Positions 1 through 64,000 of a stretch of 64,000 bases of DNA are shown here, one piece after another. The DNA comes from Arthrobacter citreus (GTDB taxonomy: Bacteria; Actinomycetota; Actinomycetes; Actinomycetales; Micrococcaceae), in contig NZ_CP151657.1 in the NCBI RefSeq assembly GCF_038405225.1, positions 2,542,001 through 2,606,000 on the forward strand, given 5' to 3'. The position numbers and the translations under genes are program-made. Below the pieces are notes generated by a model, which was given only the letters and a program-made list of their open reading frames with translations, searched no databases and had not been told where the DNA came from. The stretch's first letter is position 1. Each line of letters starts with the position of its first letter.

Positions 1-2
1 GC

Positions 3-626
3 AGCGGCGGCCCGCAGGTTCCCGGCCTGATGACCCGGGGCATCCTGGATCCGCACACCTACTACTACCGCCGGCTGTTCACCGACGCAGTCCGGGCGGT
101 CCAGGCAGCACGCGAACTGGACTGGGTGGACCCGGACCGGGTCGCGCTCACGGGCATCAGCCAGGGCGGCGGCGTCGCGCTGGCCACCGCGGCACTGTGC
201 CCTGATGTGCGCGCCGTCGTCGCACGGGTTCCCTTCCTCTGCGATTTTCCCCGTGCCCTGCAGATTACGGATGCCTATCCGTACCGGGAAATTGGTGCTT
301 TTCTGTCCATCCACCGCACCGAAGCCGCACGGGCCCAGCAGACGCTGCAGTACTTCGACGGCGTCAATTTCGCTCAGCAGGCCACGGTTCCGGCGATGAT
401 CACCGTGGGACTGATGGATGCCACCACTCCCCCGTCCACGGTGTACGCCGCTTACAACGCCTACGCCGGGCCGAAGCAGATCACCGCCTGGCCGTTCAAT
501 GGTCACGAGGGCGGCGGACCCGAGGACGACGTCGCCGCGATTAGGTTCCTGCGGGACATGACGGCGCCGGATCCGTCAGCTGCGGCTGGGGAACCCGAAG
601 TCGGGCAAACCGCAGCGGCCATGTAA
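3..626 (+). CDS. acetylxylan esterase / cephalosporin-C deacetylase family (5' end outside window)
   Basis: The reading frame is open from the window edge, so only the C-terminal ~207 residues are present. It carries the alpha/beta-hydrolase nucleophile elbow GISQGG (nt 154-171), then a late acidic residue in GLMDATTPPSTVY and a terminal histidine in NGHEGG, giving a complete Ser-Asp-His triad. The wording around these motifs (RGILD-TYYYRR, VAARVPFLCDFPRA-like) is that of the AXE1/Cah family, cytosolic enzymes that remove acetyl groups from xylo-oligosaccharides. The nearby xylose genes fit this role. The last ~20 residues (Ala/Pro-rich) are a non-family tail. Confidence 0.9.
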   Translation, partial: SGGPQVPGLMTRGILDPHTYYYRRLFTDAVRAVQAARELDWVDPDRVALTGISQGGGVALATAALCPDVRAVVARVPFLCDFPRALQITDAYPYREIGAFLSIHRTEAARAQQTLQYFDGVNFAQQATVPAMITVGLMDATTPPSTVYAAYNAYAGPKQITAWPFNGHEGGGPEDDVAAIRFLRDMTAPDPSAAAGEPEVGQTAAAM

Positions 627-692
627 CGCTCCCTCTCCCCCGCGAAGCCTTCCCCCGGAGAGGTCCTTCCGGGCAGATCCCGCCCGCACAAC

Positions 693-736
693 GGCAGAAA
701 GTGCTCCTCTGAATGCTGAGAGGAGCACTTTCTGCC
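693..736. repeat. REP-like palindrome copy 1
   Basis: Perfect 18-bp arms (693-710 and 719-736) around an 8-nt loop. It lies between the convergent ends of the esterase gene and the minus-strand membrane gene, so it could terminate both. The core AAAGTGCTC...GAGCACTTT and the outer GCCATTTCGGCGTGGGC are shared with the element at 2902-2957 and, more loosely, with 25612-25684. It is therefore a dispersed element and not a one-off terminator. Confidence 0.75.
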
Positions 737-754
737 ATTTCGGCGTGGGCGGAC

Positions 755-1243
755 CTAGCCGATGGCAAAGGAAAAGGCGACGACGGCGGCAAGGAACCCC
801 GCGTGACCGGCCACCGCGGCTTTCCCCGGCTCCTTTTTCGGTTTTGTGGACGGTTTCTTCACCGTCTTAGTGCCGGCATTCCCGCTCCAGCGGTCCGGTG
901 CGTCCTCACCTGCCGCGGCGTGCTCCGCTGCCGCGTCATCCGCAGCCAACCGCTCGGCGGAACGCGGCCGGGCAGTCAGCTCCGGCCAGCGAATGATGAC
1001 GCCGGCCGCGGCGGCGGCCAGAGCCACGGCGGCCACCACCCACAGCGCCACAGTCCCTGGGCTCCAAGGCACCACCAGGCGGAACAGTCCCGCCACGGCC
1101 GCCGTTTCCAGCAAGCCAACCAGCAGGGACATCCCGCTGCGCCGGGACCAACGGCCTTCCCGTTTCCACGCTGAGACGGCCAGGGAAAAGCAGGAGTACA
1201 CCAGTAACCCGGAGAGGATCCAGGGGATGACCGAGAGAAGCAT
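755..1243 (-). CDS. small membrane protein of unknown function
   Basis: 162 residues, starting with ATG at 1243 (MLLSVIPWIL). A longer open frame upstream only runs back through the hydrolase gene. There are about four hydrophobic segments in the first ~105 residues (one at 3-22, others near 40-58 and 63-80), then a charged, Lys/Pro-rich segment, then a last hydrophobic stretch (FLAAVVAFSFAIG). The start codon overlaps the hydrolase stop by one base (TGATG), which implies translational coupling. I recognise no family. Its place last in the operon suggests a membrane partner or immunity-type function for the hydrolase, but that is only inference. Confidence 0.75.
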   Translation of the reverse strand: MLLSVIPWILSGLLVYSCFSLAVSAWKREGRWSRRSGMSLLVGLLETAAVAGLFRLVVPWSPGTVALWVVAAVALAAAAAGVIIRWPELTARPRSAERLAADDAAAEHAAAGEDAPDRWSGNAGTKTVKKPSTKPKKEPGKAAVAGHAGFLAAVVAFSFAIG

Positions 1244-2331
1244 CAGAGGCCTTCCTTCAGCAGGGTCAGCGCCGCTTCTTCTTGGCCGGCGGCCACATTG
1301 GAAAAGATGAGCACTGCCTTGCCCACGCCGCGGTCCAGCGCCGCCATGGAGGCGAAACCGCCGGTTTGCCCGTTGTGCCACGTGACAACCCGTTCCGGTG
1401 ATTCCTTCGAAACCTGGGTGAACCAGGACAGGCCCACCCGTTCGCCGTCGTCCCCGGTTTCCCAGACAGGATCGAGAGCTTCGGCGCCGGGCGCGGTGCC
1501 GGCCAGCATTGCCTGCGCGTAGCGGGACATATCCGCGGCCGTGGAGCGGATTCCGCCGGCCGGGGCGCTGCCGTGCATGGTCCAGGCCGCCTGGCCCAGC
1601 CCGCCTGCGGAGCGGCCCTCCGGGGCATCGGGCCGCAGGTTGTCGGCCGTGATTGGTGCGTACGTGTCCTGCATGTCCAGCGGCTCCAGGATGCGCTGCT
1701 GCAGCAGCTCCTGGTAGTCCATCCCGGCTGCCTTCGCCAGCAGCTGGCCGAGGAAGGCATAACCCAGGTTGGAATAGCTCACGTCGCCGCGGCCGCCCAC
1801 CGGCGCAGAGCGGGCCTGCTCAATCACCTCGTCGGGTGAAGCGGAGTAGGGGTCGCGGTGCAGGATGCCCGCCATGAGCCCGGAGAAGATCGAGCCAGGG
1901 TCCGTGGCCAGGCGGGGTAGCCCGGATCGGTGGCTGGCCAGCTCGGCCAAAGTAACGGTGCCGATCTTCGCGTCCGGATCATTCAGGTCAGGGCCCAGGA
2001 TATCGGCGACAGTGGTCTCCAGCGTCACTTCCCCGCGCTCGACGGCGTCCGCCAGCAGGGCCGCGGTGAACGTCTTGGACACGGAGCCAATCTCAAACTC
2101 GGTGTTTTCATCGGCACCGAAACCGGCATACCGAACCGTGCCGTCGTGGATGTAAACCACGCTGACCTGGTCCGCCGGAGTCTTTAGGAGCGGCCGGACG
2201 GCGTCGGCCAATGCTGTGTCTCCGGAAATCTGTGAGGACAGCCGGGGCGACCATGGCGCCGCCAGAAGCCCGCAGGCCACGACGGCGGACGCCGCCAGAA
2301 TTCCGGTAACGATTCGTGCTCGTGCGGGCAT
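1243..2331 (-). CDS. serine hydrolase, beta-lactamase (class C / PBP4*) family
   Basis: 362 residues. A single N-terminal hydrophobic segment (about 8-27) looks like an uncleaved or cleaved export signal, placing the domain outside the membrane. The three active-site motifs are visible: SVSK at 83-86 (SxxK nucleophile), YSN at 186-188 (YxN) and HNGQTGG at 319-325 (third motif, H-x-G form). This set is typical of the class C beta-lactamase/esterase/D-aminopeptidase superfamily. The substrate cannot be read from sequence. It is the middle gene of a three-gene operon, one base after the ArsR-like gene and coupled to the membrane gene behind it. An ArsR-controlled envelope hydrolase could be an esterase, peptidase or beta-lactam-inactivating enzyme. 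Confidence 0.88.
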   Translation of the reverse strand: MPARARIVTGILAASAVVACGLLAAPWSPRLSSQISGDTALADAVRPLLKTPADQVSVVYIHDGTVRYAGFGADENTEFEIGSVSKTFTAALLADAVERGEVTLETTVADILGPDLNDPDAKIGTVTLAELASHRSGLPRLATDPGSIFSGLMAGILHRDPYSASPDEVIEQARSAPVGGRGDVSYSNLGYAFLGQLLAKAAGMDYQELLQQRILEPLDMQDTYAPITADNLRPDAPEGRSAGGLGQAAWTMHGSAPAGGIRSTAADMSRYAQAMLAGTAPGAEALDPVWETGDDGERVGLSWFTQVSKESPERVVTWHNGQTGGFASMAALDRGVGKAVLIFSNVAAGQEEAALTLLKEGL

Positions 2332-2332
2332 G

Positions 2333-2845
2333 TCAATTACCTCCGGTTGCAGCGGTCAGGATGGCCAGCAGCGGGATGACCCGGGCCGGCGGAATCCGGT
2401 AACGGGAGCGGGCGTGCGGAGAGAGCCAGCCCGCGGCGGTCAGTTGGTGGACGTGGTGGTAAATCTGGCCGGAGGTTCCGGAGCCCAGTTCCTCCACCAG
2501 TCCGGTGACGGTCTCGGTTCCGCCGAGCACCGCGCGCAGGATCGTCAGCCGAACCGGATGGCCCAGTGATGCCAGCGAGTCGGCGAACTGAGTCCAGTCG
2601 ACGTCGAGCAGGTGCTCTGTTTCCAGGCCGTACTGGTACTCGTAGCGGGCGCCGGCCGCGGTTTCCGCGGTGCCGGCAAAGAGGACAGCTCCCGGACCGG
2701 GATAGCGGCTGCGCACGCCGTTGAGGACCCAGAACACGTCGCCGTTGTCTGGTGCCGGCGCCGGTTCGCGATCCGCGCTCACCTGTTCCAGGGCGGCAAC
2801 GCGCTCCTCGAGCGCCTGCAACCGGTCCTCGTGTTCTGACGTCAT
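2333..2845 (-). CDS. ArsR-type winged-helix transcriptional regulator
   Basis: 170 residues. An N-terminal heptad-like segment (residues ~5-25, RLQALEERVAALEQV) should form a short coiled coil. The C-terminal half (about 85-165) is an ArsR/HTH_20 winged helix: LGHPVRLTILRAVLGG, TVTGLVEELG, SGQIYHHVHQLTAAGWL. No cysteine metal-binding site is seen, so it probably senses something other than a metal. First gene of the operon; its stop is one base from the hydrolase start. A TAATTACGTAATTA palindrome just upstream of its ATG suggests autoregulation. Confidence 0.88.
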   Translation of the reverse strand: MTSEHEDRLQALEERVAALEQVSADREPAPAPDNGDVFWVLNGVRSRYPGPGAVLFAGTAETAAGARYEYQYGLETEHLLDVDWTQFADSLASLGHPVRLTILRAVLGGTETVTGLVEELGSGTSGQIYHHVHQLTAAGWLSPHARSRYRIPPARVIPLLAILTAATGGN

Positions 2846-2851
2846 ACCCGA

Positions 2852-2892
2852 TAATTACGTAATTACGGACTAATTACAAGGATTTCGTAATT
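2852..2892. promoter_or_regulatory. palindromic operator upstream of the ArsR-type gene
   Basis: A perfect 14-bp palindrome TAATTACGTAATTA (2852-2865) begins 6 bases upstream of the regulator's ATG. It is followed by another TAATTAC (2871-2877) and CGTAATT (2886-2892). The segment is strikingly AT-rich in a GC-rich region. Position and symmetry fit an autoregulatory operator overlapping the promoter. Confidence 0.65.
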
Positions 2893-2901
2893 TGCCCACG
2901 C

Positions 2902-2957
2902 CGAAATGGCGGAAAGTGCTCTTCCCAGGGCTGGGAAGAGCACTTTCCGCCATTTCG
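2902..2957. repeat. REP-like palindrome copy 2
   Basis: Perfect 27-bp arms (2902-2928 and 2931-2957) with only GG between them. It lies just downstream of the xylB stop on the minus strand and upstream of the ArsR-type operon. It has the same core and the same GCCATTTCGGCGTGGGC flank as copy 1, in the opposite orientation. Copies 1 and 2 thus bracket the three-gene ArsR/hydrolase/membrane operon. No T-tract follows, so it is a poor classical terminator. Confidence 0.75.
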
Positions 2958-2966
2958 CGGGTGGGT

Positions 2967-4373
2967 TTAGCGGGCGGTGGCCGCGGCCCGGCGGTAGCGC
3001 TCCAGAACATCCGGAGCCGGTGCAGCCTCCACAACGGAGGTGCCGGCCGCGGTCCACTGCGGCCATTCACCGGACAGGACGGCCGCGGCCTGCCGGGCGG
3101 CGCCGTCGGCCACGTACTCCCCCGGCTCCGGAACCGTCACGGGCATGCCAAACACAGCCGAAACCGCCTGCTGAATTGCTTCGGACCGCGCGCCTCCGCC
3201 CACCAGGATGATGCGGCGGGCCTCGATGCCCTGATCGGCCAGCGCCGCGAACCCGTCCGCCAGTGAGCAGGCGATGCCTTCGACGGCGGCGCGGGCCAAG
3301 TTGGCCGGCGTGAAGTTCGCCAGCGTCATCCCGTGCAGGGATCCGGTGGCATCGGGAAGGTTGGGGGTCCGTTCCCCCTCAAAGTACGGGACCATGCTCA
3401 GGCCGCCGGCGCCCGCCGCAGCACCAAGCGCCAGGCTCGTCAGCGCGGGCAGGTCGACTGACAGCAGCGCCGCCGTCGCATCCATGACTCGGGAGGCATT
3501 CAGGGTGGCGGTGAGCGGAAGGTAGTTGCCGGTGGCATCGGCAAAGCCGGCCACCAGGCCGCTGGCGTCGGCGGTCGGATCCGCAGCAACAGCGAAAACG
3601 GTACCGGAGGTGCCCACGGAAACGACGACGTCGCCCACTCCCGCGCCCACGCCCAGGGCAGCGCCGGCGTTGTCTCCGGTGCCCGGTGCGATCACGGCAC
3701 CCTCAGAGGTGTGCTGGTCCGTTTCGAGCGGGCCGAGGACCCGGGGAAGCAGCGGCACGTGGCCCAGGGTCTGTTCCAGCACTGCCGGCAGGTATTCGCC
3801 GGTGCGCGGGGACCAGTAGCCGGTGCCGGAGGCATCGGAGCGGTCCGTGCGCAGCGCCTCGAGTCCGGCGCGGCCGCTGCCCGGCCCGTACCCGGCAAGG
3901 CGCCAGCTCAACCAGTCGTGCGGCAGGCAAACCGCGGCCGTGCGGGACGCATTGGCGGGTTCATTCTCGGCCAGCCACCGCAGTTTTGCCGCAGTAATCG
4001 AGGCCACGGGGACCGTGCCGGTTTCCTCCGCCCAGTACCGCGCGCCGTCGGGTCCGGCCTCGGACACCATTTTGTCGGCAGCCGGCGCGGAACGGGTGTC
4101 ATTCCACAGCAGCGCCGGACGGATCACGGCGCCGTCCTCATCCAGGCAGACCATGCCGTGCTGCTGGCCGGAGACCGCAACGGCCTGGACATCAGCCAGA
4201 CCGCCCGCCGCCTGCAGCGCCTGCTGCAGGGCTGACCACCAGTTTTCCGGATCAATTTCGGTGCCCGCGGCATGCCGGGCGCTGCCCGAACGGACCAGGG
4301 CGCCCGTGGAGGCATCCCGGATGACCACCTTGCAGGATTGGGTGGAGCTGTCCACGCCGGCGACCAGTGCCAT
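2967..4373 (-). CDS. xylB: xylulokinase
   Basis: 468 residues, full length for FGGY-family xylulokinases. Phosphorylates D-xylulose with ATP to xylulose 5-phosphate in the cytosol. The N-terminal actin-fold phosphate loop is visible ([14 protein letters not shown], residues 7-20), as are SGQQHGMV (about 68-75), the [13 protein letters not shown] segment and the second ATP-binding region [12 protein letters not shown] near residue 390. It lies 141 nt downstream of xylA on the same strand, in the usual xylAB order, with a strong hairpin in between. Confidence 0.95.
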
Positions 4374-4450
4374 GGCGGTACCTTTCGTCGTTGATGAATT
4401 ATCGGTTTCAGCGAGTCGATGTGTTCGTGCGATGCTACCCGGACGCCCAA

Positions 4451-4482
4451 CCGCCGGGCCCGTGCGGACACGGACCCGGCGG
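4451..4482 (-). terminator. hairpin between xylA and xylB
   Basis: Arms 4451-4464 and 4469-4482 (14 bp, one mismatch) around a CGGA tetraloop. There is no T-tract on the minus strand, so it is more likely an attenuator or mRNA-stabilising structure that lowers xylB expression relative to xylA than a full terminator. Confidence 0.5.
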
Positions 4483-4514
4483 CAGGAGTCGGCGGTAAGA
4501 GAACCTTGCAGGAG

Positions 4515-5702
4515 TTAGCGGGCACCCATCAGGTGTTCCACGGCCAGCTGGTTCAGCCGGACGAAGCCGAAGTCGCGCTCTCCGGCCTTGTCGGCGTCGT
4601 AATCCTCGAAGGAAGCGGTGTCGGCGAGGAAATCGGCGGTGCTTTCGCCGGCATCGAGGGTTGTCTGTCCCAGTTCAAAGACGCCGGAGACGGCGAGGGC
4701 TTCCTGAACTTCGGGGTCGGCGCGGAAGGCCAGGGCGCGTTCCTTGAGCAGCAGGTACATGGACATGTTGGCCGCCGCGGAGGCCCACACGCCGTCATAC
4801 CCGTCAGTGCGGGACGGCTTGTAGTCGAAGTGGCGCGGGCCGTCATACGTCGGGCCGCCGTTGGGGAAGCCGTTTTCGAGCAGGTCGACAGTGAAGAACG
4901 CACTGGTGAGGTCGCCGTGGCCGAAGACCAGGTCCTGGTCGTACTTGATGGACTTCTGGCCGTTGAGGTCAATGTGGAACAGCTTGCCGGACCACAGCGC
5001 CTGCGCGATGCCGTGGGTGAAGTTCAGCCCCGCCATCTGCTCGTGGCCGGTTTCGGGGTTCAGCCCAACAATGTCGCCGTGCTCCAGCTCGTTGATGAAG
5101 GCCAGGGCGTGCCCGATGGTGGGCAGGAAGATGTCGCCGCGGGGTTCGTTCGGCTTGGGCTCGAGCGCGAGGCGCAGGTCATAGCCCTTTTCCTTGATGT
5201 AGCCGGCGGCGGTGTCAATGCCTTCCTTCATGCGGTCAAAGGCTGCGGCGAAGTCCTTGGATCCGTCATATTCGGAGCCCTCGCGGCCACCCCACATGAC
5301 AAAGGTTTCCGCTCCCAGCTCGGCTGCCAGATCCAGGTTGGCCAGGACCTTGCGCAGCGCGTACCGGCGGACGGAACGGTCATTGGAGGTGAAGCCGCCG
5401 TCCTTGAACACCGGATGGCTGAACAGGTTGGTGGTCACCATGGGCACCTTCAGCCCGGTTTCCGCCAGGGCCGTGGTGAAGTTCTTCAGGATCTGCGCCC
5501 GGTCCGAGGCGCTGGCGTCGAACGGAATGAGGTCGTTGTCGTGGAACGTGACGCCGTAGGCGCCCAGCTCGGCCAGCTTGTGCAGGCCCTCGACCGGGTC
5601 CAGCTCGGAGCGGGTCGGAACGCCGAACGGATCATTTCCGGTCCAGCCCACCGTCCAGAGTCCAAAGGTAAAGCGGTCCGATGGTGATGGCGTCATTGTC
5701 AC
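4515..5702 (-). CDS. xylA: xylose isomerase
   Basis: 395 residues, the usual length of the actinobacterial (class I) enzymes. Converts D-xylose to D-xylulose. The family's catalytic and metal-binding segments are present: TFHDND (histidine that opens the ring), [11 protein letters not shown] (Glu and Lys), [17 protein letters not shown] (Glu and His ligands), HIDLNG, and the GHGDL aspartates. First gene of the xylAB unit, divergent from the ROK repressor gene. The intergenic region carries three palindromes, the expected setting for xylose-inducible control. Confidence 0.97.
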
Positions 5703-5723
5703 AGTTCACTCCAAGATCCGGTA

Positions 5724-5837
5724 TTAGTTGGATTCAACAACATATGACTCTAAACCGCAGGTGTCAATGGTTTTCACAAAACCTGAGGTGGACTTCCGCC
5801 GTCCAATGCCACGTTTTGAATCTTCCACAACAAAACG
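5724..5837. promoter_or_regulatory. xylA-xylR divergent control region with candidate XylR operators
   Basis: AT-rich relative to the flanking genes. Three inverted repeats are visible: TTAGTTGgattCAACAA (5724-5740), 21 bases upstream of xylA; GGTTTT-CAC-AAAACC (5769-5783); and CGTTTTG...CAAAACG (5812-5818 with 5831-5837). ROK-type xylose repressors are known to bind such AT-rich palindromes in xylA promoters. Which of the three is bound is not determined. Confidence 0.6.
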
Positions 5838-5945
5838 CGGTTTGGCGCCCGGACCCGGGTTACGCTGGAAAACCGCCGGCTGGCCGGGCATCGTTCCGCG
5901 GCGGGCTCCACTCCGTCATCCAACTTCAGCAGAAACGGCAGCAAC

Positions 5946-7139
5946 ATGAGTGCTGGTACATCCCCGGGCACGGACATCCGCGGACAGAACCTGTCCCGGG
6001 TTCTGACCCTCCTCCACAGGCGTGGCCCGCTCTCCCGCGCCGATTTGACCCGCATCTGCGGCTACAACCGCTCCACCGTGAGCGCGCTTGTCGCCGAGCT
6101 GGCCGAGCTGGGCCTGGCGTACGAAACTGATCCGCCCGCCCTCAAACGCGTCGGCAGGCCCTCTCCCCTGGTGCACGCGAACGAGAAAGTTGCGGCGATC
6201 GCCATAAACCCCGACGTCGATGCCGTCACCGTGGGCTTGGTGGGGCTGGGCGGCAAGGTGCACCGGCGGGTACGGTACGACGCCGGTTCCCCGCCCACGG
6301 TTGTGGATACCGTGAACATCAGCAGGGCTGTGGTGGATGGCATGCAGTCGGAGCTGGCCGGGATGACCCGGATTGCCGGAGTGGGCGCCGCGGTTCCCGG
6401 ACTCGTTAACAGTCATGACGGCTCTGTGCTGTTGGCACCGCATCTGCTGTGGTCCGGCGAGCCGCTGGCTGACGCGCTGTCCGCCGGGCTCGGATTGCCG
6501 GCCCGGGCGGCGAACGACGCCAACCTGGGTTCGCTTGCGGAGAGCCTTTTCGGAGCTGCGGTGGGAGCATCCGATGTCATTTACCTCAATGGCAGCGCGA
6601 GCGGAATCGGCGGCGGCGCCATGGTGGGCGGAGTGCCGCTGCGCGGTGCCGCCGGGTACGCCGGTGAGCTGGGGCACACCGTGGTCACTCCGGGTGGGCT
6701 CCCCTGCCACTGCGGCCGGCGCGGGTGCCTGGAAACCGAGGTCAGCCTGGGGAGGCTGCTGTCCATCCTGAAGCTGGAGCATGCGGACCAGGACCAGCTC
6801 GAGGCGGCCATGGCCGGGGACGGCTCCCCCGAGCTCATCGCCGAAACGCACCGGCAGCTGGATTTACTGGCCCTTGCGCTGACCAACTTTGTGAACATTT
6901 TTAATCCGAGCATCATCGTGCTGGGGGGCTTCCTGGGCGTGCTGCACTCGTTTGCCGCCGGGCGGCTTGAAGCTGCCGTGGCGGCCGGCGGGATCGGCGG
7001 GCTCGGCAGTCAGGTCACCATCTCACGGGCCGCCCTGGGCGCCGATCTGCTGCTGGTCGGCGCCGCGGAGCTCGTCTTCGCCGGACTGCTGGCGGACCCC
7101 GCCTCCGTGGGCGCCCTGCCCCAAACCGCGCTGCGCTGA
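5946..7139 (+). CDS. xylR: ROK-family transcriptional repressor, xylose-responsive
   Basis: 397 residues. The N-terminal winged helix (about 15-65) reads LLHRRGPLSRADLTRICGYN-RSTVSALVAELAELGLAYE. It is followed by the ROK sugar-kinase-like domain with the AVPGLVN segment, then GELGHTVVTPGG and the zinc-binding CHCGRRGCLE near residues 239-262. Divergent from xylAB, so it very likely represses those genes in the absence of xylose. The ATG lies 6 bases after AACGGCAGC, a weak ribosome-binding site consistent with low expression. Confidence 0.92.
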   Translation: MSAGTSPGTDIRGQNLSRVLTLLHRRGPLSRADLTRICGYNRSTVSALVAELAELGLAYETDPPALKRVGRPSPLVHANEKVAAIAINPDVDAVTVGLVGLGGKVHRRVRYDAGSPPTVVDTVNISRAVVDGMQSELAGMTRIAGVGAAVPGLVNSHDGSVLLAPHLLWSGEPLADALSAGLGLPARAANDANLGSLAESLFGAAVGASDVIYLNGSASGIGGGAMVGGVPLRGAAGYAGELGHTVVTPGGLPCHCGRRGCLETEVSLGRLLSILKLEHADQDQLEAAMAGDGSPELIAETHRQLDLLALALTNFVNIFNPSIIVLGGFLGVLHSFAAGRLEAAVAAGGIGGLGSQVTISRAALGADLLLVGAAELVFAGLLADPASVGALPQTALR

Positions 7140-7164
7140 CGGGCGCGCACGGCTCGGCCTCGGC

Positions 7165-7701
7165 TCAGGCCCGGCGCCCCGTCCGGGCGAGCACCCGGCG
7201 GAGGAGGCCGGCGTCGTCGGGCACCGGAACCGGCGGGGCGAACAGACCGGGACCGTAGGCCTGCTCGCCAAACCCGTCCATCGCGGCATCCACCGCCTCC
7301 AAATCCTCCGTCGACAACCCGGCGTCGAGCCCCTGGGACGTGGCAAGATCCCAGCGGTGCACAATCAGGTCTCCACCGTAGAATCCGGCAAGGGTTTCAC
7401 CGATCGTGCTCGGGCCAAAGTAACCGGGGAATTCCCGGTCCGCGACGGCGGGATCGGCCAGCAGCTCCGCTACGTGACGTTCATGCTCCAGCCACCGCTT
7501 TCCCGGATCACCGCTGTCCACCTCCGGACCGGACAGTCCGTGCCGCTCCAGGAAGTCCCGTTCGGTGGCGACCACATGCTCCACCAGGTCGCGGGCGGTC
7601 CAGCCATCGCACGGCGTCTGCGCGTCCCAGTCCGTGGTCCGTACGGTGATCGCGGTGAACGGCTCGGCGTTCTTGCGCCAGAGGTCCAGGGATGCTGTCA
7701 T
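7165..7701 (-). CDS. TIGR03086-type, mycothiol maleylpyruvate isomerase-like (DinB fold) protein
   Basis: 178 residues. The pattern TPCDGWTARDLVEHVVATERDFLE near the N-terminus and GDLIVHRWDLATSQGLDA in the middle are characteristic of the actinobacterial TIGR03086 proteins in the MDMPI/DinB superfamily. In that superfamily three histidines bind a metal in a four-helix bundle. H42 (LVEHV) and H116 (VHRWD) are candidate ligands. Family members are thought to act in mycothiol-dependent reactions, but the specific substrate is unknown. It is transcribed away from the AraC-type gene, sharing a 126-bp intergenic region. Confidence 0.85.
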   Translation of the reverse strand: MTASLDLWRKNAEPFTAITVRTTDWDAQTPCDGWTARDLVEHVVATERDFLERHGLSGPEVDSGDPGKRWLEHERHVAELLADPAVADREFPGYFGPSTIGETLAGFYGGDLIVHRWDLATSQGLDAGLSTEDLEAVDAAMDGFGEQAYGPGLFAPPVPVPDDAGLLRRVLARTGRRA

Positions 7702-7827
7702 GATCGTTCCTTAGGTTGTGGTGGGTCTCTTGGTTGCGGGTTGGTCTTCGGTGCAGCTGCTTTCACGCTAGGCCGGTCCGAAGAGTGTTGTCTTGAACAA
7801 ATCCGACAGCAGAAACGGAAGCGGCAG

Positions 7828-8832
7828 GTGTTCGACGAGACCGGATTCAGCGAAATCGGCAGGGGCCACCTCAGCGACCCCGCCGACCGCTCCTTCACGC
7901 TCCACCGCTACAGTCCCTCGCCGGCCGCGGACCCGTGGCTGCGCGTCTTTTGGATTCCCGTCTGGAACGTACCGGCCGGTGAAGTCCGCGAACAGCGCAT
8001 TTTGACCTATCCCACCTGTCTGCTCAGCATCACAGCGGCGTACGCGCGGCTGGTGGGGCCGACGACGGCGGCGGCCCGGGTGCCGCTGTCCGGCAGCGGG
8101 TGGGCGTTCGGCGTTATGCTCCGGCCCGGAACCGGACGGATCCTGCTCGGCGGGTCCCTGCCCGGCGGATCCCCGCCGGGTGCCGGGGCCAGCGATGACG
8201 TCAGCACGCTGACCAACCGCCACGCCGATCTGTCGGAGTTGCCCTTTCTTTCCGGTCTGGTCCCCGGGATCCGGGACCTGATGTCCGCCGGTCCTTCCCA
8301 TCCCGCAGCCCATGCCCGGGCCCGGCGGATGGTCGAGGACCGCTTCTTGGAGCTTCCCCCGCCCACCGGGGACGCCGCGCTGGTCAACGAAGTGACGGCC
8401 CGGGTGGAAGCGGATCCGGAGATCACCACCGTGGCGTCCCTCTGCGCGGTCTTTGATCTGCAGGAGCGCACCCTGCAGCGGTTGTGCACCCGGTATCTGG
8501 GCGTGACCCCGCAGTGGCTGATCCGCCGGCGCAGGCTGCAGGACGCGGGCGAACAGCTCCGGCACGGCTCCGTCCCGCTGGGGGATCTGGCGTTTCGGCT
8601 TGGCTACGCGGACCAGTCCCACTTCTCCCGTGATTTCCGCCGGGCCACGGGATGGACGCCGGGAGAGTTTACGGCGCTGGTGCACCGCGGCGAGCCGGCA
8701 GGTCAGGATTCCGGGCCGTCAGCAGGCGGTCGGGACGGAACGGTGCCAGCACCGGATGCCGGCGCCCGGCAAGGATTTCCGCGGCCAGCAGTTCCCCGGC
8801 GATCAGGCCCAGGGTCGCCCCGGAATGGGTGA
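7828..8832 (+). CDS. AraC-family transcriptional regulator
   Basis: About 334 residues from a GTG at 7828, preceded by GGAAG six bases upstream. The frame stays open much further upstream, but only as a shadow of other genes. The N-terminal half resembles DUF6597 sensor domains (FTLHRYSPSPAADPWLRVFW). The C-terminal AraC pair of helix-turn-helices is clear: VASLCAVFDLQERTLQRLC, then GDLAFRLGYADQSHFSRDF and TGWTPGEF (about 200-290). The last ~45 residues are a low-complexity tail running 164 nt into the end of the convergent oxidoreductase gene. The target is unknown. It may regulate the flanking oxidoreductase operon or the divergent gene. Confidence 0.8.
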   Translation: MFDETGFSEIGRGHLSDPADRSFTLHRYSPSPAADPWLRVFWIPVWNVPAGEVREQRILTYPTCLLSITAAYARLVGPTTAAARVPLSGSGWAFGVMLRPGTGRILLGGSLPGGSPPGAGASDDVSTLTNRHADLSELPFLSGLVPGIRDLMSAGPSHPAAHARARRMVEDRFLELPPPTGDAALVNEVTARVEADPEITTVASLCAVFDLQERTLQRLCTRYLGVTPQWLIRRRRLQDAGEQLRHGSVPLGDLAFRLGYADQSHFSRDFRRATGWTPGEFTALVHRGEPAGQDSGPSAGGRDGTVPAPDAGARQGFPRPAVPRRSGPGSPRNG

Positions 8833-9853
8833 ACGCCATGTAGCAGCCGGGCAGGCCGGAGATTTCACCCAGGACGGGAAGCCCGTCACCGGGCACCGGC
8901 TTGAGCCCGATCCGCCAGCTCTGCGGCATCAGCCGGGGATGTCCGGCCAGGAGCGATGATGCTTCATCCACCAGGTCCTGCGCCACCTGCGGATCCACAC
9001 TCCAGCCGCCGTCCCCGTCAGGCGTGATCTGGTCCAGGTACCAGGTGTGGTCCATCGCCAGCCGCGATCCCGGATGCGGGCGGAGGGAAACCCGCGGAGT
9101 GTTCAGCACTGCCTTCAGTCCGTGGGCCTTCGGTTCCGTCACCACCAGCATCGCCAGGTCCGAGCGGTCCCCGAGCTGATAGCCCAGCCGGTCCAGGATG
9201 GCAGGTGTGCCGGCGCCGCCGGCCACCAGGACAACGTCGGCCGGATACGTTTCTCCAGCCGCGCTCCGAAGCCCGACGGCGGTCCCGCCGTCGACGACGA
9301 CGCCGGTGTTGCCGGCGCCGGTGATCAGCGTTCCGCCGCGGAACGCAAACTCGTGCAGCAGATGCCGGATCAGGTGCGGCAGGCTCACCCACCCCTCGCC
9401 GGGGTTGAACAGCACCACGGGCGGCAGCGCCGCAGGGTCCAGGCCCGGCACCAGGGCGGGGACCTCGGCCGCGGGAACCAGCCGCGCGTCGTACGCCTGG
9501 TTCCGCTGGTGCTCATACCGTTCCGCCGGTGGCGCCGCGGCCCCGTCCGCGCTCCAATACACCCCGCCGTCGAACCGCAGCCAGTCAATCCCAGGGTTCT
9601 CCGACAGCAAAGTCCGGTAGCGGTCCATGCCGGCCAGCCGCAGCCGGTGGTAGGCCGGCGGGTAGTCACCCCCGGAGTTCAGCCAGGACAGCGAGCGTCC
9701 CGAGGCCCCGCTGGCCGGGTGTCCTTCAGTCACCAGCGTGACGCGGGCGCCGCCGCGCAGCAGTTCCACCGCCGTCGAGACCCCCAGGATCCCGGCGCCG
9801 AGCACCGCGACGGCCGGAGCAGACCCAGCCCCGCCGCCACCGGGCTTCACCAC
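8669..9853 (-). CDS. FAD-dependent oxidoreductase, DAO (D-amino-acid oxidase/dehydrogenase) family
   Basis: 394 residues with a GTG start. The dinucleotide-binding motif VLGAGILGVSTAVELLRGG (about 18-36) is followed by the DadA-like ASGASGRSLSWLN segment. The C-terminal GLKPVPGDGLPVLGEI and GLIAGELLAAEIL pattern is that of glycine oxidase/D-amino-acid dehydrogenase relatives. Deaminates or oxidises an amino or imino acid; substrate unknown. Last gene of the oxidoreductase operon, only four bases after the GMC gene, which argues for co-expression. Its 3' end overlaps the convergent AraC-type gene. Confidence 0.85.
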   Translation of the reverse strand: MVKPGGGGAGSAPAVAVLGAGILGVSTAVELLRGGARVTLVTEGHPASGASGRSLSWLNSGGDYPPAYHRLRLAGMDRYRTLLSENPGIDWLRFDGGVYWSADGAAAPPAERYEHQRNQAYDARLVPAAEVPALVPGLDPAALPPVVLFNPGEGWVSLPHLIRHLLHEFAFRGGTLITGAGNTGVVVDGGTAVGLRSAAGETYPADVVLVAGGAGTPAILDRLGYQLGDRSDLAMLVVTEPKAHGLKAVLNTPRVSLRPHPGSRLAMDHTWYLDQITPDGDGGWSVDPQVAQDLVDEASSLLAGHPRLMPQSWRIGLKPVPGDGLPVLGEISGLPGCYMAFTHSGATLGLIAGELLAAEILAGRRHPVLAPFRPDRLLTARNPDLPARRGAPAP

Positions 9854-9857
9854 GCGC

Positions 9858-11483
9858 TCAGATCTCCCCCAGGGCCATTTGCGCCGCCAGGTACTCGGCC
9901 TGCCGGATGGCCAGCGCCACGATGGTCAGCGTGGGATTGGCCGCGGCTCCGGTGGTGAACGCCGATCCGTCGGAAATGAACAGGTTCGGCACATCGTGGG
10001 TTTGGCCAAACCCGTTGCACACCCCGTCCTCGGGCCGGCTGCTCATCCGCGCGGTCCCCAGGTTATGGGTGGAGGGATAGGGCGGCGTCCGCACCGCCGA
10101 CGTCGACCCCACCGCCTCGTACAGGGCCTGGCCCTGCCCGTATCCGTGTTCGCGCATGGCGACGTCATTGGGGTGATCATCAAAGTGCACGTTTGGCACC
10201 GGCAGGCCCAGCGGATCCGTGACGGTGGTGTTCAGCGTGACCCGGTTGGTTTCCTGCGGCATGTCCTCGCCCACAATCCACATCCCGGCCGTGCGCCGGT
10301 ATCCGTCCAGGATCGCCGCGAAGCCGGGACCCCACGCGCCCGGATCCACGAAGGAGGCCAGGAACGCCGGGCCCAGCGAAATGGTCTCCATGTAGTAGCC
10401 GCCGGCAAAACCGCGGTCGGTGTCGTGGCGGGATTCATCGGCAATCAGCCCGGCCATGGTTTCCCCGCGGTACATATTCACCGGCTGCTCGAACTGTGCG
10501 TAGACGGAGCCGGTGGTGTGCCGCATGTAGTTCCGGCCCACCTGGCCCGAGGAGTTCGCCAACCCGTCCGGGAACAGCGGTGAGGCGGAGAGCAGCAGCA
10601 ACCGCGGCGTTTCAATCGCGTTGCCGGCCACCGCCACCACCCGGGCCTTTTGATGGTGCAGCTGCCCCTCGGCGTCGGCATACACCACCCCGTCCACCTT
10701 GCCCTCCGGGGTGTGGGTGATCTGCACGGCCTGACTCTCCGGCCGCAGGTCCAGCCGCCCGGTCTTCAGCGATTTGGGGATCTCCGAGACCAGGGTGGAC
10801 CACTTGGCGCCGGACTTGTCGCCCTGGAAATTGAAGCCGTCCTGCACGGAGGCCGGACGCCCGTCGTAGGGCTCCGCGTTGGTGGCATAGGGGCCGGTGG
10901 CGAAGTGCCGGTAGCCGAGTTTCTCCGCGCCGTTGGCGAACACCTTGTAGTTGTTGTTCGCCGGCAGCGGCGGACGGCCGTGGACGTGGGTGGAACCCAT
11001 TTTGCGTTCCGCGACGTCGTAGTACGGCTCCAGGTCCTCCAGGGTCAGCGGCCAGTCCAGCAGGTTGGCGCCGTCGATCCGCCCGTACACGGTGCGGGAG
11101 ACAAACTCGTGCGGCTTGAACCGCGGTGTGGCTCCGGACCAGTGGGTGGTGGTTCCACCCACGGCCTTGACGATCCATGCCGGCAGGTTCGGAAAGTCAC
11201 GGGCAATCCGCCAGCTGCCGGAGGTGGTGCGCGGATCCAGCCACGCCATTTGGTTGAACGCTTCCCACTCGTTGTTGACGTAGTCGGAGTTGGTCAGGAA
11301 CGGTCCCGCTTCGAGCAGCACCACCTTCACCCCCTTCTCCACCAGTTCATGGGCCAGGGTTCCGCCGCCGGCGCCCGAGCCAATGATGACGACGACGGAA
11401 TCGTCGTCGAGGTCAAAGTGCGCCGATGCGGCCAGCGGGTCCGCTGATCCGGTGGGCTGGAAACTGGAAATCTGTTCGCTCAT
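9858..11483 (-). CDS. GMC-family flavoprotein oxidoreductase
   Basis: 541 residues. The FAD-binding motif VIIGSGAGGGTLAHELVEKG (about 32-51) opens the protein. GGTTTHWSGATPRF, NAIETPRLLLLS and the C-terminal GMC_oxred_C segment (STHNLGTARMS, LFISDGSAFTTGAAANPTLTI) match membrane-type sugar acid and alcohol dehydrogenases related to the gluconate 2-dehydrogenase large subunit. Its start overlaps the stop of the subunit-3-like gene (ATGA), so the two are probably made as a complex. No cytochrome c subunit is adjacent, so the electron acceptor is open. Substrate is probably a polyol, sugar or sugar acid. Confidence 0.88.
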   Translation of the reverse strand: MSEQISSFQPTGSADPLAASAHFDLDDDSVVVIIGSGAGGGTLAHELVEKGVKVVLLEAGPFLTNSDYVNNEWEAFNQMAWLDPRTTSGSWRIARDFPNLPAWIVKAVGGTTTHWSGATPRFKPHEFVSRTVYGRIDGANLLDWPLTLEDLEPYYDVAERKMGSTHVHGRPPLPANNNYKVFANGAEKLGYRHFATGPYATNAEPYDGRPASVQDGFNFQGDKSGAKWSTLVSEIPKSLKTGRLDLRPESQAVQITHTPEGKVDGVVYADAEGQLHHQKARVVAVAGNAIETPRLLLLSASPLFPDGLANSSGQVGRNYMRHTTGSVYAQFEQPVNMYRGETMAGLIADESRHDTDRGFAGGYYMETISLGPAFLASFVDPGAWGPGFAAILDGYRRTAGMWIVGEDMPQETNRVTLNTTVTDPLGLPVPNVHFDDHPNDVAMREHGYGQGQALYEAVGSTSAVRTPPYPSTHNLGTARMSSRPEDGVCNGFGQTHDVPNLFISDGSAFTTGAAANPTLTIVALAIRQAEYLAAQMALGEI

Positions 11484-12157
11484 GCCGTTCCTCCTCCGTG
11501 CTGCCGGGGTGCCTGTGCCGCGGTGCCGGATTCCGGGGCCGGTCCGGCCGCGCGGGCTGCGGCCGAACCCGCCGCTTCATCCCGGTCCGGTGCGCTGTCC
11601 GCGTTGCCTGCGGTGGCTTCGTTCCCGCCCGCGCCCCGGGACCCGGACCGCTGCCCGGGCTGGGCCACCGGATACGGCAGCGGGCCGGTGTCCGGAACGT
11701 AGCCCTCCGGCGCTTCAACCCGCGGGGTCGGCAGCCAGTTCAGGTCATCGAAGCCGCGGTTGACGTAACCGCCCTTGTCGAAGGACGGGCCTTCATAACC
11801 GAGCACCTCCCAGACCTGCGGATCGTCGTAAAGGTTCAGGACGGTGGTGCGGCGGATAAAACCGAAGAACTCCAGGTCCGAGACCCGGCGCAGCACCGCG
11901 AGGGCACGTTCATCGGACAGCTCCAGGAAGGGTTCCTCGGACTGGGCGCCCAGGGCGATCAGTCCCTGGGTCAGGACCACGCGGAACCACGTGGAGGCGT
12001 CGGCTTCGGCGACAATGCGGTCGGTCATCCGTTCGTAGGCGGCAGCGGGAAAGTCCGGGTGTGGGAAGGCCGTGCGGATGATGCGCTGCAGGATGGCCCG
12101 CGCTTCGGGTGTCAGGTTCGTTTGGTTCAGGGCGGGGTACTTGGCGGGATACGTCAC
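11480..12157 (-). CDS. gluconate 2-dehydrogenase subunit 3-like protein
   Basis: 225 residues from a GTG at 12157 that overlaps the ADH stop (GTGA) and follows AAGGA by four bases. The body (residues ~10-150; LTPEARAILQRIIRTAFPHP, VLTQGLIALGAQ, FIRRTTVLNLYDDPQVWEVLGYEGPS split across it) resembles the gluconate 2-dehydrogenase subunit 3 family, which accompanies a GMC catalytic subunit. The last ~75 residues are low-complexity Pro/Ala/Gly-rich. No Tat-type signal is evident from this start, whereas classical subunit 3 proteins often have one. A longer frame upstream is only a shadow of the ADH gene. Confidence 0.8.
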   Translation of the reverse strand: MTYPAKYPALNQTNLTPEARAILQRIIRTAFPHPDFPAAAYERMTDRIVAEADASTWFRVVLTQGLIALGAQSEEPFLELSDERALAVLRRVSDLEFFGFIRRTTVLNLYDDPQVWEVLGYEGPSFDKGGYVNRGFDDLNWLPTPRVEAPEGYVPDTGPLPYPVAQPGQRSGSRGAGGNEATAGNADSAPDRDEAAGSAAARAAGPAPESGTAAQAPRQHGGGTA

Positions 12158-13191
12158 GACGTCCTTCTTCCTGCCGGCGGGATGAGGATGCCCCGGCCGG
12201 TCAGCTTGCCGGCGTCGAGGTCGTGCATGGCCTGGACGGCGTCGTCGAGGTCGTACGTGGTGGTGTGCAGGGTGATGTCGCCGGCGGCGGTCAGGGTCAT
12301 CAGCTCCACCAGGTCCTGGTAGGTGCCCACCAGGTTCCCCACCACTGAAATTTCGCGGGAGATCAGCTCGATGGTGGGGATCCGGATTTCTCCGCCGTAA
12401 CCAATGGAGTAGTAGCTGCCCCGGTTCCGGAGCATCTCGATGCCCTGTGCTTCGGTGCCGTGTTCGCCCACAAAGTCGAAGACGACGTGCGCTCCCCCGT
12501 CCGTGGCCTCCAGCACCGCTGCGGTGTCCGGGCTTCGCAGCACGGTGTCCGCGCCGAGGGAGCGGGCCAGTTCCAACGCGGCCTCGGAGGTGTCGATCAC
12601 GGTGATGTGCGCGGCGGTGAGGGCCTTGAGTGACTGCACGCCGATGTGCCCGAGCCCGCCGGCGCCGATCACCACGGCCTGGGTGCCGGGAAACAGCAGC
12701 GGGGCGGCCTTGCGGACCGCGTGGTAGGCGGTGAGTCCGGCGTCGGCCAGGGCGGCGATGTCCGCCGGCTGCAGTGACGGGTCCAGCTTCACGACGGCGC
12801 GGGCATTGGTCTTGAGCTGCTCGGCCATCCCTCCGTCCACATTCAAACCCGGGAACACCGCGTTTTCGCAGTGCGAATCGTCCCCGGCACGGCACGGCGG
12901 GCACAGTCCGCAGGTCACCAGGGGGTGCAGGATCACCGTGTCCCCGGGCGCCACGTTGACGACGGCGGAGCCCACCTCGCGCACCCAGCCGGCGTTTTCG
13001 TGGCCCAGGATGTAGGGCAGCCGGGGATGCTGGATGGCATCCCACTGGCCCTCGATCACATGCAGGTCGGTCCGGCACAGCCCGGCGGCTCCGACATCCA
13101 CGATCACATCCCAGGGACCGGTAATTTCCGGCTCGGGAACTTCATCAATATGCGGATCCTCGCCATAGCGGTGCACCCGGACAGCCTTCAC
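12154..13191 (-). CDS. zinc-dependent alcohol dehydrogenase (MDR superfamily)
   Basis: 345 residues. Catalytic zinc ligands are visible in GLCRTDLH (Cys ~38) and LGHENAG (His ~63, Glu ~64). The structural zinc lobe CGLCPPCRAGDDSHC has all four cysteines. The Rossmann motif VIGAGGLGHIG (about 172-182) binds NAD(P). First gene of the oxidoreductase operon, with a GTGA overlap to the next. Likely oxidises a primary or secondary alcohol; with the GMC/subunit-3 pair it may feed successive oxidations of a polyol. Confidence 0.9.
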   Translation of the reverse strand: MKAVRVHRYGEDPHIDEVPEPEITGPWDVIVDVGAAGLCRTDLHVIEGQWDAIQHPRLPYILGHENAGWVREVGSAVVNVAPGDTVILHPLVTCGLCPPCRAGDDSHCENAVFPGLNVDGGMAEQLKTNARAVVKLDPSLQPADIAALADAGLTAYHAVRKAAPLLFPGTQAVVIGAGGLGHIGVQSLKALTAAHITVIDTSEAALELARSLGADTVLRSPDTAAVLEATDGGAHVVFDFVGEHGTEAQGIEMLRNRGSYYSIGYGGEIRIPTIELISREISVVGNLVGTYQDLVELMTLTAAGDITLHTTTYDLDDAVQAMHDLDAGKLTGRGILIPPAGRRTS

Positions 13192-13308
13192 GCCGCACTT
13201 CCTTCTCCATCGAATTCGGCCAGCAGTTGGACCCCAGTCTTATCCGGGGCGCGGGCGCGGGTCAACGGGTGGCCGGGTTCCGGGGTGGGGCGGCAGGCGC
13301 CGAAGCGG

Positions 13309-14274
13309 TCAGGACACAACGAATCCCAGCTGCTTGTCCACGACGTTGGCCAGCGGCCGCCCGGCCTTGAACGCCGCCAGATTGTCCGCGAACTGGCGGG
13401 CCAGCGCCGGCAGCTGGTTCTGCGAATCCCCGGACAGGTGCGGGGTCACCAGCACGTTCTCCAGCTCCCACAATCCGCTCGATTCCGGCAGCGGTTCGGT
13501 TTCAAACACATCCAGCGCCGCTCCGGCCAGGGCGCCGCCTCGCAGCGCGTCCTCCAGCGCCGCCTCGTCCGCCAGGGCGCCCCGGCCCACGTTGATGAGC
13601 ACCGCCGTCGGCTTCATGGCGGTGAGGACCTCCCGGCTGAGCATTCCGCGTGTGTCCGGTGTCAGCGGCGCCGCCAGGACCACATAGTCATAGGCACCCG
13701 CCACGGCGGCGAAATCGGCGCTGGCATGGATGGTGCCGAAGTCTGCGTCCCCGCCGCGGGCGGTGCGGCCCGTTCCGTCCACCCGCAGGCCGACGGCGGC
13801 CAGGAGCCGGGCGGTGCACCGGCCAATGCTGCCGGTTCCGGCCACCAGCACCGAGGCTCCCGCCAGGTCACCGGTGGCGTAGTGCCGCCACTGCCGCTGC
13901 CGCTGCTGGGCGGAGGCAAGCCCGAAGTTCTTGGCGAAATGGAACATGGATCCCAGCACGTGTTCGGCCATGGGACGGTCAAAAACACCGCGGGCGTTGG
14001 TCAGCACCACCTCCGAAGACACCAGCTCGGGAAACATCAGTTTGTCCACTCCGGCCGCGGGCACATGTATCCAGCGCAGGGAATCAGCGGCCGGCCAGGC
14101 CCGCCGCACGCCGTCGGCGAAGTAATCCCAGAGATAAAGGATGTCCGCGCCGGCCAGCGCCTCGGGGAGGCCGGCGTCGTCGGTCACCCGGACCTCGGCC
14201 TCGCGCTGCAGCTCTTCCATACCAACGAGGGGCCGGTTTCCGGCGAGGACGGTGATGACGGGGTGCGCATTCAT
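13309..14274 (-). CDS. D-2-hydroxyacid dehydrogenase
   Basis: 321 residues. The NAD-binding motif VAGTGSIGRCTARLLAAVG (about 144-162) lies centrally. The catalytic arginine is in LINVGRGALADE, the glutamate in ALDVFETEPLP and the histidine in LVTPHLSGDS, the full set for the family. Reduces a 2-keto acid to a D-2-hydroxy acid or the reverse. Stands alone: 117 bases separate it from the ADH operon and a hairpin separates it from the zinc-ribbon cluster upstream. Confidence 0.92.
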   Translation of the reverse strand: MNAHPVITVLAGNRPLVGMEELQREAEVRVTDDAGLPEALAGADILYLWDYFADGVRRAWPAADSLRWIHVPAAGVDKLMFPELVSSEVVLTNARGVFDRPMAEHVLGSMFHFAKNFGLASAQQRQRQWRHYATGDLAGASVLVAGTGSIGRCTARLLAAVGLRVDGTGRTARGGDADFGTIHASADFAAVAGAYDYVVLAAPLTPDTRGMLSREVLTAMKPTAVLINVGRGALADEAALEDALRGGALAGAALDVFETEPLPESSGLWELENVLVTPHLSGDSQNQLPALARQFADNLAAFKAGRPLANVVDKQLGFVVS

Positions 14275-14298
14275 GCCCCCAGCCTAGCGACGAACCAC

Positions 14299-14339
14299 AA
14301 AGGGAACCGGTGGGCGCGTGACGCCGGCCGGTTCCCTTT
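14299..14339. terminator. intrinsic terminator-like hairpin
   Basis: Perfect 12-bp arms AAAGGGAACCGG (14299-14310) and CCGGTTCCCTTT (14328-14339). The plus strand continues with GTTTT, the minus strand with TGTGG. It lies between the end of the zinc-ribbon gene and the start of the hydroxyacid dehydrogenase gene, so it probably separates these two minus-strand units. Confidence 0.7.
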
Positions 14340-14413
14340 GTTTTGGTGCTTACGGTGCTGCCGAACCCCGCTGGAACTTCATGGCGGGGCTCTGCTGATG
14401 AACCCCTGGCCGC

Positions 14414-16606
14414 TTATTCGAAGTTGAGCACGTAGTCCACTTCGGAGCCGCTGCCCGTTCCCTTGACCAGTTCCAGTTCCAGGGTGTGTTCCTTGCCGTC
14501 GTCCGGAACGGGGATAACGAGTTCTTCCGGATCATTTCCCACGGCGACGGTGTATTCCTTGCCGTCCACGGTCACCACCAGGCTGCCGGGCTTGTCCCAT
14601 TCGGAGAAGCTGCCCATGGCCTCGAGCACCAGCTTCACGTCATCGTTGCCCTTGGGCACCTTGACGGTGATCTCTTCCGTGGGGCCGGGGTAGTCATCCA
14701 GGGAGAGGTAGCCGAATTCTTCCCCGGGGTAGTCGTTGATCATCGGCGGTTCCACCACGCCCTCGAGGGTGAACGACGTCGAGTACTGCACGTCGTTGCC
14801 GCTTTCGGCGAACTTGTCAGCCCATTCGTCACCGGCGTAAATCACCACTTTGTATTCACCGGCGGGGGTTTCCTCCCGCAGGTAGGAATCCGGCGAGGTG
14901 ATGGTTTCCTTGCCGTCGGGCGAGTAGACCGTCAGGCTGCTGTAGTCGTCGGTGCTGTCCAGGATCATTTCCTCGTCCAGCTCCAGCTTCATGACGGCGT
15001 AACCGGCTGAGTTGAATTTCAGTTCGGTTTCCTCGCCCACCACCATGGTTCCGGCGGTGTCCTCGCTGCGGGCCAGATCCAGCATGGCCAGTGCCTGCTC
15101 GCGGGTGATGGAATCGATCCACTGCAGCGTCCAGTCCGTGGTCGTCTCCATGAGGCTGACCTTCCAGTCGCCGTCTTCCTTCACGGTGGACATTCCCAGC
15201 GGCGGGAGGGCGCGCATCACTGCTTCGCCGTCGACGCCGCCCTCGAGCATGACGTAGCCGGACTTCCCGCGGCACATTTCGTCCGAGCCGTCGAGTTCGA
15301 TGCAGTCGGAGGTTACCCGCAGCTTGTCCCCTTCCACTTCCGCTTCCAGGGTTTCCACGGTGGCCCGCCCGCGGTCGCCGTCCGTTTCCGCATCCTTGAA
15401 CTTATTGGTGGTCACCTGCAGGTCGACGTCGGATCCGCCGTCCATGGCGTCGTTCAGCGCACCGCCGTAGTAGTGGACGGCGTTGCCCTCGTAGCTGACG
15501 AGGTAATTGCCCACATCGGTGAATTTCCCGCTTTCCACAATGCCGGGCACGGCTCCGATCAGGGCCTGCACGGCTTCCGCCGGTGAGCCGCTGCCGTCGG
15601 TGCCCTCGGGCAGGCTGCCGCGCTCGCCGCCCGTGGACTGGGTGATGAGCTCAAGGCCGGTGTAGAGCGGGCTGAGGTACCAGCGTCCGTTGTCCTTGAC
15701 GGCGGCCATCAGCAGGGGGTCGCCGTCAATTCCCAGCTCGGAAAACTCAGTGGTCTCGTCGATCTTCTCCATCTCGTCCGCCGCTTCCAGGGCGGAGCGG
15801 ACGGCACCCGTGGTCTGCTCAGGGTCCACCTGGACCCGGACGCTGCCGGAGTTGAACGCCAGCACTGCCAGCTGGTCATCAACCTCGGTGATCTCCGGCT
15901 CCACGTTCTCGAATGTGACGGTGATGCCGTCGAAGTTAATGTCGTCGTTCACGTCCTCGGCGTCTTCGCCCACCTTGTTGGCGGCCTCGAGGATGCCGAA
16001 CTCCTCGACCTTTTCGGTGAGGCCTTCGCGCAGGCGGTTGAGCGAGTCACGCTCCGCGGGAGCGACCATCGTGACCAGGCCAATCCCGTCCTTGGCTTCC
16101 ACTGACTCGATCAGTTTCTCGGCCACCTGTTCGGGAGATCCGGCGCCGCCGCGGATGATGTTCTGGATGAAGAAGTAGGCGCCGAGGCCCGCCACTGCCA
16201 GGACGACGGCGAGGAAGACCAGGACGATCGTCTTGCGGCTGGCCTTCTTCCGCGGCTCCTTCATGCCGTCCGCCGGATCCGCCGGCGGCGCCGGGGGTGC
16301 CGGGGGTGCGCCGGAGCCGTCTGCTGCGGATGCACCTGCGTCTGGCACAGCCGCGCCGGAGCCACCCGCGCCTGGCACAACCGCAGCGGGCGTGCCGGAA
16401 CTATCCGCACCGGCGGAGGGGGCGGAAGCCTCATGGAACTGGGGATTCGGGGAATGGTCCTGCTGGCCGGTCCCGGTACCGGGTTCAGGCGGTTCTTCCG
16501 TGGATGCGGACTGCTGTTCGCTGCCTTCATCAACCGGACGCCGGCAGTTTCCGCAGAAACGCCATTCCGGCTGCAGCGCAGCGCCGCAGGACATGCAGTA
16601 TTTCAT
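14414..16606 (-). CDS. zinc-ribbon, single-pass membrane protein with large extracellular region
   Basis: 730 residues. An N-terminal zinc ribbon with CMSC (C4, C7) and CGNC (C18, C21) is followed by a long Pro/Ser/Ala-rich cytosolic linker (~25-118), a basic stretch (RKKASRK) and one membrane helix (~126-148). An acidic outer region of about 580 residues follows. It contains at least one repeat-like NTF2/DUF4878-type unit (SPEQVAEKLIESVEAKDG...; SPAEAVQALIGAVPG) and a C-terminal beta-rich part resembling PPC-type sandwiches (AGEYKVVIYAG). No catalytic motif is recognised. Its leader resembles that of the small zinc-ribbon gene at 22064. Probably an envelope sensor or assembly factor; function unknown. 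Confidence 0.85.
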   Translation of the reverse strand: MKYCMSCGAALQPEWRFCGNCRRPVDEGSEQQSASTEEPPEPGTGTGQQDHSPNPQFHEASAPSAGADSSGTPAAVVPGAGGSGAAVPDAGASAADGSGAPPAPPAPPADPADGMKEPRKKASRKTIVLVFLAVVLAVAGLGAYFFIQNIIRGGAGSPEQVAEKLIESVEAKDGIGLVTMVAPAERDSLNRLREGLTEKVEEFGILEAANKVGEDAEDVNDDINFDGITVTFENVEPEITEVDDQLAVLAFNSGSVRVQVDPEQTTGAVRSALEAADEMEKIDETTEFSELGIDGDPLLMAAVKDNGRWYLSPLYTGLELITQSTGGERGSLPEGTDGSGSPAEAVQALIGAVPGIVESGKFTDVGNYLVSYEGNAVHYYGGALNDAMDGGSDVDLQVTTNKFKDAETDGDRGRATVETLEAEVEGDKLRVTSDCIELDGSDEMCRGKSGYVMLEGGVDGEAVMRALPPLGMSTVKEDGDWKVSLMETTTDWTLQWIDSITREQALAMLDLARSEDTAGTMVVGEETELKFNSAGYAVMKLELDEEMILDSTDDYSSLTVYSPDGKETITSPDSYLREETPAGEYKVVIYAGDEWADKFAESGNDVQYSTSFTLEGVVEPPMINDYPGEEFGYLSLDDYPGPTEEITVKVPKGNDDVKLVLEAMGSFSEWDKPGSLVVTVDGKEYTVAVGNDPEELVIPVPDDGKEHTLELELVKGTGSGSEVDYVLNFE

Positions 16607-16649
16607 TTATTTTCCCCCCAGGGTTGGCACGGGGAGTTATGCAATGCAA

Positions 16650-16688
16650 TATCCCCCCGGAAATAACAACGCAGTGTTCGGAGCCTAA
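16650..16688 (-). promoter_or_regulatory. leader motif shared by two zinc-ribbon genes, copy 1
   Basis: On the minus strand the order is TAGGCTCC, then GTTGTT, then CCGGGGGGATA. The same three blocks in the same order lie upstream of the zinc-ribbon gene starting at 22064 (22104-22145). Distances to the start codon are also alike (about 45 bases from the GGGGATA block). This suggests a common promoter or regulator-binding site; the type of sigma factor is not assignable. Confidence 0.5.
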
Positions 16689-16720
16689 CATGTCACCATT
16701 GATGGCTCCCAATGAAGAAA

Positions 16721-16755
16721 AGCAGCCAAGGGACGGCATCCGTCCCCTGGCTGCT
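16721..16755 (-). terminator. intrinsic terminator of the zinc-ribbon/beta-propeller gene
   Basis: On the minus strand, AGCAGCCAGGGGACGG pairs with CCGTCCCTTGGCTGCT across an ATG loop, and the tail is TTTTCTTCATT. It lies about 190 bases past the stop at 16948. Confidence 0.75.
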
Positions 16756-16947
16756 TCTACTCAAAATGCGGCAGCGGTTATGCCCCGCCCTCTGGAATCT
16801 TGTTCTCCGGAATCCCGCCTCCGCACATTTTGTCCCCGGAACATTTTCTCCCCCGGCAATATTGCTACGAGCAGTCGACGCGGTGGGCAGCTCCTACCCG
16901 CACTGGGCGCAGAACCGGCGTACCGGATTCACGTCAGGGTTCATCGG

Positions 16948-18516
16948 TTACCACCATGGTCCCGGGTAAACTCCGTTGTCGTTTGCTTCCAGGGAGTATG
17001 TTCCCTTGGTCTCGTCGGTCACCAGTGTCCAGTCGGCGCTGACGGCCTGAGCCGGACGCACTTTCCAGTTTGCCGCCAGCTTTTCACCCGTCATAGCATC
17101 CAGGACGGGCTGCTCGTCAGTGTTTTCGATGTACAGCTTGGAACCGAAGAGGTACAGCGACTGCAGGTTCAGCGCCTGGCCCTGTTCGCTGGTCACCTCC
17201 AGCGTGGATGCCCACGTTGTGGTGTCATACACGCGCAGTGCCGGCAGCGTGGCATCCGATGTGCCGTACTCGACAACCGCCAAGGGTCCGGCCGAATCAA
17301 ACTTCACGCTCTGCGCGCCGGTGAGCTGGTTACGCAGGATTCCGGTGGCTGGATCCACCACGGCAACAAAGTCCTCATTGCCGTTCACCACCACGGTGAG
17401 GCCGCCGGCGTCGAGCGTTGCCGAACAGCTCGGGTAGGTGACGGTGCCGTAGTTGTTTTCCCACAGCTTGGCGCCGGTAGTGGTGCTCCAGGCCGAAATC
17501 AGGCAGCCGTCGTTGCGGTCGGACAGAATCGCCGTCGTTCCATGGTGCGCGGTGAACACTCCGCTGCCCTCGCCTACCTGCTCGAGCGCTGCGTTGAAGA
17601 ACCGCGCCGTCGGCTCGCTGTAGTCCTCGCTCTCCAGGGCCATCGAGCCGTCGCTGCTGCCGTGCAGGGTCAGTTCGCGGAAGTTGTCGTGCTCAATCCC
17701 GGTCACCGGCGCTTCAGCGAGGGGCGCCGTCTTCTTGTCGTCGTAGGTGCGCAGCACCGTGGCGTACTGCTCCGGGTCCAGTCCGGAGGCCGGCGTTCGG
17801 ATTTCCACCAGGGCCGCGAGCTTCGGGGCATCCCCGGTGCCGATGACGTCAAGGGTGCTGCCGGATACTTCCTGGCCGGAGGGCGCCGCAGGCATTGGAT
17901 AGGTGCGGGCGATGGACTCTCCCGGGACGTGGGCTGAAACGCCGTTGGACGTCCGGTAGATCACCATGCCGTTGCGGACTTCCGACGTTGACGGTTCAAA
18001 GCCGGACAGCGGAATGCTGGCCGCTGCCTTCGCGGATGCCGGGGAACCGGCCGACGGCGATGCGCTGGCGGAGCCGCTGCGGGCGGCACTGGGGGTCGCG
18101 CCTGAGCTGGCGGAGGCACCCGCGGAGGCGGAAGGCGAGGGTGAAGCGGACGACGACGGCGCGGCTCCGGTTGCCTCGGTCTGGTCCTTCCAGGGTCCCC
18201 AGACATATATGCCGGCCGCCAGCGCTGCCACCACGATGACGGCGCCGGCGATGGTCAGCGGCGTACGCCGGCTCTTGGACGGGGCCGTCAGTGCTTCCTG
18301 CGCCCCGGGCTGGCCGGAGGGCTGCGGATTGGGCCGGGTATCAGCCCCGGGCTGCTGGTCCTCCGGGCTGGGTGACGGCTGGTCCCGGGGCGCCGGGGGC
18401 GGAGGCGGCGCCGCAGCGGATGGCGCTGCCGCGGATGGCATTGCCGCGGGCATCCCGCAGTTGGCGCAAAAGCTGACTCCGGCTTCCTGCGGTTCCCCGC
18501 AAACTGAACACAACAT
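16948..18516 (-). CDS. zinc-ribbon membrane protein with PQQ-like beta-propeller ectodomain
   Basis: 522 residues. The zinc ribbon is at the very N-terminus (C3, C6, C17, C20), then a Pro/Gln-rich linker, one membrane helix (~86-106), and a Ser/Ala-rich spacer (~115-160). The extracellular part of about 350 residues has propeller-blade repeats of the PQQ/WD type (TTGAKLWENNYGTVTYPSC, DPATGILRNQLTG, DAMTGEKLAANWKV). It is a likely ligand- or protein-binding platform and lacks enzyme motifs. It has the same architecture as the 730-residue protein (ribbon, helix, ectodomain) and lies in the same cluster. Confidence 0.85.
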   Translation of the reverse strand: MLCSVCGEPQEAGVSFCANCGMPAAMPSAAAPSAAAPPPPPAPRDQPSPSPEDQQPGADTRPNPQPSGQPGAQEALTAPSKSRRTPLTIAGAVIVVAALAAGIYVWGPWKDQTEATGAAPSSSASPSPSASAGASASSGATPSAARSGSASASPSAGSPASAKAAASIPLSGFEPSTSEVRNGMVIYRTSNGVSAHVPGESIARTYPMPAAPSGQEVSGSTLDVIGTGDAPKLAALVEIRTPASGLDPEQYATVLRTYDDKKTAPLAEAPVTGIEHDNFRELTLHGSSDGSMALESEDYSEPTARFFNAALEQVGEGSGVFTAHHGTTAILSDRNDGCLISAWSTTTGAKLWENNYGTVTYPSCSATLDAGGLTVVVNGNEDFVAVVDPATGILRNQLTGAQSVKFDSAGPLAVVEYGTSDATLPALRVYDTTTWASTLEVTSEQGQALNLQSLYLFGSKLYIENTDEQPVLDAMTGEKLAANWKVRPAQAVSADWTLVTDETKGTYSLEANDNGVYPGPWW

Positions 18517-18577
18517 GGCGTCCTTTCAATGAGACACAAGGGCTTTCCTGAGCTGCGGTACGCCGCGTCGCCGGCGG

Positions 18578-19636
18578 TTAGGCCGGATGTTCTTCCAGCC
18601 ACCGCACAAGGTCTTCCGTCAAAACCCGGTAGCCGTCCGCGGTGGGATGCAGTATTTCCTGGGATGCGGAAACCGAGGCCACCGCACCCAGAAGTGGCCC
18701 AATGCGGGCCGTGTTCACCAGGGGATCCGCGCTGCAGGCTCCCCGGCCGGCAAAGGAATCCTCCAGTGCACCGGCGTACCTCACGTCCGGCAGGCCCGCT
18801 GCCTGCACGGATTCCTCCAGCACTGCGTTCAGGGCGTCGGTGACACGCAGCCCGAAGTCCAGTTCCCCGGACGACAGCCGCCCGCATTCAGCAGCACCGG
18901 CGTCGAACATTCGCGGATACGGCAGTACGAGCACCGGCGCACGGGCCGCGGTCCCCACCCTGCGGTAGGTCTCCGTGAGCTCCGGGCCCAGCGAAAGCAG
19001 CTTCTGCTCCGTGCTTTTCGCCAGGCCGATGTCCTCACCGCAGGGCTCTGTTGCAGCCACGCAGGCCTGCAGCAGGTCCGCGAAGCCCAGATCGTTGCCG
19101 CCAATAGACAGAAGGACAAGGTCAGGACGCACTCCGGCCATTTGCTCCAACTGCGCCGGAACTCCGCCGGGACCGTGCCCTTCCACCTGCTGCGCGGTTT
19201 CCAGCGCGGAAATGCGCGCACGCGAGCAGGCAAAGTTGTGGACAATAGGCCCGGTTTGCGGACCCGTCTCCCCCGCCGATGCCAGCGCCTCGGAGCTGCG
19301 GTGGCAAAGGCTTTCGGCGACGCCGTCAATCGGTTTGTAGGAACCGGCGCCTTCACCGGCAGCAAAGGAATCGCCGAGCAGCACCACCTGTGCCGGTTTC
19401 CCTGGTTTCCCGATAAGCGCCGCCAGCCTTGCCGCAGCAGCAGGAGCCCGTTCGGGTGCCGGCTCCCGCGTAGTTACCTCCCCGGGTGCCGCCGGAACGG
19501 GTGCGGAACCGGACGGCTCCTGCGTAACCGGCGGGGTACGGCTGGCGGCCGGAGTGCTCTCTTCAACGGCAGGGGCAGGCGAGCATCCCGCCAGAAGAAT
19601 CCCTGCCGCCAGCATCCCGACCGCCAGCCTTTTCAT
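18578..19636 (-). CDS. SGNH/GDSL hydrolase lipoprotein
   Basis: 352 residues. The signal peptide ends in a lipobox (LLAGC, Cys18), so the protein is tethered on the outer face. SGNH blocks are present: GDS at 88-90 (nucleophile), GGND at 179-182, and HPTADGY at about 330-336 with the catalytic Asp/His pair pattern D-x-x-H partly shifted (H at ~330). This family deacetylates or de-esterifies lipids and glycans. Its ATG overlaps the stop of the upstream zinc-ribbon gene by one base (TAATG). The pairing suggests an envelope-modifying role for the cluster. Confidence 0.88.
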   Translation of the reverse strand: MKRLAVGMLAAGILLAGCSPAPAVEESTPAASRTPPVTQEPSGSAPVPAAPGEVTTREPAPERAPAAAARLAALIGKPGKPAQVVLLGDSFAAGEGAGSYKPIDGVAESLCHRSSEALASAGETGPQTGPIVHNFACSRARISALETAQQVEGHGPGGVPAQLEQMAGVRPDLVLLSIGGNDLGFADLLQACVAATEPCGEDIGLAKSTEQKLLSLGPELTETYRRVGTAARAPVLVLPYPRMFDAGAAECGRLSSGELDFGLRVTDALNAVLEESVQAAGLPDVRYAGALEDSFAGRGACSADPLVNTARIGPLLGAVASVSASQEILHPTADGYRVLTEDLVRWLEEHPA

Positions 19637-21648
19637 TAGCTGCGCAGGCGGAGCGCCTGGTCCACTGCGGGGTCCCCGAGTTGTCCCAGCCAGGTCAGCA
19701 AAGCCGGGTACGTGGACGGGTTGGCCGCCACAGCGGGACGGGTCTCCGGATGATTGGCGGCCAGTTCCTGCAACCGCGCCAGCGGGGTCTGAGGATTAGC
19801 CGCTTCCTTCATCAGGTCCGATCCGCCGTCAGCGGCGGGCTGCGCCGCTGTGGAACCGGCCGTGGAACCGGCGCCGGGGCTGGGCTTCTGAGCGGCAGCC
19901 GGGGTTTCGGCTTTCTTGGATTCGGCTTTGACCGGCTGAACCGGCTGTTCCTTCATCTGGACCGGCCGTCCGGACTGGGCCTGCGGAGCTTGCTGTGTTT
20001 GACCCTGACCGGCCGCCTGGGCCGGTGTCTGCTGAACCCGTGTCTGCGCGGTGGGCTGTGCAGCGGGAGCACCGGCAAAAGTGAAGCCCGATGTCCCGGA
20101 GCCGTTGCCGCCGGGAAGGGACGTGAAATGTTCACGGGAAGCACGCGGCAGCCACAGCACCGAGAGGATGGCAGCCGGGACCACGAAGGTCAGCAGCAGG
20201 ATGACAGCACCGAGGTAGCCCTCATGCTGAACGGCCCAGACGATCATGAGCACCAGGCCAAGGACAAACAGCAGTCCGGCGTATCCGGTGGGGATGATGT
20301 AGGCGGAGCGGGGGTCCTTGCCCATGAGGCGCATGGTCACCACGGCTCCGGCTGTCAGCAGCAGTCCGAAGAACAGGGCGAGGACCTGCGGCACGTAACC
20401 GTCCGAGTAGTCGCTCGTGGCCTTCGTGATCAGGCCGATGGCAGCCGTGAGGGTGAGGACGCCGCTGAGCCCCGCGGCCAGGAGCAGCCACGGCTGCAGC
20501 CCGCTGCGGGCATCCGCCGGTGCCACTGCCGAAGCTTCGGTGAGACGGGCGACGGAGGGCGCGGAGACTGCGGCGCCAAAGGCCATCCAGAAGACAACGG
20601 AGAACCCGGGTGAGATGGAATTCAGGCTCAGGTTCAGCAGCGTCTGGTCCTCAAAGAGGGCAATCAGTGACAGGAACGCGGAACCGAAAGCCAGGATGAC
20701 GCCGGCACGGCGCCAGCGGTCGGAGCGTTTGTTGAGCTGCAGTGCAATGAAAACCAGAACGGCCGCACTGGCCAGCGCCGTGAGGGTGGCGGCGAGTCCC
20801 CAGCCGGTGATGTCCGGGAATCCGGTATCGCCCATGGCCACCCAGTAACGGATGATCTGGACGAGGGCCACCACGGTTGCCAGCCCGGCGATGCCGAGGC
20901 TGACGTAAATCCAGCGCTGGTTGCGGGGCTGATCCACGTCTCCGGGCGCAATTTCTCCGCACCGCGGCTGCGCTGCCAAAACAGCTCCGGCGAGGCCAAA
21001 GGCCAGAGCCGGGCCGAGGGTCCCAAAGGTGCTCGGTTCAAAGGTCTTGGACGTGATCAGGTGCAGGGCAACATACACCAGCACCAAAATGAAGTACGGA
21101 ATGTTGGCCAGAAGCTTCAGGTCCTGGATCTTGCGGTAACCGACGCTCGGTCCAAAGACACCCGCGCGCCAGATGTAGCTGATACCCAGTGACAGCAGGC
21201 TGACCAGGGTAATCAGGATGACGTCGATGCGGGTGCCTGCCCGGGATTCCTCATAGGATCCGTAGCTGAAGGCGGAAGCGTCGTCGACAATCCACACCAT
21301 GAACAGGGAAAGGATCAGCGCCAGGGCGGCGATGCCGTCCCGGATATAATCGCTCACCGGAATGCCGGCGAACGCCCCGTTGGACTTCTTGGGGGCAGCG
21401 GCCGGAGCCGCGCCTGTCTCCGGAACACTACCGGCCGGGCTGTGTCCCTGGCCGTGCCCGTCCTGATGGGCGGCCCCGACGCCAGCGTATTCAGGCTGCC
21501 GCTGGGCTTCCGCCTGCACCGGGGCCCCGGCGGTCCCGGCTGCGGAGGCCGCCGTCGTGGTGTCGCCGGATGCTGCCTTTGTACCGCAGCTCACGCAAAA
21601 GCGCGCTTCCGGTGTTAGTTGCTGCCCACATTGGACGCAGAATTTCAT
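19636..21648 (-). CDS. zinc-ribbon polytopic membrane protein with C-terminal leucine-rich-repeat-variant domain
   Basis: 670 residues from the ATG at 21648, with AGGGAAG upstream; a longer frame lacks a plausible start. The zinc ribbon has C4, C7, C18 and C21, followed by a Gln/Gly-rich linker. From about residue 105 onward there are ten or more hydrophobic helices reaching to about residue 520. A Gln/Pro/Ala-rich segment and a C-terminal helical unit then follow (~622-670; LARLQELAANHPETRPAVAA) that matches the leucine-rich-repeat variant used by Actinobacteria for protein contact. Translationally coupled on both sides (ATGA upstream, TAATG downstream). No transport family is recognised with confidence. 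Confidence 0.85.
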   Translation of the reverse strand: MKFCVQCGQQLTPEARFCVSCGTKAASGDTTTAASAAGTAGAPVQAEAQRQPEYAGVGAAHQDGHGQGHSPAGSVPETGAAPAAAPKKSNGAFAGIPVSDYIRDGIAALALILSLFMVWIVDDASAFSYGSYEESRAGTRIDVILITLVSLLSLGISYIWRAGVFGPSVGYRKIQDLKLLANIPYFILVLVYVALHLITSKTFEPSTFGTLGPALAFGLAGAVLAAQPRCGEIAPGDVDQPRNQRWIYVSLGIAGLATVVALVQIIRYWVAMGDTGFPDITGWGLAATLTALASAAVLVFIALQLNKRSDRWRRAGVILAFGSAFLSLIALFEDQTLLNLSLNSISPGFSVVFWMAFGAAVSAPSVARLTEASAVAPADARSGLQPWLLLAAGLSGVLTLTAAIGLITKATSDYSDGYVPQVLALFFGLLLTAGAVVTMRLMGKDPRSAYIIPTGYAGLLFVLGLVLMIVWAVQHEGYLGAVILLLTFVVPAAILSVLWLPRASREHFTSLPGGNGSGTSGFTFAGAPAAQPTAQTRVQQTPAQAAGQGQTQQAPQAQSGRPVQMKEQPVQPVKAESKKAETPAAAQKPSPGAGSTAGSTAAQPAADGGSDLMKEAANPQTPLARLQELAANHPETRPAVAANPSTYPALLTWLGQLGDPAVDQALRLRS

Positions 21649-22064
21649 AACACTTCCCTCTTGTAATGGTTGTAAGTGGCAGGCCACGCCCATTCCGACG
21701 CCGGCTTCCGCCGGACGCCACAGCGAAAGCTTTCATGATGCCGTGGCCTCCGGTCTGGTCCAAGGCTTCTGGGAGGCGTAGCAAAGCGCCGCGTGCGTGC
21801 GGAGGCATCACGATGAAAAGGCCCGGTGCCCATCGCTGTCAGTGTCAGCAGCACTCCGGTAAGGATGGCCACATTGCAGCCGGATTTCTGAAACCCTTCG
21901 GCGGGGCCGGCCCCGGGGGTAGCGCCCTCGGGTGCAATTCCGATCCCGCGGATGACGGGCACCGTGTGGCAGGCATTGTCGTTCGGATCAGGCTCGCGGC
22001 ATGGACCGCACAACGTCCAGTCCGGCTGGAGCTTGGCGCCGCAGGACATGCAAAAGTTCAGCAA
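21645..22064 (-). CDS. small zinc-ribbon protein, possibly degenerate
   Basis: 139 residues from a TTG at 22064; only this start keeps the first ribbon cysteine. C5, C8, C19 and C22 form the ribbon, very like that of the 730-residue protein (CMSCGA-LQP-W---CG-C). One hydrophobic segment follows (63-80). The last ~55 residues are basic and low-complexity and do not look like a folded domain, so the ancestral ectodomain may have been lost or frameshifted. Its TGA overlaps the ATG of the next gene (ATGA), which argues that it is translated. The ribosome-binding GGGGG lies in a small hairpin (22075-22090, AAAAAA loop). Confidence 0.55.
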   Translation of the reverse strand: MLNFCMSCGAKLQPDWTLCGPCREPDPNDNACHTVPVIRGIGIAPEGATPGAGPAEGFQKSGCNVAILTGVLLTLTAMGTGPFHRDASARTRRFATPPRSLGPDRRPRHHESFRCGVRRKPASEWAWPATYNHYKREVL

Positions 22065-22103
22065 AAGTTTTTTCCCCCGAAAAAACGGGGAATGCGAGTG
22101 CAG

Positions 22104-22145
22104 CTATCCCCCGATAAAACAACACTCTTACAGCGAGGAGCCTAG
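22104..22145 (-). promoter_or_regulatory. leader motif shared by two zinc-ribbon genes, copy 2
   Basis: Minus-strand order TAGGCTCC, GTTGTT, TCGGGGGATA, as at 16650-16688. The TAGGCTCC-to-GTTGTT gap differs (13 versus 9 bases), while the GTTGTT-to-GGGGATA gap is nearly equal. It lies about 40-80 bases upstream of the TTG start. Confidence 0.5.
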
Positions 22146-22202
22146 CACGCGGGGAGCCTTTTAATGCGCTGCTAATCACCGCTAAACGCGCTCCACACGG
22201 GG

Positions 22203-23546
22203 TTATTTAAAGGCGTCAGCCACTCCTGGAATTGTTTGCCGATAAACGTCCAGGAGTTTTTGCGCCACGGAAACGGAATCCACCAGTGGGTGAGCCGCCA
22301 GCGCCCGCCAGGCCAGCACGGGATCCCGGTGCACGGATGCGGCGATGGTCAGCTGCTCCACCGCTTTGACCTGCTGCAGCAGCCCCAGCATTTCGCCCCT
22401 GACCGGGGCAACCTTTTGGGCGCTGACGCCGCCGGCCCTCACGTCGCAGGCCACCTCAATCACTGCTTCATCCGGCAGCTCCGGGACAGTGCCGCGGTTG
22501 GCCACGTTGAGGATCATGGTTCCGGCGGTTCCATCCGTCAGGCCGCCCATCAGCTCCAGGGCCACGCCCTGGTATCCCCCGCCATCGAGATCGCTCTCCT
22601 GCCGGTTGTTGCGTTCGTCCTCGGGGCGGCTTTCGGCCATGTAGCTGGCCTCGCGTTCATGCTTTGTCCGGTTCCACAGCTCCAGAGCGCTGTCCGGATG
22701 CCGGTGCGCCTGGTCGTAGAACCCGGACTGCTGGCGCTGGAGGAATTCGCCGCGGGTCTCGGCCGCGGTGCGGATGCGTTCGGTCGCCTCGCGCTGGAAG
22801 TAGTAGTAGTACAGGTATTCGTTGGGCACCGCACCCAGGGCACGCACCCAGTCAAAGCCCATCAGCCGGGCTTCTTCCATCTGTCCCAGCGCGGCGTCGT
22901 CGGCGAGCAGTCCCGGCAGCCTGTCTTCACCGGCCACGGAAATCCGGCGCAGCCAGCCCAAATGGTTCAGCCCAACATAGTCAAAGTCCACCGCGCCCGG
23001 TGTGGATCCCACGGCGTGCACCGCACGGCGCATCAACCCGATGGGGGTGTCGCAGATGCCGATCACCCGGTCCCCGAGCACCGCGCGCATGGCTTCAGTG
23101 ACCATGCCGGCCGGGTTGGTGAAGTTGATGACCCAGGCCTCCGGGGCCACCGCTGCCACCCGTTCGGCCAGACGCCGGGCCGCCGGAAGTGTCCGCAGCG
23201 CATACGCCAGTCCGCCGGGCCCCACCGTTTCCTGGCCGAGGACGCCCAAATCCAGGGCAACGCGCTCATCGGCGATGCGCCCCTCCGCTCCACCCACGCG
23301 CATGGCGGAGAAGACAAAAGCGGCTCCCCGCAGCGCGGCGTCGAGCTCCGTGGCTACGGTGACCCGCGGCGGGCGGGATGTGGCGGCGGCCAGCTGGGCG
23401 AGCACCGACTGCATCACGGCCAGCCGCTCCGGTGCGCTGTCATACAGACACAGTTCGGTGACGCGGGCGGCGGCGTCCTCAGCGGCGAGCGCCTCGAAAA
23501 TCTGGGGAACACGGAAGCCTCCGCCGCCGATCAGGGTGAGTTTCAT
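22203..23546 (-). CDS. GH4-family glycosidase (6-phospho-beta-glucosidase type)
   Basis: 447 residues, full length for GH4. These cytosolic enzymes use NAD+ and a divalent metal in an oxidation-elimination mechanism. Visible are the Rossmann start LTLIGGGGFRVPQIF, NFTNPAGMVTEA, the metal-ligand cysteine region GICDTPIGL and the YVGLNHLGWL histidine segment. The CDTP form belongs to the 6-phospho-beta-glucosidase-like branch. The DeoR gene overlaps its start (ATGA). Divergent partners are a PfkB kinase and an ABC sugar importer; no PTS gene is seen, so the phosphorylated substrate would have to come from the kinase. Confidence 0.9.
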   Translation of the reverse strand: MKLTLIGGGGFRVPQIFEALAAEDAAARVTELCLYDSAPERLAVMQSVLAQLAAATSRPPRVTVATELDAALRGAAFVFSAMRVGGAEGRIADERVALDLGVLGQETVGPGGLAYALRTLPAARRLAERVAAVAPEAWVINFTNPAGMVTEAMRAVLGDRVIGICDTPIGLMRRAVHAVGSTPGAVDFDYVGLNHLGWLRRISVAGEDRLPGLLADDAALGQMEEARLMGFDWVRALGAVPNEYLYYYYFQREATERIRTAAETRGEFLQRQQSGFYDQAHRHPDSALELWNRTKHEREASYMAESRPEDERNNRQESDLDGGGYQGVALELMGGLTDGTAGTMILNVANRGTVPELPDEAVIEVACDVRAGGVSAQKVAPVRGEMLGLLQQVKAVEQLTIAASVHRDPVLAWRALAAHPLVDSVSVAQKLLDVYRQTIPGVADAFK

Positions 23547-24355
23547 ACGGTTATTACGTCGCTTCCTGCTTGCCGGAACAGCTCCAGCGTTGGCGGATCA
23601 GAGTGGATCGATGTGATCAGGGTGGTGAAGGCTCCCGCCGAGGCCACCGGACGGATGCCGGTGCCCGGGAACTTGGTTTCATCGGCGGCGAGCACAATGT
23701 GCGGAGCGGCCGCCAAAAGGGCCTGCTTGACCGGCACTTCGGTTCCGGTGGTGTCCATGACACTGCCGTCCGGCTGGACGCCGCTGGTGCCCAGGAAGCA
23801 GATGGTGGCCCGCAGGCTGCGCAGCGCATCCTCCGTCAGGCTCCCCGCCAGCGAGTGGCAGGACCGGCGGAGCATTCCCCCGAGCAGGATCAGTTCGGTG
23901 GCCGGGTCATCGCGCAGTTCGTCCAGGACCGCCACGCTGGCGGTGATCACTGTGACGGCACGCCCGCGAAGCGCCCTGGCGATCAGGGCGGCGGTGGTGC
24001 CGATGTCCAGGACCACGACGTCGCCGTCGCGCACCAGTTCCGCGGCCCGGACCGCGATCCGCTGCTCGGATGAGGACCCGGGGGCCGGGGCTGCGGCGGG
24101 GCGGGATGCGGCTGGCGGTGCCGCGCCGGGCCCGGACTTCTCCGGATGGACCATGTGGTCCGGCTGCCCGTGCTGGTTCATCCCGGCACCCCCGCCCCGG
24201 ACGCGCCGGAGCAGGCCCCGCCCGTTGAGCGCGTTGAGGTCCCTGCGGATGGTGGATTCGCTGACGTCAACCAGGCGCGCCAGGTCCGAGACGGAGGCGC
24301 TGCCGGTTTCCTGCACCCTGCGCAAGATTGCGGAATGCCTGCTGTCAGTGAGCAT
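23543..24355 (-). CDS. DeoR-family transcriptional regulator
   Basis: 270 residues from the ATG at 24355; a TTG seven codons earlier is possible. The N-terminal DeoR helix-turn-helix is clear (RHSAILRRVQETGSASVSDL, then VSESTIRRDLNALNGRGLLRRV). The C-terminal sugar-phosphate-sensing DeoRC domain has VVLDIGTTAALIA, LRATICFLGTSGVQPDG and the lysine/threonine segment ADETKFPGTG. Members repress sugar catabolic genes and are released by a phosphorylated sugar. Overlaps the GH4 start and faces the kinase/ABC operon, so it probably controls both. Confidence 0.9.
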   Translation of the reverse strand: MLTDSRHSAILRRVQETGSASVSDLARLVDVSESTIRRDLNALNGRGLLRRVRGGGAGMNQHGQPDHMVHPEKSGPGAAPPAASRPAAAPAPGSSSEQRIAVRAAELVRDGDVVVLDIGTTAALIARALRGRAVTVITASVAVLDELRDDPATELILLGGMLRRSCHSLAGSLTEDALRSLRATICFLGTSGVQPDGSVMDTTGTEVPVKQALLAAAPHIVLAADETKFPGTGIRPVASAGAFTTLITSIHSDPPTLELFRQAGSDVITV

Positions 24356-24392
24356 GAGCCTGACCCTAGCAGTCAAAATCAGCCAGCTTCAA

Positions 24393-24420
24393 GCATTTCG
24401 TTTCTTGTTCTGCTCAATGC
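24393..24420. promoter_or_regulatory. candidate DeoR operator/divergent promoter
   Basis: Between the DeoR and kinase genes there is an AT-richer block with GCATT (24393-24397) and AATGC (24416-24420) framing TTTCTTGTTCTG. The position fits the operator; symmetry is modest. Confidence 0.35.
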
Positions 24421-24524
24421 TGCGTGCTAGCGTCCAAGGGCAAGCGGCAATCCACACCGATCACGCCTGCCCCACTATCCACGGATACCTGTGCAGCGAC
24501 GCGCAACAGGGGAAGAAGAACCAG

Positions 24525-25604
24525 GTGACAAACACGCAGAACCCCGATACCCGGCTGGACCTGTTCCTCACGGGCCCACTGTTTTTCGACATTGTCTTTA
24601 CCGGCCTGCCCGCATCCCCCCAGCCGGGCACCGAAGTATGGGCCGAGGGCATGGGCTCCCTGCCCGGCGGCATCGCCAATCTGGCCGTTGCCGCATCCCG
24701 GCTGGGCCTGAAGACCGGTCTCGCCGCCGGTTTCGGCGATGATGCCTACGGAGCCTGGGCCTGGTCCCTGCTGGAACAGCAGGAGAAGATCGACCTGCAG
24801 CGTTCGCGCACCTTCCGCGGCTGGCACTCCGCCGTCACGGTGTCCCTGGCCCGGCAGGGAGACCGCAGCATGATCACCCACGGCCATCCCATTCCCGTCA
24901 CCCAGCGCGAGCTGATCGGCACCCCGCCCCCGGCCCGGGCGGCCCTGGCCGAACTGGTGCGCCCGGACGGCGAGGAACCCTGGTGGAAGGATTACGGCGC
25001 GGGGGAAACCCTGGTGTTCGCCGGCGTGGGCTGGGACCCCAGCGAGCTGTGGGATCCGGCGGTGCTGGCCGACCTGCCGCTGTGCCATGCGTTCCTGCCG
25101 AACCACGTGGAAGCCATGGCCTACACCCGCACCGACACCCCCGAAACGGCGCTCAGCCGGCTGTCGGACCAGGTTCCGCTCGCCGTCGTCACCAAGGGTG
25201 CCGACGGCGCCATTGCCACCGATGCCTCCACCGGCGAAACCGCTTCCGTTCCCGGCCTGCGCGTCAACGCCCTGGACCCCACCGGCGCCGGTGACGTCTT
25301 TGCGGCCGGGATGGTGACCGGCACCCTGGAGCAGTGGCCGCTGGAGCAGCGGCTGCTTTTCGCGTCCCTGTGTTCAGCCCTGTCCGTGCAGCACTTCGGC
25401 GGATCGCTCGCCGCGCCGGGTTGGGGCGACATCATGGACTGGTGGGAACCCGCCAAGGCCCGGTCCGCAGGCAACCAGGAATCCGCTGACATCGCCCGGC
25501 GCTACGGCTTCCTCGATGACCTCGTATCGGACAAGGCGCACAACGCCGTCCGCCGGGCCGAGGCCACCTTCGGCCTGCTCACCGAAGTGGAGGCCTTCTC
25601 ATGA
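24525..25604 (+). CDS. PfkB-family carbohydrate kinase
   Basis: 359 residues from a GTG at 24525; the upstream open frame is an artefact of the antisense GH4/DeoR genes. Substrate-binding signature PGGIANLAVAASRLGLKTGLAAGFGDDAYG lies at about residues 48-78 (in pieces GGIANLAVAASRLG and GFGDDAYG). The ATP-site anion hole and catalytic base are in NALDPTGAGDVFAAG (about 250-264). It is followed by an unusual C-terminal extension of ~60 residues ending at the operon's palindrome. First gene of the importer operon. With the GH4 enzyme it implies phosphorylation of the imported glycoside or of a released sugar. Confidence 0.9.
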   Translation: MTNTQNPDTRLDLFLTGPLFFDIVFTGLPASPQPGTEVWAEGMGSLPGGIANLAVAASRLGLKTGLAAGFGDDAYGAWAWSLLEQQEKIDLQRSRTFRGWHSAVTVSLARQGDRSMITHGHPIPVTQRELIGTPPPARAALAELVRPDGEEPWWKDYGAGETLVFAGVGWDPSELWDPAVLADLPLCHAFLPNHVEAMAYTRTDTPETALSRLSDQVPLAVVTKGADGAIATDASTGETASVPGLRVNALDPTGAGDVFAAGMVTGTLEQWPLEQRLLFASLCSALSVQHFGGSLAAPGWGDIMDWWEPAKARSAGNQESADIARRYGFLDDLVSDKAHNAVRRAEATFGLLTEVEAFS

Positions 25605-25611
25605 ACCCCCG

Positions 25612-25684
25612 CCCTCCCGCGAGATGGCAAAAAGTGCGCTTCCCAGCGCTGGGAAGCGCAGTTGCTGCCATCTCGCGGGAGGGG
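25612..25684. repeat. REP-like palindrome copy 3 (imperfect)
   Basis: Outer arms CCCTCCCGCGAGATGGCA and TGCCATCTCGCGGGAGGG pair perfectly, and the centre CTTCCCAGC/GCTGGGAAG does too. The stretch between them has four mismatches. The core (AAAGTGCgCTTCCCAG, GATGGC) resembles copies 1 and 2. It lies between the kinase stop and the binding-protein start, inside an operon, so it may set differential expression. Confidence 0.65.
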
Positions 25685-25747
25685 AAGCACCCCCAGATCC
25701 AGCCCGCCGCACAGACCCAGCCCACCGCACAGTTGAAGGAAAAAGCC

Positions 25748-27121
25748 ATGCCCAGTTCCCGCCGTCGTCGTTCCAGCGTGGTGCTGACCGCCGCGCTGTC
25801 CGCCCTTGCCCTTTCACTTGCGGCTTGCACCCCCGGCTCGGGCTCCAACAACGAAAGCCCCGCCGCGGATCCGGACCGTGCCGTGGAAACCGATGTCGCC
25901 GCCATGGGTGAGCAGACCCTGACCGTCTGGGACCAGGAGGTGCGCGGCGGGCAGAACGAGCAGATGACCCAGCTCAACGACGCGTTCATGGCCAAGTACC
26001 CCAACATCACCATTGACCGGAATTCGCAGTCCTTCGATGACCTGGCGACCACCCTGCGCCTGGCCCTCAGCGGCGAGGACGCTCCGGACGTGGTGGAAGC
26101 GAACAACGGACGCAACGCCATGGGCGACTTTGTTGCCGCCGGCCAGCTGCTGCCGCTGGATCCCTGGGCCGAGGAATACGGCTGGGCGGACCGCTACCCG
26201 GACAGCGTGCTGCAGTACTCGCAGTACAGCGAGGACGGGAAGACCTTTGGCAGCGGCAACCTGTACGGGCTCCCGCAGGTCGGCGAGGTGGTGGGCGTGT
26301 TCTACAGCAAGCCCAAGCTGGCCGAACTGGGGCTGGAGGTCCCCGAAGACTGGAGCGGTTTCGAAGCGGCGATGAAAACCGCCAAGGAAGCCGGTGAAAC
26401 CCCCCTGCTGCTGGGCAACATCGAAAAGTGGCCGGCCCTGCACGTCTTCGGCCCGGTCCAGGGCTCGCTCGTGTCCACGGAGGACGTGGAGAAACTGGGC
26501 TTCGGCAACGCCGGTGCCTCCTGGACCACGCCGGAAAATGAGGAGGCCGCCCAGAAGCTGGCCGACTGGCAGTCCAACGGGTACTTCAACGACGGCGTGA
26601 ACGGCACCGATTACGACGCCGCCTGGCAGTCACTCGCCGCCGGCGACGGCGTATTCCTCATGGGAGGATCATGGCTGGCCGCGGACCTGCAGGACGCCAT
26701 GGGCGACGACGTCGGATTCTTCGTCCCCGCCGATGCCGCCGGTGAAGCGCCCAAGACCACCGGCGGCACCGGGCTGCCGTTCACCGTCACCAGCGAATCC
26801 GAGAATCCGGACCTCGCCGCGGCGTACATCGACTTCATCACCAGCGACGAAGCCATGGCCATCCTGGCCGAAACCGGCAACCTCCCCGTTGTCGACACCC
26901 AGAAGTACGCACCCGAATCCGGCGTGCTGCAGGACGTGTATTCCGAGTTTGGCACCGTCAGCGCCGACGGCGCACTGCTCCCCTACCTCGACTACGCCAC
27001 CCCCACGATGGCCGACACCATGGGCGAGGCGCTGCAGGGAGTCCTCGACGGCCGGACCTCCCCGCAGGAATTCACCGAAGCGCTGGAAGCTGACTATGCC
27101 GAGTTCACTAACGCAGGCTAA
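25748..27121 (+). CDS. ABC transporter substrate-binding lipoprotein (sugar, family 1)
   Basis: 457 residues from the ATG at 25748, preceded by GAAGGA. An ATG at 25601 in the same frame would read through the palindrome and is rejected. The signal peptide has a lipobox (SLAAC, Cys27). The mature part has the family-1 binding-protein pattern (LTVWDQEVRGGQNEQMTQLN, YGLPQVGEVVGVFYSK, GVFLMGGSWLAADL). Delivers an oligosaccharide or glycoside to the following permeases. Its stop lies 26 nt inside the first permease gene. Confidence 0.92.
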   Translation: MPSSRRRRSSVVLTAALSALALSLAACTPGSGSNNESPAADPDRAVETDVAAMGEQTLTVWDQEVRGGQNEQMTQLNDAFMAKYPNITIDRNSQSFDDLATTLRLALSGEDAPDVVEANNGRNAMGDFVAAGQLLPLDPWAEEYGWADRYPDSVLQYSQYSEDGKTFGSGNLYGLPQVGEVVGVFYSKPKLAELGLEVPEDWSGFEAAMKTAKEAGETPLLLGNIEKWPALHVFGPVQGSLVSTEDVEKLGFGNAGASWTTPENEEAAQKLADWQSNGYFNDGVNGTDYDAAWQSLAAGDGVFLMGGSWLAADLQDAMGDDVGFFVPADAAGEAPKTTGGTGLPFTVTSESENPDLAAAYIDFITSDEAMAILAETGNLPVVDTQKYAPESGVLQDVYSEFGTVSADGALLPYLDYATPTMADTMGEALQGVLDGRTSPQEFTEALEADYAEFTNAG

Positions 27122-28079
27122 TACGACGACGGCGTCGGGTCGGGGCAGGCGCCCCGGCCGGGCCGGGCGGTCCGGATCTGCCGGCTCTGCCGGCCGCACC
27201 AGCGGCGCGAATGGACGGGCGGGTCACTGGTGGATCCCGTACCTGTACATCCTTCCGGCGTTCCTGGTCTACGCCGCCTTTATGCTCTACCCGCTGGGCC
27301 GCGCCGTGCACCTGTCCCTCTTTGACTGGGACGGGCTTTCGCTGGCCACCTTCGTGGGGTTCGGCAATTACACCGACATCCTCTCCGATACGCGGCTGCG
27401 CGCGGCCTTCGGGCACGCCCTGGTGTTTGTGTTCTTCTATGCCATCCTGCCCGTGTGCCTGGGCCTGGTCCTCGCCGCAGTGCTGACCCGCGCCAAGGTC
27501 CACGGCCTGTCGCTGTTCCGGACCATCGTGTTCCTGCCGCAGGTTATTGCCATGGTGGTGGTGGCCGTGGCATGGCGGCAGATTTACGCCCCCGACGGCG
27601 CACTCAACACCCTGCTCCGGAGCATCGGCCTGGAGGCGCTGACCCGCCCCTGGCTCGGGGACTACACCTTCTCGCTTCCCGCCGTCGGGCTCATTGGCAC
27701 CTGGGTTTCCACCGGACTGGTGACCGTGCTGCTGCTGGCCGGCATGGCCCGCATCCCGCAGGATCAGTTCGAATCCGCGCGGCTGGACGGCGCCGGCGGA
27801 GTGCGGGAATTCTTTGCCATCATCGTGCCGTCAGTGCGCGCCGAGATCACCGTGGCACTCACGCTGACCATCGTGGCCTCACTGAAAACCTTCGACCTGA
27901 TATACGTCACCACCAGCGGCGGGCCCGGAAGTTCCACCACCGTGCCCAGCTACGAGGTGTACCGGCGGGCCTTTGAACTGGGCCAGGTGGGTTCCGCGGC
28001 CGCGGTGGGCGTGACGCTGACAGTACTGATTTTCGCCATCACCGCCATGGTGAACCGGATCGGAGAACGAACCTCATGA
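27096..28079 (+). CDS. ABC sugar transporter permease (MalF/LacF type)
   Basis: 327 residues from the ATG at 27096, within the 3' end of the binding-protein gene. A basic, Gly-rich 45-residue N-terminus precedes six membrane helices (first: WIPYLYILPAFLVYAAFML). The EAA-loop that contacts the ATPase reads ESARLDGAGGVREFFAIIVPSV (about 225-246). Works with the next permease. No ATPase gene is in the operon, as is common for actinobacterial sugar importers served by a shared MsiK-type ATPase. Confidence 0.9.
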   Translation: MPSSLTQANTTTASGRGRRPGRAGRSGSAGSAGRTSGANGRAGHWWIPYLYILPAFLVYAAFMLYPLGRAVHLSLFDWDGLSLATFVGFGNYTDILSDTRLRAAFGHALVFVFFYAILPVCLGLVLAAVLTRAKVHGLSLFRTIVFLPQVIAMVVVAVAWRQIYAPDGALNTLLRSIGLEALTRPWLGDYTFSLPAVGLIGTWVSTGLVTVLLLAGMARIPQDQFESARLDGAGGVREFFAIIVPSVRAEITVALTLTIVASLKTFDLIYVTTSGGPGSSTTVPSYEVYRRAFELGQVGSAAAVGVTLTVLIFAITAMVNRIGERTS

Positions 28080-28891
28080 AGGTCAGCGCCACCGAACGGT
28101 TCCTGAACTACGCCGTCCTGATTGTCTTTTCCGTGCTGGTGCTCGCCCCGATGCTGAACATCCTCGTCCAGGCCTTCGGCCCGCGCGACGCCGCCGCCGG
28201 CCGGGAGGGCGCCTTCCATCCGGGCAACTTCCTGGCGGCCTGGCAGGAGGGCCGGTTTGGACAGTACATGGGCACCTCCGTGCTGGTGGCCGTCATTGTG
28301 GTGTCCCTGACCGTGATTCTCTCAGTGCTCGCCGGATATGCCTTTGGCACCATGACGTTCCGCGGCAGCACCATTCTTTTTTATCTGTTCCTGCTGGGCA
28401 TCATGGTCCCCGGCGAAACCATTGTGGTGCCGCTGTTTTTCGACCTGCGCGCCCTCGGCCTGACGGACACCATCTGGGCCGTGGCCATGCCGCAGGTGGC
28501 GCAGTCCCTGGCGTTTGGCACCTATTGGATGCGCAGCTATTTCCGCGGAGTGAGCCCGGCCATCGTGGATGCCGCCCGGATGGACGGCGCCAGCCCCCGG
28601 AGGATCCTCTGGTCCATCCTGGTGCCGATGGGCCGCCCGGCGATTACCACCATGGTGGTGCTGGTGTTCATGTGGACCTGGAACGAATTCCTGATCCCGC
28701 TGGTCATGTCCCCCACCGGAGCGTTCCGCACCGCTCCCCTGGGTCTGGCCTTTTTCCAGGGCCAGTACACCCAGGGCACCGCGCTGCTGGCCGCCGGTGC
28801 GGTGCTCGTCGCCCTGCCGGTGGTGGTCCTCTACTTCATCCTGCAGCGCCACTTCATCAAGGGCATGCTGGAGGGCGCGGTGAAGGAGTAG
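28076..28891 (+). CDS. ABC sugar transporter permease (MalG/LacG type)
   Basis: 271 residues. Starts with an ATGA overlap to the previous permease. Six helices; the EAA-loop is VDAARMDGASPRRILWSILVP (in part, about 160-180). The C-terminal YFILQRHFIKGMLEGAVKE ending is typical of MalG-type permeases. Ends convergent with, and six bases from, the GntR gene. Confidence 0.92.
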   Translation: MKVSATERFLNYAVLIVFSVLVLAPMLNILVQAFGPRDAAAGREGAFHPGNFLAAWQEGRFGQYMGTSVLVAVIVVSLTVILSVLAGYAFGTMTFRGSTILFYLFLLGIMVPGETIVVPLFFDLRALGLTDTIWAVAMPQVAQSLAFGTYWMRSYFRGVSPAIVDAARMDGASPRRILWSILVPMGRPAITTMVVLVFMWTWNEFLIPLVMSPTGAFRTAPLGLAFFQGQYTQGTALLAAGAVLVALPVVVLYFILQRHFIKGMLEGAVKE

Positions 28892-28897
28892 GACCGG

Positions 28898-29617
28898 CTA
28901 GTCCTGCTGCCGGCCGCCGGAGGGGGCGTCGCGTGCGGACATCACCTGGCGCAGGTGGGCGGCCAGCAGTTCGCCGGAATGCACAATGTGCGCGCTCATG
29001 GCAGCGCGGGCCGCTTCGGGGTCCCTGACGCTGAGCGCGTCGATAATGGCACCGTGATCATGCTGTGTTGCCGCCGGCCAGCCTTCAATGCTGGGATAAA
29101 AATGCCGCGGCACGTACCGGGTGCACAGCCGCAGGACCCACAGCAGCTTCGGAGCTTCCACCACATGGTTGAGCGCATAGTGGAAGTTGTGGTTCTTTTC
29201 TTCGAGAAGTGCAAGATCGCCCCGTACGGCCGCCGCCTGCATTTCGAAGTGCAGGGCCGAAAGGTTCCGGAATTCCTCGTCCGTAATAACCGAGGCCGCC
29301 CGAAAAGCCAGCTCTCCCGCCACAGAGGCGTGCACCGAAAAGACGTCTTCAATATCGGCGGCGCTGAGCGGATGAACGCTAAAGCCCTTTCCCCGGGTGA
29401 GGTCCACAAAACCCTCAACCCGCAGTGACAGCAGGGCCTCCCGGATCGGTGTCACCGACACACCGAGATGTTCGGCCAGTTCATCGATCACCAGCGGTTC
29501 ATCCGGCACTAAATGCCCGGCGATAATCAATTCCCGTACATAGCCCGCGGCGAATTCGCTGAGGTTTCCGCGGCGCAGCTCGCTGTCATTCTTTATGTCA
29601 TAGTCGGGAAGCGGCAC
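28898..29617 (-). CDS. GntR-family regulator, FCD subfamily
   Basis: 239 residues from a GTG at 29617. The open frame reaches further upstream, but into the PrpD stop region. The winged helix (about 20-80) reads YVRELIIAGHLVPDEPLVID then LGVSVTPIREALLSL. The C-terminal FCD domain has conserved metal-site histidines within HFEMQ, NHNFHYAL and HIVHSGELL. Last gene of the catabolic operon, eight bases after the MmgE/PrpD stop, so it probably regulates the operon and itself in response to a carboxylate intermediate. Confidence 0.88.
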   Translation of the reverse strand: MPLPDYDIKNDSELRRGNLSEFAAGYVRELIIAGHLVPDEPLVIDELAEHLGVSVTPIREALLSLRVEGFVDLTRGKGFSVHPLSAADIEDVFSVHASVAGELAFRAASVITDEEFRNLSALHFEMQAAAVRGDLALLEEKNHNFHYALNHVVEAPKLLWVLRLCTRYVPRHFYPSIEGWPAATQHDHGAIIDALSVRDPEAARAAMSAHIVHSGELLAAHLRQVMSARDAPSGGRQQD

Positions 29618-29624
29618 CTTGTTA

Positions 29625-31016
29625 CTATACGACGGCGGTGCGGGACGGCTGCACCACCTGCACAATGGCAGCGCGCATATCGGCAACGGAGGCGCCGTTG
29701 GCTGTTTCCCCAATGATCCGCAGCACTGCGGCGGCGGCTCCGGTTCCCATCAGACCACCGGCTTTCTCCAGCAGGTCCTCCCGGCTGACCCGGTGCGCCG
29801 GCGAACCGCGGAAACCGTCCGTTGATGCCTCAAGGATGCTGCCGTCCCGCAGCCTGATGGACATTTCAGCGGTCCAGGCTTCCGGAAAGGCCTCCTCCAC
29901 TGCCGGGGAGGTGACGCAGGTGATCCGGCGCATCAGCGGAAGCAGCGTTCGGGCCAGTTCCGGCGCCTGATCGAACTGCTCCACCGTGGCGGTTCCGCTG
30001 CTGAGCGCCAGGGCCGCGCCGAAGCGCATATTAAACTGGGCGTCCACCGGCGTCTCCACCTTCAGCTTTGCCTCCGGAGGGTTGCTGATCAGCCGGGCGC
30101 CGGCCGAGATGACCGCCAGCGTCACGGAGTCGATGGTCTCTTCCGAGAGTTCCGGATGCTCGCGTTTTGCCTCCAGCAGCAGGTCCAGGTTTCCGTGCAT
30201 GTACCGGCAGCAGGGGTACAGCTTGATGCTCGTCAGCCAGGCATAGCGCCCGGCCACCAGGTCCGCGCCGCGGCCGGGAATGAATCCGGCGCCGTACTGG
30301 GTCAGGAATCCGTCGCGCCCCTCGATCGAGCGTTCCGGGGCGGTGAACCCGGCGGCGGCCAGCCGGGCGGCCCTGATTCCGACGGCGGCGGCGTGCCCGG
30401 CATTCAGCCGTTTGGTCCAGGACCCGTCGGAGAGGAATTCGAGGCTGCCCGCGGCCATGTCGGCAGCGAGCGAGATGGCGTGCGTGGCGCGGGTTTCCTC
30501 AAAGCCGAGCAGCCGTGCTGCGGCGGCAGCGGAGCCGAGCGCCCCGGCAACAGCCGTGGGATGGAAACCCCGGGCGTAGCTTTCGGCGGCGCCGAGGATT
30601 ACTCCGGCGTCGCACATCACGTCGTAGCCAACCGCGGCTGCGGTGAGCAGCTCCTCCAGGGTTGCTCCCTGTTCCTCCGCCAGGGCGATGGCCGCGGAAA
30701 AGACCACCACTCCCGGATGCAGTGATGCCTCCTCAAAGGTGTCGTCCAGCTCCAGCCCGTGGGCGGTGATGCCGTTGAGCAGCGCGGCGTCCTCGGCCCC
30801 GGTGCGCAGGCTTGTGCCGAACACCGCAGCTGCACCGTCCGGTGACAGGGAGGACTCGTAGGCCTTCACGGCAGCGAGCGCGGATTCGCGGCTGGCGCCT
30901 CCGGCGGTGACCGCCAGATAGTCGAACAGCAGGGACCGCATCCACGCCGAGTACTCGTCCCCCAGATGATGGTTGGCTATGGCGTGGCGGGCATATTGGC
31001 GGGCCAGGGGTGTCAT
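29625..31016 (-). CDS. MmgE/PrpD family protein
   Basis: 463 residues from the ATG at 31016, which overlaps the CoA-transferase stop (ATGA). Family signs include DYLAVTAGGASRESAL near the N-terminus, LNGITAHGLELDDTFEEASLHPG (in parts, ~90-112), ARGFHPTAVAGALGSAAAAA (about 150-170) and the C-terminal DGSILEAST block. The family includes 2-methylcitrate dehydratase (PrpD), cis-aconitate decarboxylase and imine/oxygenated-ring enzymes. No methylcitrate synthase is nearby, so a PrpD role in propionate catabolism is not supported. It likely dehydrates or decarboxylates a branched polycarboxylate. Confidence 0.9.
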   Translation of the reverse strand: MTPLARQYARHAIANHHLGDEYSAWMRSLLFDYLAVTAGGASRESALAAVKAYESSLSPDGAAAVFGTSLRTGAEDAALLNGITAHGLELDDTFEEASLHPGVVVFSAAIALAEEQGATLEELLTAAAVGYDVMCDAGVILGAAESYARGFHPTAVAGALGSAAAAARLLGFEETRATHAISLAADMAAGSLEFLSDGSWTKRLNAGHAAAVGIRAARLAAAGFTAPERSIEGRDGFLTQYGAGFIPGRGADLVAGRYAWLTSIKLYPCCRYMHGNLDLLLEAKREHPELSEETIDSVTLAVISAGARLISNPPEAKLKVETPVDAQFNMRFGAALALSSGTATVEQFDQAPELARTLLPLMRRITCVTSPAVEEAFPEAWTAEMSIRLRDGSILEASTDGFRGSPAHRVSREDLLEKAGGLMGTGAAAAVLRIIGETANGASVADMRAAIVQVVQPSRTAVV

Positions 31017-32173
31017 GATGCTCTCCGTTCCGCCCGAAGCGCGGTGGCCTCGAGCTTGACGCGCTCTGTGTCGGCGCCCAGGGCGGGCACCGAGCCTTCG
31101 GCGGCGCGGTACCCGGCGGCGGTCACCGGCGGCAGCAGCCCGCGGGCGGTCCCGTGCGGGGTTTCGACGTCGATCCAGCGCGCCCGCTCGGCCAGCTGGG
31201 GATGGTTCCCGAAGCCGGCCATGTCCCGCAGCTTCGCGTTGGCAATGCCGCACTCATCCAGCAGGGTGACGACGTCGCCGCTGGTTTTGCGCGCCAGTGC
31301 GGCACCCACAAGCGCATCCAGTTCGTTGCGGTGCTTCACCCGTTGGTCGTTGCGGTGGAAACGCTGGTCGGCGGCCAGCCCGGAGTCTCCCAGGACCGTG
31401 GCGCACAGCCGCTGCCACTCGGCGTCGTTCTGGATGCCGAGGAACACCGTTCCGTCGGTGGTCCCGAACGGGCCGTAGGGGGCGATGGTTGGGTGCGCCG
31501 CACCGCTTCTGGCTGGCTGCGTGCCCGAGTACGCCGCGTACAGGAAGGGCTGCTGCATCCATTCCCCCAGGGCCTCCAGCATCGTCACTTCCAGGCGGTC
31601 TCCGCGTCCGGTTTTGCCGCGCTGGATAAGAGCGGTGAGCACCCCGGCGTAGACGTACATTCCGGTGGCGATGTCCGCGATGGAAATGCCCACCTTGGAG
31701 GGTTGATCCGGGGTGCCGGTCACGGACAGCAGCCCGGCTTCACATTGAATGAGCAGGTCGTAGGCCTTTTTGGTGGTCAGGGAACCGCCGCGTCCGTAGC
31801 CGGACACATCCACGTAAATCAGGCCCGGGTTGTCAGCGGCCAGAAGATCGTAGCCAAACCCGGCTCGCTCCAGCGCCCCGGGCGCGAGGTTTTGCACAAG
31901 TACGTCCGCCTGCAGCACCAGCTCGTGCAGGACGGCGGCGTCCTCGGCGGATTTCAAATCCAGGACCACCGATTCCTTGCCCCGGTTGAGCCAGACAAAA
32001 AAGCTGGAATCGCCCAGCACGGTGGAATCATAACCGCGGGCAAAGTCTCCCGTTCCGCGCTCAATCTTGATGACGCGCGCCCCGAGATCGGCGAGCTGGC
32101 GGGTGCCGAAGGGCGCCGCGACGGCCTGTTCAATGCTCACCACGGTGATGCCCTCCAGCGGCAGGCCAGTCAT
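31013..32173 (-). CDS. CaiB/BaiF family III CoA-transferase
   Basis: 386 residues. Starts LEGITVVSIEQAVAAPFGTRQLADLGA, the family N-terminus. The GD-FARGYDS and NRGKESVVLDLKS segments (about 40-75) and LVQNLAPGALERAGFGYD are the canonical CoA-binding and dimer-interlocking parts. The catalytic aspartate expected near residue 165-170 lies in GISIADIATGMY. Moves CoA between carboxylic acids without free intermediates. Coupled to MaoC upstream and PrpD downstream by ATGA overlaps. Confidence 0.92.
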   Translation of the reverse strand: MTGLPLEGITVVSIEQAVAAPFGTRQLADLGARVIKIERGTGDFARGYDSTVLGDSSFFVWLNRGKESVVLDLKSAEDAAVLHELVLQADVLVQNLAPGALERAGFGYDLLAADNPGLIYVDVSGYGRGGSLTTKKAYDLLIQCEAGLLSVTGTPDQPSKVGISIADIATGMYVYAGVLTALIQRGKTGRGDRLEVTMLEALGEWMQQPFLYAAYSGTQPARSGAAHPTIAPYGPFGTTDGTVFLGIQNDAEWQRLCATVLGDSGLAADQRFHRNDQRVKHRNELDALVGAALARKTSGDVVTLLDECGIANAKLRDMAGFGNHPQLAERARWIDVETPHGTARGLLPPVTAAGYRAAEGSVPALGADTERVKLEATALRAERRAS

Positions 32174-32715
32174 CCGGCCGCCTCCGGCAGGGAGGAAACC
32201 CCGGGCAGCGAGGACTCGTCCGGCACCGGCGCCGCCCGGTCCGGGAGGAAACCCCTGCGGTACACCAAAAAAGTGCGCCGGAACCGGATGACAATGGTGC
32301 CGTCCTGATTAAATCCCTCGGTGGCCACCTCCACCACGCCGACACCGGGCCGGGATTTGGAGGGCCGGGCGGCAAGCACCTTGGACCGGGAATAGATGGT
32401 GTCCCCCACCAGCACCGGATGCGGCAGCCGGACCTCATCCCAGCCCAGATTGGCAAACACGTTCATCGACAGGTCAATCGTTGACTGGCCCGTGACCAGC
32501 GCGAGGGTGAAGCAGGAGTTGACCAGCGGCGCCCCGAACTCGGTGTCCTGCGCAAGGCTGGAGTCCACATGCACCTTGGCCACGTTCTGCGTCATCAGGG
32601 TCAGTGACTGGTTGTCGTAGTCCGTGACCGTCTTGCCGAACGGATGGTTGTAGATGTCCCCCGGGGTGAAATCCTCAAAGAGCCGTCCGGTCCATCCCTG
32701 CACCGCAGCGCTCAT
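32170..32715 (-). CDS. MaoC-family dehydratase/hydratase
   Basis: 181 residues from the ATG at 32715, with GAGGAG eight bases upstream. Hot-dog fold enoyl-CoA or mesaconyl-CoA hydratase type: LFEDFTPGDIYNHPFGKTVTDYDN at the N-terminus, the DSSLAQDTEFGAPLVNSCF region that replaces the classic hydratase D-x4-H motif, and LGWDEVRLPHPVLVGDTIYS. A Pro-rich C-terminal tail follows. Likely hydrates an unsaturated CoA ester made by the acyl-CoA dehydrogenase of the divergent operon. Confidence 0.85.
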   Translation of the reverse strand: MSAAVQGWTGRLFEDFTPGDIYNHPFGKTVTDYDNQSLTLMTQNVAKVHVDSSLAQDTEFGAPLVNSCFTLALVTGQSTIDLSMNVFANLGWDEVRLPHPVLVGDTIYSRSKVLAARPSKSRPGVGVVEVATEGFNQDGTIVIRFRRTFLVYRRGFLPDRAAPVPDESSLPGVSSLPEAAG

Positions 32716-32726
32716 GCCTGTGCTCC

Positions 32727-34142
32727 TCAAAGCTTGACGATGACGGTCTTTGTTGCGGTGTACGCGTCCAGGGATTCGTAACCCTTCTCCCGCCCATAGC
32801 CCGATTTTTTGAACCCGCCGAAGGGGTACTCCACCCCGCCGCCGGCGCCGAAGGCGTTCACATACACCTGCCCGGCCAGCACGGAACCGGCGAGCCGGTG
32901 CGCGCGTGACACGTCGCTGGTCCATACCGCGGCCATGAGCGCGTAGTCGGTGCCGTTGGCCAGGGCCACGGCTTCCTCCTCGGTCTGAAAGGGAGTGGAC
33001 ACCAGCACCGGCCCGAAGACCTCCTCACGGGCAATCCGGGAGGCCGGATCAACATCGGAGATCAGGGTCGGCAGGAAGAATGCGCCATCGCCGAGTCCGT
33101 CCGGGGCCAGTCCGCCGGTGACGATCTTGCCCTGGGCCTCATCCACGAAGCCGCGCACACGCTGCTGCTGCTTGAGGGAAATCAGCGGGCCGAGATCCCG
33201 GTCCTCCATGCCGGGGCCGATGGTGGTGGCGGCAAAGGCTGCCTCAAGCCGGCCGATCAGTTCCTGTGCGATGGAAGAGTGCACCACCAGGCGTGATCCG
33301 GCCGAGCAGGTCTGGCCGGCGTTTTGCAGGATGCCCTTGGTCACGAAGGTGGTCACGGTGTCCAGATCGGCGTCGGGGAAGACGATGTGCGGAGATTTTC
33401 CGCCCAGCTCGAGCACGGCCGGGACTACGTTCTGCGCCGCAGAGGCAGCGATGCTGGTTCCCACGGTGGTGGATCCCACAAAGCCGATGTGGTCGATGCC
33501 GGGATGCGCCGCCAGTGCGGCGCCGGCCTCGTTGCCGATACCGGGAACCACGTTCAGCACTCCGGCGGGTATGCCCACTTCGACGGCGAGTTCGGCCACG
33601 CGCACCGCGGTCCGCGGAGTCTCATCGGCCGGCTTCACCACCGAGGTGTTGCCGGTGGCAAGTGCCGGAGCGACGGCCCGCCCGAACAGCTGCATGGGAT
33701 AGTTCCAGGCGATGATGCTTCCGGCCACGCCCAGCGGCTCGCGCCGCGTGTAGACGTGGAAGCCCGGATCCACCGGCAGAGCCAGGCCGTAGTAGGAATC
33801 GATGGCACGGCCGTAGAACTGAAAATACCGGGCCAGGACGACGGCGTCGTTGCGGGCCTGGCTCAGGGGCTTGCCGGTGTCTTCGCTTTCCAGCACCGCC
33901 AGGGCTTCCTTGTTCTCCAGGATGGCGCGGGCCAGGGCTTCCAGAAGGTTGGCGCGCTCTTCCGGTTTGATGGCCGCCCATCCAGGCTGGGCGGCCCGGG
34001 CGGCCTGGACGGCCTGGTCCACCAGCGCCGCATCGGCCCGCACCACGGTGCCCAGGACAGCGGAGGTGGACGGGTTGATGTTTTCGTACGAGGCTGGGCC
34101 GTCAATGTGCTTACCACCGATGTAGGCCTGGATGTCAGACAT
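32727..34142 (-). CDS. NAD(P)-dependent aldehyde dehydrogenase
   Basis: 471 residues. Catalytic cysteine in NAGQTCSAGSRLVVHS, glutamate in PAVLELGGKSPHIVF and the cofactor motif GFVSTTVGTSIA-type GxTxxG (VGSTTVG). Length and spacing fit betaine/semialdehyde-type class ALDH. Its N-terminus overlaps the end of the FmdB-type gene by eight bases. In this context it probably oxidises a semialdehyde to an acid before CoA transfer. Confidence 0.93.
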   Translation of the reverse strand: MSDIQAYIGGKHIDGPASYENINPSTSAVLGTVVRADAALVDQAVQAARAAQPGWAAIKPEERANLLEALARAILENKEALAVLESEDTGKPLSQARNDAVVLARYFQFYGRAIDSYYGLALPVDPGFHVYTRREPLGVAGSIIAWNYPMQLFGRAVAPALATGNTSVVKPADETPRTAVRVAELAVEVGIPAGVLNVVPGIGNEAGAALAAHPGIDHIGFVGSTTVGTSIAASAAQNVVPAVLELGGKSPHIVFPDADLDTVTTFVTKGILQNAGQTCSAGSRLVVHSSIAQELIGRLEAAFAATTIGPGMEDRDLGPLISLKQQQRVRGFVDEAQGKIVTGGLAPDGLGDGAFFLPTLISDVDPASRIAREEVFGPVLVSTPFQTEEEAVALANGTDYALMAAVWTSDVSRAHRLAGSVLAGQVYVNAFGAGGGVEYPFGGFKKSGYGREKGYESLDAYTATKTVIVKL

Positions 34143-34587
34143 GCTTTTCTCCTGATGTGCTTGGCTTCGCGCCGGGCGCCTTCGGCGCTGCAGCCTGCGC
34201 TGCTGCGGCTTTGCCGGCGTCGCGGACTGCGGTTCCTATGTCGTCTCCGGCACGGAGCGGCCGGCCGGAGAAGATGCCTTCGTGGGCAAGCACCGGACGG
34301 CGGTCACCCGCCAACTCCGGATATTTGGCCTCGACCTTCTCGCGTTCCTCCACGCGTTTGCGCCAGTGCGAGATGGCATCGGGATGGCCGCCTCCCACCG
34401 CGTTCCAGCTTCGGGGCATGGCCTCACGGCTGATCCCGGCGCTGGCGGCGTTGCCGACCTGCACTGCGGTAAAGAGCTTGCGGCTCGAGGCTCCGCAGGC
34501 CGGGCAGTCAGGGTTGGGCGCGCCCATCGAAGGGACACCGGCCTCAAACCGGTGTCCCTCCGCGCAGCGGTAGTCGTTGAGGATCAC
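34135..34587 (-). CDS. FmdB-type zinc-ribbon protein
   Basis: 150 residues from a GTG at 34587 in a GTGA overlap with the lactonase-like gene. The N-terminal ribbon runs [17 protein letters not shown] then CPACG (Cys at ~8, 33 and 36, with a Cys-x3-Gly-His variant in place of the first CxxC). The next segment, [14 protein letters not shown], is typical of the FmdB regulators that accompany amidase genes. The C-terminal 100 residues are charged, then Ala/Pro-rich. Might be a regulator or a small accessory protein in the pathway. Confidence 0.75.
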
Positions 34588-35402
34588 GCGTAGTACCCGT
34601 TCGGTGCCCAGCGCAGCAGTTTGGACTGATCTTCGTCGTGTCCGAAGATCGGTTCGGCGCCGGTCCGTTCCACGATTCCGCGCAGTTTTTCCACGGATTC
34701 GAGCCAGGCCAGGTTGTTCCACACAATGGCGGCTCCGACGGCGGGCGGGCCCCAGGAGTCCCGGAGGTACACGGCGTCCGAGGTGAAGATCTTGGGTCCG
34801 TCCTCCGGCAGGTCGACCATGAGCGACATCGTGCCCCAGGTGTGGCCGGGGGTTTGGATGACGGATACGCCGGGAACAATCTCTTCGTCGCCCGCGATGC
34901 CGCCGATATCCAGTCCGCTGAAGTCGGACACGATGTGCGCGCCCTGGCTGTAGCCCTGGATGGAGGCCACGCCGTCGAGCTCCGCCTGGCTGGTCAGGAT
35001 CCGCGTCTTGCCGTTGTCGAACATCTTGGCGTTGGCCGCGTGGTCGAAGTGCAGATGCGAAAGGACCAGGATGTCGATGTCCTCCGGGGTCAGTTCAAGC
35101 TGGGTCAGCGATGCGTCCAGATAGCCCTTCTCCCCTTCCGGGTCATCAAGCACCGGGAAAAAATTGTCGAACCCGGTCGGTTCCCAGCGGCTGGCCCAGT
35201 CGCGCGGGACACCGGTGTCCCACAGAATGCGGCCTTCCGGATGTTCGATGAGCACTGCGTGGGTGGGTACGTGGCCCCAGGCCCGGGGCTCCTCGCGGTT
35301 TTGCACAGTCTTAATGACCCGGCCCGGTTTAAGGAGCAGCCAGGTGAGGTCCGCCTCCATGGTCCCGGTCTCCAAGACGTGGACTTTCATTTCCTTCGTC
35401 AT
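34584..35402 (-). CDS. metallo-beta-lactamase fold hydrolase, N-acyl-homoserine-lactonase-like
   Basis: 272 residues from the ATG at 35402, with GGAG seven bases upstream; an ATG four codons further in is possible. The dinuclear metal motif is [10 protein letters not shown] (about 117-126), with later ligands in [18 protein letters not shown] and FGHDED. The overall pattern ([23 protein letters not shown]) matches the AHL lactonase/AttM subgroup, which opens gamma-lactones. First gene of a seven-gene operon; in the Blc/Att pathway a related lactonase sits with an aldehyde and an alcohol dehydrogenase. Confidence 0.88.
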
Positions 35403-35515
35403 GAGCAATCTCCATTGATCGGTTTGGCCCGCACGCCGCGGCCCGGCCCGCCGCCGAGCCGTACCCGGCTGCCCGGAGCCACCGGCACGGAGGTGACGCG
35501 CATCACGGTAGGCAA

Positions 35516-35599
35516 ATATATTCGGAGTGTCAATGCCTTGTCAGAGTAGTTATTGGTGCATACAGTGGGCGCAATTCTGGATATATTCAGGATCAATTG
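35516..35599. promoter_or_regulatory. divergent control region with direct repeats
   Basis: Between the lactonase-like and acyl-CoA dehydrogenase genes. ATATATTC followed by GGA and TCAAT occurs twice, at 35516-35535 and 35581-35598, 65 bases apart. The region is AT-rich. One repeat lies near each promoter, so these are candidate sites for the GntR regulator. Confidence 0.4.
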
Positions 35600-35656
35600 A
35601 CCCCTGGGCTGAGCAGCCGCTAAACCCGCGCCTGCCCGGGCCCGAAAGGATGATGC

Positions 35657-36832
35657 ATGGATGCCCCGGAGCACGTGGACAGCCCGCCGGCAGAGGCCCG
35701 GCTGCGGGCACGGACCGAAGCCGTGTGCGCGGATTTTCCGGACGCTTACTGGCGTGAGACTGACCGGGCGCGGCGCTACCCGCAGGAGTTTGTCGATGCA
35801 ATGAATGCCGCGGGGCTGCTTGCGGTCATGATTCCGAAGGAGTTTGGCGGCGGCGGGTACGGCATTGGGCCCGCGAGCGCGGTGATGGAGGCGATCAACA
35901 GATCAGGCGGGCACTCCGCGGCATGCCATGCACAGATGTACACCATGGGCCCGATCCTCCGGCACGGATCCGACGAGCAGAAGGAACAGTACCTGCCCGC
36001 CATCGCCCGCGGCGAGCTGCGGCTGCAGGCCTTTTCGGTCACCGAGGACGCCGGCTCGGACACCATGCGGATCACGACAAGCGCCACCAAACAGGGCGGG
36101 CACTATGTGATTAACGGACACAAGACGTGGACCAGCCGGATAGCGGAATCTGATCTTGCACTGGTGCTGGCCCGGACCGGGCCGACGCCGCCGGGCAGCA
36201 CCGAAGGGCTCTCGCTTTTCCTGCTGGACCTGCGCGAGATCCGCCGGGACCAGCCGGAGGCGCTGGTTGTCAGCCCGGTTCGAACCATGTTTAACTACGC
36301 CACCAACCAGGTCACCTACAAGCAGGTCAAAGTGCCGGCCAGCGCGCTGATCGGCGAGGAAGGCAACGGTTTCCGGTACGTTCTGGACGGGTGGAACGCC
36401 GAACGCATCCTGCTGGCGTCCGAGGCCATTGGAGACGGTTACTGGTTTGTCCACCGCGCCAGCGCCTATGCCGCCGAACGCGTCGTTTTTGACCGGCCGA
36501 TCGGCAAGAACCAGGGCGTGCAGTTTCCCCTTGCCGACGCCTACATGCATGTGCGCGCCGCTGCCCTCATGCGCGACCGCGCCTCCGCTCTCTTTGACGC
36601 CGGCCGGCCCTGCGGAGCGGAGGCAAACATGGCCAAGCTGCTGGCCTCGGAGGCTTCCTGGGAGGCGGCTAACATTGCCCTCGACACCCACGGCGGGTTC
36701 GGCTTTGTTGACGAGTACGACGTCGAACGCAAGTTCCGGGAGACCCGCATGTTTTCGGTGGCACCGGTGAACAACAACCTGATTCGAAGTTTTGTGGCCA
36801 CCAAGCTTCTCGGCCTGCCAAAGTCCTACTGA
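35657..36832 (+). CDS. acyl-CoA dehydrogenase
   Basis: 391 residues from the ATG at 35657, with AAGGA six bases upstream. The FAD-binding middle domain has LQAFSVTEDAGSDTMRITTSA (in parts, ~115-135). The C-terminal domain has KNQGVQFPLADAYMHV and DTHGGFGFVDEYDVERKFRE with the catalytic region beyond it. The canonical Glu-base position is not assigned with certainty. Oxidises an acyl-CoA to an enoyl-CoA; in this cluster it should act after the CoA-transferase. Starts the divergent two-gene operon. Confidence 0.92.
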   Translation: MDAPEHVDSPPAEARLRARTEAVCADFPDAYWRETDRARRYPQEFVDAMNAAGLLAVMIPKEFGGGGYGIGPASAVMEAINRSGGHSAACHAQMYTMGPILRHGSDEQKEQYLPAIARGELRLQAFSVTEDAGSDTMRITTSATKQGGHYVINGHKTWTSRIAESDLALVLARTGPTPPGSTEGLSLFLLDLREIRRDQPEALVVSPVRTMFNYATNQVTYKQVKVPASALIGEEGNGFRYVLDGWNAERILLASEAIGDGYWFVHRASAYAAERVVFDRPIGKNQGVQFPLADAYMHVRAAALMRDRASALFDAGRPCGAEANMAKLLASEASWEAANIALDTHGGFGFVDEYDVERKFRETRMFSVAPVNNNLIRSFVATKLLGLPKSY

Positions 36833-36860
36833 ACTGAATCCCACCCACAAGGAGTAATCA

Positions 36861-37970
36861 ATGAAGATTATCGGAGCAGTCCTTGAAGAAACCGGGCTCC
36901 CCCGCCCCTATGCCGAGTCCATGCCGCTGAAGGTGGTGGAGGTGGACCTGGATGACCCGGGGCCCGATGAAGTGTTGATCCGCATTCGTGCGGCCGGCCT
37001 GTGTCATTCGGATTTGTCCACCGTGGACGGCAACCGGACCCGGCCCACGCCCATGCTGCTCGGGCATGAGGCCAGCGGCGTCGTCGAAAAGGTGGGTGAA
37101 AACGTCACCGACCTGGAAATTGGCCAGCAGGTAACAACTGTTTTCCTGCCCCTCTGCGGCGAGTGCGAGAACTGCCGCACGGATGGAAAGCTACCCTGCA
37201 CCCCCGGCAGCATTGCCAATAATGCGGGCTATCTGGTGGGCGAGCAGTTCCGGCTGCACCGGGACGGCAAGGACGTGTTCCACCATGTGGGGGTCTCCGG
37301 CTTCGCCAGCCATGCGGTGCTGAACCGGCAGTCGGTGGTCCCCGTGGGCGACGACGTTCCGCCGGAGATCGCGGCCGTGCTCGGCTGCGCGGTGCTCACC
37401 GGCGGCGGAGCGGTGATCAATGCCGGCCAGCCCAAGGACGGGCAGGCGGTCATGGTGGTTGGCCTCGGCGGGGTCGGCATGGCGGCGCTGCTGACGGCCA
37501 TCTCCCTGGGCAAGGGCAAGGTCATCGGCGTGGACGCGAACCCGGAGAAACTCATCCGGGCCAAGGAACTGGGTGCCGACGAGGCCTACACTCCCCAGGA
37601 GATTGCCGAAAAGGGCATCAAGGCACCGGTGGTGATTGAAGCCGCCGGCCATCCGAAGGCCTTTGAAACAGCGGTTTCAGCCACGTCGGTTGGCGGCACC
37701 ACCGTCACCGTGGGCCTGCCGTCACCTGATGCGCGGTCCAGCATCGCCCCGCTGGGGCTGACCGCCGAGGCCAGGACCATCATCGGGTCCTATCTCGGCT
37801 CCGCGGTGCCGGCGCGCGACATCCCGATTTATGCGCAGATGTGGCGCGACGGAAAGCTGCCCGTGGATGAACTCATTTCCGGGCGGATAAAGCTCAGCGA
37901 AATCAATGAATCCCTGGACCTCCTGGCGGACGGCAAGGCCATCCGCCAGGTCATTGTGTTCGAGGAATAA
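36861..37970 (+). CDS. zinc-dependent alcohol dehydrogenase (MDR, Adh class III-like)
   Basis: 369 residues, GGAG 7 bases before the ATG. Zinc ligands in GLCHSDLS and LGHEASG, and the structural zinc loop CGECENCRTDGKLPC. Rossmann motif VVGLGGVGMAALL (about 196-208). Probably oxidises the hydroxy acid released from a lactone to a semialdehyde for the ALDH in the facing operon. Confidence 0.92.
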   Translation: MKIIGAVLEETGLPRPYAESMPLKVVEVDLDDPGPDEVLIRIRAAGLCHSDLSTVDGNRTRPTPMLLGHEASGVVEKVGENVTDLEIGQQVTTVFLPLCGECENCRTDGKLPCTPGSIANNAGYLVGEQFRLHRDGKDVFHHVGVSGFASHAVLNRQSVVPVGDDVPPEIAAVLGCAVLTGGGAVINAGQPKDGQAVMVVGLGGVGMAALLTAISLGKGKVIGVDANPEKLIRAKELGADEAYTPQEIAEKGIKAPVVIEAAGHPKAFETAVSATSVGGTTVTVGLPSPDARSSIAPLGLTAEARTIIGSYLGSAVPARDIPIYAQMWRDGKLPVDELISGRIKLSEINESLDLLADGKAIRQVIVFEE

Positions 37971-37985
37971 GCAGCCGGCACGGCG

Positions 37986-38018
37986 GGAGCCCCGGAAGAG
38001 ATGTATTTCCGGGGCTCC
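37986..38018 (+). terminator. intrinsic terminator-like hairpin
   Basis: Perfect 12-bp arms GGAGCCCCGGAA (37986-37997) and TTCCGGGGCTCC (38007-38018). It lies 16 bases past the ADH stop and before the convergent lipoprotein gene, so it may serve both. The tail TCATTGT is only weakly T-rich. Confidence 0.65.
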
Positions 38019-38059
38019 TCATTGTCCGAACGCCCGTGCAGCCCGGTAATCCGCTTTTG

Positions 38060-38860
38060 CTATTCGCAGCCGACGCCGTCTCCGTCACGGTCGAATTTCG
38101 GCTGCCATCCGGGCTGGCCCGCGTATATGGGGGCAGCGCCCGCGGCACGGACAGCGTCGCAGTTCTGGTAATAGACGTCGGCCGGGGCGGGCTCAGGCGC
38201 AACGGGCGCAGGCGCGGGTGCTGCCGGGACCGGCGCAGGGGGAATGTACGCCTGCGCGGCCTGCTCATCGGCAAGGCGCTGCGCTTCCACGGCGGCTGCT
38301 GCGGCCGCGGCATTCTCATCGGCAATTCGCTGCGCTTCGACAGCCTGGGCCACAGCCAACTCATCTGCGGCCTTCTGGTCTGCAGCCCCCTGACGATTCG
38401 CCAGAACCGTTTTCGAGCTGTCCTCGTCCATCCACACCAGGGCGCCGTCATCATCCTCGGTGCAGACGAAAGCGATGGAGACCCCAGACGAGGTGGGCGT
38501 CGGCGTACTCGTGGCAGAGGCCGAAGCAGAGGCAGTCTTTGGCACCACCGGCGACGGCGTGGGGGTGGGGGTGGGGCCCGCAGCGGTCCTCACGGTTTCC
38601 GTTGTGCCGGCCCCGACGCAGGACTTGCCCGCAACCACTGTGGAAGTTGGCGATGGAGTCGGGGTGGGCGTGGCACTCCTGGTTGCCGACGGCGTCGGGG
38701 AGGACTTTGCGGCTGGCTGCGCGTCCTCCGCCCCGCACCCGGTAACAGCCAGGACCGCCACTGTCAGGCCGGCGACCGCCAACCCTTGAGACCGTTGGCG
38801 CCGTTCCGACGTCCCGCCGCTGGCTGAAATTGGGCCGGAAAAAGTACGTCGAAAAAGCAT
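38060..38860 (-). CDS. excalibur-domain lipoprotein
   Basis: 266 residues. Lipobox AVTGC (Cys ~42) gives an envelope lipoprotein. Pro/Ser/Thr-rich spacers are followed by a central helical Ala/Glu-rich part (~155-205; two near-repeats of VEAQRIADENAA / VEAQRLADEQAA) and a second Pro/Ala-rich spacer. The C-terminal ~37 residues form an excalibur calcium-binding domain (NCDAVRAAG, then DRDGDGVGCE). The protein probably anchors a calcium-binding module at the cell wall; role unknown. The upstream DNA (38861-38960) is AT-rich and probably carries its promoter. Confidence 0.85.
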   Translation of the reverse strand: MLFRRTFSGPISASGGTSERRQRSQGLAVAGLTVAVLAVTGCGAEDAQPAAKSSPTPSATRSATPTPTPSPTSTVVAGKSCVGAGTTETVRTAAGPTPTPTPSPVVPKTASASASATSTPTPTSSGVSIAFVCTEDDDGALVWMDEDSSKTVLANRQGAADQKAADELAVAQAVEAQRIADENAAAAAAAVEAQRLADEQAAQAYIPPAPVPAAPAPAPVAPEPAPADVYYQNCDAVRAAGAAPIYAGQPGWQPKFDRDGDGVGCE

Positions 38861-39006
38861 GGGTCCCCCAGGAAAATACCCTCATGAAATAGATGCGAAT
38901 GCATCAGCCATAGAGTAACAGAGGATTCTCTGACAAAAACGTGCACCATTAATGGAACGCTAATTCATCCAGGATTGGGGCCGGAAAGAGTTCCGAAGAA
39001 ATCCTT

Positions 39007-39216
39007 TTACAACCGCACCGTCCGGAAACCCACCAATTGGAACCGGCCAATCCTCAGCGAAAAAACCGGCCACTCCACCTTGGGCATGCTGACCGGATCA
39101 GCTGGGGCGCTTCGCTCCCTGGCCTGCCGTCTGGCCTCAGCCCGCCTGCGCCGTATTTCGGCTTCCGCCAACCGTTCTTTGTGCACCACGCGGGCCAGTT
39201 CTATTGTCATCGCCAT
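39007..39216 (-). CDS. small basic hypothetical protein
   Basis: 69 residues from the ATG at 39216, preceded by GGAGGAG at good spacing. The frame reaches further upstream without a better site. The first half is a charged amphipathic helix (RLAEAEIRRRRAEARRQARE, ~15-34). The second half is short and hydrophobic (WPVFSLRIGRFQLVGFRTVRL, in pieces). No family recognised; real translation is supported mainly by the ribosome-binding site. Confidence 0.5.
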   Translation of the reverse strand: MAMTIELARVVHKERLAEAEIRRRRAEARRQARERSAPADPVSMPKVEWPVFSLRIGRFQLVGFRTVRL

Positions 39217-39312
39217 CAGCTTCTCCTCCACCGTGAAACTCCACGCTAGGCAAGAAGGAAGGCCGGAAGCAGCGGCGATGCGGACAGTTTCAGTCCGCAG
39301 CCGGAACACCGC

Positions 39313-39675
39313 CTAGAGCTGAGCCGCCACCGCGCCCAGAATCTGTGTCAGATCGGCTTTGCTTTGTCCGTAGTCCAGCAAAGTTGTGGCGACCACCGGG
39401 GTGCTGGTGGCCACCACACGGGTGGTCCCGGCGTCCACCGGTTCAAAACTGAGCACAATATCCTGGCCGAAGGACTTCCACGTGGTTCCGGCCGAGAACT
39501 CGGCCCGTTCCTGCCATAAACCGGTCAGCGTCATCCGGTCCAGTCCTGCCGCGGCGCGCTCCACGGCCGGCGGAAGCGCGGCCGCGGGGGCCTGCACCAG
39601 CAGCTCCCCGCGGGCACGTGCCCGCTTTGCCGTGACTGTGAGACTAAGTGTTTTGGTGTTCCCCCTGATTGCCAT
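39313..39675 (-). CDS. hypothetical protein, possible START/SRPBCC-like or DUF-type
   Basis: 120 residues. Begins MAIRGNTKTLSLTVTAKRAR; later LTGLWQERAEFSAGTTWKSF and VLSFEPVDAGTTRVVATSTP alternate hydrophobic and polar residues as in beta-strands. No signal or membrane helix. Not assigned to a family. Composition and codon choice look genuine. Confidence 0.6.
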   Translation of the reverse strand: MAIRGNTKTLSLTVTAKRARARGELLVQAPAAALPPAVERAAAGLDRMTLTGLWQERAEFSAGTTWKSFGQDIVLSFEPVDAGTTRVVATSTPVVATTLLDYGQSKADLTQILGAVAAQL

Positions 39676-39788
39676 GTCTCCGAGAGTAGCCGGAAGTGCC
39701 CGTTGGCAGGCCCGGAACAGGCCGCAGCCCTGTCCCGGTATTCACGCTCCCGGGTACCGTCAAAGAACGCTCTTTCCGGAGGTTCTTT

Positions 39789-40310
39789 ATGGACTGGCTG
39801 GCCGTTTCCCTTTTTGCCGTCGCGTCACTGATCCTCGGGGCAGCCGCAGGCTGGAGTGTCCGGGCCGGCATTGACCGCCGGGATGAAAACGCAGCCCTGA
39901 ACGCGCTCATCACGGACCTGCACCTGAAGCGCCCGCTGGCCGCGATCGAACCGCGGCTCATCGACGGAGCCGGCGACGAGGAACGCTGCCGCGCCACGGT
40001 GCTGGATGCCAGGGACAGAATCATCGAAACGCTGTCCCACCTGCGCAGCGGCTCCGCCAACACCGAGGTGCTGATGCGAATGTCCGCCGCGTGCACCCGC
40101 TACCTGCGGGAATCCTCACGGGCGCCGGAACGCTATCAGTTCGCCCTCATGGAGCTGCGCGGGACCATGGTCGACGGCGTGAAACTGCTCAGCGACGCCC
40201 GCCGGCGGGTTCGTTACCGTTCACCCGGCGAGCGCCCGGTGGCGAAACCCGGCCGCCCCAAGCCCGGCCGCCCGGGGTTGGGAAGGGCACCGTCACGGCC
40301 GAGCCGCTGA
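39789..40310 (+). CDS. hypothetical single-pass membrane protein
   Basis: 173 residues from the ATG at 39789, with GGAGG at ~39777. One N-terminal membrane helix (~3-25) followed by a helical soluble domain (ERCRATVLDARDRIIETLSH, MRMSAACTRYLRE) and a Lys/Arg/Pro/Gly-rich tail with PGRPKPGRPG. The tail may bind nucleic acid or membrane phosphates. Family not recognised. Confidence 0.65.
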   Translation: MDWLAVSLFAVASLILGAAAGWSVRAGIDRRDENAALNALITDLHLKRPLAAIEPRLIDGAGDEERCRATVLDARDRIIETLSHLRSGSANTEVLMRMSAACTRYLRESSRAPERYQFALMELRGTMVDGVKLLSDARRRVRYRSPGERPVAKPGRPKPGRPGLGRAPSRPSR

Positions 40311-40451
40311 CGTTTATGACGCCGTGCTCGACACATTTCCGAAGTAAAACGTCATGCCCCGGCGCATAGGGAAACGCTGCGTCATTGTCTTGCCGGACCG
40401 CCATCCCCCGCGCTTCCATGGTGCTGTCCGCTTTTCACCAACGGACACCCA

Positions 40452-40541
40452 AACCATCCAGAGCGGCTGAGAGACCTGGCTCGTTGACGCCGCAGCAACC
40501 ACCCTTTTGAGGGCCGGTGCTCATGCCAGGACCGATGGACT
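40452..40541 (+). ncRNA. SAM riboswitch (SAM clan; P4 not evident, SAM-I/IV-like)
   Basis: Closing stem CCATC (40454-40458)/GATGG (40534-40538). P2 GCGGC/GCCGC frames CTGAGAGACCTGGCTC. The consensus GCAGCAACC follows and then P3 (CCC TTTTGA GGG within ACC...GGT) and GGTGCTCATGCCAGG. The loop CCTGGC (40475-40480) can pair with GCCAGG (40525-40530), the conserved pseudoknot. After it the RNA goes straight to the closing strand with no P4, which points to the SAM-IV or SAM-I/IV arrangement. It precedes an ABC importer and two flavin monooxygenases. Confidence 0.9.
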
Positions 40542-40561
40542 CATTTCCCCGTTGGGCCATG

Positions 40562-40631
40562 GCTGCAGCTCACTGTGCAGCGGCGGCTCCGGCGTGCTCG
40601 AATACCGTGTTCCTCGGTGCGACCCGAGAGG
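40562..40631 (+). promoter_or_regulatory. expression platform and ribosome-binding-site hairpin of the SAM riboswitch
   Basis: Two hairpins follow the aptamer: GCTGCA (40562-40567)/TGCAGC (40576-40581), and CTCGG (40613-40617)/CCGAG (40624-40628). The second includes part of the ribosome-binding site GAGAGG (40626-40631), five bases before the ATG at 40637. No T-tract follows, so control is probably at translation initiation. Confidence 0.55.
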
Positions 40632-40636
40632 ATCCC

Positions 40637-42316
40637 ATGCTCGACTCCGCCCGATTCCCCCGCACCTTTGCGAACCGCGCATCCCTTGCCTCCCGCGCCT
40701 CAGTCCGGATATCAACGCTGCTGGTGGTGGGTGCGCTGGCTTTGGCCGGCTGCGGATCGGGGGCCAACACGCAGAACGCCGGCGGCACCTCCCCGGCTGC
40801 GTCCGGTGAAGCGGTCGACGGCGGCACACTGGTGTACGCGGAGGTCACCCCGATCAACAACTGGCAGACCCAGGCCGCGCGTTTTTACGAGAAGTCCAAT
40901 GTGCTCAACTCGGTGCTGGACCGGCTGACCTACTTCGACCCGGACAAGGGCGAGCTGGTTCCGTGGATCGCCTCGGCCTTCTCAGCCAACGCCGACAGCA
41001 CCGAATTCACCTTCACCATCCGCCCCGGCGTCACGTTCAGCGACGGCGCCCCGCTCGACGCCGCCGCGGTGAAAGCAAACCTGGACAGCTTCGGCCTGGG
41101 TGTTCCCGCCGCCCAGATCCAGCCGAACGTGGACTTCGCCGGCTACCAAAGCAGCGAAGTGATCGGCTCGGATCAGGTGCTGGTCACGCTGGGCGCCCCG
41201 AACTCCAACTTCCTGCGCGCCACCTCCTCCGTCACCGCCGGACTCGTGTCACCGGCCACGCTGCAGAAGGATGCGGCCGGGCAGTCGGCCATCTCGTCCA
41301 TTGCGGGCTCCGGACCTTTCGTCTACGAATCGGAAAAGCCCGATGAGGAAGTCGTGCTCGCCAAGCGGGACGGCTACGCGTGGGCGCCGGACGGAGCGGA
41401 GAACCCGGGCGAGGCGCACCTGGACAAGGTGGTCATCAAGTACCTGCCCGAGGTTGCCCACCGTGCCGGCGCCGTACAGTCCGGACAGGTGGACCTGGTG
41501 CGCGGCCTGCAGCCGGTGGACGAGGCGGCGCTGGCTTCCAGCGGAAACCAGGTTCTGGCGGCCGACGGCGTGGACCTCACCGCAAACATGGCTGCTGTGC
41601 GGACCGGCAGCGGAAAACTGGCCGATCCGGCCGTGCGGCAGGCCCTGCAGGTCGGCATCGACCGGCAGACCATCAAAGACACGGTGCTGTCCGACAGCTA
41701 CACCCTGGCCGGGTCCGTCCTGAACCACCAGGCTCCGGGATTCGTGGACCTCAGCGCGGACCTGGCCTACAACCCGGAGAAGGCACGGCAGCTGCTGGAC
41801 GACGCCGGCTGGAAGGAAGGCAGCGACGGCATCCGGGAGAAGGACGGCGAGAAACTCGAGGTCACCGTCACCAGCTCCAACAACTCAGTGGTGATCAAAC
41901 CGGCCTTCGAACTGGTCGAGCAGCAGTGGCGGGAGATCGGCGTGCAGCTGAACAACCGCGCCGGAGACAACACCTTCCTCACCACAGCGATGCCCGACCC
42001 AAAGGTGGAGTTCTTCGGCACCCGCCAGTTCATCTACGGCGGACTGGGACCCATCTTCGAACCGGCCAACAACACCATGACGCACACCTCGGACCCGGAA
42101 CTGAATGCCCTGTTCGCCGCCGAGCGCGCCGCCGCCCCGGGACCGGAACGGGACAAGGTCCTGGCCGCGGAACAGCAGGCACTCGTGGTGGACAAGGCCT
42201 TGTCCCTGGTGCTCTGGGACGAGGTCCAGGTGTACGGCGCGCACCGCAACACCCACATCGACTTCACCTCCGGCACGGCGCCTATCTTCCAGGGCGCCTG
42301 GAAAGCGGACGGCTAA
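40637..42316 (+). CDS. ABC transporter substrate-binding lipoprotein, family 5 (peptide/nickel/opine type)
   Basis: 559 residues from the ATG at 40637. The signal peptide has a lipobox (ALAGC, Cys39). Family-5 features include GGTLVYAEVTPINNW near the mature N-terminus, FTIRPGVTFSDGAPLDAAAV (about 115-135) and RQALQVGIDRQTIKD. First gene after the SAM riboswitch. The riboswitch indicates a sulfur-containing ligand, perhaps a thioether, sulfone or sulfur-bearing peptide rather than a general peptide. Confidence 0.92.
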   Translation: MLDSARFPRTFANRASLASRASVRISTLLVVGALALAGCGSGANTQNAGGTSPAASGEAVDGGTLVYAEVTPINNWQTQAARFYEKSNVLNSVLDRLTYFDPDKGELVPWIASAFSANADSTEFTFTIRPGVTFSDGAPLDAAAVKANLDSFGLGVPAAQIQPNVDFAGYQSSEVIGSDQVLVTLGAPNSNFLRATSSVTAGLVSPATLQKDAAGQSAISSIAGSGPFVYESEKPDEEVVLAKRDGYAWAPDGAENPGEAHLDKVVIKYLPEVAHRAGAVQSGQVDLVRGLQPVDEAALASSGNQVLAADGVDLTANMAAVRTGSGKLADPAVRQALQVGIDRQTIKDTVLSDSYTLAGSVLNHQAPGFVDLSADLAYNPEKARQLLDDAGWKEGSDGIREKDGEKLEVTVTSSNNSVVIKPAFELVEQQWREIGVQLNNRAGDNTFLTTAMPDPKVEFFGTRQFIYGGLGPIFEPANNTMTHTSDPELNALFAAERAAAPGPERDKVLAAEQQALVVDKALSLVLWDEVQVYGAHRNTHIDFTSGTAPIFQGAWKADG

Positions 42317-42318
42317 CC

Positions 42319-43278
42319 ATGGCCCGCTATCTCCTGAACCGCTTCGGGCAGGCCCTGCTGGTGGTCTGGCTCGCCTACACCCTGATTTTCCTGGCGGTGC
42401 AGCTGCTGCCCAGCGATCCGGTCACCATCTTCCTGACCTCCGACTCCGCAGTGGACCAGGCTGCGATCGACACCATGAAAGCCCAGTACGGCTATGACCA
42501 GCCGCTGCTGATCCAATATTTGTCGCAGCTGGGTGCCCTGCTGCAGGGCGACGTCGGCTACTCCCTGACCTCGGGCGAAGCGGTGACCGAGCGCATCGGC
42601 GGAGCCATCGGTTCCACCCTGGCGCTTGCCGCTTCGGCGCTGGCAGCCGCCGTCGTCATCGCCCTGGCCGTAGTGGCAGCGGCCACTCTGGCGCCGTCGC
42701 CGGTGCTGCGCCGCGCGCTGGCCAATCTGCCGCCGCTGTTCTCCGCCGTGCCGGTGTTCTGGCTCGGGCTCGTGCTGCTGGAGCTGCTGTCCATCCGGCT
42801 GGGGGTGCTGTCGCTGTTCCCCGACGGGTCCTTCCTCTCTCTTGCCGTGCCGGTGCTGGTGCTGGCCGTGCATGTTTCCGCGCCCATGGCGCAGGTGCTG
42901 CTCAAAAGCGTGGAGCAGGTGTACCGGCAGCCGTTCATCGATGTGCTCCGCGCCAAGGGTGCGTCCCCGGCATGGATCTTCTGCCGGCATGCGCTGCAGA
43001 ACGCTGCCGGGCCTGCCCTGTCCATCCTGGGCATCACCGTGGGCACACTGTTCGCCGGGTCGGTGATCACCGAGACAGTGTTTGCCCGCGCCGGCCTGGG
43101 CTCGGTGGTCCTGCAGGCGGTCACCACCCAGGACGTGCCCCTGGTCCAAGGCCTGGTGCTGCTGACAGCCACGGTGTTTGTGGCCGTCAACCTGCTCGTG
43201 GATCTGCTGTACCCGCTGCTGGATCCGCGCATCCTAAAAGGCGCCCGGCAGGGCTCAGCCCCCGCCCTCGCCTCCTGA
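42319..43278 (+). CDS. ABC transporter permease (DppB type)
   Basis: 319 residues; two bases after the binding-protein stop. About six membrane helices, starting with ALLVVWLAYTLIFLAVQLLP. The DppB signatures DQPLLIQYLSQLGALLQGDVGYS (in parts) and the EAA region QPFIDVLRAKGASPAWIFCRHAL (in parts, ~205-225) are present. Confidence 0.93.
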   Translation: MARYLLNRFGQALLVVWLAYTLIFLAVQLLPSDPVTIFLTSDSAVDQAAIDTMKAQYGYDQPLLIQYLSQLGALLQGDVGYSLTSGEAVTERIGGAIGSTLALAASALAAAVVIALAVVAAATLAPSPVLRRALANLPPLFSAVPVFWLGLVLLELLSIRLGVLSLFPDGSFLSLAVPVLVLAVHVSAPMAQVLLKSVEQVYRQPFIDVLRAKGASPAWIFCRHALQNAAGPALSILGITVGTLFAGSVITETVFARAGLGSVVLQAVTTQDVPLVQGLVLLTATVFVAVNLLVDLLYPLLDPRILKGARQGSAPALAS

Positions 43279-43316
43279 CACCGCTTCCCGACTCTGTTAC
43301 AGCGCAAGGACTCCCC

Positions 43317-44210
43317 ATGACATCCCTCCTTCCTCCCGCACCCATCGCCGGTGCTGCGTTGGCGTCCGGACCGGCGGATTTACCGGCTGCTCCGGCACGA
43401 CGACGGCGGCCGCCGGGTGTCCGCCCCGCCCTGGCCCTGACTCTGCTGCCGGTGCTGCTGATCGCAGCCTGGGCGCTTTTTCCCGGCCTCTTCACCGGAC
43501 AGGATCCGATCAGCGGGATTCCGCAGGAGAAATTCCAGGCCCCCACCGCCGAGCACTGGTTCGGCACCGATCACCTGGGCCGGGATGTGTTTGCCCGCGT
43601 GGTGCACGGCACGTCGCAGACGTTCCTGACCGCCGGACTGGCCGTGCTGATCGGGCTCGTGGCCGGAACCCTCATCGGGGTTCTGGCCGCCACCGGCGGA
43701 CGCGCCGCCGATGCGGTCACCATGCGCCTGGTGGATGTCCTGCTCGCGGTCCCCGGTTTCCTGATCGCGCTGATCATCGTCACCGCGTCCGCACCGGGTC
43801 CGGTGTCCCTGGGCCTCGGAGTGGGCATCGCCGCCATCGCGTCCTTTGCCCGGGTGGTCCGGGCCGAAGTGCTGCGGGTGCGGAACCTGGAATTTGTGGA
43901 GGCGGCCTTCCTCACCGGCGGCACCTACTGGACCGTCCTGCGCCGGCACCTGCTGCCCAACGCCGCCGGACCGGTGCTGTCCCTCGTCGCCGTGGATCTT
44001 GGCGCCGCCATCCTCGTGGTCTCCTCGCTGGGCTTCCTGGGCTTCGGCGCTCCCCCGCCCGAGCCTGAATGGGGACTGCTGATCGCCGAGGGCCGCCAGT
44101 ACCTGGGCACCGCATGGTGGATGACCACCCTGCCCGGCCTCGTCATTGTCACCACTGTGGTCCTGCTGGCCGCCGTCGGCCGCCAGCTGCTCAAGAGCTT
44201 CCGGTTCTGA
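43317..44210 (+). CDS. ABC transporter permease (DppC type)
   Basis: 297 residues. DppC N-terminal region HWFGTDHLGRDVFARVVHGT (about 80-99) is followed by five or six helices and the EAA segment EFVEAAFLTGGTYWTVLRRHLLPN (in parts, about 190-212). A Pro/Ala-rich cytosolic start of ~30 residues precedes the first helix. Confidence 0.93.
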   Translation: MTSLLPPAPIAGAALASGPADLPAAPARRRRPPGVRPALALTLLPVLLIAAWALFPGLFTGQDPISGIPQEKFQAPTAEHWFGTDHLGRDVFARVVHGTSQTFLTAGLAVLIGLVAGTLIGVLAATGGRAADAVTMRLVDVLLAVPGFLIALIIVTASAPGPVSLGLGVGIAAIASFARVVRAEVLRVRNLEFVEAAFLTGGTYWTVLRRHLLPNAAGPVLSLVAVDLGAAILVVSSLGFLGFGAPPPEPEWGLLIAEGRQYLGTAWWMTTLPGLVIVTTVVLLAAVGRQLLKSFRF

Positions 44211-44223
44211 GAAAGGAACCCGC

Positions 44224-45993
44224 ATGAACTCCCCAGACACCCCGTCACCCGCTGCCCCACTTACTGAGTCCCCCGTCGATTTCCCTGCTGGCACTCCCGA
44301 AGACTCTTCCGAACGCGCCCTGCTCTCGGTGCGCGGGCTGACTGTCGAGTACGGCCGCGCCTCCGCCCGCACCGGCAACGCTGCCGCCCCGGCGGCCGCC
44401 GGCGTCAACCTGGCGGTGAACCGCGGCGAAGTGGTGGCGATAGTGGGTGAATCCGGATCCGGAAAATCCACCCTGGCCAAGGCGATCATCGGGCTGCTGC
44501 CGGAGACCGGGCATATCACCGCCGGGAGCATTACCTTCGACGGGCAGGACCTGACCGGCCTGTCCGACGCCGGTTTCCGACGGCTGCGGGGCCGCCGCAT
44601 CGGCCTGGTTCCCCAGGATCCCGGAGCATCCCTGGACCCGGTGAAAACCATCGGCTCGCAGGTTGCCGAAATCTTCCGTCTGCACCCTGACGCGGGACCG
44701 CAGGGAAAACGCCTCACCCGGGCCGAGCTGCGCGGCGAGGTGGTCCGGCTGCTGGAGCTGGTCGGCATCGACCGTCCGGAAGAACGTGTGCGCCAGTATC
44801 CGCACGAGCTCTCCGGCGGGCTCAAGCAGCGGGTCCTCATCGCCATCGCCTTTGCCCTGCAGCCGGACCTGCTGATTGCCGACGAACCCACTTCGGCCCT
44901 GGATGTGACGGTACAGAGCCGGGTGCTGGACGTTTTCGGGCGGCTGGCCTCCACCTACGGAACCGCAGTCCTGTTTGTCACGCATGACCTGGCCGTGGCC
45001 ACCGACTACGCCTCGCGCGTGGTCGTGATGAACAACGGCCGGATCCGCGAGGACCGGCCGGTCCTGGACATTCTCACGCGCCCCGAGGACCCGTACACCG
45101 CGCAGCTGCTCGCCGGCGCCTCTCCCGGCCGCCGGGCCGACCAGGAGCAGGCCCGGCCGTCGTCGTCGCCGCCGTCGTCCGCAGTTCCCGCCCTGGAAGT
45201 CGCGGACCTGGCCAAGGTCTTTTCCCGCACCGGCACCGAACGCCGGGCCGTGGACGGAGTGTCCTTCGCGGTCCGGGCCGGGACCACCTTCGCGCTCGTC
45301 GGGGAATCGGGCTCCGGCAAATCCACCACCGCCCGGTTGATCCTGCGGCTGCTGGATCCCACCGGCGGCACCATCCGGGTTGCCGGCGAGGATGTCACCG
45401 CCATCGCTGGAAAAGGACGGCGGGACCTCTGGCGCAGCCTGCAGCTGGTCTATCAGAATCCGGACACGGCGCTGGATCCGCGGCTGAGCGTCGAGGACAT
45501 CATCGGTGAACCGTTGCGCAATTACCGGATTGGTTCCAAGAATGAGCAAAAGGCGCGGGTGGCCGAGCTGCTGGAACAGGTGAATTTGCCCTCCCGCCTG
45601 GGACGGAGCCGGCCGATGGAGCTGTCCGGCGGCCAGCGGCAGCGGGTGGCCATTGCCCGCGCGCTGGCACCGGGCGCCCGGACGCTGGTCCTCGACGAGG
45701 CCCTGAGCGCCCTGGATGTCCTGACCCAGGCGCAGGTCCTGGAACTGCTGAAGTCTCTGCAGGCGGAGCTCGGCCTGTCCTACCTGTTCATTTCGCATGA
45801 CCTGCACGTGGTGGAACAGGTCTCGGACGACGTCGGCGTTATGCACCGCGGGCACCTCGTCGAAACCGGGCCCACCGCCGCCATCTTCGCGAATCCCGCC
45901 AGCGAGTACACCCGGCGGCTCCTTGCCGCGAACCCCGGGCACCGGCTCCGGGACCTCGCCGCGTCCCGGGAGCTGGCCATTTCCCAGGCCTGA
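44224..45993 (+). CDS. fused dual ATPase of the ABC importer (DppD-DppF type)
   Basis: 589 residues, with two nucleotide-binding domains in one chain. Walker A GESGSGKST appears near residues 76 and 359; the signature motifs are LSGGLKQR (~197) and LSGGQRQR (~467), each followed by a Walker B (LLIADEP; TLVLDEA). A proline/serine-rich linker (PSSSPPSSA) joins the halves. It energises both permeases. Fusion of the usual two subunits is common in Actinobacteria. Confidence 0.93.
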   Translation: MNSPDTPSPAAPLTESPVDFPAGTPEDSSERALLSVRGLTVEYGRASARTGNAAAPAAAGVNLAVNRGEVVAIVGESGSGKSTLAKAIIGLLPETGHITAGSITFDGQDLTGLSDAGFRRLRGRRIGLVPQDPGASLDPVKTIGSQVAEIFRLHPDAGPQGKRLTRAELRGEVVRLLELVGIDRPEERVRQYPHELSGGLKQRVLIAIAFALQPDLLIADEPTSALDVTVQSRVLDVFGRLASTYGTAVLFVTHDLAVATDYASRVVVMNNGRIREDRPVLDILTRPEDPYTAQLLAGASPGRRADQEQARPSSSPPSSAVPALEVADLAKVFSRTGTERRAVDGVSFAVRAGTTFALVGESGSGKSTTARLILRLLDPTGGTIRVAGEDVTAIAGKGRRDLWRSLQLVYQNPDTALDPRLSVEDIIGEPLRNYRIGSKNEQKARVAELLEQVNLPSRLGRSRPMELSGGQRQRVAIARALAPGARTLVLDEALSALDVLTQAQVLELLKSLQAELGLSYLFISHDLHVVEQVSDDVGVMHRGHLVETGPTAAIFANPASEYTRRLLAANPGHRLRDLAASRELAISQA

Positions 45994-46036
45994 GCAGCTT
46001 CCATGTTTCCCACCCTCCCCTTCCGAAAGGAACCCC

Positions 46037-47308
46037 ATGACCCGCACCAGCAGCATCACCCTGAACCATCGAACCGCCACCGGCGAGGCCCGGTACGCTG
46101 CCCTCGCCGCCCGGTTCCGTCCGGTTTTTGAGCGCATCGCCACCGGAGCGCTGGACCGCGAACAATCCCGAACCCTGCCGTTTGAACAGGTGCGCTGGCT
46201 CCAGGACTCCGGCTTCACCGCGCTCCGCGTCCCGGCCGGGCACGGCGGAGACCCGGTCAGCGCCGAACACCTGTTCCGGCTGCTGATGGAGCTGGCGGCG
46301 GCGGACTCGAACGTGGCGCATCTGCTGCGTTCCCACTTCGCGTTCGGCGAGACCGCAGCCCTGCAGCCGGCCGCCTTCCGGGAGCTATGGTTTCCACGGA
46401 TCCTCGCCGGGCAGATCTTCGGCAACGCCGCCACCGAGCGCTCCGGCAACGCGTTGGGCACCACCTCCACCACCCTGCGGCAGGAAGCCGGCCGGTGGCT
46501 GTTGCGCGGGGAAAAGTACTACACGACTGGCAGCATCTTCGCGGACTGGGTGGTGGTCATGGCCAGCACCGCCGGTGTGGAGGGACGGCAGTACGCCGTC
46601 GTGCCGGCCGACGCTCCAGGGGTGAGCATCGTCGATGACTGGGACGGCTTCGGCCAGCCGCTCACCGGCACCGGAACCGCCGTGTTTGATGACGTGCCGG
46701 TGGAGACTGGGAACATTCTGCAGCGCCAGGTCACCAGCACCCTGGAACCCGCGTTTTTCCAACTGTTCCTGCTGGCCGTCCTTGCGGGAATCGGCCGGGC
46801 GGCCCTGCACGACGCCACGGATCTGGTGCACTCACGCACCCGCACCTTCAACACCGGCTCCGGACAGCTGTTCCGCGACGATCCCATCATCCAGGAACAC
46901 GTCGGCCAGCTCGCCGCGAAGGTGTACACCGCTGAAGCCGTGGTCACCGCAGCCGCGCGTGACCTCGATGCCGCGGCCGATCCTTCCCTGGAGCTGTCAT
47001 CCGAGCAGGCGTTCCTGCGCGCCGAACTGGCGGTGCAGCAGGCCCACGTTGCGGTTCCCGGCCTGGTGCTGGATGCCGCGAGCGCCCTTTTTGATGTCAC
47101 CGGCGCCTCCGCCGTCAGCCGCAGCAGGGGCCTGGACCGGCACTGGCGCAACGCCCGCACCGTCGCCACGCACAACCCCAGTGCCTTCAAGGCCCGGTCC
47201 GTCGGTGACTATCTGGTCAACGGCACCATCCCCACCGGCCTGCACAGCATCGGCGACGTCCCGCCGTCGTCCGCTGCCCCGTCCACCACCCCTGGAGCGA
47301 TTTCCTGA
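46037..47308 (+). CDS. acyl-CoA dehydrogenase-like flavin monooxygenase (DszC/SfnC type)
   Basis: 423 residues from the ATG at 46037, with GAAAGGA upstream. Acyl-CoA dehydrogenase fold: LLMELAAADSNVAHLLRSHF (about 85-104), EKYYTTGSIFADWVVVMAS (about 160-178), and a C-terminal helical domain with HWRNARTVATHNP (about 375-387), a hallmark of the DszC/SfnC and ThcD-like oxygenases. Such enzymes use FMNH2 made by a separate reductase to oxygenate a sulfur atom. A reductase gene is not in this window. Confidence 0.85.
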   Translation: MTRTSSITLNHRTATGEARYAALAARFRPVFERIATGALDREQSRTLPFEQVRWLQDSGFTALRVPAGHGGDPVSAEHLFRLLMELAAADSNVAHLLRSHFAFGETAALQPAAFRELWFPRILAGQIFGNAATERSGNALGTTSTTLRQEAGRWLLRGEKYYTTGSIFADWVVVMASTAGVEGRQYAVVPADAPGVSIVDDWDGFGQPLTGTGTAVFDDVPVETGNILQRQVTSTLEPAFFQLFLLAVLAGIGRAALHDATDLVHSRTRTFNTGSGQLFRDDPIIQEHVGQLAAKVYTAEAVVTAAARDLDAAADPSLELSSEQAFLRAELAVQQAHVAVPGLVLDAASALFDVTGASAVSRSRGLDRHWRNARTVATHNPSAFKARSVGDYLVNGTIPTGLHSIGDVPPSSAAPSTTPGAIS

Positions 47309-48693
47309 TGTCAACGTTCACCCCCCGCCCCCGGCTGCTGCTCAGCGCCTTCGCCATGAACACCACCAGCCACATCCTCGGCGGCCTGTGGCGCCACCCC
47401 GACGCCCAGCAGCACCGCTTCAACGAGCTTGGACTGTGGACGGATCTGGCGGCCCAGCTGGAAGCGGCGAAGTTCGACGCACTGTTCCTCGCCGACGTCG
47501 TCGGGCTCTACGGCCATCACGACGGCGGGTGGGCCTCGCATGTGGAACGCGGACTGCAGGTGCCGGCGAATGATCCGCTGGTGCTGCAGTCGGCGCTGGC
47601 TGCCCGGACCGAGCATCTGGGGCTGGCGCTGACCAGCTCGGTGGTGCAGGCGCATCCGTTCCAGTTTGCCCGCCAGCTGTCCACGCTGGATCATCTCAGC
47701 GGCGGCCGGGTGGCGTGGAACATCGTGACCAGCGTGCTGGAGAACGCACACCGCAACTTTGGCGGCGACGGACTGGCCGAGCATGACAGCCGCTACGACT
47801 GGGCGGACGAGTACCTCGAGGTTTGCTACAAACTCTGGGAGGGCTCGTGGGACGATGGCGCGCTGGTCCAGGACAAGGCCGCCGGGATCCACGCCGATCC
47901 GGCGCAGGTGCATAAGATCCTGCACCGCGGCCCGCGCTACTGCGTGGACGGACCGCACCTGTCCGCGCCCTCGCAGCAGAGCACGCCGGTGCTGTTCCAG
48001 GCCGGCAGCTCCGGGCGCGGGCAGCAGTTTGCCGCCGCCAACGCCGAAGCGGTGTTCATCTTCGCCCCGCACACCGCCTACGCGAAGAAGACCACCGACT
48101 CCGTCCGGGCGCTGGCCCGCGGTCTGGGCCGGCGCAATGAGGACATCAAGTTCTTCGCCGGACTGTCCTTCGTGGTCGGTTCCACCGAGGCCGAGGTGAA
48201 GGCCAAACAGGCCGACTTTGACGAGTACCTGGATTTGGACGCGATCGTTGCGCACATCGGCGGCGGCATCGGCGTCGACCTTGGCGGCCTGCCGCTGGAC
48301 ACCACGCTCGGCGACCTGCGGACCGACGGCGCCCGCGGCGTGCTGGAGGCATTGTTCGCGTCGGTGCCCGGCGGGAATCCGACCATCGCCGATGTTGCCC
48401 GTTACCGTGCCTACAACCAGCAGATCGCCGGCACTCCGGAGCAGATCGTGGACCAGCTGGAGACCTGGCAGGACGCCGGAGTGGACGGCATCAACATCAT
48501 CAACCAGATCCTGCCCGGCTCCTATACGGACTTCATCGACGGGGTGCTGCCGGAGCTGCGGCGCCGCGGCCTCGCCCAGACGGAGTACCGTCCCGGCACC
48601 CTGCGGGAGAAAATGTTCGACGGCGATGCGCGGCTGCCGTCCCGGCATCCGGGCACGAAGTACCGCGGGGCGTTTTCCTCGGTGGAGGTTTAG
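47308..48693 (+). CDS. LLM-class flavin monooxygenase, NtaA/SnaA/DszA family
   Basis: 461 residues, TGATG overlap with the previous gene. TIM-barrel family features: LLLSAFAMNTTSHILGGLWR at the start, FLADVVGLYGHHDGG (about 63-77), LSTLDHLSGGRVAWNIVTS (about 125-143) and FQAGSSGRGQQFAA (about 230). Family members cleave C-S or C-N bonds of sulfones or chelators with FMNH2 and oxygen. With the DszC-like gene it completes an oxygenate-then-cleave desulfurisation pair under riboswitch control. Confidence 0.92.
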   Translation: MSTFTPRPRLLLSAFAMNTTSHILGGLWRHPDAQQHRFNELGLWTDLAAQLEAAKFDALFLADVVGLYGHHDGGWASHVERGLQVPANDPLVLQSALAARTEHLGLALTSSVVQAHPFQFARQLSTLDHLSGGRVAWNIVTSVLENAHRNFGGDGLAEHDSRYDWADEYLEVCYKLWEGSWDDGALVQDKAAGIHADPAQVHKILHRGPRYCVDGPHLSAPSQQSTPVLFQAGSSGRGQQFAAANAEAVFIFAPHTAYAKKTTDSVRALARGLGRRNEDIKFFAGLSFVVGSTEAEVKAKQADFDEYLDLDAIVAHIGGGIGVDLGGLPLDTTLGDLRTDGARGVLEALFASVPGGNPTIADVARYRAYNQQIAGTPEQIVDQLETWQDAGVDGINIINQILPGSYTDFIDGVLPELRRRGLAQTEYRPGTLREKMFDGDARLPSRHPGTKYRGAFSSVEV

Positions 48694-49090
48694 GGGGGGG
48701 TGTTCGGGCGGTAGGGGAGGGTTGCGGACGGGCGGGCGGGCGGATGTCTGCGTGGCACCGCGGCCGCGGGCACGGATGGTCCGAGCACACGTTCCCACCC
48801 TATGGGGCTGCTGTTGCACCTGAGGTCCCATCAGCCCCACCAGATAACAAAGGGTGGGAACGTGTGTCGGCGCGTTGCACATGGTTGCCTCACGACGAGT
48901 TATTACCCCGGGAGCCCGCTCAGGCGGCAAGGCAGCGTTCGGCGGAATTAATGAGCGAGAGAGTGTATCCCGGTTCGAAGGATGCCGATAAGGGTGCTGC
49001 CGCCTTAGTCCCTTTTCTCCTCGAATGATCATTGATGCACTTGTCTGCGCTCATGCTGGGAAAGTCGGGTTCACTAGCTGAGGAGTGATC
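48694..49090. other. structured intergenic region after the sulfur operon
   Basis: 397 bases without a convincing gene. It begins with a very G-rich tract (48691-48745; at least five G-runs of three or more), then the long hairpin at 48786-48866. From about 48870 to 49080 the DNA has ordinary composition and only short frames. The ribosome-binding GAGGAG of the next gene is at 49079-49084. A GGTTCGAAGG segment near 48975 looks like a T-loop but has no tRNA around it. Confidence 0.6.
48786..48866. repeat. large two-level hairpin element
   Basis: Perfect 16-bp arms CACACGTTCCCACCCT (48786-48801) and AGGGTGGGAACGTGTG (48851-48866) enclose a 49-nt loop. The loop itself holds a 7-bp stem GGGGCTG (48804-48810)/CAGCCCC (48832-48838). 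No T-tract. It looks like a structured RNA, a recombination/repeat element or a bulky terminator. Confidence 0.6.
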
Positions 49091-49747
49091 ATGTCAGAGA
49101 ATCAGCCAGCCAATATGCCTCCATATGATCCACGTGATGCACGCGCTCAGGCAAAGGCAGCCAAGGCCTATGAGAAGGCGCGGCGCCCCTGGTACAAGAA
49201 GAAGCGGTTCATCCTGCCCCTGGCGCTCATCGTCCTGATTATCATCATCAGCATCGCCACTTCCGGCGGCGGTGGAGGGAACGACACAACGGGAACAACC
49301 AATACGGATCCCACCTCAGAGCCAACGGTTACCGAAAGCCAGCCGCCTGCGTTCCCGGGTGCGCAGGAAAGTGACGTCGTTGGCCAGGCCGGCGAGACCC
49401 TGACGCTGGGTGACATCGCCGTCACATCAACACCGCTAATTGCAGGTGACGCGGCCTTCGGCGGATCGGTTCTGTGCACTACCGCAACTGTCCAGAACAA
49501 CTCCAGCGAAACTATCGACTTCAGCACGTTCGATTGGAAGTTGCAGGCGCCCTCAGGGACGATCAACAACACGACAATCACCGGAAGCCAGAACCTGCTT
49601 TCGACGGGGCAAGTAGCACCAGGCGGAACAGCTACGGGCGACATCTGCTTTGACAATGAGCCTGCCGAAGCCGGGCAATCTGTAGTTCTCTATGAACCCA
49701 TCTTTGACTTCTTCTCAGATCGCGGGGCTTGGATCAACACACAGTAA
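49091..49747 (+). CDS. membrane-anchored DUF4352-like protein
   Basis: 218 residues from the ATG at 49091, six bases after GAGGAG; a GTG two codons earlier is possible. A basic cytosolic segment (ARRPWYKKKR) precedes one membrane helix (~40-57), then a Gly/Thr/Ser linker and a beta-rich C-terminal domain of about 125 residues (TLTLGDIAVTSTPLIAG, SETIDFSTFDWKLQAPSG) like the immunoglobulin-type DUF4352 fold. Composition is clearly less GC-rich than in the flanking genes, which suggests later acquisition. Function unknown. Confidence 0.8.
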   Translation: MSENQPANMPPYDPRDARAQAKAAKAYEKARRPWYKKKRFILPLALIVLIIIISIATSGGGGGNDTTGTTNTDPTSEPTVTESQPPAFPGAQESDVVGQAGETLTLGDIAVTSTPLIAGDAAFGGSVLCTTATVQNNSSETIDFSTFDWKLQAPSGTINNTTITGSQNLLSTGQVAPGGTATGDICFDNEPAEAGQSVVLYEPIFDFFSDRGAWINTQ

Positions 49748-49756
49748 GCCCACGCT

Positions 49757-50965
49757 TTAGACCCGCCGCACGTGCTCCGGCGTCAGCTCGGCGAGACTGG
49801 TGACGCCGAGCAGCTGCATCACCGTCGTCATCTCGGTGCGCAGCAGCTCCAGAGTCCGCTCGGCGCCCTGCCGCCCGCCGGCCATCAGCCCGTACAGGTA
49901 GGCCCGGCCAATCAGGGTGAAGTCGGCGCCGGCGGCAATAGCGGCCACAATGTCCCCGCCGGACATGATGCCCGAGTCCAGGATGATCTCCGCCTCGGGC
50001 CCGACGGCGGCGCGGATGGCGGGCAGGATCCGCAGCGGCACGGGCGCCCGGTCCAGCTGCCGGCCGCCGTGGTTGGACACCACAATCGCGTCCGCCCCGC
50101 GGGCGAAAACCTCGACGGCGTCGGCCGGGTTCTGGATGCCCTTGACGATCAGCTTGCCCGGCCAGGCCGCGCGCAGCCAGTCCAGGTCCGCCATGTTCAG
50201 CGACGGTTCAAACATGGAGTTCACCGTCTCGGCCAAGGACACCCGCTCCCCCTCGAAGTTGGCGAACCCCAGTGGTTTGGTGGTGAGGAAGTTGAACCAC
50301 CATTCCGGCCGGTAGGAGGCGTCCAGGATGGTCTTCGGCGTCAGGGTGGGCGGCATGGTCATGCCGTTGCGGGTGTCCCGCAGCCGCGCCCCGGCCACCG
50401 GGGTGTCCACCGTGACAATCAGGGCGCCGTAGCCGGCGGCGGCCGCACGGCTGACCAGTTCCTGGGACCGCTCGCGGTCCTTCCAGAGGTAGAGCTGGAA
50501 CCATTTGGCGGCGTCGGGCACCGTCTCGGTGAGTTCCTCGATGGAGGCCGTGCCCATGGTGGAGAGAGAAAAAGGTATGCCGAACGCGGCCGCGGCCTGC
50601 GCTCCCCCAACCTCGCCCTCGGAGTGCATCAGCCGGGTCAGTCCGGTGGGGCCGATGCCCACCGGCATGGCTGATTCGGTGCCGGCGATCTTGGTGCTCA
50701 GGTCCACGCTCGTGACGTCGCGCAGCACGTTCGGCACGAACTCAACTTCGTCAAACGCCGCCCGGTTCCGGCGCAGCGTCTGCTCGCCGAAGGATCCGCC
50801 GTCCACATAGTCGAAGGCCGCCGTCGGAATCCGCCGCTTGGCAATGTCCCGCAGCTCCCACACATTGGTGGCCTTTGCCAGCCGTGCGCGACGGCGGTCC
50901 AGGTCGAAGGCCTTGAACTGAACAAGGTCGCGGAGTTCGGAGTACTGGGGAATTCGGCGTTTCAT
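49757..50965 (-). CDS. lldD: FMN-dependent alpha-hydroxy acid dehydrogenase (L-lactate dehydrogenase type)
   Basis: 402 residues, full length. FMN-site and catalytic segments are present: FDYVDGGSFGEQTLRRN, the GIGPTGLTRL start of the barrel, TVDTPVAGARLRDTRNG, IVSNHGGRQLDRAP (catalytic His and Arg) and ILDSGIMSGGDIVAAIAAGAD near the end. Oxidises L-lactate or a related 2-hydroxy acid, passing electrons to the respiratory chain in LldD. Glycolate or mandelate relatives cannot be excluded. Confidence 0.92.
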   Translation of the reverse strand: MKRRIPQYSELRDLVQFKAFDLDRRRARLAKATNVWELRDIAKRRIPTAAFDYVDGGSFGEQTLRRNRAAFDEVEFVPNVLRDVTSVDLSTKIAGTESAMPVGIGPTGLTRLMHSEGEVGGAQAAAAFGIPFSLSTMGTASIEELTETVPDAAKWFQLYLWKDRERSQELVSRAAAAGYGALIVTVDTPVAGARLRDTRNGMTMPPTLTPKTILDASYRPEWWFNFLTTKPLGFANFEGERVSLAETVNSMFEPSLNMADLDWLRAAWPGKLIVKGIQNPADAVEVFARGADAIVVSNHGGRQLDRAPVPLRILPAIRAAVGPEAEIILDSGIMSGGDIVAAIAAGADFTLIGRAYLYGLMAGGRQGAERTLELLRTEMTTVMQLLGVTSLAELTPEHVRRV

Positions 50966-51037
50966 GGCTGCTTTCTGGCTCGGTGTGACGCCAGTCTAGG
51001 TCGGCCGGGTTGCCGTGCAGGAGAGGGAAACCGTTCG

Positions 51038-51955
51038 TTACGCGGCGGCGATCTCATCCAGATGCAGGATGACGTGCTGTTTGAATGCCACTGCCGTTTC
51101 CGCGTTGAAGGCAATACAGGTCCTGCCCACCAAAGCAGCTACCTCATCTTTGACTGCCGGAGTCTCGGGCTGCCGGCCGGGTTGGATTACCCCGGCTTCG
51201 TTCACCAATATGTAGCCCCATTCGAAGAGCGAGTCACAACCCAACGAACAGATCAACATAGCGTTGGTACCGAAACTCCTGCGCTCTTGATCGCTGCAGC
51301 GACTGCGCGGTTTGATGTGGCCTGCAATGAGCAGGCGTGATGGATACAATTTTCCGCAAGTCGAGCATTCTGCCGCCGTTCGATCGTTTAGCAACTGCTG
51401 ACGAAGGTCTCTCTGTTCAACCCGAAGTTTAGTCAAGGCTTCAGAATCGGTGTCTTGCCCATCCCAGTAATGATCCGGGCGGCCCATGAACCCTTCATCC
51501 ATGGCCGGCACAGCGATACCCAATTCTTCCAAGAGGCGCAGTCCTTCCTCCTCCGTCAAACTTGAGAGAAACCGCTGGTCAGGTCTCGCGCTGGCGTGAA
51601 ACGGAGCGTCCTTCCTGCCATATTCGATCAGCTCCGCTACACGCTCGTAGTGCAGCTTCAGCCCTGTCGCGAGGGGACGGACGCGAACGAGCCAGCCTTG
51701 GTTTTCTTCGCCTGGCCGGGCAGGGTAGCCAGCGGGCCGTAGCCAGTCCTGCGACTCCTCAGTGACAACGCTGACCGCACGCAGGAACCTGCTCTTGTGA
51801 TGGAAAACGATGTCGCCGGGCCGTAACTGCTTGATGAAGGCCCGAGAATTATCGAGCTTGCGGCCGTTCGGTCTTGGGCAGGTCCACAGAGTGCCTGCGG
51901 CGATCGCCTCGTCGTAGTTGCTGTTTTGCGTCGCCCACCAGTAATTCATGGGCAC
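51038..51955 (-). CDS. EVE-like domain fused to HNH endonuclease (probable modification-dependent restriction enzyme)
   Basis: About 305 residues from a GTG at 51955, nine bases after AGGAGG; the ATG at 51949 is the alternative. N-terminal part (about 1-130) has the EVE/PUA-like pattern NYWWATQNSNYDEAIAAGTLW, RPGDIVFHHKS, FLRAVSVVTEES, with an aromatic-rich pocket as in modified-base readers. The C-terminal HNH_2-like part has CSTCG, AGHIKPRS, NAMLICSLGCDSLFEWGY (about 220-270), where a Cys lies at the place where many members have His. Base composition is lower in GC than neighbours. Solitary, with no methylase nearby, as expected for a type IV system. Confidence 0.8.
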   Translation of the reverse strand: MPMNYWWATQNSNYDEAIAAGTLWTCPRPNGRKLDNSRAFIKQLRPGDIVFHHKSRFLRAVSVVTEESQDWLRPAGYPARPGEENQGWLVRVRPLATGLKLHYERVAELIEYGRKDAPFHASARPDQRFLSSLTEEEGLRLLEELGIAVPAMDEGFMGRPDHYWDGQDTDSEALTKLRVEQRDLRQQLLNDRTAAECSTCGKLYPSRLLIAGHIKPRSRCSDQERRSFGTNAMLICSLGCDSLFEWGYILVNEAGVIQPGRQPETPAVKDEVAALVGRTCIAFNAETAVAFKQHVILHLDEIAAA

Positions 51956-52103
51956 ACTCTGCCACCTCCTCAGGACGGCTAACAGCCGACGCGCGGCGGT
52001 CTGCAAGAGGATGTCACAGAATCTCGCGTTGGTGGACCTGCATCATCGGGTTTGAAACGTGGATGAACGATCTATGCCCTCCATCCACCTTTTGGTCCCA
52101 GTC

Positions 52104-54215
52104 CTAGACCTCGGTGTTCACCTTCCAAGAGGAATGGATGGCGCCGTGAATGTAGTTGACCTCGCCGGCGTCACCAACGACGTCGACGGCGAAGCCCGCC
52201 TCCCGCAGCTCGTCCGCCAGGGGTGCGGCCGCCGTCGTGCCGTCCGCGTAGACCACCATGGCCGCGGGTGCGGAGAAGCTTTCCTCCCCCTCGATCCATT
52301 CGACCGTCTTGTCCGTGATGCGGGTGATCTTGACGTTGCGGTGGATCTTCACGCCGTGCTCGGTGGCGTCCTTGACCGCGGTCCAGCGCCGGGGCATGGC
52401 CAGCGGCAGGCCCAGCTGCTGCTTTTCGTGCAGCAGGGTCACGTTGCGGCCCCGCTCGGCGAGGAACTCGGCGAGCTCCAGGCCCACCAGCGAGCCGCCG
52501 ATCACCACCACGTTCTTGCCCATCGGCAGCCAGAATTTGGTGAACTGGCGGACAAACTCCGGACTCTTGGTCACGCCGGAGAGGCGGCCCAGCTTGCCCA
52601 GGGTGCTCAGCACCGCACCGGCCTCCTCGGCGGTGGCCGTGCCCAGCATCATGGCGCGCAGGGTATCGCCGGTCTGCACGTTCGGCAGGTCACCGCCCGG
52701 AAAATCGGGCTTCGGCCGTGCGGCGCCGGTGGCGACGATGACCTGGTCCGGATGCAGGGCGCGGATGGATTCCACGGTGGCCGGCGTGTTCAGCTTGACC
52801 GCGATGTTCAGGCGCCGGATCTCGGACTTGAACCATTTCAGCAGGCGTTCGTTGTCAGGGGTGGTCATGGTGGAGAACCACATGGTGCCGCCGAGGCGGT
52901 CGGACTTGTCCATGACGGTAACCCGGTGTCCGCGCTCGGTCAGGACCCGGGCGCTTTCCAGGCCGGCCGGACCGGCACCGACAACCACCACATGCTTGGT
53001 CGCGGAGGCGGGCTTCAGCGGCAGCAGCGCCTCGTTGCCCAGCGCGGGGTTGACCGCGCAGAACGGGGTGTCGTCGAAGAAGTTCTCGGCGACGCACAGG
53101 TAGCAGTTGATGCAGGGGCGGACCTGGTCGAACTTGCCGTCGCGCAGCTTGTTCGGCAGTTCCGGATCGGCCAGCAGCTGGCGGCCCATGGCAGCGAAGT
53201 CAATCTGTCCGGCGGCCAGGGCCTTCTCGGAAACCTCAGGCAGCATCCGGCCAACGGCGATGACGGGAACGGACACGTTCTTTTTGACCTTGGCGGCGTT
53301 CTCCAGATAGGCACCCACCTTGCTGGGGAGGGGGCCGTCGGTGAAGTTGTCGAACGGGTTCCGGCCCCAACCGGTGACGTGGATGGCGTCAGCGCCGGCC
53401 TGGACAAACATCTTGGAGGCGCCGATGGCTTCCTCAAGCGTCAGCCCGCCTTCCTGCCCGTATTCCTCTCCGGAAACCCGGACCAGGATGGCCAGCTGGT
53501 TGCCGACCCGTTCCTTGACGGCCTTGATGACTTCGCAGGCCAGGCGGGCGCGGTTGGCCAGCGATCCGCCGTATTCGTCGGTGCGCTTGTTGTCGCGCTG
53601 GTTCAGGAACACCCCGAGAATGTAGCCGTGTGCGGCATGGATTTCGATCGCGTCGCAGCCCGCCTTGGCGATGCGCTCGGCGGCATCCGCCCAGGTCTCG
53701 ACCAGCCAGGAGACGTCCTCGGCCGTCATGTCGCGGTAGGTGGTCTTCTTGCCGGCCGTGGCGGCGCCCATCTTACCCAGCTCTTCGCGGGTGCTGTCCG
53801 CCAGGGCTGACATGTCATATGTGTAGTCCGGCTGGTTGGGGGCGAGCACGGGACGGTCGTTGGCCACGTCCACGCGGGCAACCTTGCCGTGGTGGGTGGA
53901 CTGGATGCACAGCTTGCTGCCGGCCGCATGCACGGCGTCAGCCAGCGCTTTTAGTCCCGGAATGTACTTGTCATCCGACAGCCCCGGTTCCTTCATGGAT
54001 GCCGCACCGTGAGGGAAGGCAATGGCGCAGGCACCGGTGATGATGAGGCCGGCGCCGCCTTCGGCGCGGGCGACATAGTGGTCAATCTCGGTCTGTTCGA
54101 TCTCGCCGTGCTCGGAGACGTTCATGTCCATGGCGGGCAGCACAATGCGGTTGTGCGTCTCCATCGGGCCGATGCGGCCGGGTGACATCAGGCGAGGGAA
54201 GGTCTTGGTATTCAC
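52104..54215 (-). CDS. NADH:flavin oxidoreductase/NADPH-dependent 2,4-dienoyl-CoA reductase-type enzyme
   Basis: 703 residues. An N-terminal old-yellow-enzyme barrel with FMN (HGYILGVFLNQRDNKRTDEYGG, in parts, ~185-205) is followed by an iron-sulfur cysteine cluster (CINCYLC, then FCAVNP, about 355-378) and FAD/NAD(P) modules with VVVVGAGPAGLESARVL (about 392) and VVVIGGSLVGLELAEFL (about 560). It is the architecture of 2,4-dienoyl-CoA reductase, trimethylamine dehydrogenase relatives and enoate reductases. Stands alone; a 17-bp operator overlaps its promoter. Confidence 0.9.
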   Translation of the reverse strand: MNTKTFPRLMSPGRIGPMETHNRIVLPAMDMNVSEHGEIEQTEIDHYVARAEGGAGLIITGACAIAFPHGAASMKEPGLSDDKYIPGLKALADAVHAAGSKLCIQSTHHGKVARVDVANDRPVLAPNQPDYTYDMSALADSTREELGKMGAATAGKKTTYRDMTAEDVSWLVETWADAAERIAKAGCDAIEIHAAHGYILGVFLNQRDNKRTDEYGGSLANRARLACEVIKAVKERVGNQLAILVRVSGEEYGQEGGLTLEEAIGASKMFVQAGADAIHVTGWGRNPFDNFTDGPLPSKVGAYLENAAKVKKNVSVPVIAVGRMLPEVSEKALAAGQIDFAAMGRQLLADPELPNKLRDGKFDQVRPCINCYLCVAENFFDDTPFCAVNPALGNEALLPLKPASATKHVVVVGAGPAGLESARVLTERGHRVTVMDKSDRLGGTMWFSTMTTPDNERLLKWFKSEIRRLNIAVKLNTPATVESIRALHPDQVIVATGAARPKPDFPGGDLPNVQTGDTLRAMMLGTATAEEAGAVLSTLGKLGRLSGVTKSPEFVRQFTKFWLPMGKNVVVIGGSLVGLELAEFLAERGRNVTLLHEKQQLGLPLAMPRRWTAVKDATEHGVKIHRNVKITRITDKTVEWIEGEESFSAPAAMVVYADGTTAAAPLADELREAGFAVDVVGDAGEVNYIHGAIHSSWKVNTEV

Positions 54216-54233
54216 ACTCTAACTTTACCTAAA

Positions 54234-54250
54234 TGTTTACGATGTAAACA
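54234..54250. promoter_or_regulatory. TetR/MarR-type operator upstream of the flavin oxidoreductase
   Basis: TGTTTAC (54234-54240), GAT, GTAAACA (54244-54250), a perfect 7-bp inverted repeat 19 bases upstream of the ATG at 54215. Such short palindromes over the promoter are typical of TetR or MarR regulators; the regulator is not in the window. Confidence 0.6.
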
Positions 54251-54444
54251 CACGAGCAGGGGTGGCCGGGTGCACCGATTGGGAGCGCGGATGGCGGTGC
54301 ACGACGGCGGCGGGCGGCCGGCAAGTGCATGACGGCGGCGGCGGCGGGCGACGGCGGCGGACGGCCGGGATAAGCAGAGCCGCCTCGGCGGAACGGCGTT
54401 TGGACGGCATTTCGAAATGGCGGTGGTAAAAGCCGCTTAAAAGC

Positions 54445-54479
54445 AGCGGAGCCAGCGGAATTAATCCGCTGGCTCCGCT
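54445..54479. terminator. strong 15-bp hairpin
   Basis: Arms AGCGGAGCCAGCGGA (54445-54459) and TCCGCTGGCTCCGCT (54465-54479), perfect, loop ATTAA. No T-tract on either strand. Confidence 0.45.
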
Positions 54480-54533
54480 CCGCAATCTCACGCTGACCCC
54501 CCACAGGCAGCGGATGTTGCAGACTTATTTGTC

Positions 54534-54573
54534 TTTCAGTCGTGACTCACACATGTGTGAGTCACGACTGAAA
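54534..54573. repeat. perfect 40-bp palindrome
   Basis: The two 20-base halves (54534-54553 and 54554-54573) are exact reverse complements with no spacer; the centre is TCACACATGTGTGA. It lies 56 bases past the stop of the EspR-like gene. It may be a terminator cruciform or a high-affinity regulator site. Confidence 0.7.
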
Positions 54574-54628
54574 ACATAGCATCGTGAGCATGGTGGGTCA
54601 AAGTTTTGTTGAGCTAAAGGACAAATCT

Positions 54629-55057
54629 CTAGTCCTCGTCCAGGATTTTCGCAATGGCTTTCAGCGCCTCGGGGTCCACGGGGCCTAGGGCTCGGGCAGC
54701 AAAATTGCGCACCTCGGCGCGGCGGAGGCTGCGGAGCAGCTCCAGCTCGGCTTCCACCCGTTCGGGCAGTTTCCCGCCGTCCTGCAGCAGATATTCCGGA
54801 TTCACGTCAAAGACTGCTGCTATGGCTCGCAGGGCTTCGTCCGGAACCACTTGTTCCTTGCCGGACTTCAGCAGCGACCATCTGGTGCGGGAGAGGTAGT
54901 AGCCCGCTTTTTGGGCGCCGTCCCTTATCGCCGGATAGTCGAATGGCTTGCCTGATTCGGACATGATGACGTCCAACAGGAGATTGATCTTCCTGGCAAG
55001 CGTTTCGGCTCGTCGGAGGCCCGCGGCGCGCTCCGGGGAAAGATCAAAATCGTTCAC
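54629..55057 (-). CDS. EspR-like / XRE helix-turn-helix DNA-binding protein
   Basis: 142 residues from a GTG at 55057, ten bases after GGAG. The order of elements matches mycobacterial EspR: an N-terminal helix (LARKINLLLDVIMSESG), a HTH with a long variable part (YLSRTRWSLLKSGKEQVVPDEALRAIAAVFDV, in parts, ~45-78), then a C-terminal dimerisation helix pair (VEAELELLRSLRRAEVRNFA, ~92-111). EspR-class proteins bind DNA as dimers of dimers and shape nucleoid domains. Last gene of a four-gene operon with an ImmA/IrrE peptidase. Confidence 0.72.
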   Translation of the reverse strand: MNDFDLSPERAAGLRRAETLARKINLLLDVIMSESGKPFDYPAIRDGAQKAGYYLSRTRWSLLKSGKEQVVPDEALRAIAAVFDVNPEYLLQDGGKLPERVEAELELLRSLRRAEVRNFAARALGPVDPEALKAIAKILDED

Positions 55058-55062
55058 GTATT

Positions 55063-55644
55063 TCAGCTCCAAGTCATAGCTGCGAGGAAACAGCAGAAGG
55101 TTGCCAGTCCCAGTGATGCGCCGGACAGTGCCTCCCGCCAGGTATGTTCGCCAAGGGTCACCCGGCTGAATATCATCAACGGCGATAATATCAACAGCCA
55201 GCTCCAGCCCGCCCCATATGTCGATATGACCCACAGTGCGGCAAAAGTAATGACCGATACATGCGCTGAGACGTTGAGCCAACGGCGGAAGAAGGCAAGG
55301 CTCACGTTGCCCAAGAGCATCGCGGCCACAGTGAGCGGCACCGGCGACGGAACGGGAAGCAGGAAACAGGCCGCCGTCCCGGCGAAGGTCAGCACCGCCA
55401 GAATCTGGATCCGCAGCCGGTCAGGGAGTCCCCTCCGCTGAAAAGGGCGCTTGGTTGCCTTATAGATGGTCCCCGGGATGCCAACTATGCAGGCGAGGAG
55501 GACGGCGACGCCGAGCACCCCCAGCCCGGCCTCGATCCCGGCCAGGAGCACCAGGACCGCCAGGACCAGCGCCGGCGGCAAAACCCTCGAGACGCTAGCC
55601 GCCAGTGCGGGCCGTGCGCCGGGCCGGTGAACCGTTGAGCTCAA
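55063..55644 (-). CDS. PAP2-like integral membrane protein, active site degenerate
   Basis: 193 residues, five or six membrane helices. The PAP2 sequence islands are present in altered form: NVSAHVSVITFAALW in place of PSGH, and SRVTLGEHTWREALSGASLG for the last SRxxxxxH block. The first KxxxxxxRP motif is unclear. It may be a lipid-binding or weak phosphatase relative. It overlaps the 7-TM gene by 50 nt and ends five bases before the EspR-like gene. A better preserved paralogue lies at 57228-57839. Confidence 0.7.
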   Translation of the reverse strand: MSSTVHRPGARPALAASVSRVLPPALVLAVLVLLAGIEAGLGVLGVAVLLACIVGIPGTIYKATKRPFQRRGLPDRLRIQILAVLTFAGTAACFLLPVPSPVPLTVAAMLLGNVSLAFFRRWLNVSAHVSVITFAALWVISTYGAGWSWLLILSPLMIFSRVTLGEHTWREALSGASLGLATFCCFLAAMTWS

Positions 55645-56593
55645 TTCTTTTGCCTATCTCGTCAATGATGGTGGTTTCCTCAGACGTCAGCAGCTCCGGG
55701 TTCAGCACCCGGATGTCGCCGATGAAAATGAACCAGCGGTAGAGCTGGGTTTGGGGGTTGCGGGTGTCCAGGGAAATGTTGGCGGCATCCATTGACCGCT
55801 GCCCCTCATGCGTCTGCACCAGGCGTCGGACAATGGGTTGCAGCGCGGCGAGGTCCTGTGTGCACTGTGTCCGCGAGCGAATGGTCTCTCGAATCCGCTC
55901 ATAGGAGGGAATGATGAATCCGACGGCGAATCCGATGATCATCAGCGCGAGAAGAACGTGGTATCCAATCACCAGGGCCCCGGCATATCCGTCTCCCCCA
56001 CCCAGCAGCTCGGTACCAATCTGGACCATTTTTAGTCCCGCTGCCAGCACGCCGGCCAAACAGCCGGCGCTGAGGATGTCGAACCCGCGACGGAAGGACG
56101 GGGATTCCCCGCATCTGTTCCGGCGCAGCGTTTCCACACCGGTGTATCCGGTAACCGCTCCGAACCAGGCAAAGAAACTTGCCTGATAGAGGGCAATGGT
56201 TGGTGCGTCCCCGAAGGTCTCGGTGAAGCTGGCGGCAGATCCTGACGTATCGGAAACCACCAGCAGCACTGCCTGCGCCAGCCCCAGGACCACCCCGATG
56301 ATGATCAGCACCCGCACCTGGCGGCTGGACCGGCCTGTGACCTGCAGCAGCAGGCGGCTCAACTCCGTCATGCCCACACCCATCAGCAGGTGGACCATCA
56401 GGTTCAGTACGTTCCAGCCGCCCAGCTGCCGGTCAACGGCCAAGTACACCGGGTCGATATTCAAAGTGGCGCCCAGGGCTATCAGTGCCACAGCCGGGAG
56501 GATTGACGGTTTCCAGCCAAAGAACAGGCCCAGCACCCGGATGGCCACCATGCCCCAGAGGATGCAGACCGGCAGCACCTGCAGGAGGGTCAT
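55595..56593 (-). CDS. 7-TM membrane protein, MAB_1171c/DUF6545-like
   Basis: 332 residues. Seven hydrophobic segments in the first ~225 residues (from LQVLPVCILWGMVAIRVLG to VLLALMIIGFAVGFIIPSY), then a cytosolic part of about 100 residues (DLAALQPIVRRLVQTHEGQRS, ...). The topology and end of the hydrophobic part match the actinobacterial MAB_1171c family of putative transporters, found repeatedly next to ImmA/IrrE and XRE genes. Coupled to the peptidase gene by an ATGA overlap. Probably a membrane sensor or receptor. Confidence 0.75.
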   Translation of the reverse strand: MTLLQVLPVCILWGMVAIRVLGLFFGWKPSILPAVALIALGATLNIDPVYLAVDRQLGGWNVLNLMVHLLMGVGMTELSRLLLQVTGRSSRQVRVLIIIGVVLGLAQAVLLVVSDTSGSAASFTETFGDAPTIALYQASFFAWFGAVTGYTGVETLRRNRCGESPSFRRGFDILSAGCLAGVLAAGLKMVQIGTELLGGGDGYAGALVIGYHVLLALMIIGFAVGFIIPSYERIRETIRSRTQCTQDLAALQPIVRRLVQTHEGQRSMDAANISLDTRNPQTQLYRWFIFIGDIRVLNPELLTSEETTIIDEIGKRIELNGSPARRTARTGG

Positions 56594-57087
56594 GTGAAGG
56601 TCCGTTCGAAGCCGCTCGTACTTTGACGCTCCCCCGGCAGAAGGGCGAGGGACAGCAGGTAGGCAACGTGCTCGGCGGCACGTTCCGTCTCATTCCAGTC
56701 CATGGACCGCGCCAGCATCCGTTTGATGCCTTTGCGGCTGCCAATGTGCTGGAAGACCGATGGGACGGCCGTCTCAACCCCGCCGCAGCCCTGATGGCGC
56801 AGGAGAATATGCCCAAACTCGTGGCACGCCGCGTGCGTGCGGTGCAGCCGGTTATCCCCGGAGGGCAGCAGAATGATGGACTTCGTGTCCTTTTCGATCC
56901 AAAGGCCGGTAATGGCGGGAATGACGCCGTGGTCAATGTCCCGAAGTTCAATCGGTTTTCCGTGGGCCTTTGTGACAACAGCCAGCAGCTCATCAAAGGT
57001 CACGTGCTCACCAAGGTTAAGGCCGGATACGGCTGCTTCCGAGGCCGCCCGTTCCTTGCCCGCGGACTTCCTAAAACGCACTGCCAT
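56590..57087 (-). CDS. ImmA/IrrE-family metallopeptidase
   Basis: 165 residues from the ATG at 57087, after GGGGAA. The zinc motif is CHEFGHILLRH (HExxH, about 87-97). The third ligand is probably the glutamate of ERAAEHVAYLLSL (about 137-149). The N-terminal part has THAACH and GLWIEKDTKSIILLPSG. ImmA-type peptidases cleave XRE repressors to switch genes on (phage/ICE induction, IrrE radiation response). First gene of the operon and likely the switch that acts on the EspR-like protein encoded last. Confidence 0.85.
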   Translation of the reverse strand: MAVRFRKSAGKERAASEAAVSGLNLGEHVTFDELLAVVTKAHGKPIELRDIDHGVIPAITGLWIEKDTKSIILLPSGDNRLHRTHAACHEFGHILLRHQGCGGVETAVPSVFQHIGSRKGIKRMLARSMDWNETERAAEHVAYLLSLALLPGERQSTSGFERTFT

Positions 57088-57107
57088 CAATTCCCCATCG
57101 TGTGTTT

Positions 57108-57134
57108 TTCACATTTTTGTCGTGCTTATGTGAA
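57108..57134. promoter_or_regulatory. inverted repeat upstream of the ImmA-type operon
   Basis: TTCACAT (57108-57114) and ATGTGAA (57128-57134) with 13 bases between; about 21 bases from the ATG. The TCACA/TGTGA half-sites recur in the 40-bp palindrome at the other end of the operon (54534-54573). Confidence 0.45.
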
Positions 57135-57227
57135 GAGACTGCACCGACTTTATCCCAAAAGCGCTGGAGCATTCGCAGCCGGCACAGGGGAATGAGCGTT
57201 GAGGGCAATGAGCACAGGGGAGGAACA

Positions 57228-57839
57228 TCAGGGCAGGAGCAGCGCGGCGGTGAATGCCAGGCAACCTGCCGCGTGGCCGGCCAGAACCTGCGTGGGTGTG
57301 TGGTCCCCGAGCTTCACCCGGGACCATCCGGTGGCGGATGCCAGCAGCAGGGCAAGAGCGGATCCCACCATCGGAACGGGCGCCAGCAGGGCCAGGCCCA
57401 CGTAGGCCGCAACAGCGGAATGCACCGAGAGTTTCCACACCAGGTTTGCCGCCAGGCACAGGACCAGCCCGATAAACACTCCCCCAATTTCACCGAAGAG
57501 CGCCGCCGGTGCGCCCAGGAGGATGAGCAGCAGTGCGCCGACGCCGATGGACGCGGCTGATGCGATCAGGATTGGAGCGCGCTGCTCACGCTTCCCCACA
57601 TGATGGTCCGTTACCGCGCCGCGCCGCTTGAGCCACAGGATGCCGGCAAAGGGCAGCCCCACGGTGAAACTGGCAGCGACTATTCCCTGCAGCCAGGTGA
57701 CACCGGGGCTCAGCACCGGCTGCAGCAGCAGGAGGATCCCCACGAGGACCGCCGGGGCGGTGGCTTCGGTGACTATCCGCGCTGCCCGGGCGGAGGCAAG
57801 AGACACGGTTGACGTCGGGATTTGGTTGGTTTCCGGCAT
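57228..57839 (-). CDS. PAP2-superfamily membrane phosphatase
   Basis: 203 residues from the ATG at 57839. Six membrane helices. Active-site islands: GKREQRAPI for the first motif, VHSAVAAYVG for the second and SRVKLGDHTPTQVLAG for the third, the form common in actinobacterial PA-phosphatase-related proteins. Likely removes a phosphate from an isoprenoid or lipid phosphate. It precedes the ImmA-type operon on the same strand, 140 bases away, so co-transcription is uncertain. Confidence 0.8.
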   Translation of the reverse strand: MPETNQIPTSTVSLASARAARIVTEATAPAVLVGILLLLQPVLSPGVTWLQGIVAASFTVGLPFAGILWLKRRGAVTDHHVGKREQRAPILIASAASIGVGALLLILLGAPAALFGEIGGVFIGLVLCLAANLVWKLSVHSAVAAYVGLALLAPVPMVGSALALLLASATGWSRVKLGDHTPTQVLAGHAAGCLAFTAALLLP

Positions 57840-57874
57840 CAAACGATTCTACTGGCCGACGACGGCGCGACGGC

Positions 57875-58300
57875 TCAGCGCCGGCGCCGGGCGGCATGGT
57901 TCGCGGCTTGGACCAGCAACGCCGTGGTGAACTGGCCGGCGCTGAGCTCGCGCTCCTGCCTCTCCTGCAGCGGTGATGCCTGGATCTTCCGCAGAAGGGC
58001 CGCAGACGCGCAGGTCAGGTGCGGGGCCTCGCCGTCGACCGCTTCGCCCGTCAGCGCCGCCACGTCATTCCAGGACAAGGGACCAGCCGCCACTGCTGCG
58101 GCGACTTCTTCCAGCCCAGGGACAACGCTTTGACTCCCCATACGGGTTTGAACCAGCCATTGATCACCGAATGGCCTAATAGTCAGACGCCGCCCGGCGA
58201 TCTTCTGCAGGAGCGCCCCCACCCCGGACTTAATTCCGGTAACCGCGGCATAACCCGAGGGCCGGGATATGGTCGCCCCGCCGGGACATCCTCCGCACAT
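57875..58300 (-). CDS. hypothetical protein with Cys-rich N-terminus
   Basis: 141 residues beginning MCGGCPGGATISRPSGYAAV. The CxxC at residues 2-5 and the following region resemble a short iron-sulfur or zinc-binding start. The remainder is soluble and Ala-rich with WNDVAALTGEAVDGEAP (about 77-93). No family recognised. Confidence 0.6.
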   Translation of the reverse strand: MCGGCPGGATISRPSGYAAVTGIKSGVGALLQKIAGRRLTIRPFGDQWLVQTRMGSQSVVPGLEEVAAAVAAGPLSWNDVAALTGEAVDGEAPHLTCASAALLRKIQASPLQERQERELSAGQFTTALLVQAANHAARRRR

Positions 58301-58356
58301 GGTCTGCCTATTCTGGGAATCCGATAAAACCGATATCTGCCGTTGCGATCAGGCCG

Positions 58357-59106
58357 TCACGGCATGACGTCGCCGCTGTTCGGGCCCAGCGTTTGGCCCG
58401 TGTAGAGGTTGCCTCCGGGCGAGGACGCCAGCAGCAGCGCCGTGGGCGCCACTTCCTCCGCGGTGCCGAAACGCCCCACAGGCAATTCAGCCTGTTTGGC
58501 GGTTTTCCAGTCCTCGGAGAGACCGTCAATTAGCGGGGTGAAGATCGGGCCCGGGGCGATGGCATTGACCAGGATTGCGTGTGGTGCCAGTTCCAAGGCC
58601 AGGGCTTTGGTGAGGCCAATAACCCCTGCCTTTGCTGAGACGTAGTGTGCCAGCCCCGTGCCACCCTTGATGCCCAGCTGCGAGGAAATGTTGATGATGC
58701 GCCCACCACCACGTTTAACCATGTGCGGCGCGGCCCACCGTGCGGCGAGGAACACTCCGCGCAAGTCCACGTCGAGAGTCTTGTCGAAGGTTTCGGGGCT
58801 CAGCTCCAGGAACGGAGTCTCGTCCAGGATTCCCGCCGAGCTGACCAGGATATCCAGCCCACCCAATTCCTCCGCAGCGGCGTCGATGGCCGCTTTAACG
58901 TCGTCGCTGTCGGTGACGTCCAGACGCCTGGCAAGGGCTTTTACCCCGAGGGCCGTGCATTCGGTGGCCACTCGGTCCGCTTGTTCCGGGTCCAGGTCCA
59001 GCAGGGCCAGATCCGCCCCCTCGGAGGCGAAGAGCCGGGCTATGGCGGCACCGATGCCGCTGCCGGCTCCGGTGATAACGGCGGTCTTGCCGCGAAGAGA
59101 ACTCAT
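58357..59106 (-). CDS. SDR-family oxidoreductase (FabG-like)
   Basis: 249 residues. NAD(P) motif TGAGSGIGAAIARLF (about 12-26), NISSQLGIKGG with the catalytic Ser, and YVSAKAGVIGLTKALALEL with Tyr-x3-Lys (about 148-166). An NADP/NAD preference cannot be fixed: LLDLDPE after strand 2 favours NAD. Last gene of the LacI-linked operon, with a large hairpin in front of it. Confidence 0.9.
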   Translation of the reverse strand: MSSLRGKTAVITGAGSGIGAAIARLFASEGADLALLDLDPEQADRVATECTALGVKALARRLDVTDSDDVKAAIDAAAEELGGLDILVSSAGILDETPFLELSPETFDKTLDVDLRGVFLAARWAAPHMVKRGGGRIINISSQLGIKGGTGLAHYVSAKAGVIGLTKALALELAPHAILVNAIAPGPIFTPLIDGLSEDWKTAKQAELPVGRFGTAEEVAPTALLLASSPGGNLYTGQTLGPNSGDVMP

Positions 59107-59133
59107 GTTGGTGTCCTTACCTAGGGAATCAGA

Positions 59134-59168
59134 CTCCGGCCGCGGAGTGGGGAGCTCCGCGGCCGGAG
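59134..59168. terminator. perfect 14-bp hairpin between two SDR genes
   Basis: CTCCGGCCGCGGAG (59134-59147) and CTCCGCGGCCGGAG (59155-59168), loop TGGGGAG. The plus strand has GGTTTTG after it, the minus strand no T-run. Probably an mRNA-processing or attenuating structure in the minus-strand operon. Confidence 0.5.
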
Positions 59169-59196
59169 GGTTTTGTGCCAGCTGGAGCCAGCTGAG

Positions 59197-59976
59197 TCAG
59201 CTGGGCCAGCGGACGGTGAGGCCGCCGTCGACAATCAGCTGCTGGCCGGTGACGTAGGCGGAATCATCGCTGGTCAGGAATCGAATGACCCGGGCGGCTT
59301 CATCGACGTTGCCCACTCGGCCCCAGGGAATGATGCTCCCGGCTGCTTCCAGCCCGTCCTTTCCCAGCGAGTTGACTCCATCCAGGGACTGCGGGCTTTC
59401 AATCAGCCCTGGGATGACCGCATTCACCCGGATTTTGCGCGGCGCCAGTTCGACGGCGAGTGAGCGGCACATGCCGAGAAGGCCTGCTTTCGCCGCGGCA
59501 TAGTGGCTGTGGTCCTCCCAGCCGTAGACACCGCCGGCAATGGATGAGGTGGCAACCATGGCGCCGCCGCTCTGCATCCGTGCGGCACAGGAGCGGAAAG
59601 TCCGCATGACCCCCGAAAGATCAACGGCCATCATGTCTTCCCACGCGTCATCGGTCATATCCGCCAGGGAGGCCCGGCGCAGGATACCGGCGGCTGCCAC
59701 GGAGATGTCCAGCCGGCCGAAGCTGTCGACGGCGGCGGAAGCCAGGGCTTCGGTGTCGGCATAGCTGCGGACGTCCACCGGGACGGTGACGCATTTGGCC
59801 CCGGCGGCCTCCACCAGCGCAACGGTCTCACCAACGTCGTGCGGGTCATTCTCCAAATAGCCCACCACTGTGTTGGCGCCGGCGCGGGCATAGGCCACGG
59901 CCAGGGCCTGGCCGATCCCGCTGGCCCCGCCGGAGATGACGGCTACCTTCCCGTTGAGTCCGTCGTCGCGGTTCAT
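59197..59976 (-). CDS. SDR-family oxidoreductase
   Basis: 259 residues from the ATG at 59976, ATGA overlap with the transporter gene. SGGASGIGQALAVAYARAG (about 14-32), TSSIAGGVYG with the catalytic Ser and HYAAAKAGLLGMCRSLAVEL with Tyr-x3-Lys (about 160-178). Probably oxidises or reduces an alcohol/ketone made from the imported compound. Confidence 0.9.
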   Translation of the reverse strand: MNRDDGLNGKVAVISGGASGIGQALAVAYARAGANTVVGYLENDPHDVGETVALVEAAGAKCVTVPVDVRSYADTEALASAAVDSFGRLDISVAAAGILRRASLADMTDDAWEDMMAVDLSGVMRTFRSCAARMQSGGAMVATSSIAGGVYGWEDHSHYAAAKAGLLGMCRSLAVELAPRKIRVNAVIPGLIESPQSLDGVNSLGKDGLEAAGSIIPWGRVGNVDEAARVIRFLTSDDSAYVTGQQLIVDGGLTVRWPS

Positions 59977-61319
59977 GCTGCTGCCTCCTTGGTAACGGTT
60001 TCCTGGTGGACCTTGCGGGTCCCGATCATGCAGAGGGCGGATATGACCAGGCCGCCGGTGCCGGTAATAAGGGCAGCCGTCTGCATGCCCATTCCCATGA
60101 AGAGGAAGAGGCTGAGCAGACCGGAGCCGGCAATGCCGCCCAGCGGTGCCATCACGTGGGCCACGTTGGTGCCCATGCCCCGGACGTGTGCGGGGTAGGA
60201 CTCGCCCATGTAGTAGAGCAATGCGGCGTAGGGGCCGGTGAGGAAAAACAGGGTCATGGCGTACATCACGATGATGAAGGCATCGTTGCTGGGGCCCAGC
60301 AGCATGACCAGGCTGGCGGCGCCGCCGCCGAACCACCCAATGATGACGGTCTTCTGCCGGCCGATGCGGTCACCGAGCCAGCCGTGGAACACGTAGCCCG
60401 CGAAGCCGACGGCGTTAGCCATGACCAGGATCAGCAGGGCGTTTTCGAAGGACACCCCCTTGGCTTCCACCAGCACGGTGGTGCCCAGGACGGAGAAGAC
60501 CTGGATGGCGGCCCAGTTGAACAGCCAGGCGAGGGAGAGAAGGGTAGTGTGGCGGCGCAGTTCAGGAGTGAAAACGTCCTTGAATCCGGTCTTGTGCTGG
60601 CTGCCCTCTTCGAGGTCGTGTGCGGCAGCAAGTTTCCGCGCACCCTCGATGTCCCCGGCGGCCTGGCGGCGGCGGACTTCCTTGATGGCGGCAAAGGTGG
60701 GTGATTCAGGCAGCCGGGAGGCCATGATGGCCACCAGCAACGCCATCACAGCGGCAACCACGAAGCTCCAGCGCCAGCCGATGACCGGCAGCAGGGCTGC
60801 GGAGATACCGGCGGAAAGCAGCGCACCTACCGGCCAACCACCCTGCACGATGGAGTACATCAGGCCGCGGTTCTTGACCTTCTTGTAAATCTCGTTGAGG
60901 TAGACGGCATTCACCACTTCCTCGGACATGGAGAATCCGGAGAAGGAGCGGATGATGATCAGGCTGACGACGCCGGCCGCAAGCCCGGTGAAGCCGGCGG
61001 CTGCGGCGCCGCCGAGCATCAGCACAATCAGGGCGTTCTTGCGTCCCAGTCGGTCAATGATGGTCCCCACCAGCAGGGCCACGATGAAGATCCCGACGTG
61101 GGCAACAGTATTCACCGCGGTGGACTGGGCGGCACTCCAGCCAAAGTCCTCGGCGATGACCGGCAGCAGGGTGCCAAAAAGGGTGAAGTCATAGACGGAA
61201 ACCACCCAGGCGATGAAGCAGACCAGGGAAACTTTCCGGACAACTTGAGGCGTGATTTCCACGTCCCAGGGGGCAACATCTGTGGGCGGGCGGCGCTTGG
61301 GTGCGGCTGAGGTGCTCAT
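59973..61319 (-). CDS. MFS transporter (metabolite/H+ symporter type)
   Basis: 448 residues from the ATG at 61319. Twelve membrane segments are expected; the loop 2-3 motif reads IIDRLGRKNALIVLML (about 92-107), and loop 8-9 has WLGDRIGRQKTVIIG (about 330-344). The N-terminal cytosolic part starts MSTSAAPKRRPPTD. Member of the large sugar/organic-acid symporter group. Imports the substrate of the neighbouring hydrolase and amidase. Confidence 0.92.
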   Translation of the reverse strand: MSTSAAPKRRPPTDVAPWDVEITPQVVRKVSLVCFIAWVVSVYDFTLFGTLLPVIAEDFGWSAAQSTAVNTVAHVGIFIVALLVGTIIDRLGRKNALIVLMLGGAAAAGFTGLAAGVVSLIIIRSFSGFSMSEEVVNAVYLNEIYKKVKNRGLMYSIVQGGWPVGALLSAGISAALLPVIGWRWSFVVAAVMALLVAIMASRLPESPTFAAIKEVRRRQAAGDIEGARKLAAAHDLEEGSQHKTGFKDVFTPELRRHTTLLSLAWLFNWAAIQVFSVLGTTVLVEAKGVSFENALLILVMANAVGFAGYVFHGWLGDRIGRQKTVIIGWFGGGAASLVMLLGPSNDAFIIVMYAMTLFFLTGPYAALLYYMGESYPAHVRGMGTNVAHVMAPLGGIAGSGLLSLFLFMGMGMQTAALITGTGGLVISALCMIGTRKVHQETVTKEAAA

Positions 61320-61362
61320 GTGGGGGTCCTGTCCTGTACCAGAGGGATCTTCTTGTGGGGGT

Positions 61363-62244
61363 TTAGGAGCGGGGGTTGCGGGCGGCGAAGTCGCGGGCAA
61401 TGGTCTCCATGTTGACGAACTCCACACCGTCGTGGCCGGCAATGTGGTCAAACAGGCGCTCGAGCATCAGCAGGTTCTGCGGGCGGCCGGAAACGTCCGG
61501 GTGGATGGTGAGGGGGAAGACGGCGTCGTCCATTTCCCGGTAGACCCAGTCGAACTGGTCCTTCCACATCTGCTCGATGTCGCGGGGGGACACGAAGCCG
61601 TGGCTGTTGGCGCTGCCCTTGATGAACATCATGGGAGGCAGGTCGTCCAGGTACCAGTTGGCGGGGATTTCGATCAGATCGGTCTCCTCGCCGCGGACCA
61701 GCGGCTTCATCCACTCCCGGGCGGAGGCGGCGTCGTAGTTGATCTTGGTCCAGGAGTCGCCCACCCGGACGTAGTACGGGCTGAAGTCGTTGTGCATGAG
61801 TGAGTGGTCGTAGAGGAAGCCCCGTTCGAGCAGGATCTCGTTGGTGACGTTGGAGAATTCCCACCACGGAGCCACGTAGCCCACGGGCTTCTTGCCGGTG
61901 CGTGTGGTGAAGAGGTCAATGCAGTAATCAAGAACCTCGGTCTCCTGCTCGCGGCTCATGGCAATGGGGTTCTCGTGGCTGTAGCCGTGCACACCCACCT
62001 CATGGCCCGCGGCGACGGTGGCCTCGAACTGCTCGGGGAAGGTCTCGATGGAGTGGCCCGGCCAGAACCAGGTCACCGGCATTTCCCGGTCCTGGGCAAG
62101 CTTAAGCAGGCGCGGAACGCCAACCTCGCCGGCAAAGATCCCGCGTGAGATGTCACCGGGTGAGTCCTCACCGCCGTAGGAGCCAAGCCAGCCGCCTACT
62201 GCGTCGACGTCGATTCCAACTGAAACCTGAATTTTCTTAGCCAT
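61363..62244 (-). CDS. polysaccharide deacetylase-fold hydrolase (PgdA-like / cyclic imide hydrolase-like)
   Basis: 293 residues. NodB-type metal site: [11 protein letters not shown] (Asp12, Asp14) and [10 protein letters not shown] (His86, His90). Catalytic regions also include [11 protein letters not shown] and [13 protein letters not shown]. The length and these segments also resemble the cyclic imide hydrolase branch of the family (as described in Pseudomonas). No signal peptide, so it acts in the cytosol, which argues against a peptidoglycan deacetylase. Next to an asparaginase-like amidase, a cyclic-imide or similar amide pathway is a reasonable guess. Confidence 0.8.
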
Positions 62245-62301
62245 GTTGCTGTTCCTTCTGGAGAGTGTTGCGTGGATAGAGCGGGATTTGTTCGAAAGTA
62301 T

Positions 62302-63270
62302 CTAGCTGTAAGCCGTGAAACGCTCGGCGAACGTTTCCGTGGCGGGGTCCAGCGCCAGCAGCAGTGCTGCCAGAATCCGCGACTGGAACGGATTCAGATC
62401 ACGCGAGCCCACAGCGCCTGCGCGGATCAGGTCTTTGCCGCCGCCGTTGCCGTAGGTGGGAACCACCGGGCCCCACGGGGCGCGGCTGCTCAGGATCACA
62501 GGTACTCCGTCCGCACTGAGGTCTGCCACCGCGTCGGCAAAACCAGGCCCGGCATTGCCGATCCCTGTACCGGCAAGCACCACAGCCTTGGCACCGTCCG
62601 CCGCGGCGTGGCGCAGCAGCGCCGGGGTGGCGCCGGGATAAGCGGTGATTATTTCCACCCCGATGCCGCCAAAGACGTGGCCGGGGAACGGCAGGGGCGG
62701 CCGACGCTGCGGGCGGGCAGTGACAACAACTTCGTCACCCAGCAGGTGCGCCACCTGCACACCGCCGGCGAAGGGGCTGTCCGCGGTCGTTTGCGCCTTC
62801 CGTGCTCCGCGGGCTGTGAGGACCGTCCCGGAAAAGGAGATCAGCACGCCGGTGTCCCGGAGCTGTTCTGTGGCGGCAGCCGCCACGGCATCTGCAATGT
62901 TGCCCGGACCGTCCGGAGCGTGACTGTCGGCCGCCCGCTGGGCGCCGGTGAAAACCACCGGTTTCGAGCTGGAGTGCAAGAGGTCCAGCAGGAAGGCTGT
63001 CTCCTCCATGGTGTCGGTGCCGTGCGTGACCACCACGCCGTCGACGTCGTCTTCCGCCAGCGCGCCATGGACCTGTTCGGCGATGGCGCGCAGGTCCTGC
63101 AAATCCAGCCGGTAGCTGCCCGTCGTCAAAATATCCCTGGACGTGAACGTGTGCTCATTGCCGAGCGATGCCGTCAGCGATTCCGTCGTGTCCGAGGCCA
63201 CGGAACCGGACTCGCCCTGTCCGCGTGAGGCGATGGTGCCGCCTGTTCCCAGTATCCGAATGTGCGCCAC
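62302..63270 (-). CDS. asparaginase-family amidase
   Basis: 322 residues with a GTG start at 63270. Active-site threonine motifs ILGTGGTIAS (Thr12 in residues 9-15) and VTHGTDTMEET (about 81-91). The C-terminal half has GTGIGNAGPGF and LSSRAPWGPVV. No signal peptide, so it is cytosolic. It may hydrolyse asparagine or the half-amide product of the neighbouring imidase-like enzyme. First gene of the minus-strand operon, downstream of the LacI-type operators. Confidence 0.9.
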   Translation of the reverse strand: MAHIRILGTGGTIASRGQGESGSVASDTTESLTASLGNEHTFTSRDILTTGSYRLDLQDLRAIAEQVHGALAEDDVDGVVVTHGTDTMEETAFLLDLLHSSSKPVVFTGAQRAADSHAPDGPGNIADAVAAAATEQLRDTGVLISFSGTVLTARGARKAQTTADSPFAGGVQVAHLLGDEVVVTARPQRRPPLPFPGHVFGGIGVEIITAYPGATPALLRHAAADGAKAVVLAGTGIGNAGPGFADAVADLSADGVPVILSSRAPWGPVVPTYGNGGGKDLIRAGAVGSRDLNPFQSRILAALLLALDPATETFAERFTAYS

Positions 63271-63316
63271 TGCTGGTTCCGTTCAAAAGTTCTGCGTACG
63301 GGTCCGGGTGACCAAT

Positions 63317-63348
63317 CGTTTGCTGCAAACGTATGCAGCAAACGTTTG
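63317..63348. promoter_or_regulatory. LacI-family operators between the asparaginase and lacI-type genes
   Basis: A perfect 11-bp inverted repeat CGTTTGCTGCA (63317-63327)/TGCAGCAAACG (63334-63344) with a 6-base spacer, overlapping TGCAAACGTATGCA (63324-63337) and CAAACGTTTG (63339-63348). A central CG inside short AT/GC-flanked palindromes is the pattern of LacI/PurR operators. Confidence 0.7.
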
Positions 63349-63446
63349 TGTACGTGTTGGAAGCGATACTATGGGGGAACTGATGTGAAGCGCAACACAT
63401 TCACACACTGTTAATATTCGGCGACACAATGACACGAGACGGAAAC

Positions 63447-64000
63447 ATGCCCAGCGCTGCACCCATCACCCTCAAGCTCCTTGCCCAGGAGCTTGGCCTG
63501 AATATCTCCACCGTGTCCCGGGTGCTCAATGATCCGGCAGGGCTGCAGTCCAAATGGGCCGCGCCTCAGACCACGGAGCGGATTCTGACCTTGGCCCGGA
63601 AACGGGGTTACACGCGAAATCCGCATGCGGCGTCGCTGCGGACTTCCCGTTCCGACACCGTGGGCGTCGTTGTGCCGCGCCTGCAGGACTTTGTCCTGGC
63701 CACCATCTATGAGGGCATTGACGAGGCGGCGGGCGAGAACGGGCTCTTCACCGTTGTGGCTAACTCCCTGGACGATCCGGCAAAACAGCGCGCAAAGGCT
63801 GAGATGCTGTTGGGCCGGCGGATGGATGGCCTCATCTTCGGTGACGGCAAGCTCGAGGATCCGTATTTGGATGAACTGGCGGGCCGGAAAGTTCCGTTGG
63901 TTCTGGTGAGCCGGTCATCCGGGGACCACGTCAGCGTGACCTGTGACGATTACGCCGGGGGGCGGCTCATGGCCGAGCATTTCCTGGCATCCGGGCGACG
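63447..64000 (+). CDS. LacI-family transcriptional regulator (3' end outside window)
   Basis: First ~184 residues; the frame is open at the window edge. Helix-turn-helix ITLKLLAQELGLNISTVSRVLNDP (in parts, about 7-30), then a hinge RGYTRNPHAASLRT. The periplasmic-binding-protein-like ligand domain begins with VGVVVPRLQDFVLATIYEG and continues into VSVTCDDYAGGRLMAEHFLASG. A start at 63429 in the same frame is possible. Divergent from the amidase operon and probably its repressor. Confidence 0.92.
   Translation, partial: MPSAAPITLKLLAQELGLNISTVSRVLNDPAGLQSKWAAPQTTERILTLARKRGYTRNPHAASLRTSRSDTVGVVVPRLQDFVLATIYEGIDEAAGENGLFTVVANSLDDPAKQRAKAEMLLGRRMDGLIFGDGKLEDPYLDELAGRKVPLVLVSRSSGDHVSVTCDDYAGGRLMAEHFLASGR

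Follow-up and report, generated by a model that had tools for sequence, protein, structure and literature searches.

Described systems and how the locus compares

SAM-I riboswitches (RF00162) in which the Shine-Dalgarno (SD) sequence is occluded directly by helix P1 are frequent in Actinobacteria, according to the accessible part of Barrick & Breaker 2007 (PMC2258182). The stretch of Arthrobacter citreus DNA analysed here (64 kb; the window) carries a six-gene operon behind an RNA element that resembles RF00162 and its actinobacterial direct translational variant, as far as these are set out in that part of the paper, in its aptamer core, its 3/6-nt P2 internal loop, its pseudoknot and the sulfur/methionine genes downstream; some paralogous leaders also place the SD within the 3' strand of P1. 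It differs in that P4 is missing in all 35 aptamers aligned here and in that the leader in the window is of a spacer-plus-hairpin type instead of the direct-occlusion type.

The enzymes of the Pseudomonas sfn/msu system for dimethyl sulfone serve under sulfur shortage; MsuC makes S-O bonds, and C-S bonds are cleaved by enzymes of group C, among them DmoA (accessible part of PMC8234197). The same text mentions that in P. putida ABC transporters lie close to sfnAB, a so far uncharacterised pair. The A. citreus operon shares with the system as described there the combination of an S-oxygenating enzyme type of the acyl-CoA-dehydrogenase fold with a luciferase-type, C-S cleaving one, but it has neither a regulator gene nor a flavin reductase, and it has predicted RNA-based control by SAM and a dedicated family-5 importer. 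In Gordonia, an SfnB-family gene likewise occurs with luciferase-type monooxygenases (PMC11852219, PMC9861168), and qRT-PCR revealed a 312-fold increase of SfnB on dibenzothiophene compared with sulfate (PMC11852219). That region differs from the present one by its TetR regulator and SfnG and, among the genes listed in the parts of the papers available, by the lack of an ABC transporter; the word "riboswitch" is absent from the accessible text of PMC11852219. The dszABC (4S) operon has DszC-like and DszA-like folds in common with the A. citreus operon, which differs in having an importer and in lacking a DszB-like gene.

In the open-licence PMC literature, as far as accessible and with most subscription papers outside it, no paper was found that links a SAM riboswitch with such an operon, nor was an RNA-based sulfur regulon found described for Micrococcales. 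The accessible text of the genome paper of Arthrobacter arilaitensis (PMC2991359) does not contain the word "riboswitch".

A SAM-I aptamer without P4

An earlier note on this DNA had placed a SAM-clan aptamer with a possible pseudoknot ahead of the operon and had named the lack of any SAM-family hit as one outcome that would refute it. A covariance-model search of the whole 64 kb window yielded such a hit: RF00162 matches at 40451-40541 (+) with 61.7 bits (gathering score 44.4; E 6.8e-12), and no other match in the window attains the gathering score of an Rfam family. The elements of the aptamer are the following.

40451-40541 (+): SAM-I (S-box) riboswitch aptamer without P4 helix, RF00162 covariance model
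40454-40458 (+): P1 5' strand, CCAUC, paired in 35/35 aptamers of alignment A2
40475-40480 (+): pseudoknot 5' strand in the P2 loop, CCUGGC, two-sided changes at 3/5 counted pairs
40525-40530 (+): pseudoknot 3' strand, GCCAGG, partner of 40475-40480
40534-40538 (+): P1 3' strand, GAUGG, inside ACCGAUGGA, which is able to pair with the anti-SD as well

Alignment A2 comprises 35 aptamers, locus L002 having been left out because of its long P3 insert. In the core of P1, P2, P3 and pseudoknot, 99.3% of the cells are paired and covariation lends support, with two-sided changes at 6 of the 24 base pairs, a number reached by 0/500 shuffles. The pseudoknot thus gained support: all of its lettered cells (100%) pair, and three of its five counted pairs have changed on both sides. 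P2b is 97.1% paired with one compensatory change, and the sequence of P1 is invariant. A local covariance model (R1), which has the 22 pairs of RNAalifold as its base, gives the aptamer 108.1 bits, the aptamer sequence itself belonging to the training set of R1.

No P4 helix is present in any of the 35 aligned aptamers, P3 and P1 being spaced by just 11-12 nt. SAM-IV likewise has no P4 (accessible part of PMC6890682); the best clan match of the window aptamer is RF00162, not RF00634. Judged by its sequence, the element is a P4-less variant of SAM-I that would be expected to bind SAM.

The leader between aptamer and first gene

Three elements were distinguished between the aptamer and the first gene.

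40552-40558 (+): putative anti-P1 element, UUGGGCC, 6/7 pairs with GGACCGA
40611-40617 (+): putative anti-SD, UCCUCGG, motif conserved in orthologous leaders
40624-40632 (+): SD element, CCGAGAGGA, sequesterable by 40611-40617

The operon is probably controlled at the level of translation. The motif UCCUCGG...C[CU]GAG..GG occurs in 23/30 orthologous leaders (92-128 nt in length) and in 0/6000 shuffles, for a motif picked post hoc in leaders that are related. When SD complementarity alone was subjected to a contiguous-pairing shuffle test, none of the 30 leaders reached p<=0.05. In equilibrium folding the SD hairpin is predicted to a similar extent whether P1 is formed or blocked: by constrained RNA folding the SD in the window is free at 0.21 in the P1-formed and 0.31 in the P1-blocked state, and the 13 other leaders folded in this way (14 in total) gave no clear SD opening either. 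Folding therefore does not reproduce the switching step.

This missing SD release would fit control of transcription, by Rho or another terminator, as would the possible anti-P1 helix, the pairing of which involves 5-7 of 7 positions in each of 14 leaders and which is reminiscent of transcriptional SAM-I switches. Covariation was sought in the leader helices, the anti-P1 helix included, and none was found, so none is claimed for them. The region 40300-40700 holds no intrinsic terminator-like site, and both the retention of the anti-SD/SD motif and the use of direct P1/SD occlusion by related genes argue against the transcriptional alternative, which we consider rather unlikely in comparison with translational control.

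The importer and the two monooxygenases

The six genes at 40637-48693 (+) are separated by gaps of 2, 38, 13 and 43 nt, followed by a 1-nt overlap, which bears out the close spacing reported in the earlier note.

40637-42316 (+): binding lipoprotein of an ABC importer (SBP_bac_5; TIGR04028-like), PF00496 220 bits
42319-43278 (+): ABC permease 1, PF00528 and PF19300
43317-44210 (+): ABC permease 2, PF00528
44224-45993 (+): fused dual ABC ATPase with two ABC_tran domains, PF00005 in two stretches
46037-47308 (+): SfnB/DszC-like group D flavin monooxygenase of the acyl-CoA-dehydrogenase fold, TIGR04022 293.0 bits
47308-48693 (+): NtaA/DmoA-family FMNH2-dependent monooxygenase (luciferase-like), TIGR03860 484.8 bits

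The binding protein has a lipobox-like LAGC and scores 374.9 bits with TIGR04028, below the curated cut-off of 468.5. The best NCBIfam matches of the permeases, Opp2B (230 bits; cut-off 350) and Opp2C (223.5 bits; cut-off 300), miss their cut-offs too. The fused ATPase exceeds the cut-offs of both NikE (413.1/332.55) and NikD (390.3/318.7), weak evidence of specificity since these are whole-protein scores over two stretches each. Assignment to the nickel importer NikABCDE was rejected, NikA (156.1/393), NikB (176.6/447) and NikC (188/358.45) all being under their cut-offs.

The group D enzyme falls short of SfnB equivalog status (293.0 bits against the TIGR04022 cut-off of 430.9) and is called SfnB-like only; its matches among solved structures include MsuC (6u76, 137 bits) and TdsC (5xb8, 129 bits). 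The earlier note had called it DszC-like; it is nearest to SfnB and not to DszC. The second enzyme passes the curated cut-off of TIGR03860 (279.7) and belongs to the NtaA/DmoA family, which refines its previous description as DszA/NtaA-like; among solved structures HcbA1 (476 bits), LadA (417) and DmoA (415) are nearest, and DszA reaches only 243. DszC identity (NF043015) was rejected at 123.1 bits against a curated cut-off of 850, and membership of the dsz/4S system was rejected on cut-offs as well; the DszA score is well under those of HcbA1, LadA and DmoA. SfnG scores only 70 bits in the comparison of the operon proteins. The sulfur-linked families among the relatives of the two enzymes are SfnB, MsuC, DszC and DmoA; the substrates of the NtaA-family relatives include C-N, C-Cl and alkane types, as the names of the structure matches indicate. 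Neither a flavin reductase nor a DszB-like gene is present among the six genes. Five PF01613 and two PF03358 proteins encoded elsewhere in the genome make available to the cell the flavin reductase supply that a two-component FMNH2 monooxygenase system uses.

EDTA-degrading bacteria combine a chelate importer and a C-N-cleaving monooxygenase in one operon. On that pattern, the locus could serve the use of aminopolycarboxylates or metallophores, a NikA/EppA-like importer taking up a metal chelate and an NtaA/EmoA-like enzyme removing its C-N-linked arms. The best solved relatives of the binding protein are nickel binders (NikA 4oer, 115 bits), the ATPase scores beyond the thresholds of NikD and NikE, and TIGR03860 takes its name from NtaA. 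However, the enzyme scores only 159 bits with EDTA monooxygenase, far from the values for HcbA1, LadA and DmoA; its partner is SfnB-like, the switch is of the SAM class, and orthologous enzymes are also accompanied by MetNIQ-type importers. Chelate use is thus very improbable.

Conservation of the riboswitch and exchange of importers

An orthologous binding protein is present in 23/149 genomes of the family Micrococcaceae, the own genome counted. In all 23 a SAM-I element stands at the head of the operon, directly upstream of the binding-protein gene in 22 and upstream of a permease gene in one rearranged operon. Similarly, the riboswitch heads the unit in all 22 actinobacterial members of an NtaA/DmoA-like clade for which the upstream DNA is readable, a set that overlaps with the 23 genomes. 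At none of 42 loci from Proteobacteria that encode distant relatives of the SfnB-like enzyme was a SAM riboswitch found. When plasmids were searched with the NtaA-like sequence, 301 records were obtained, all of less than 60% identity. In the genome of A. citreus itself, the same switch heads an ssu-like operon (SsuB-SsuA-permease-AcsA-like-MetY-like) as well as a gene that matches MetE weakly (PF01717, 28.9 bits), and a paralogous six-gene set (G000:C1:1462051-1469861) has none. Going by these sequence comparisons, the link between riboswitch and operon is not incidental.

What is new here is that orthologous enzymes, under a riboswitch that is kept, occur with four types of importer: the ABC (family-5) type of this operon, a MetNIQ type, an MFS symporter (an MFS gene at locus L060) and an SBP_bac_1 type. 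Since the orthologous enzymes go with all four, the importers are interchangeable and the substrate cannot be read from their class. The exchange nevertheless narrows the choice to a solute that could plausibly be delivered by dipeptide-, methionine- and SBP_bac_1-type ABC importers and by an MFS symporter.

In seven loci with the same riboswitch class, MetN, MetI and MetQ were all found beside the orthologous enzyme genes. Together with SAM as the regulating signal, this would suit the salvage of a compound derived from methionine or S-alkylcysteine (a sulfoxide, a sulfone or a methylthio acid) for methionine supply in place of general desulfurisation. Such a role is doubtful: the MetN, MetI and MetQ representatives score under the curated cut-offs, other orthologs go with the three further importer types, and the operon has neither an acetyltransferase nor a deacetylase, both of which are typically included in S-alkylcysteine routes of Bacillus.

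The arrangement of the enzyme genes bears on whether they form one pathway. They might instead encode two enzymes that each carry out a single step independently, on separate substrates (for instance, one turning a sulfinate into a sulfonate and the other a thioether into a thiol), under a common regulator. At L048, L049 and L052 the orthologous NtaA-like gene is followed by a DszC relative of 30-31% identity, a closer one (44-45%) lying kilobases off; at L088 and L089 the NtaA-like gene is beside an importer and the DszC-like gene on the opposite strand; and at L041, L061 and L062 a MetQ-type gene separates the pair. Against this stand the 1-nt overlap of the pair in the window and its adjacency in 14/22 clade members with readable context, and we regard independent action as rather unlikely.

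A proposed scheme for sulfur scavenging

Comparative genomics strongly supports control by SAM and a role in sulfur scavenging. These parts of the earlier interpretation are upheld by the switch in 23/23 genomes, its retention across importers and the sulfonate-type operon under the same switch; import of a sulfur-containing compound, sequential action of the two enzymes and release of sulfite or of a sulfinate would be in keeping with them. A SAM-repressed organosulfur scavenging operon is accordingly the likely explanation. With SAM plentiful, the leader RNA would be bound, P1 would form, the SD hairpin would stay closed and the operon would be translated poorly; with SAM, and hence methionine, in short supply, it would be expressed. 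The importer would take up a probably polar organosulfur compound (a thioether, sulfoxide, sulfone or sulfinate), the SfnB-like enzyme would add oxygen at the sulfur and the DmoA/NtaA-type enzyme would break a C-S bond, a reductase encoded elsewhere providing FMNH2 for both. The freed sulfur, as sulfite or thiol, would enter assimilation.

Counted against scavenging were the SD switching that folding did not reproduce, the leader helices devoid of covariation, the SD complementarity that by itself did not exceed shuffles, the missed cut-offs of the binding protein and the SfnB-like protein, and the NikD/NikE passes. The same applies to the lack of a reductase or DszB-like gene in the operon, the riboswitch-free paralogous set and the non-sulfur relatives in the NtaA family.

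More tentatively, the P4-less SAM-I switch with SfnB-like and DmoA-like enzymes might constitute, in Micrococcales, a portable sulfur-salvage module with at least four unrelated importers, serving a pathway of two enzymes, so far undescribed, for an organosulfur compound common in soil; the SD hairpin of the leader may in addition need a second signal to open. There is a precedent for such a signal in a Xanthomonas SAM-I switch that is opened by uncharged initiator tRNA (accessible part of PMC7270179).

In conclusion, the operon is not revolutionary but a variation on a known theme that is useful and can be tested. It provides a conserved, testable SAM regulon for organosulfur scavenging in Micrococcales. 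If this is confirmed, uncharacterised enzymes of the SfnB-like and NtaA/DmoA-like kinds, which are met repeatedly among soil bacteria, would be given roles, and a SAM-responsive leader without P4 would become available to biochemistry.

An aptamer at the head of a six-gene operon

Six same-strand genes, separated by gaps of 2, 38, 13 and 43 nt and with the last pair overlapping by 1 nt, follow a SAM-I (S-box) aptamer.

Features of the operon and its surroundings
39696-40310: upstream ORF without a Pfam match
40451-40541, + strand: SAM-I aptamer
40637-48693: the operon, encoding in order a family-5 binding protein with a lipobox-like LAGC, two BPD permeases, a fused dual ABC ATPase, an SfnB/DszC-like enzyme (acyl-CoA-dehydrogenase fold) and an NtaA/DmoA monooxygenase (luciferase-type)
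49085-49747, + strand: downstream DUF4352 gene
49757-50965, - strand: FMN-dependent dehydrogenase gene, convergent with the DUF4352 gene

One weak terminator-like hairpin (48991-49006; 0.4 expected by chance) was seen 3' of the operon.

The earlier note had placed a SAM-family aptamer, possibly with a pseudoknot, before these genes. Covariance-model search bore this out, giving RF00162 at 61.7 bits against a gathering score of 44.4 (E 6.3e-14 on a 601-base stretch), the sole Rfam match at gathering score within the 64-kb window. In an alignment of 35 aptamers (A2), P1, P2, P3 and the suspected pseudoknot were paired in 99.3 % of cells. Both-sided changes occurred at 6 of the 24 aptamer pairs, which none of 500 shuffles reached; P1, being invariant, is uninformative on covariation. 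P4 was absent from all 35 aptamers, with 11-12 nt between P3 and P1; it is also missing in SAM-IV, as described in a section of PMC6890682. The window aptamer nevertheless matches SAM-I: although it and the other A2 members lack P4, the pseudoknot and the P2 internal loop (3/6 nt, like the Rfam consensus) are kept.

Linkage across genomes

The switch belongs to the operon. An orthologous binding protein (E<=1e-100) was found in 23 of 149 genomes of the Micrococcaceae, the host's own included, representing 8 of 32 genera, and in 22 of them the aptamer lies directly upstream of its gene. In the remaining genome (G112), the order has changed to permease-permease-ATPase-binding protein-DszA-DszC and the aptamer (88.1 bits) again stands at the operon head. 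These 23 loci are not 23 independent events, since at least six are the window or loci already in other locus sets and several leaders are near-identical. Distribution is patchy within the genus, SfnB-like orthologs (>=68 %) occurring in 6 of 28 same-genus genomes examined.

A covariance model built from A2 (R1) yielded 82 strong matches of 81.6-114.8 bits, the 35 training sequences included, and one 27-bit edge fragment. The 60 sources were the window, three other regions of its genome (L034, L035, L053) and 56 loci from actinobacteria or the same order; in the remaining 42 loci, all proteobacterial, R1 found nothing above 18.0 bits (E 0.11).

Other SAM elements

RF00162 has three matches in the host genome, namely that of the operon and two at 41.8 bits, just under gathering, which score 83.1 and 82.3 bits with R1 (the latter belongs to its training set). 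One heads SsuB-SsuA-permease-AcsA-like-MetY-like genes, with SsuA, AcsA and MetY above curated cut-offs; the other heads a weakly MetE-matching gene (PF01717, 28.9 bits), after which comes an acyl-CoA dehydrogenase gene. Of the local evidence, these two units make the strongest case for a sulfur operon. A paralogous six-gene set (G000:C1:1462051-1469861; 36-50 % identical, its binding protein reaching 414 bits to TIGR04028) speaks against a simple rule tying such operons to a SAM switch, since RF00162 and R1 searches found no SAM element there. The surrounding stretch outside the window (L053, G000:C1:1456000-1472000) carries a TetR gene and EtfB/EtfA-like genes downstream of this importer-SfnB-NtaA set.

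Further arrangements were seen at the compared loci. SAM-I riboswitches head units with an acetate-CoA-ligase-like gene (cluster c8) at L034:5298-7310, the only copy named by a profile, and at L061, L063, L064, L073, L075, L079, L083, L084 and L086; the gene occurs on its own, in front of a MetY-like gene or behind SsuB-SsuA-SsuC. Two back-to-back SAM-I riboswitches, about 100-500 bases apart, head divergent units at L056, L058, L059, L060, L072, L079, L083, L084, L086, L088 and L089, among others. Sinomonas and Arthrobacter sp. H14 have SAM-IV riboswitches (L063:15307-15418, L064:19306-19417, L065:11248-11372) that score 80-94 bits with RF00634 and are some 0.15-1.4 kb away from SAM-I riboswitches. 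Small CoA_binding_2 (PF13380) proteins recur beside sulfur units (L056:12779-13207, c14; L034:9043-9564, c22).

Expression platform

Leaders are of two types. In many, including the ssu-like one of this genome, CGAUGGAG on the 3' side of P1 doubles as the Shine-Dalgarno (SD) sequence, with the start codon about 5-16 nt on. In the window and its orthologs, 92-128 nt separate aptamer and start. An anti-P1 helix may form there, 14 leaders each offering 5-7 of its 7 pairs, and a UCCUCGG...CCGAGAGGA element lies at the start codon. Its UCCUCGG part could base-pair either to the SD or to P1, at CCGA(U)GGA. Of 30 leaders, 29 of them distinct, 23 carry the UCCUCGG-SD motif, against 0 of 6000 shuffles; this count reflects conservation and is not an independent test, because the motif was defined after the leaders were seen and the leaders are related. 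Several results speak against this element: constrained folding gave no clear SD toggling, the leader helices showed no covariation and SD complementarity alone was not above shuffles. A scan of the leader for intrinsic terminator-like sites gave none. In a Xanthomonas SAM-I switch, according to part of PMC7270179, an anti-SD hairpin is retained without SAM and opened by uncharged initiator tRNA; that the window leader might be akin to it is only an idea, by analogy.

Enzymes and exchangeable importers

The names DszC-like and DszA-like used in the earlier note hold as fold labels only, because family scores place the nearest kin in SfnB/MsuC and HcbA1/LadA/DmoA. The SfnB-like protein scores 293 bits with TIGR04022 (cut-off 430.9) and 123 with the DszC profile (cut-off 850), its closest solved structures being methanesulfinate monooxygenase 6u76 (137 bits) and TdsC (129). 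The NtaA/DmoA-like protein clears TIGR03860 (484.8 bits, cut-off 279.7) and matches HcbA1 at 476, LadA at 417, DmoA at 415, DszA at 243 and EDTA monooxygenase at 159 bits. Sections of PMC8234197 state that MsuC forms an S-O bond, that C-S bonds are cleaved by group C enzymes, DmoA and CmoJ among them, and that P. putida sfnAB is uncharacterised. The binding protein is TIGR04028-like (374.9 bits, below the cut-off of 468.5) and distantly NikA-like (156 bits, cut-off 393); the fused ATPase, when scored over the whole protein, exceeds the cut-offs for both NikD and NikE.

Besides the window's own protein, the NtaA/DmoA-like clade comprises 23 members that are at least about 60 % identical. Leaving out L036, which begins at a contig edge, and L095 (Stutzerimonas), which gave no riboswitch match, a riboswitch heads the unit in all 22 remaining members, window included. 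Twelve carry the window-type importer, two (L088, L089) an SBP_bac_1-type importer and one (L060) an MFS metabolite/H+ symporter (TIGR00883, 401 bits, cut-off 443). Seven (L041, L059, L061, L062 and, read via L135-L137, L048, L049 and L052) carry MetN-MetI-MetQ-type genes, names that are best matches of representatives, all below curated cut-offs. On a tree of 23 labelled rows (L175 added) at least four importer changes are needed; for the window-type importer versus MetNIQ alone, two, or three with another row set. Glutamicibacter ardleyensis, which carries the window-type importer, and Arthrobacter sp. S41, with MetNIQ, form a sister pair supported at 100/100. In some more distant relatives (L068, L071, L074, L092), an MFS gene stands between the two enzyme genes. 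Since the clade keeps its riboswitch with differing importers, switch and enzymes stay constant and the importer varies; this diversity speaks against inferring the substrate from importer class.

Proposed function and novelty

The best-supported reading is an organosulfur operon repressed by SAM, probably at translation. SAM would thereby control an importer and two enzymes, one an S-oxygenase, the other an FMNH2 monooxygenase that cleaves C-S bonds; one of five PF01613 reductases encoded outside the operon would supply the reductant. Substrate, order of steps and product are what we infer.

SAM-I switches, SfnB-like and NtaA/DmoA-like enzymes and family-5 importers are already known. In the open-licence literature no paper was found that joins the switch with these enzymes and importer, the sections of regulon survey PMC3766115 represent Actinobacteria only by Corynebacteriaceae and Mycobacteriaceae, and the Gordonia SfnB region is TetR-linked in parts of PMC11852219 and PMC9861168. 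The novelty therefore lies in a SAM-switched module, built of known parts, with exchangeable importers.
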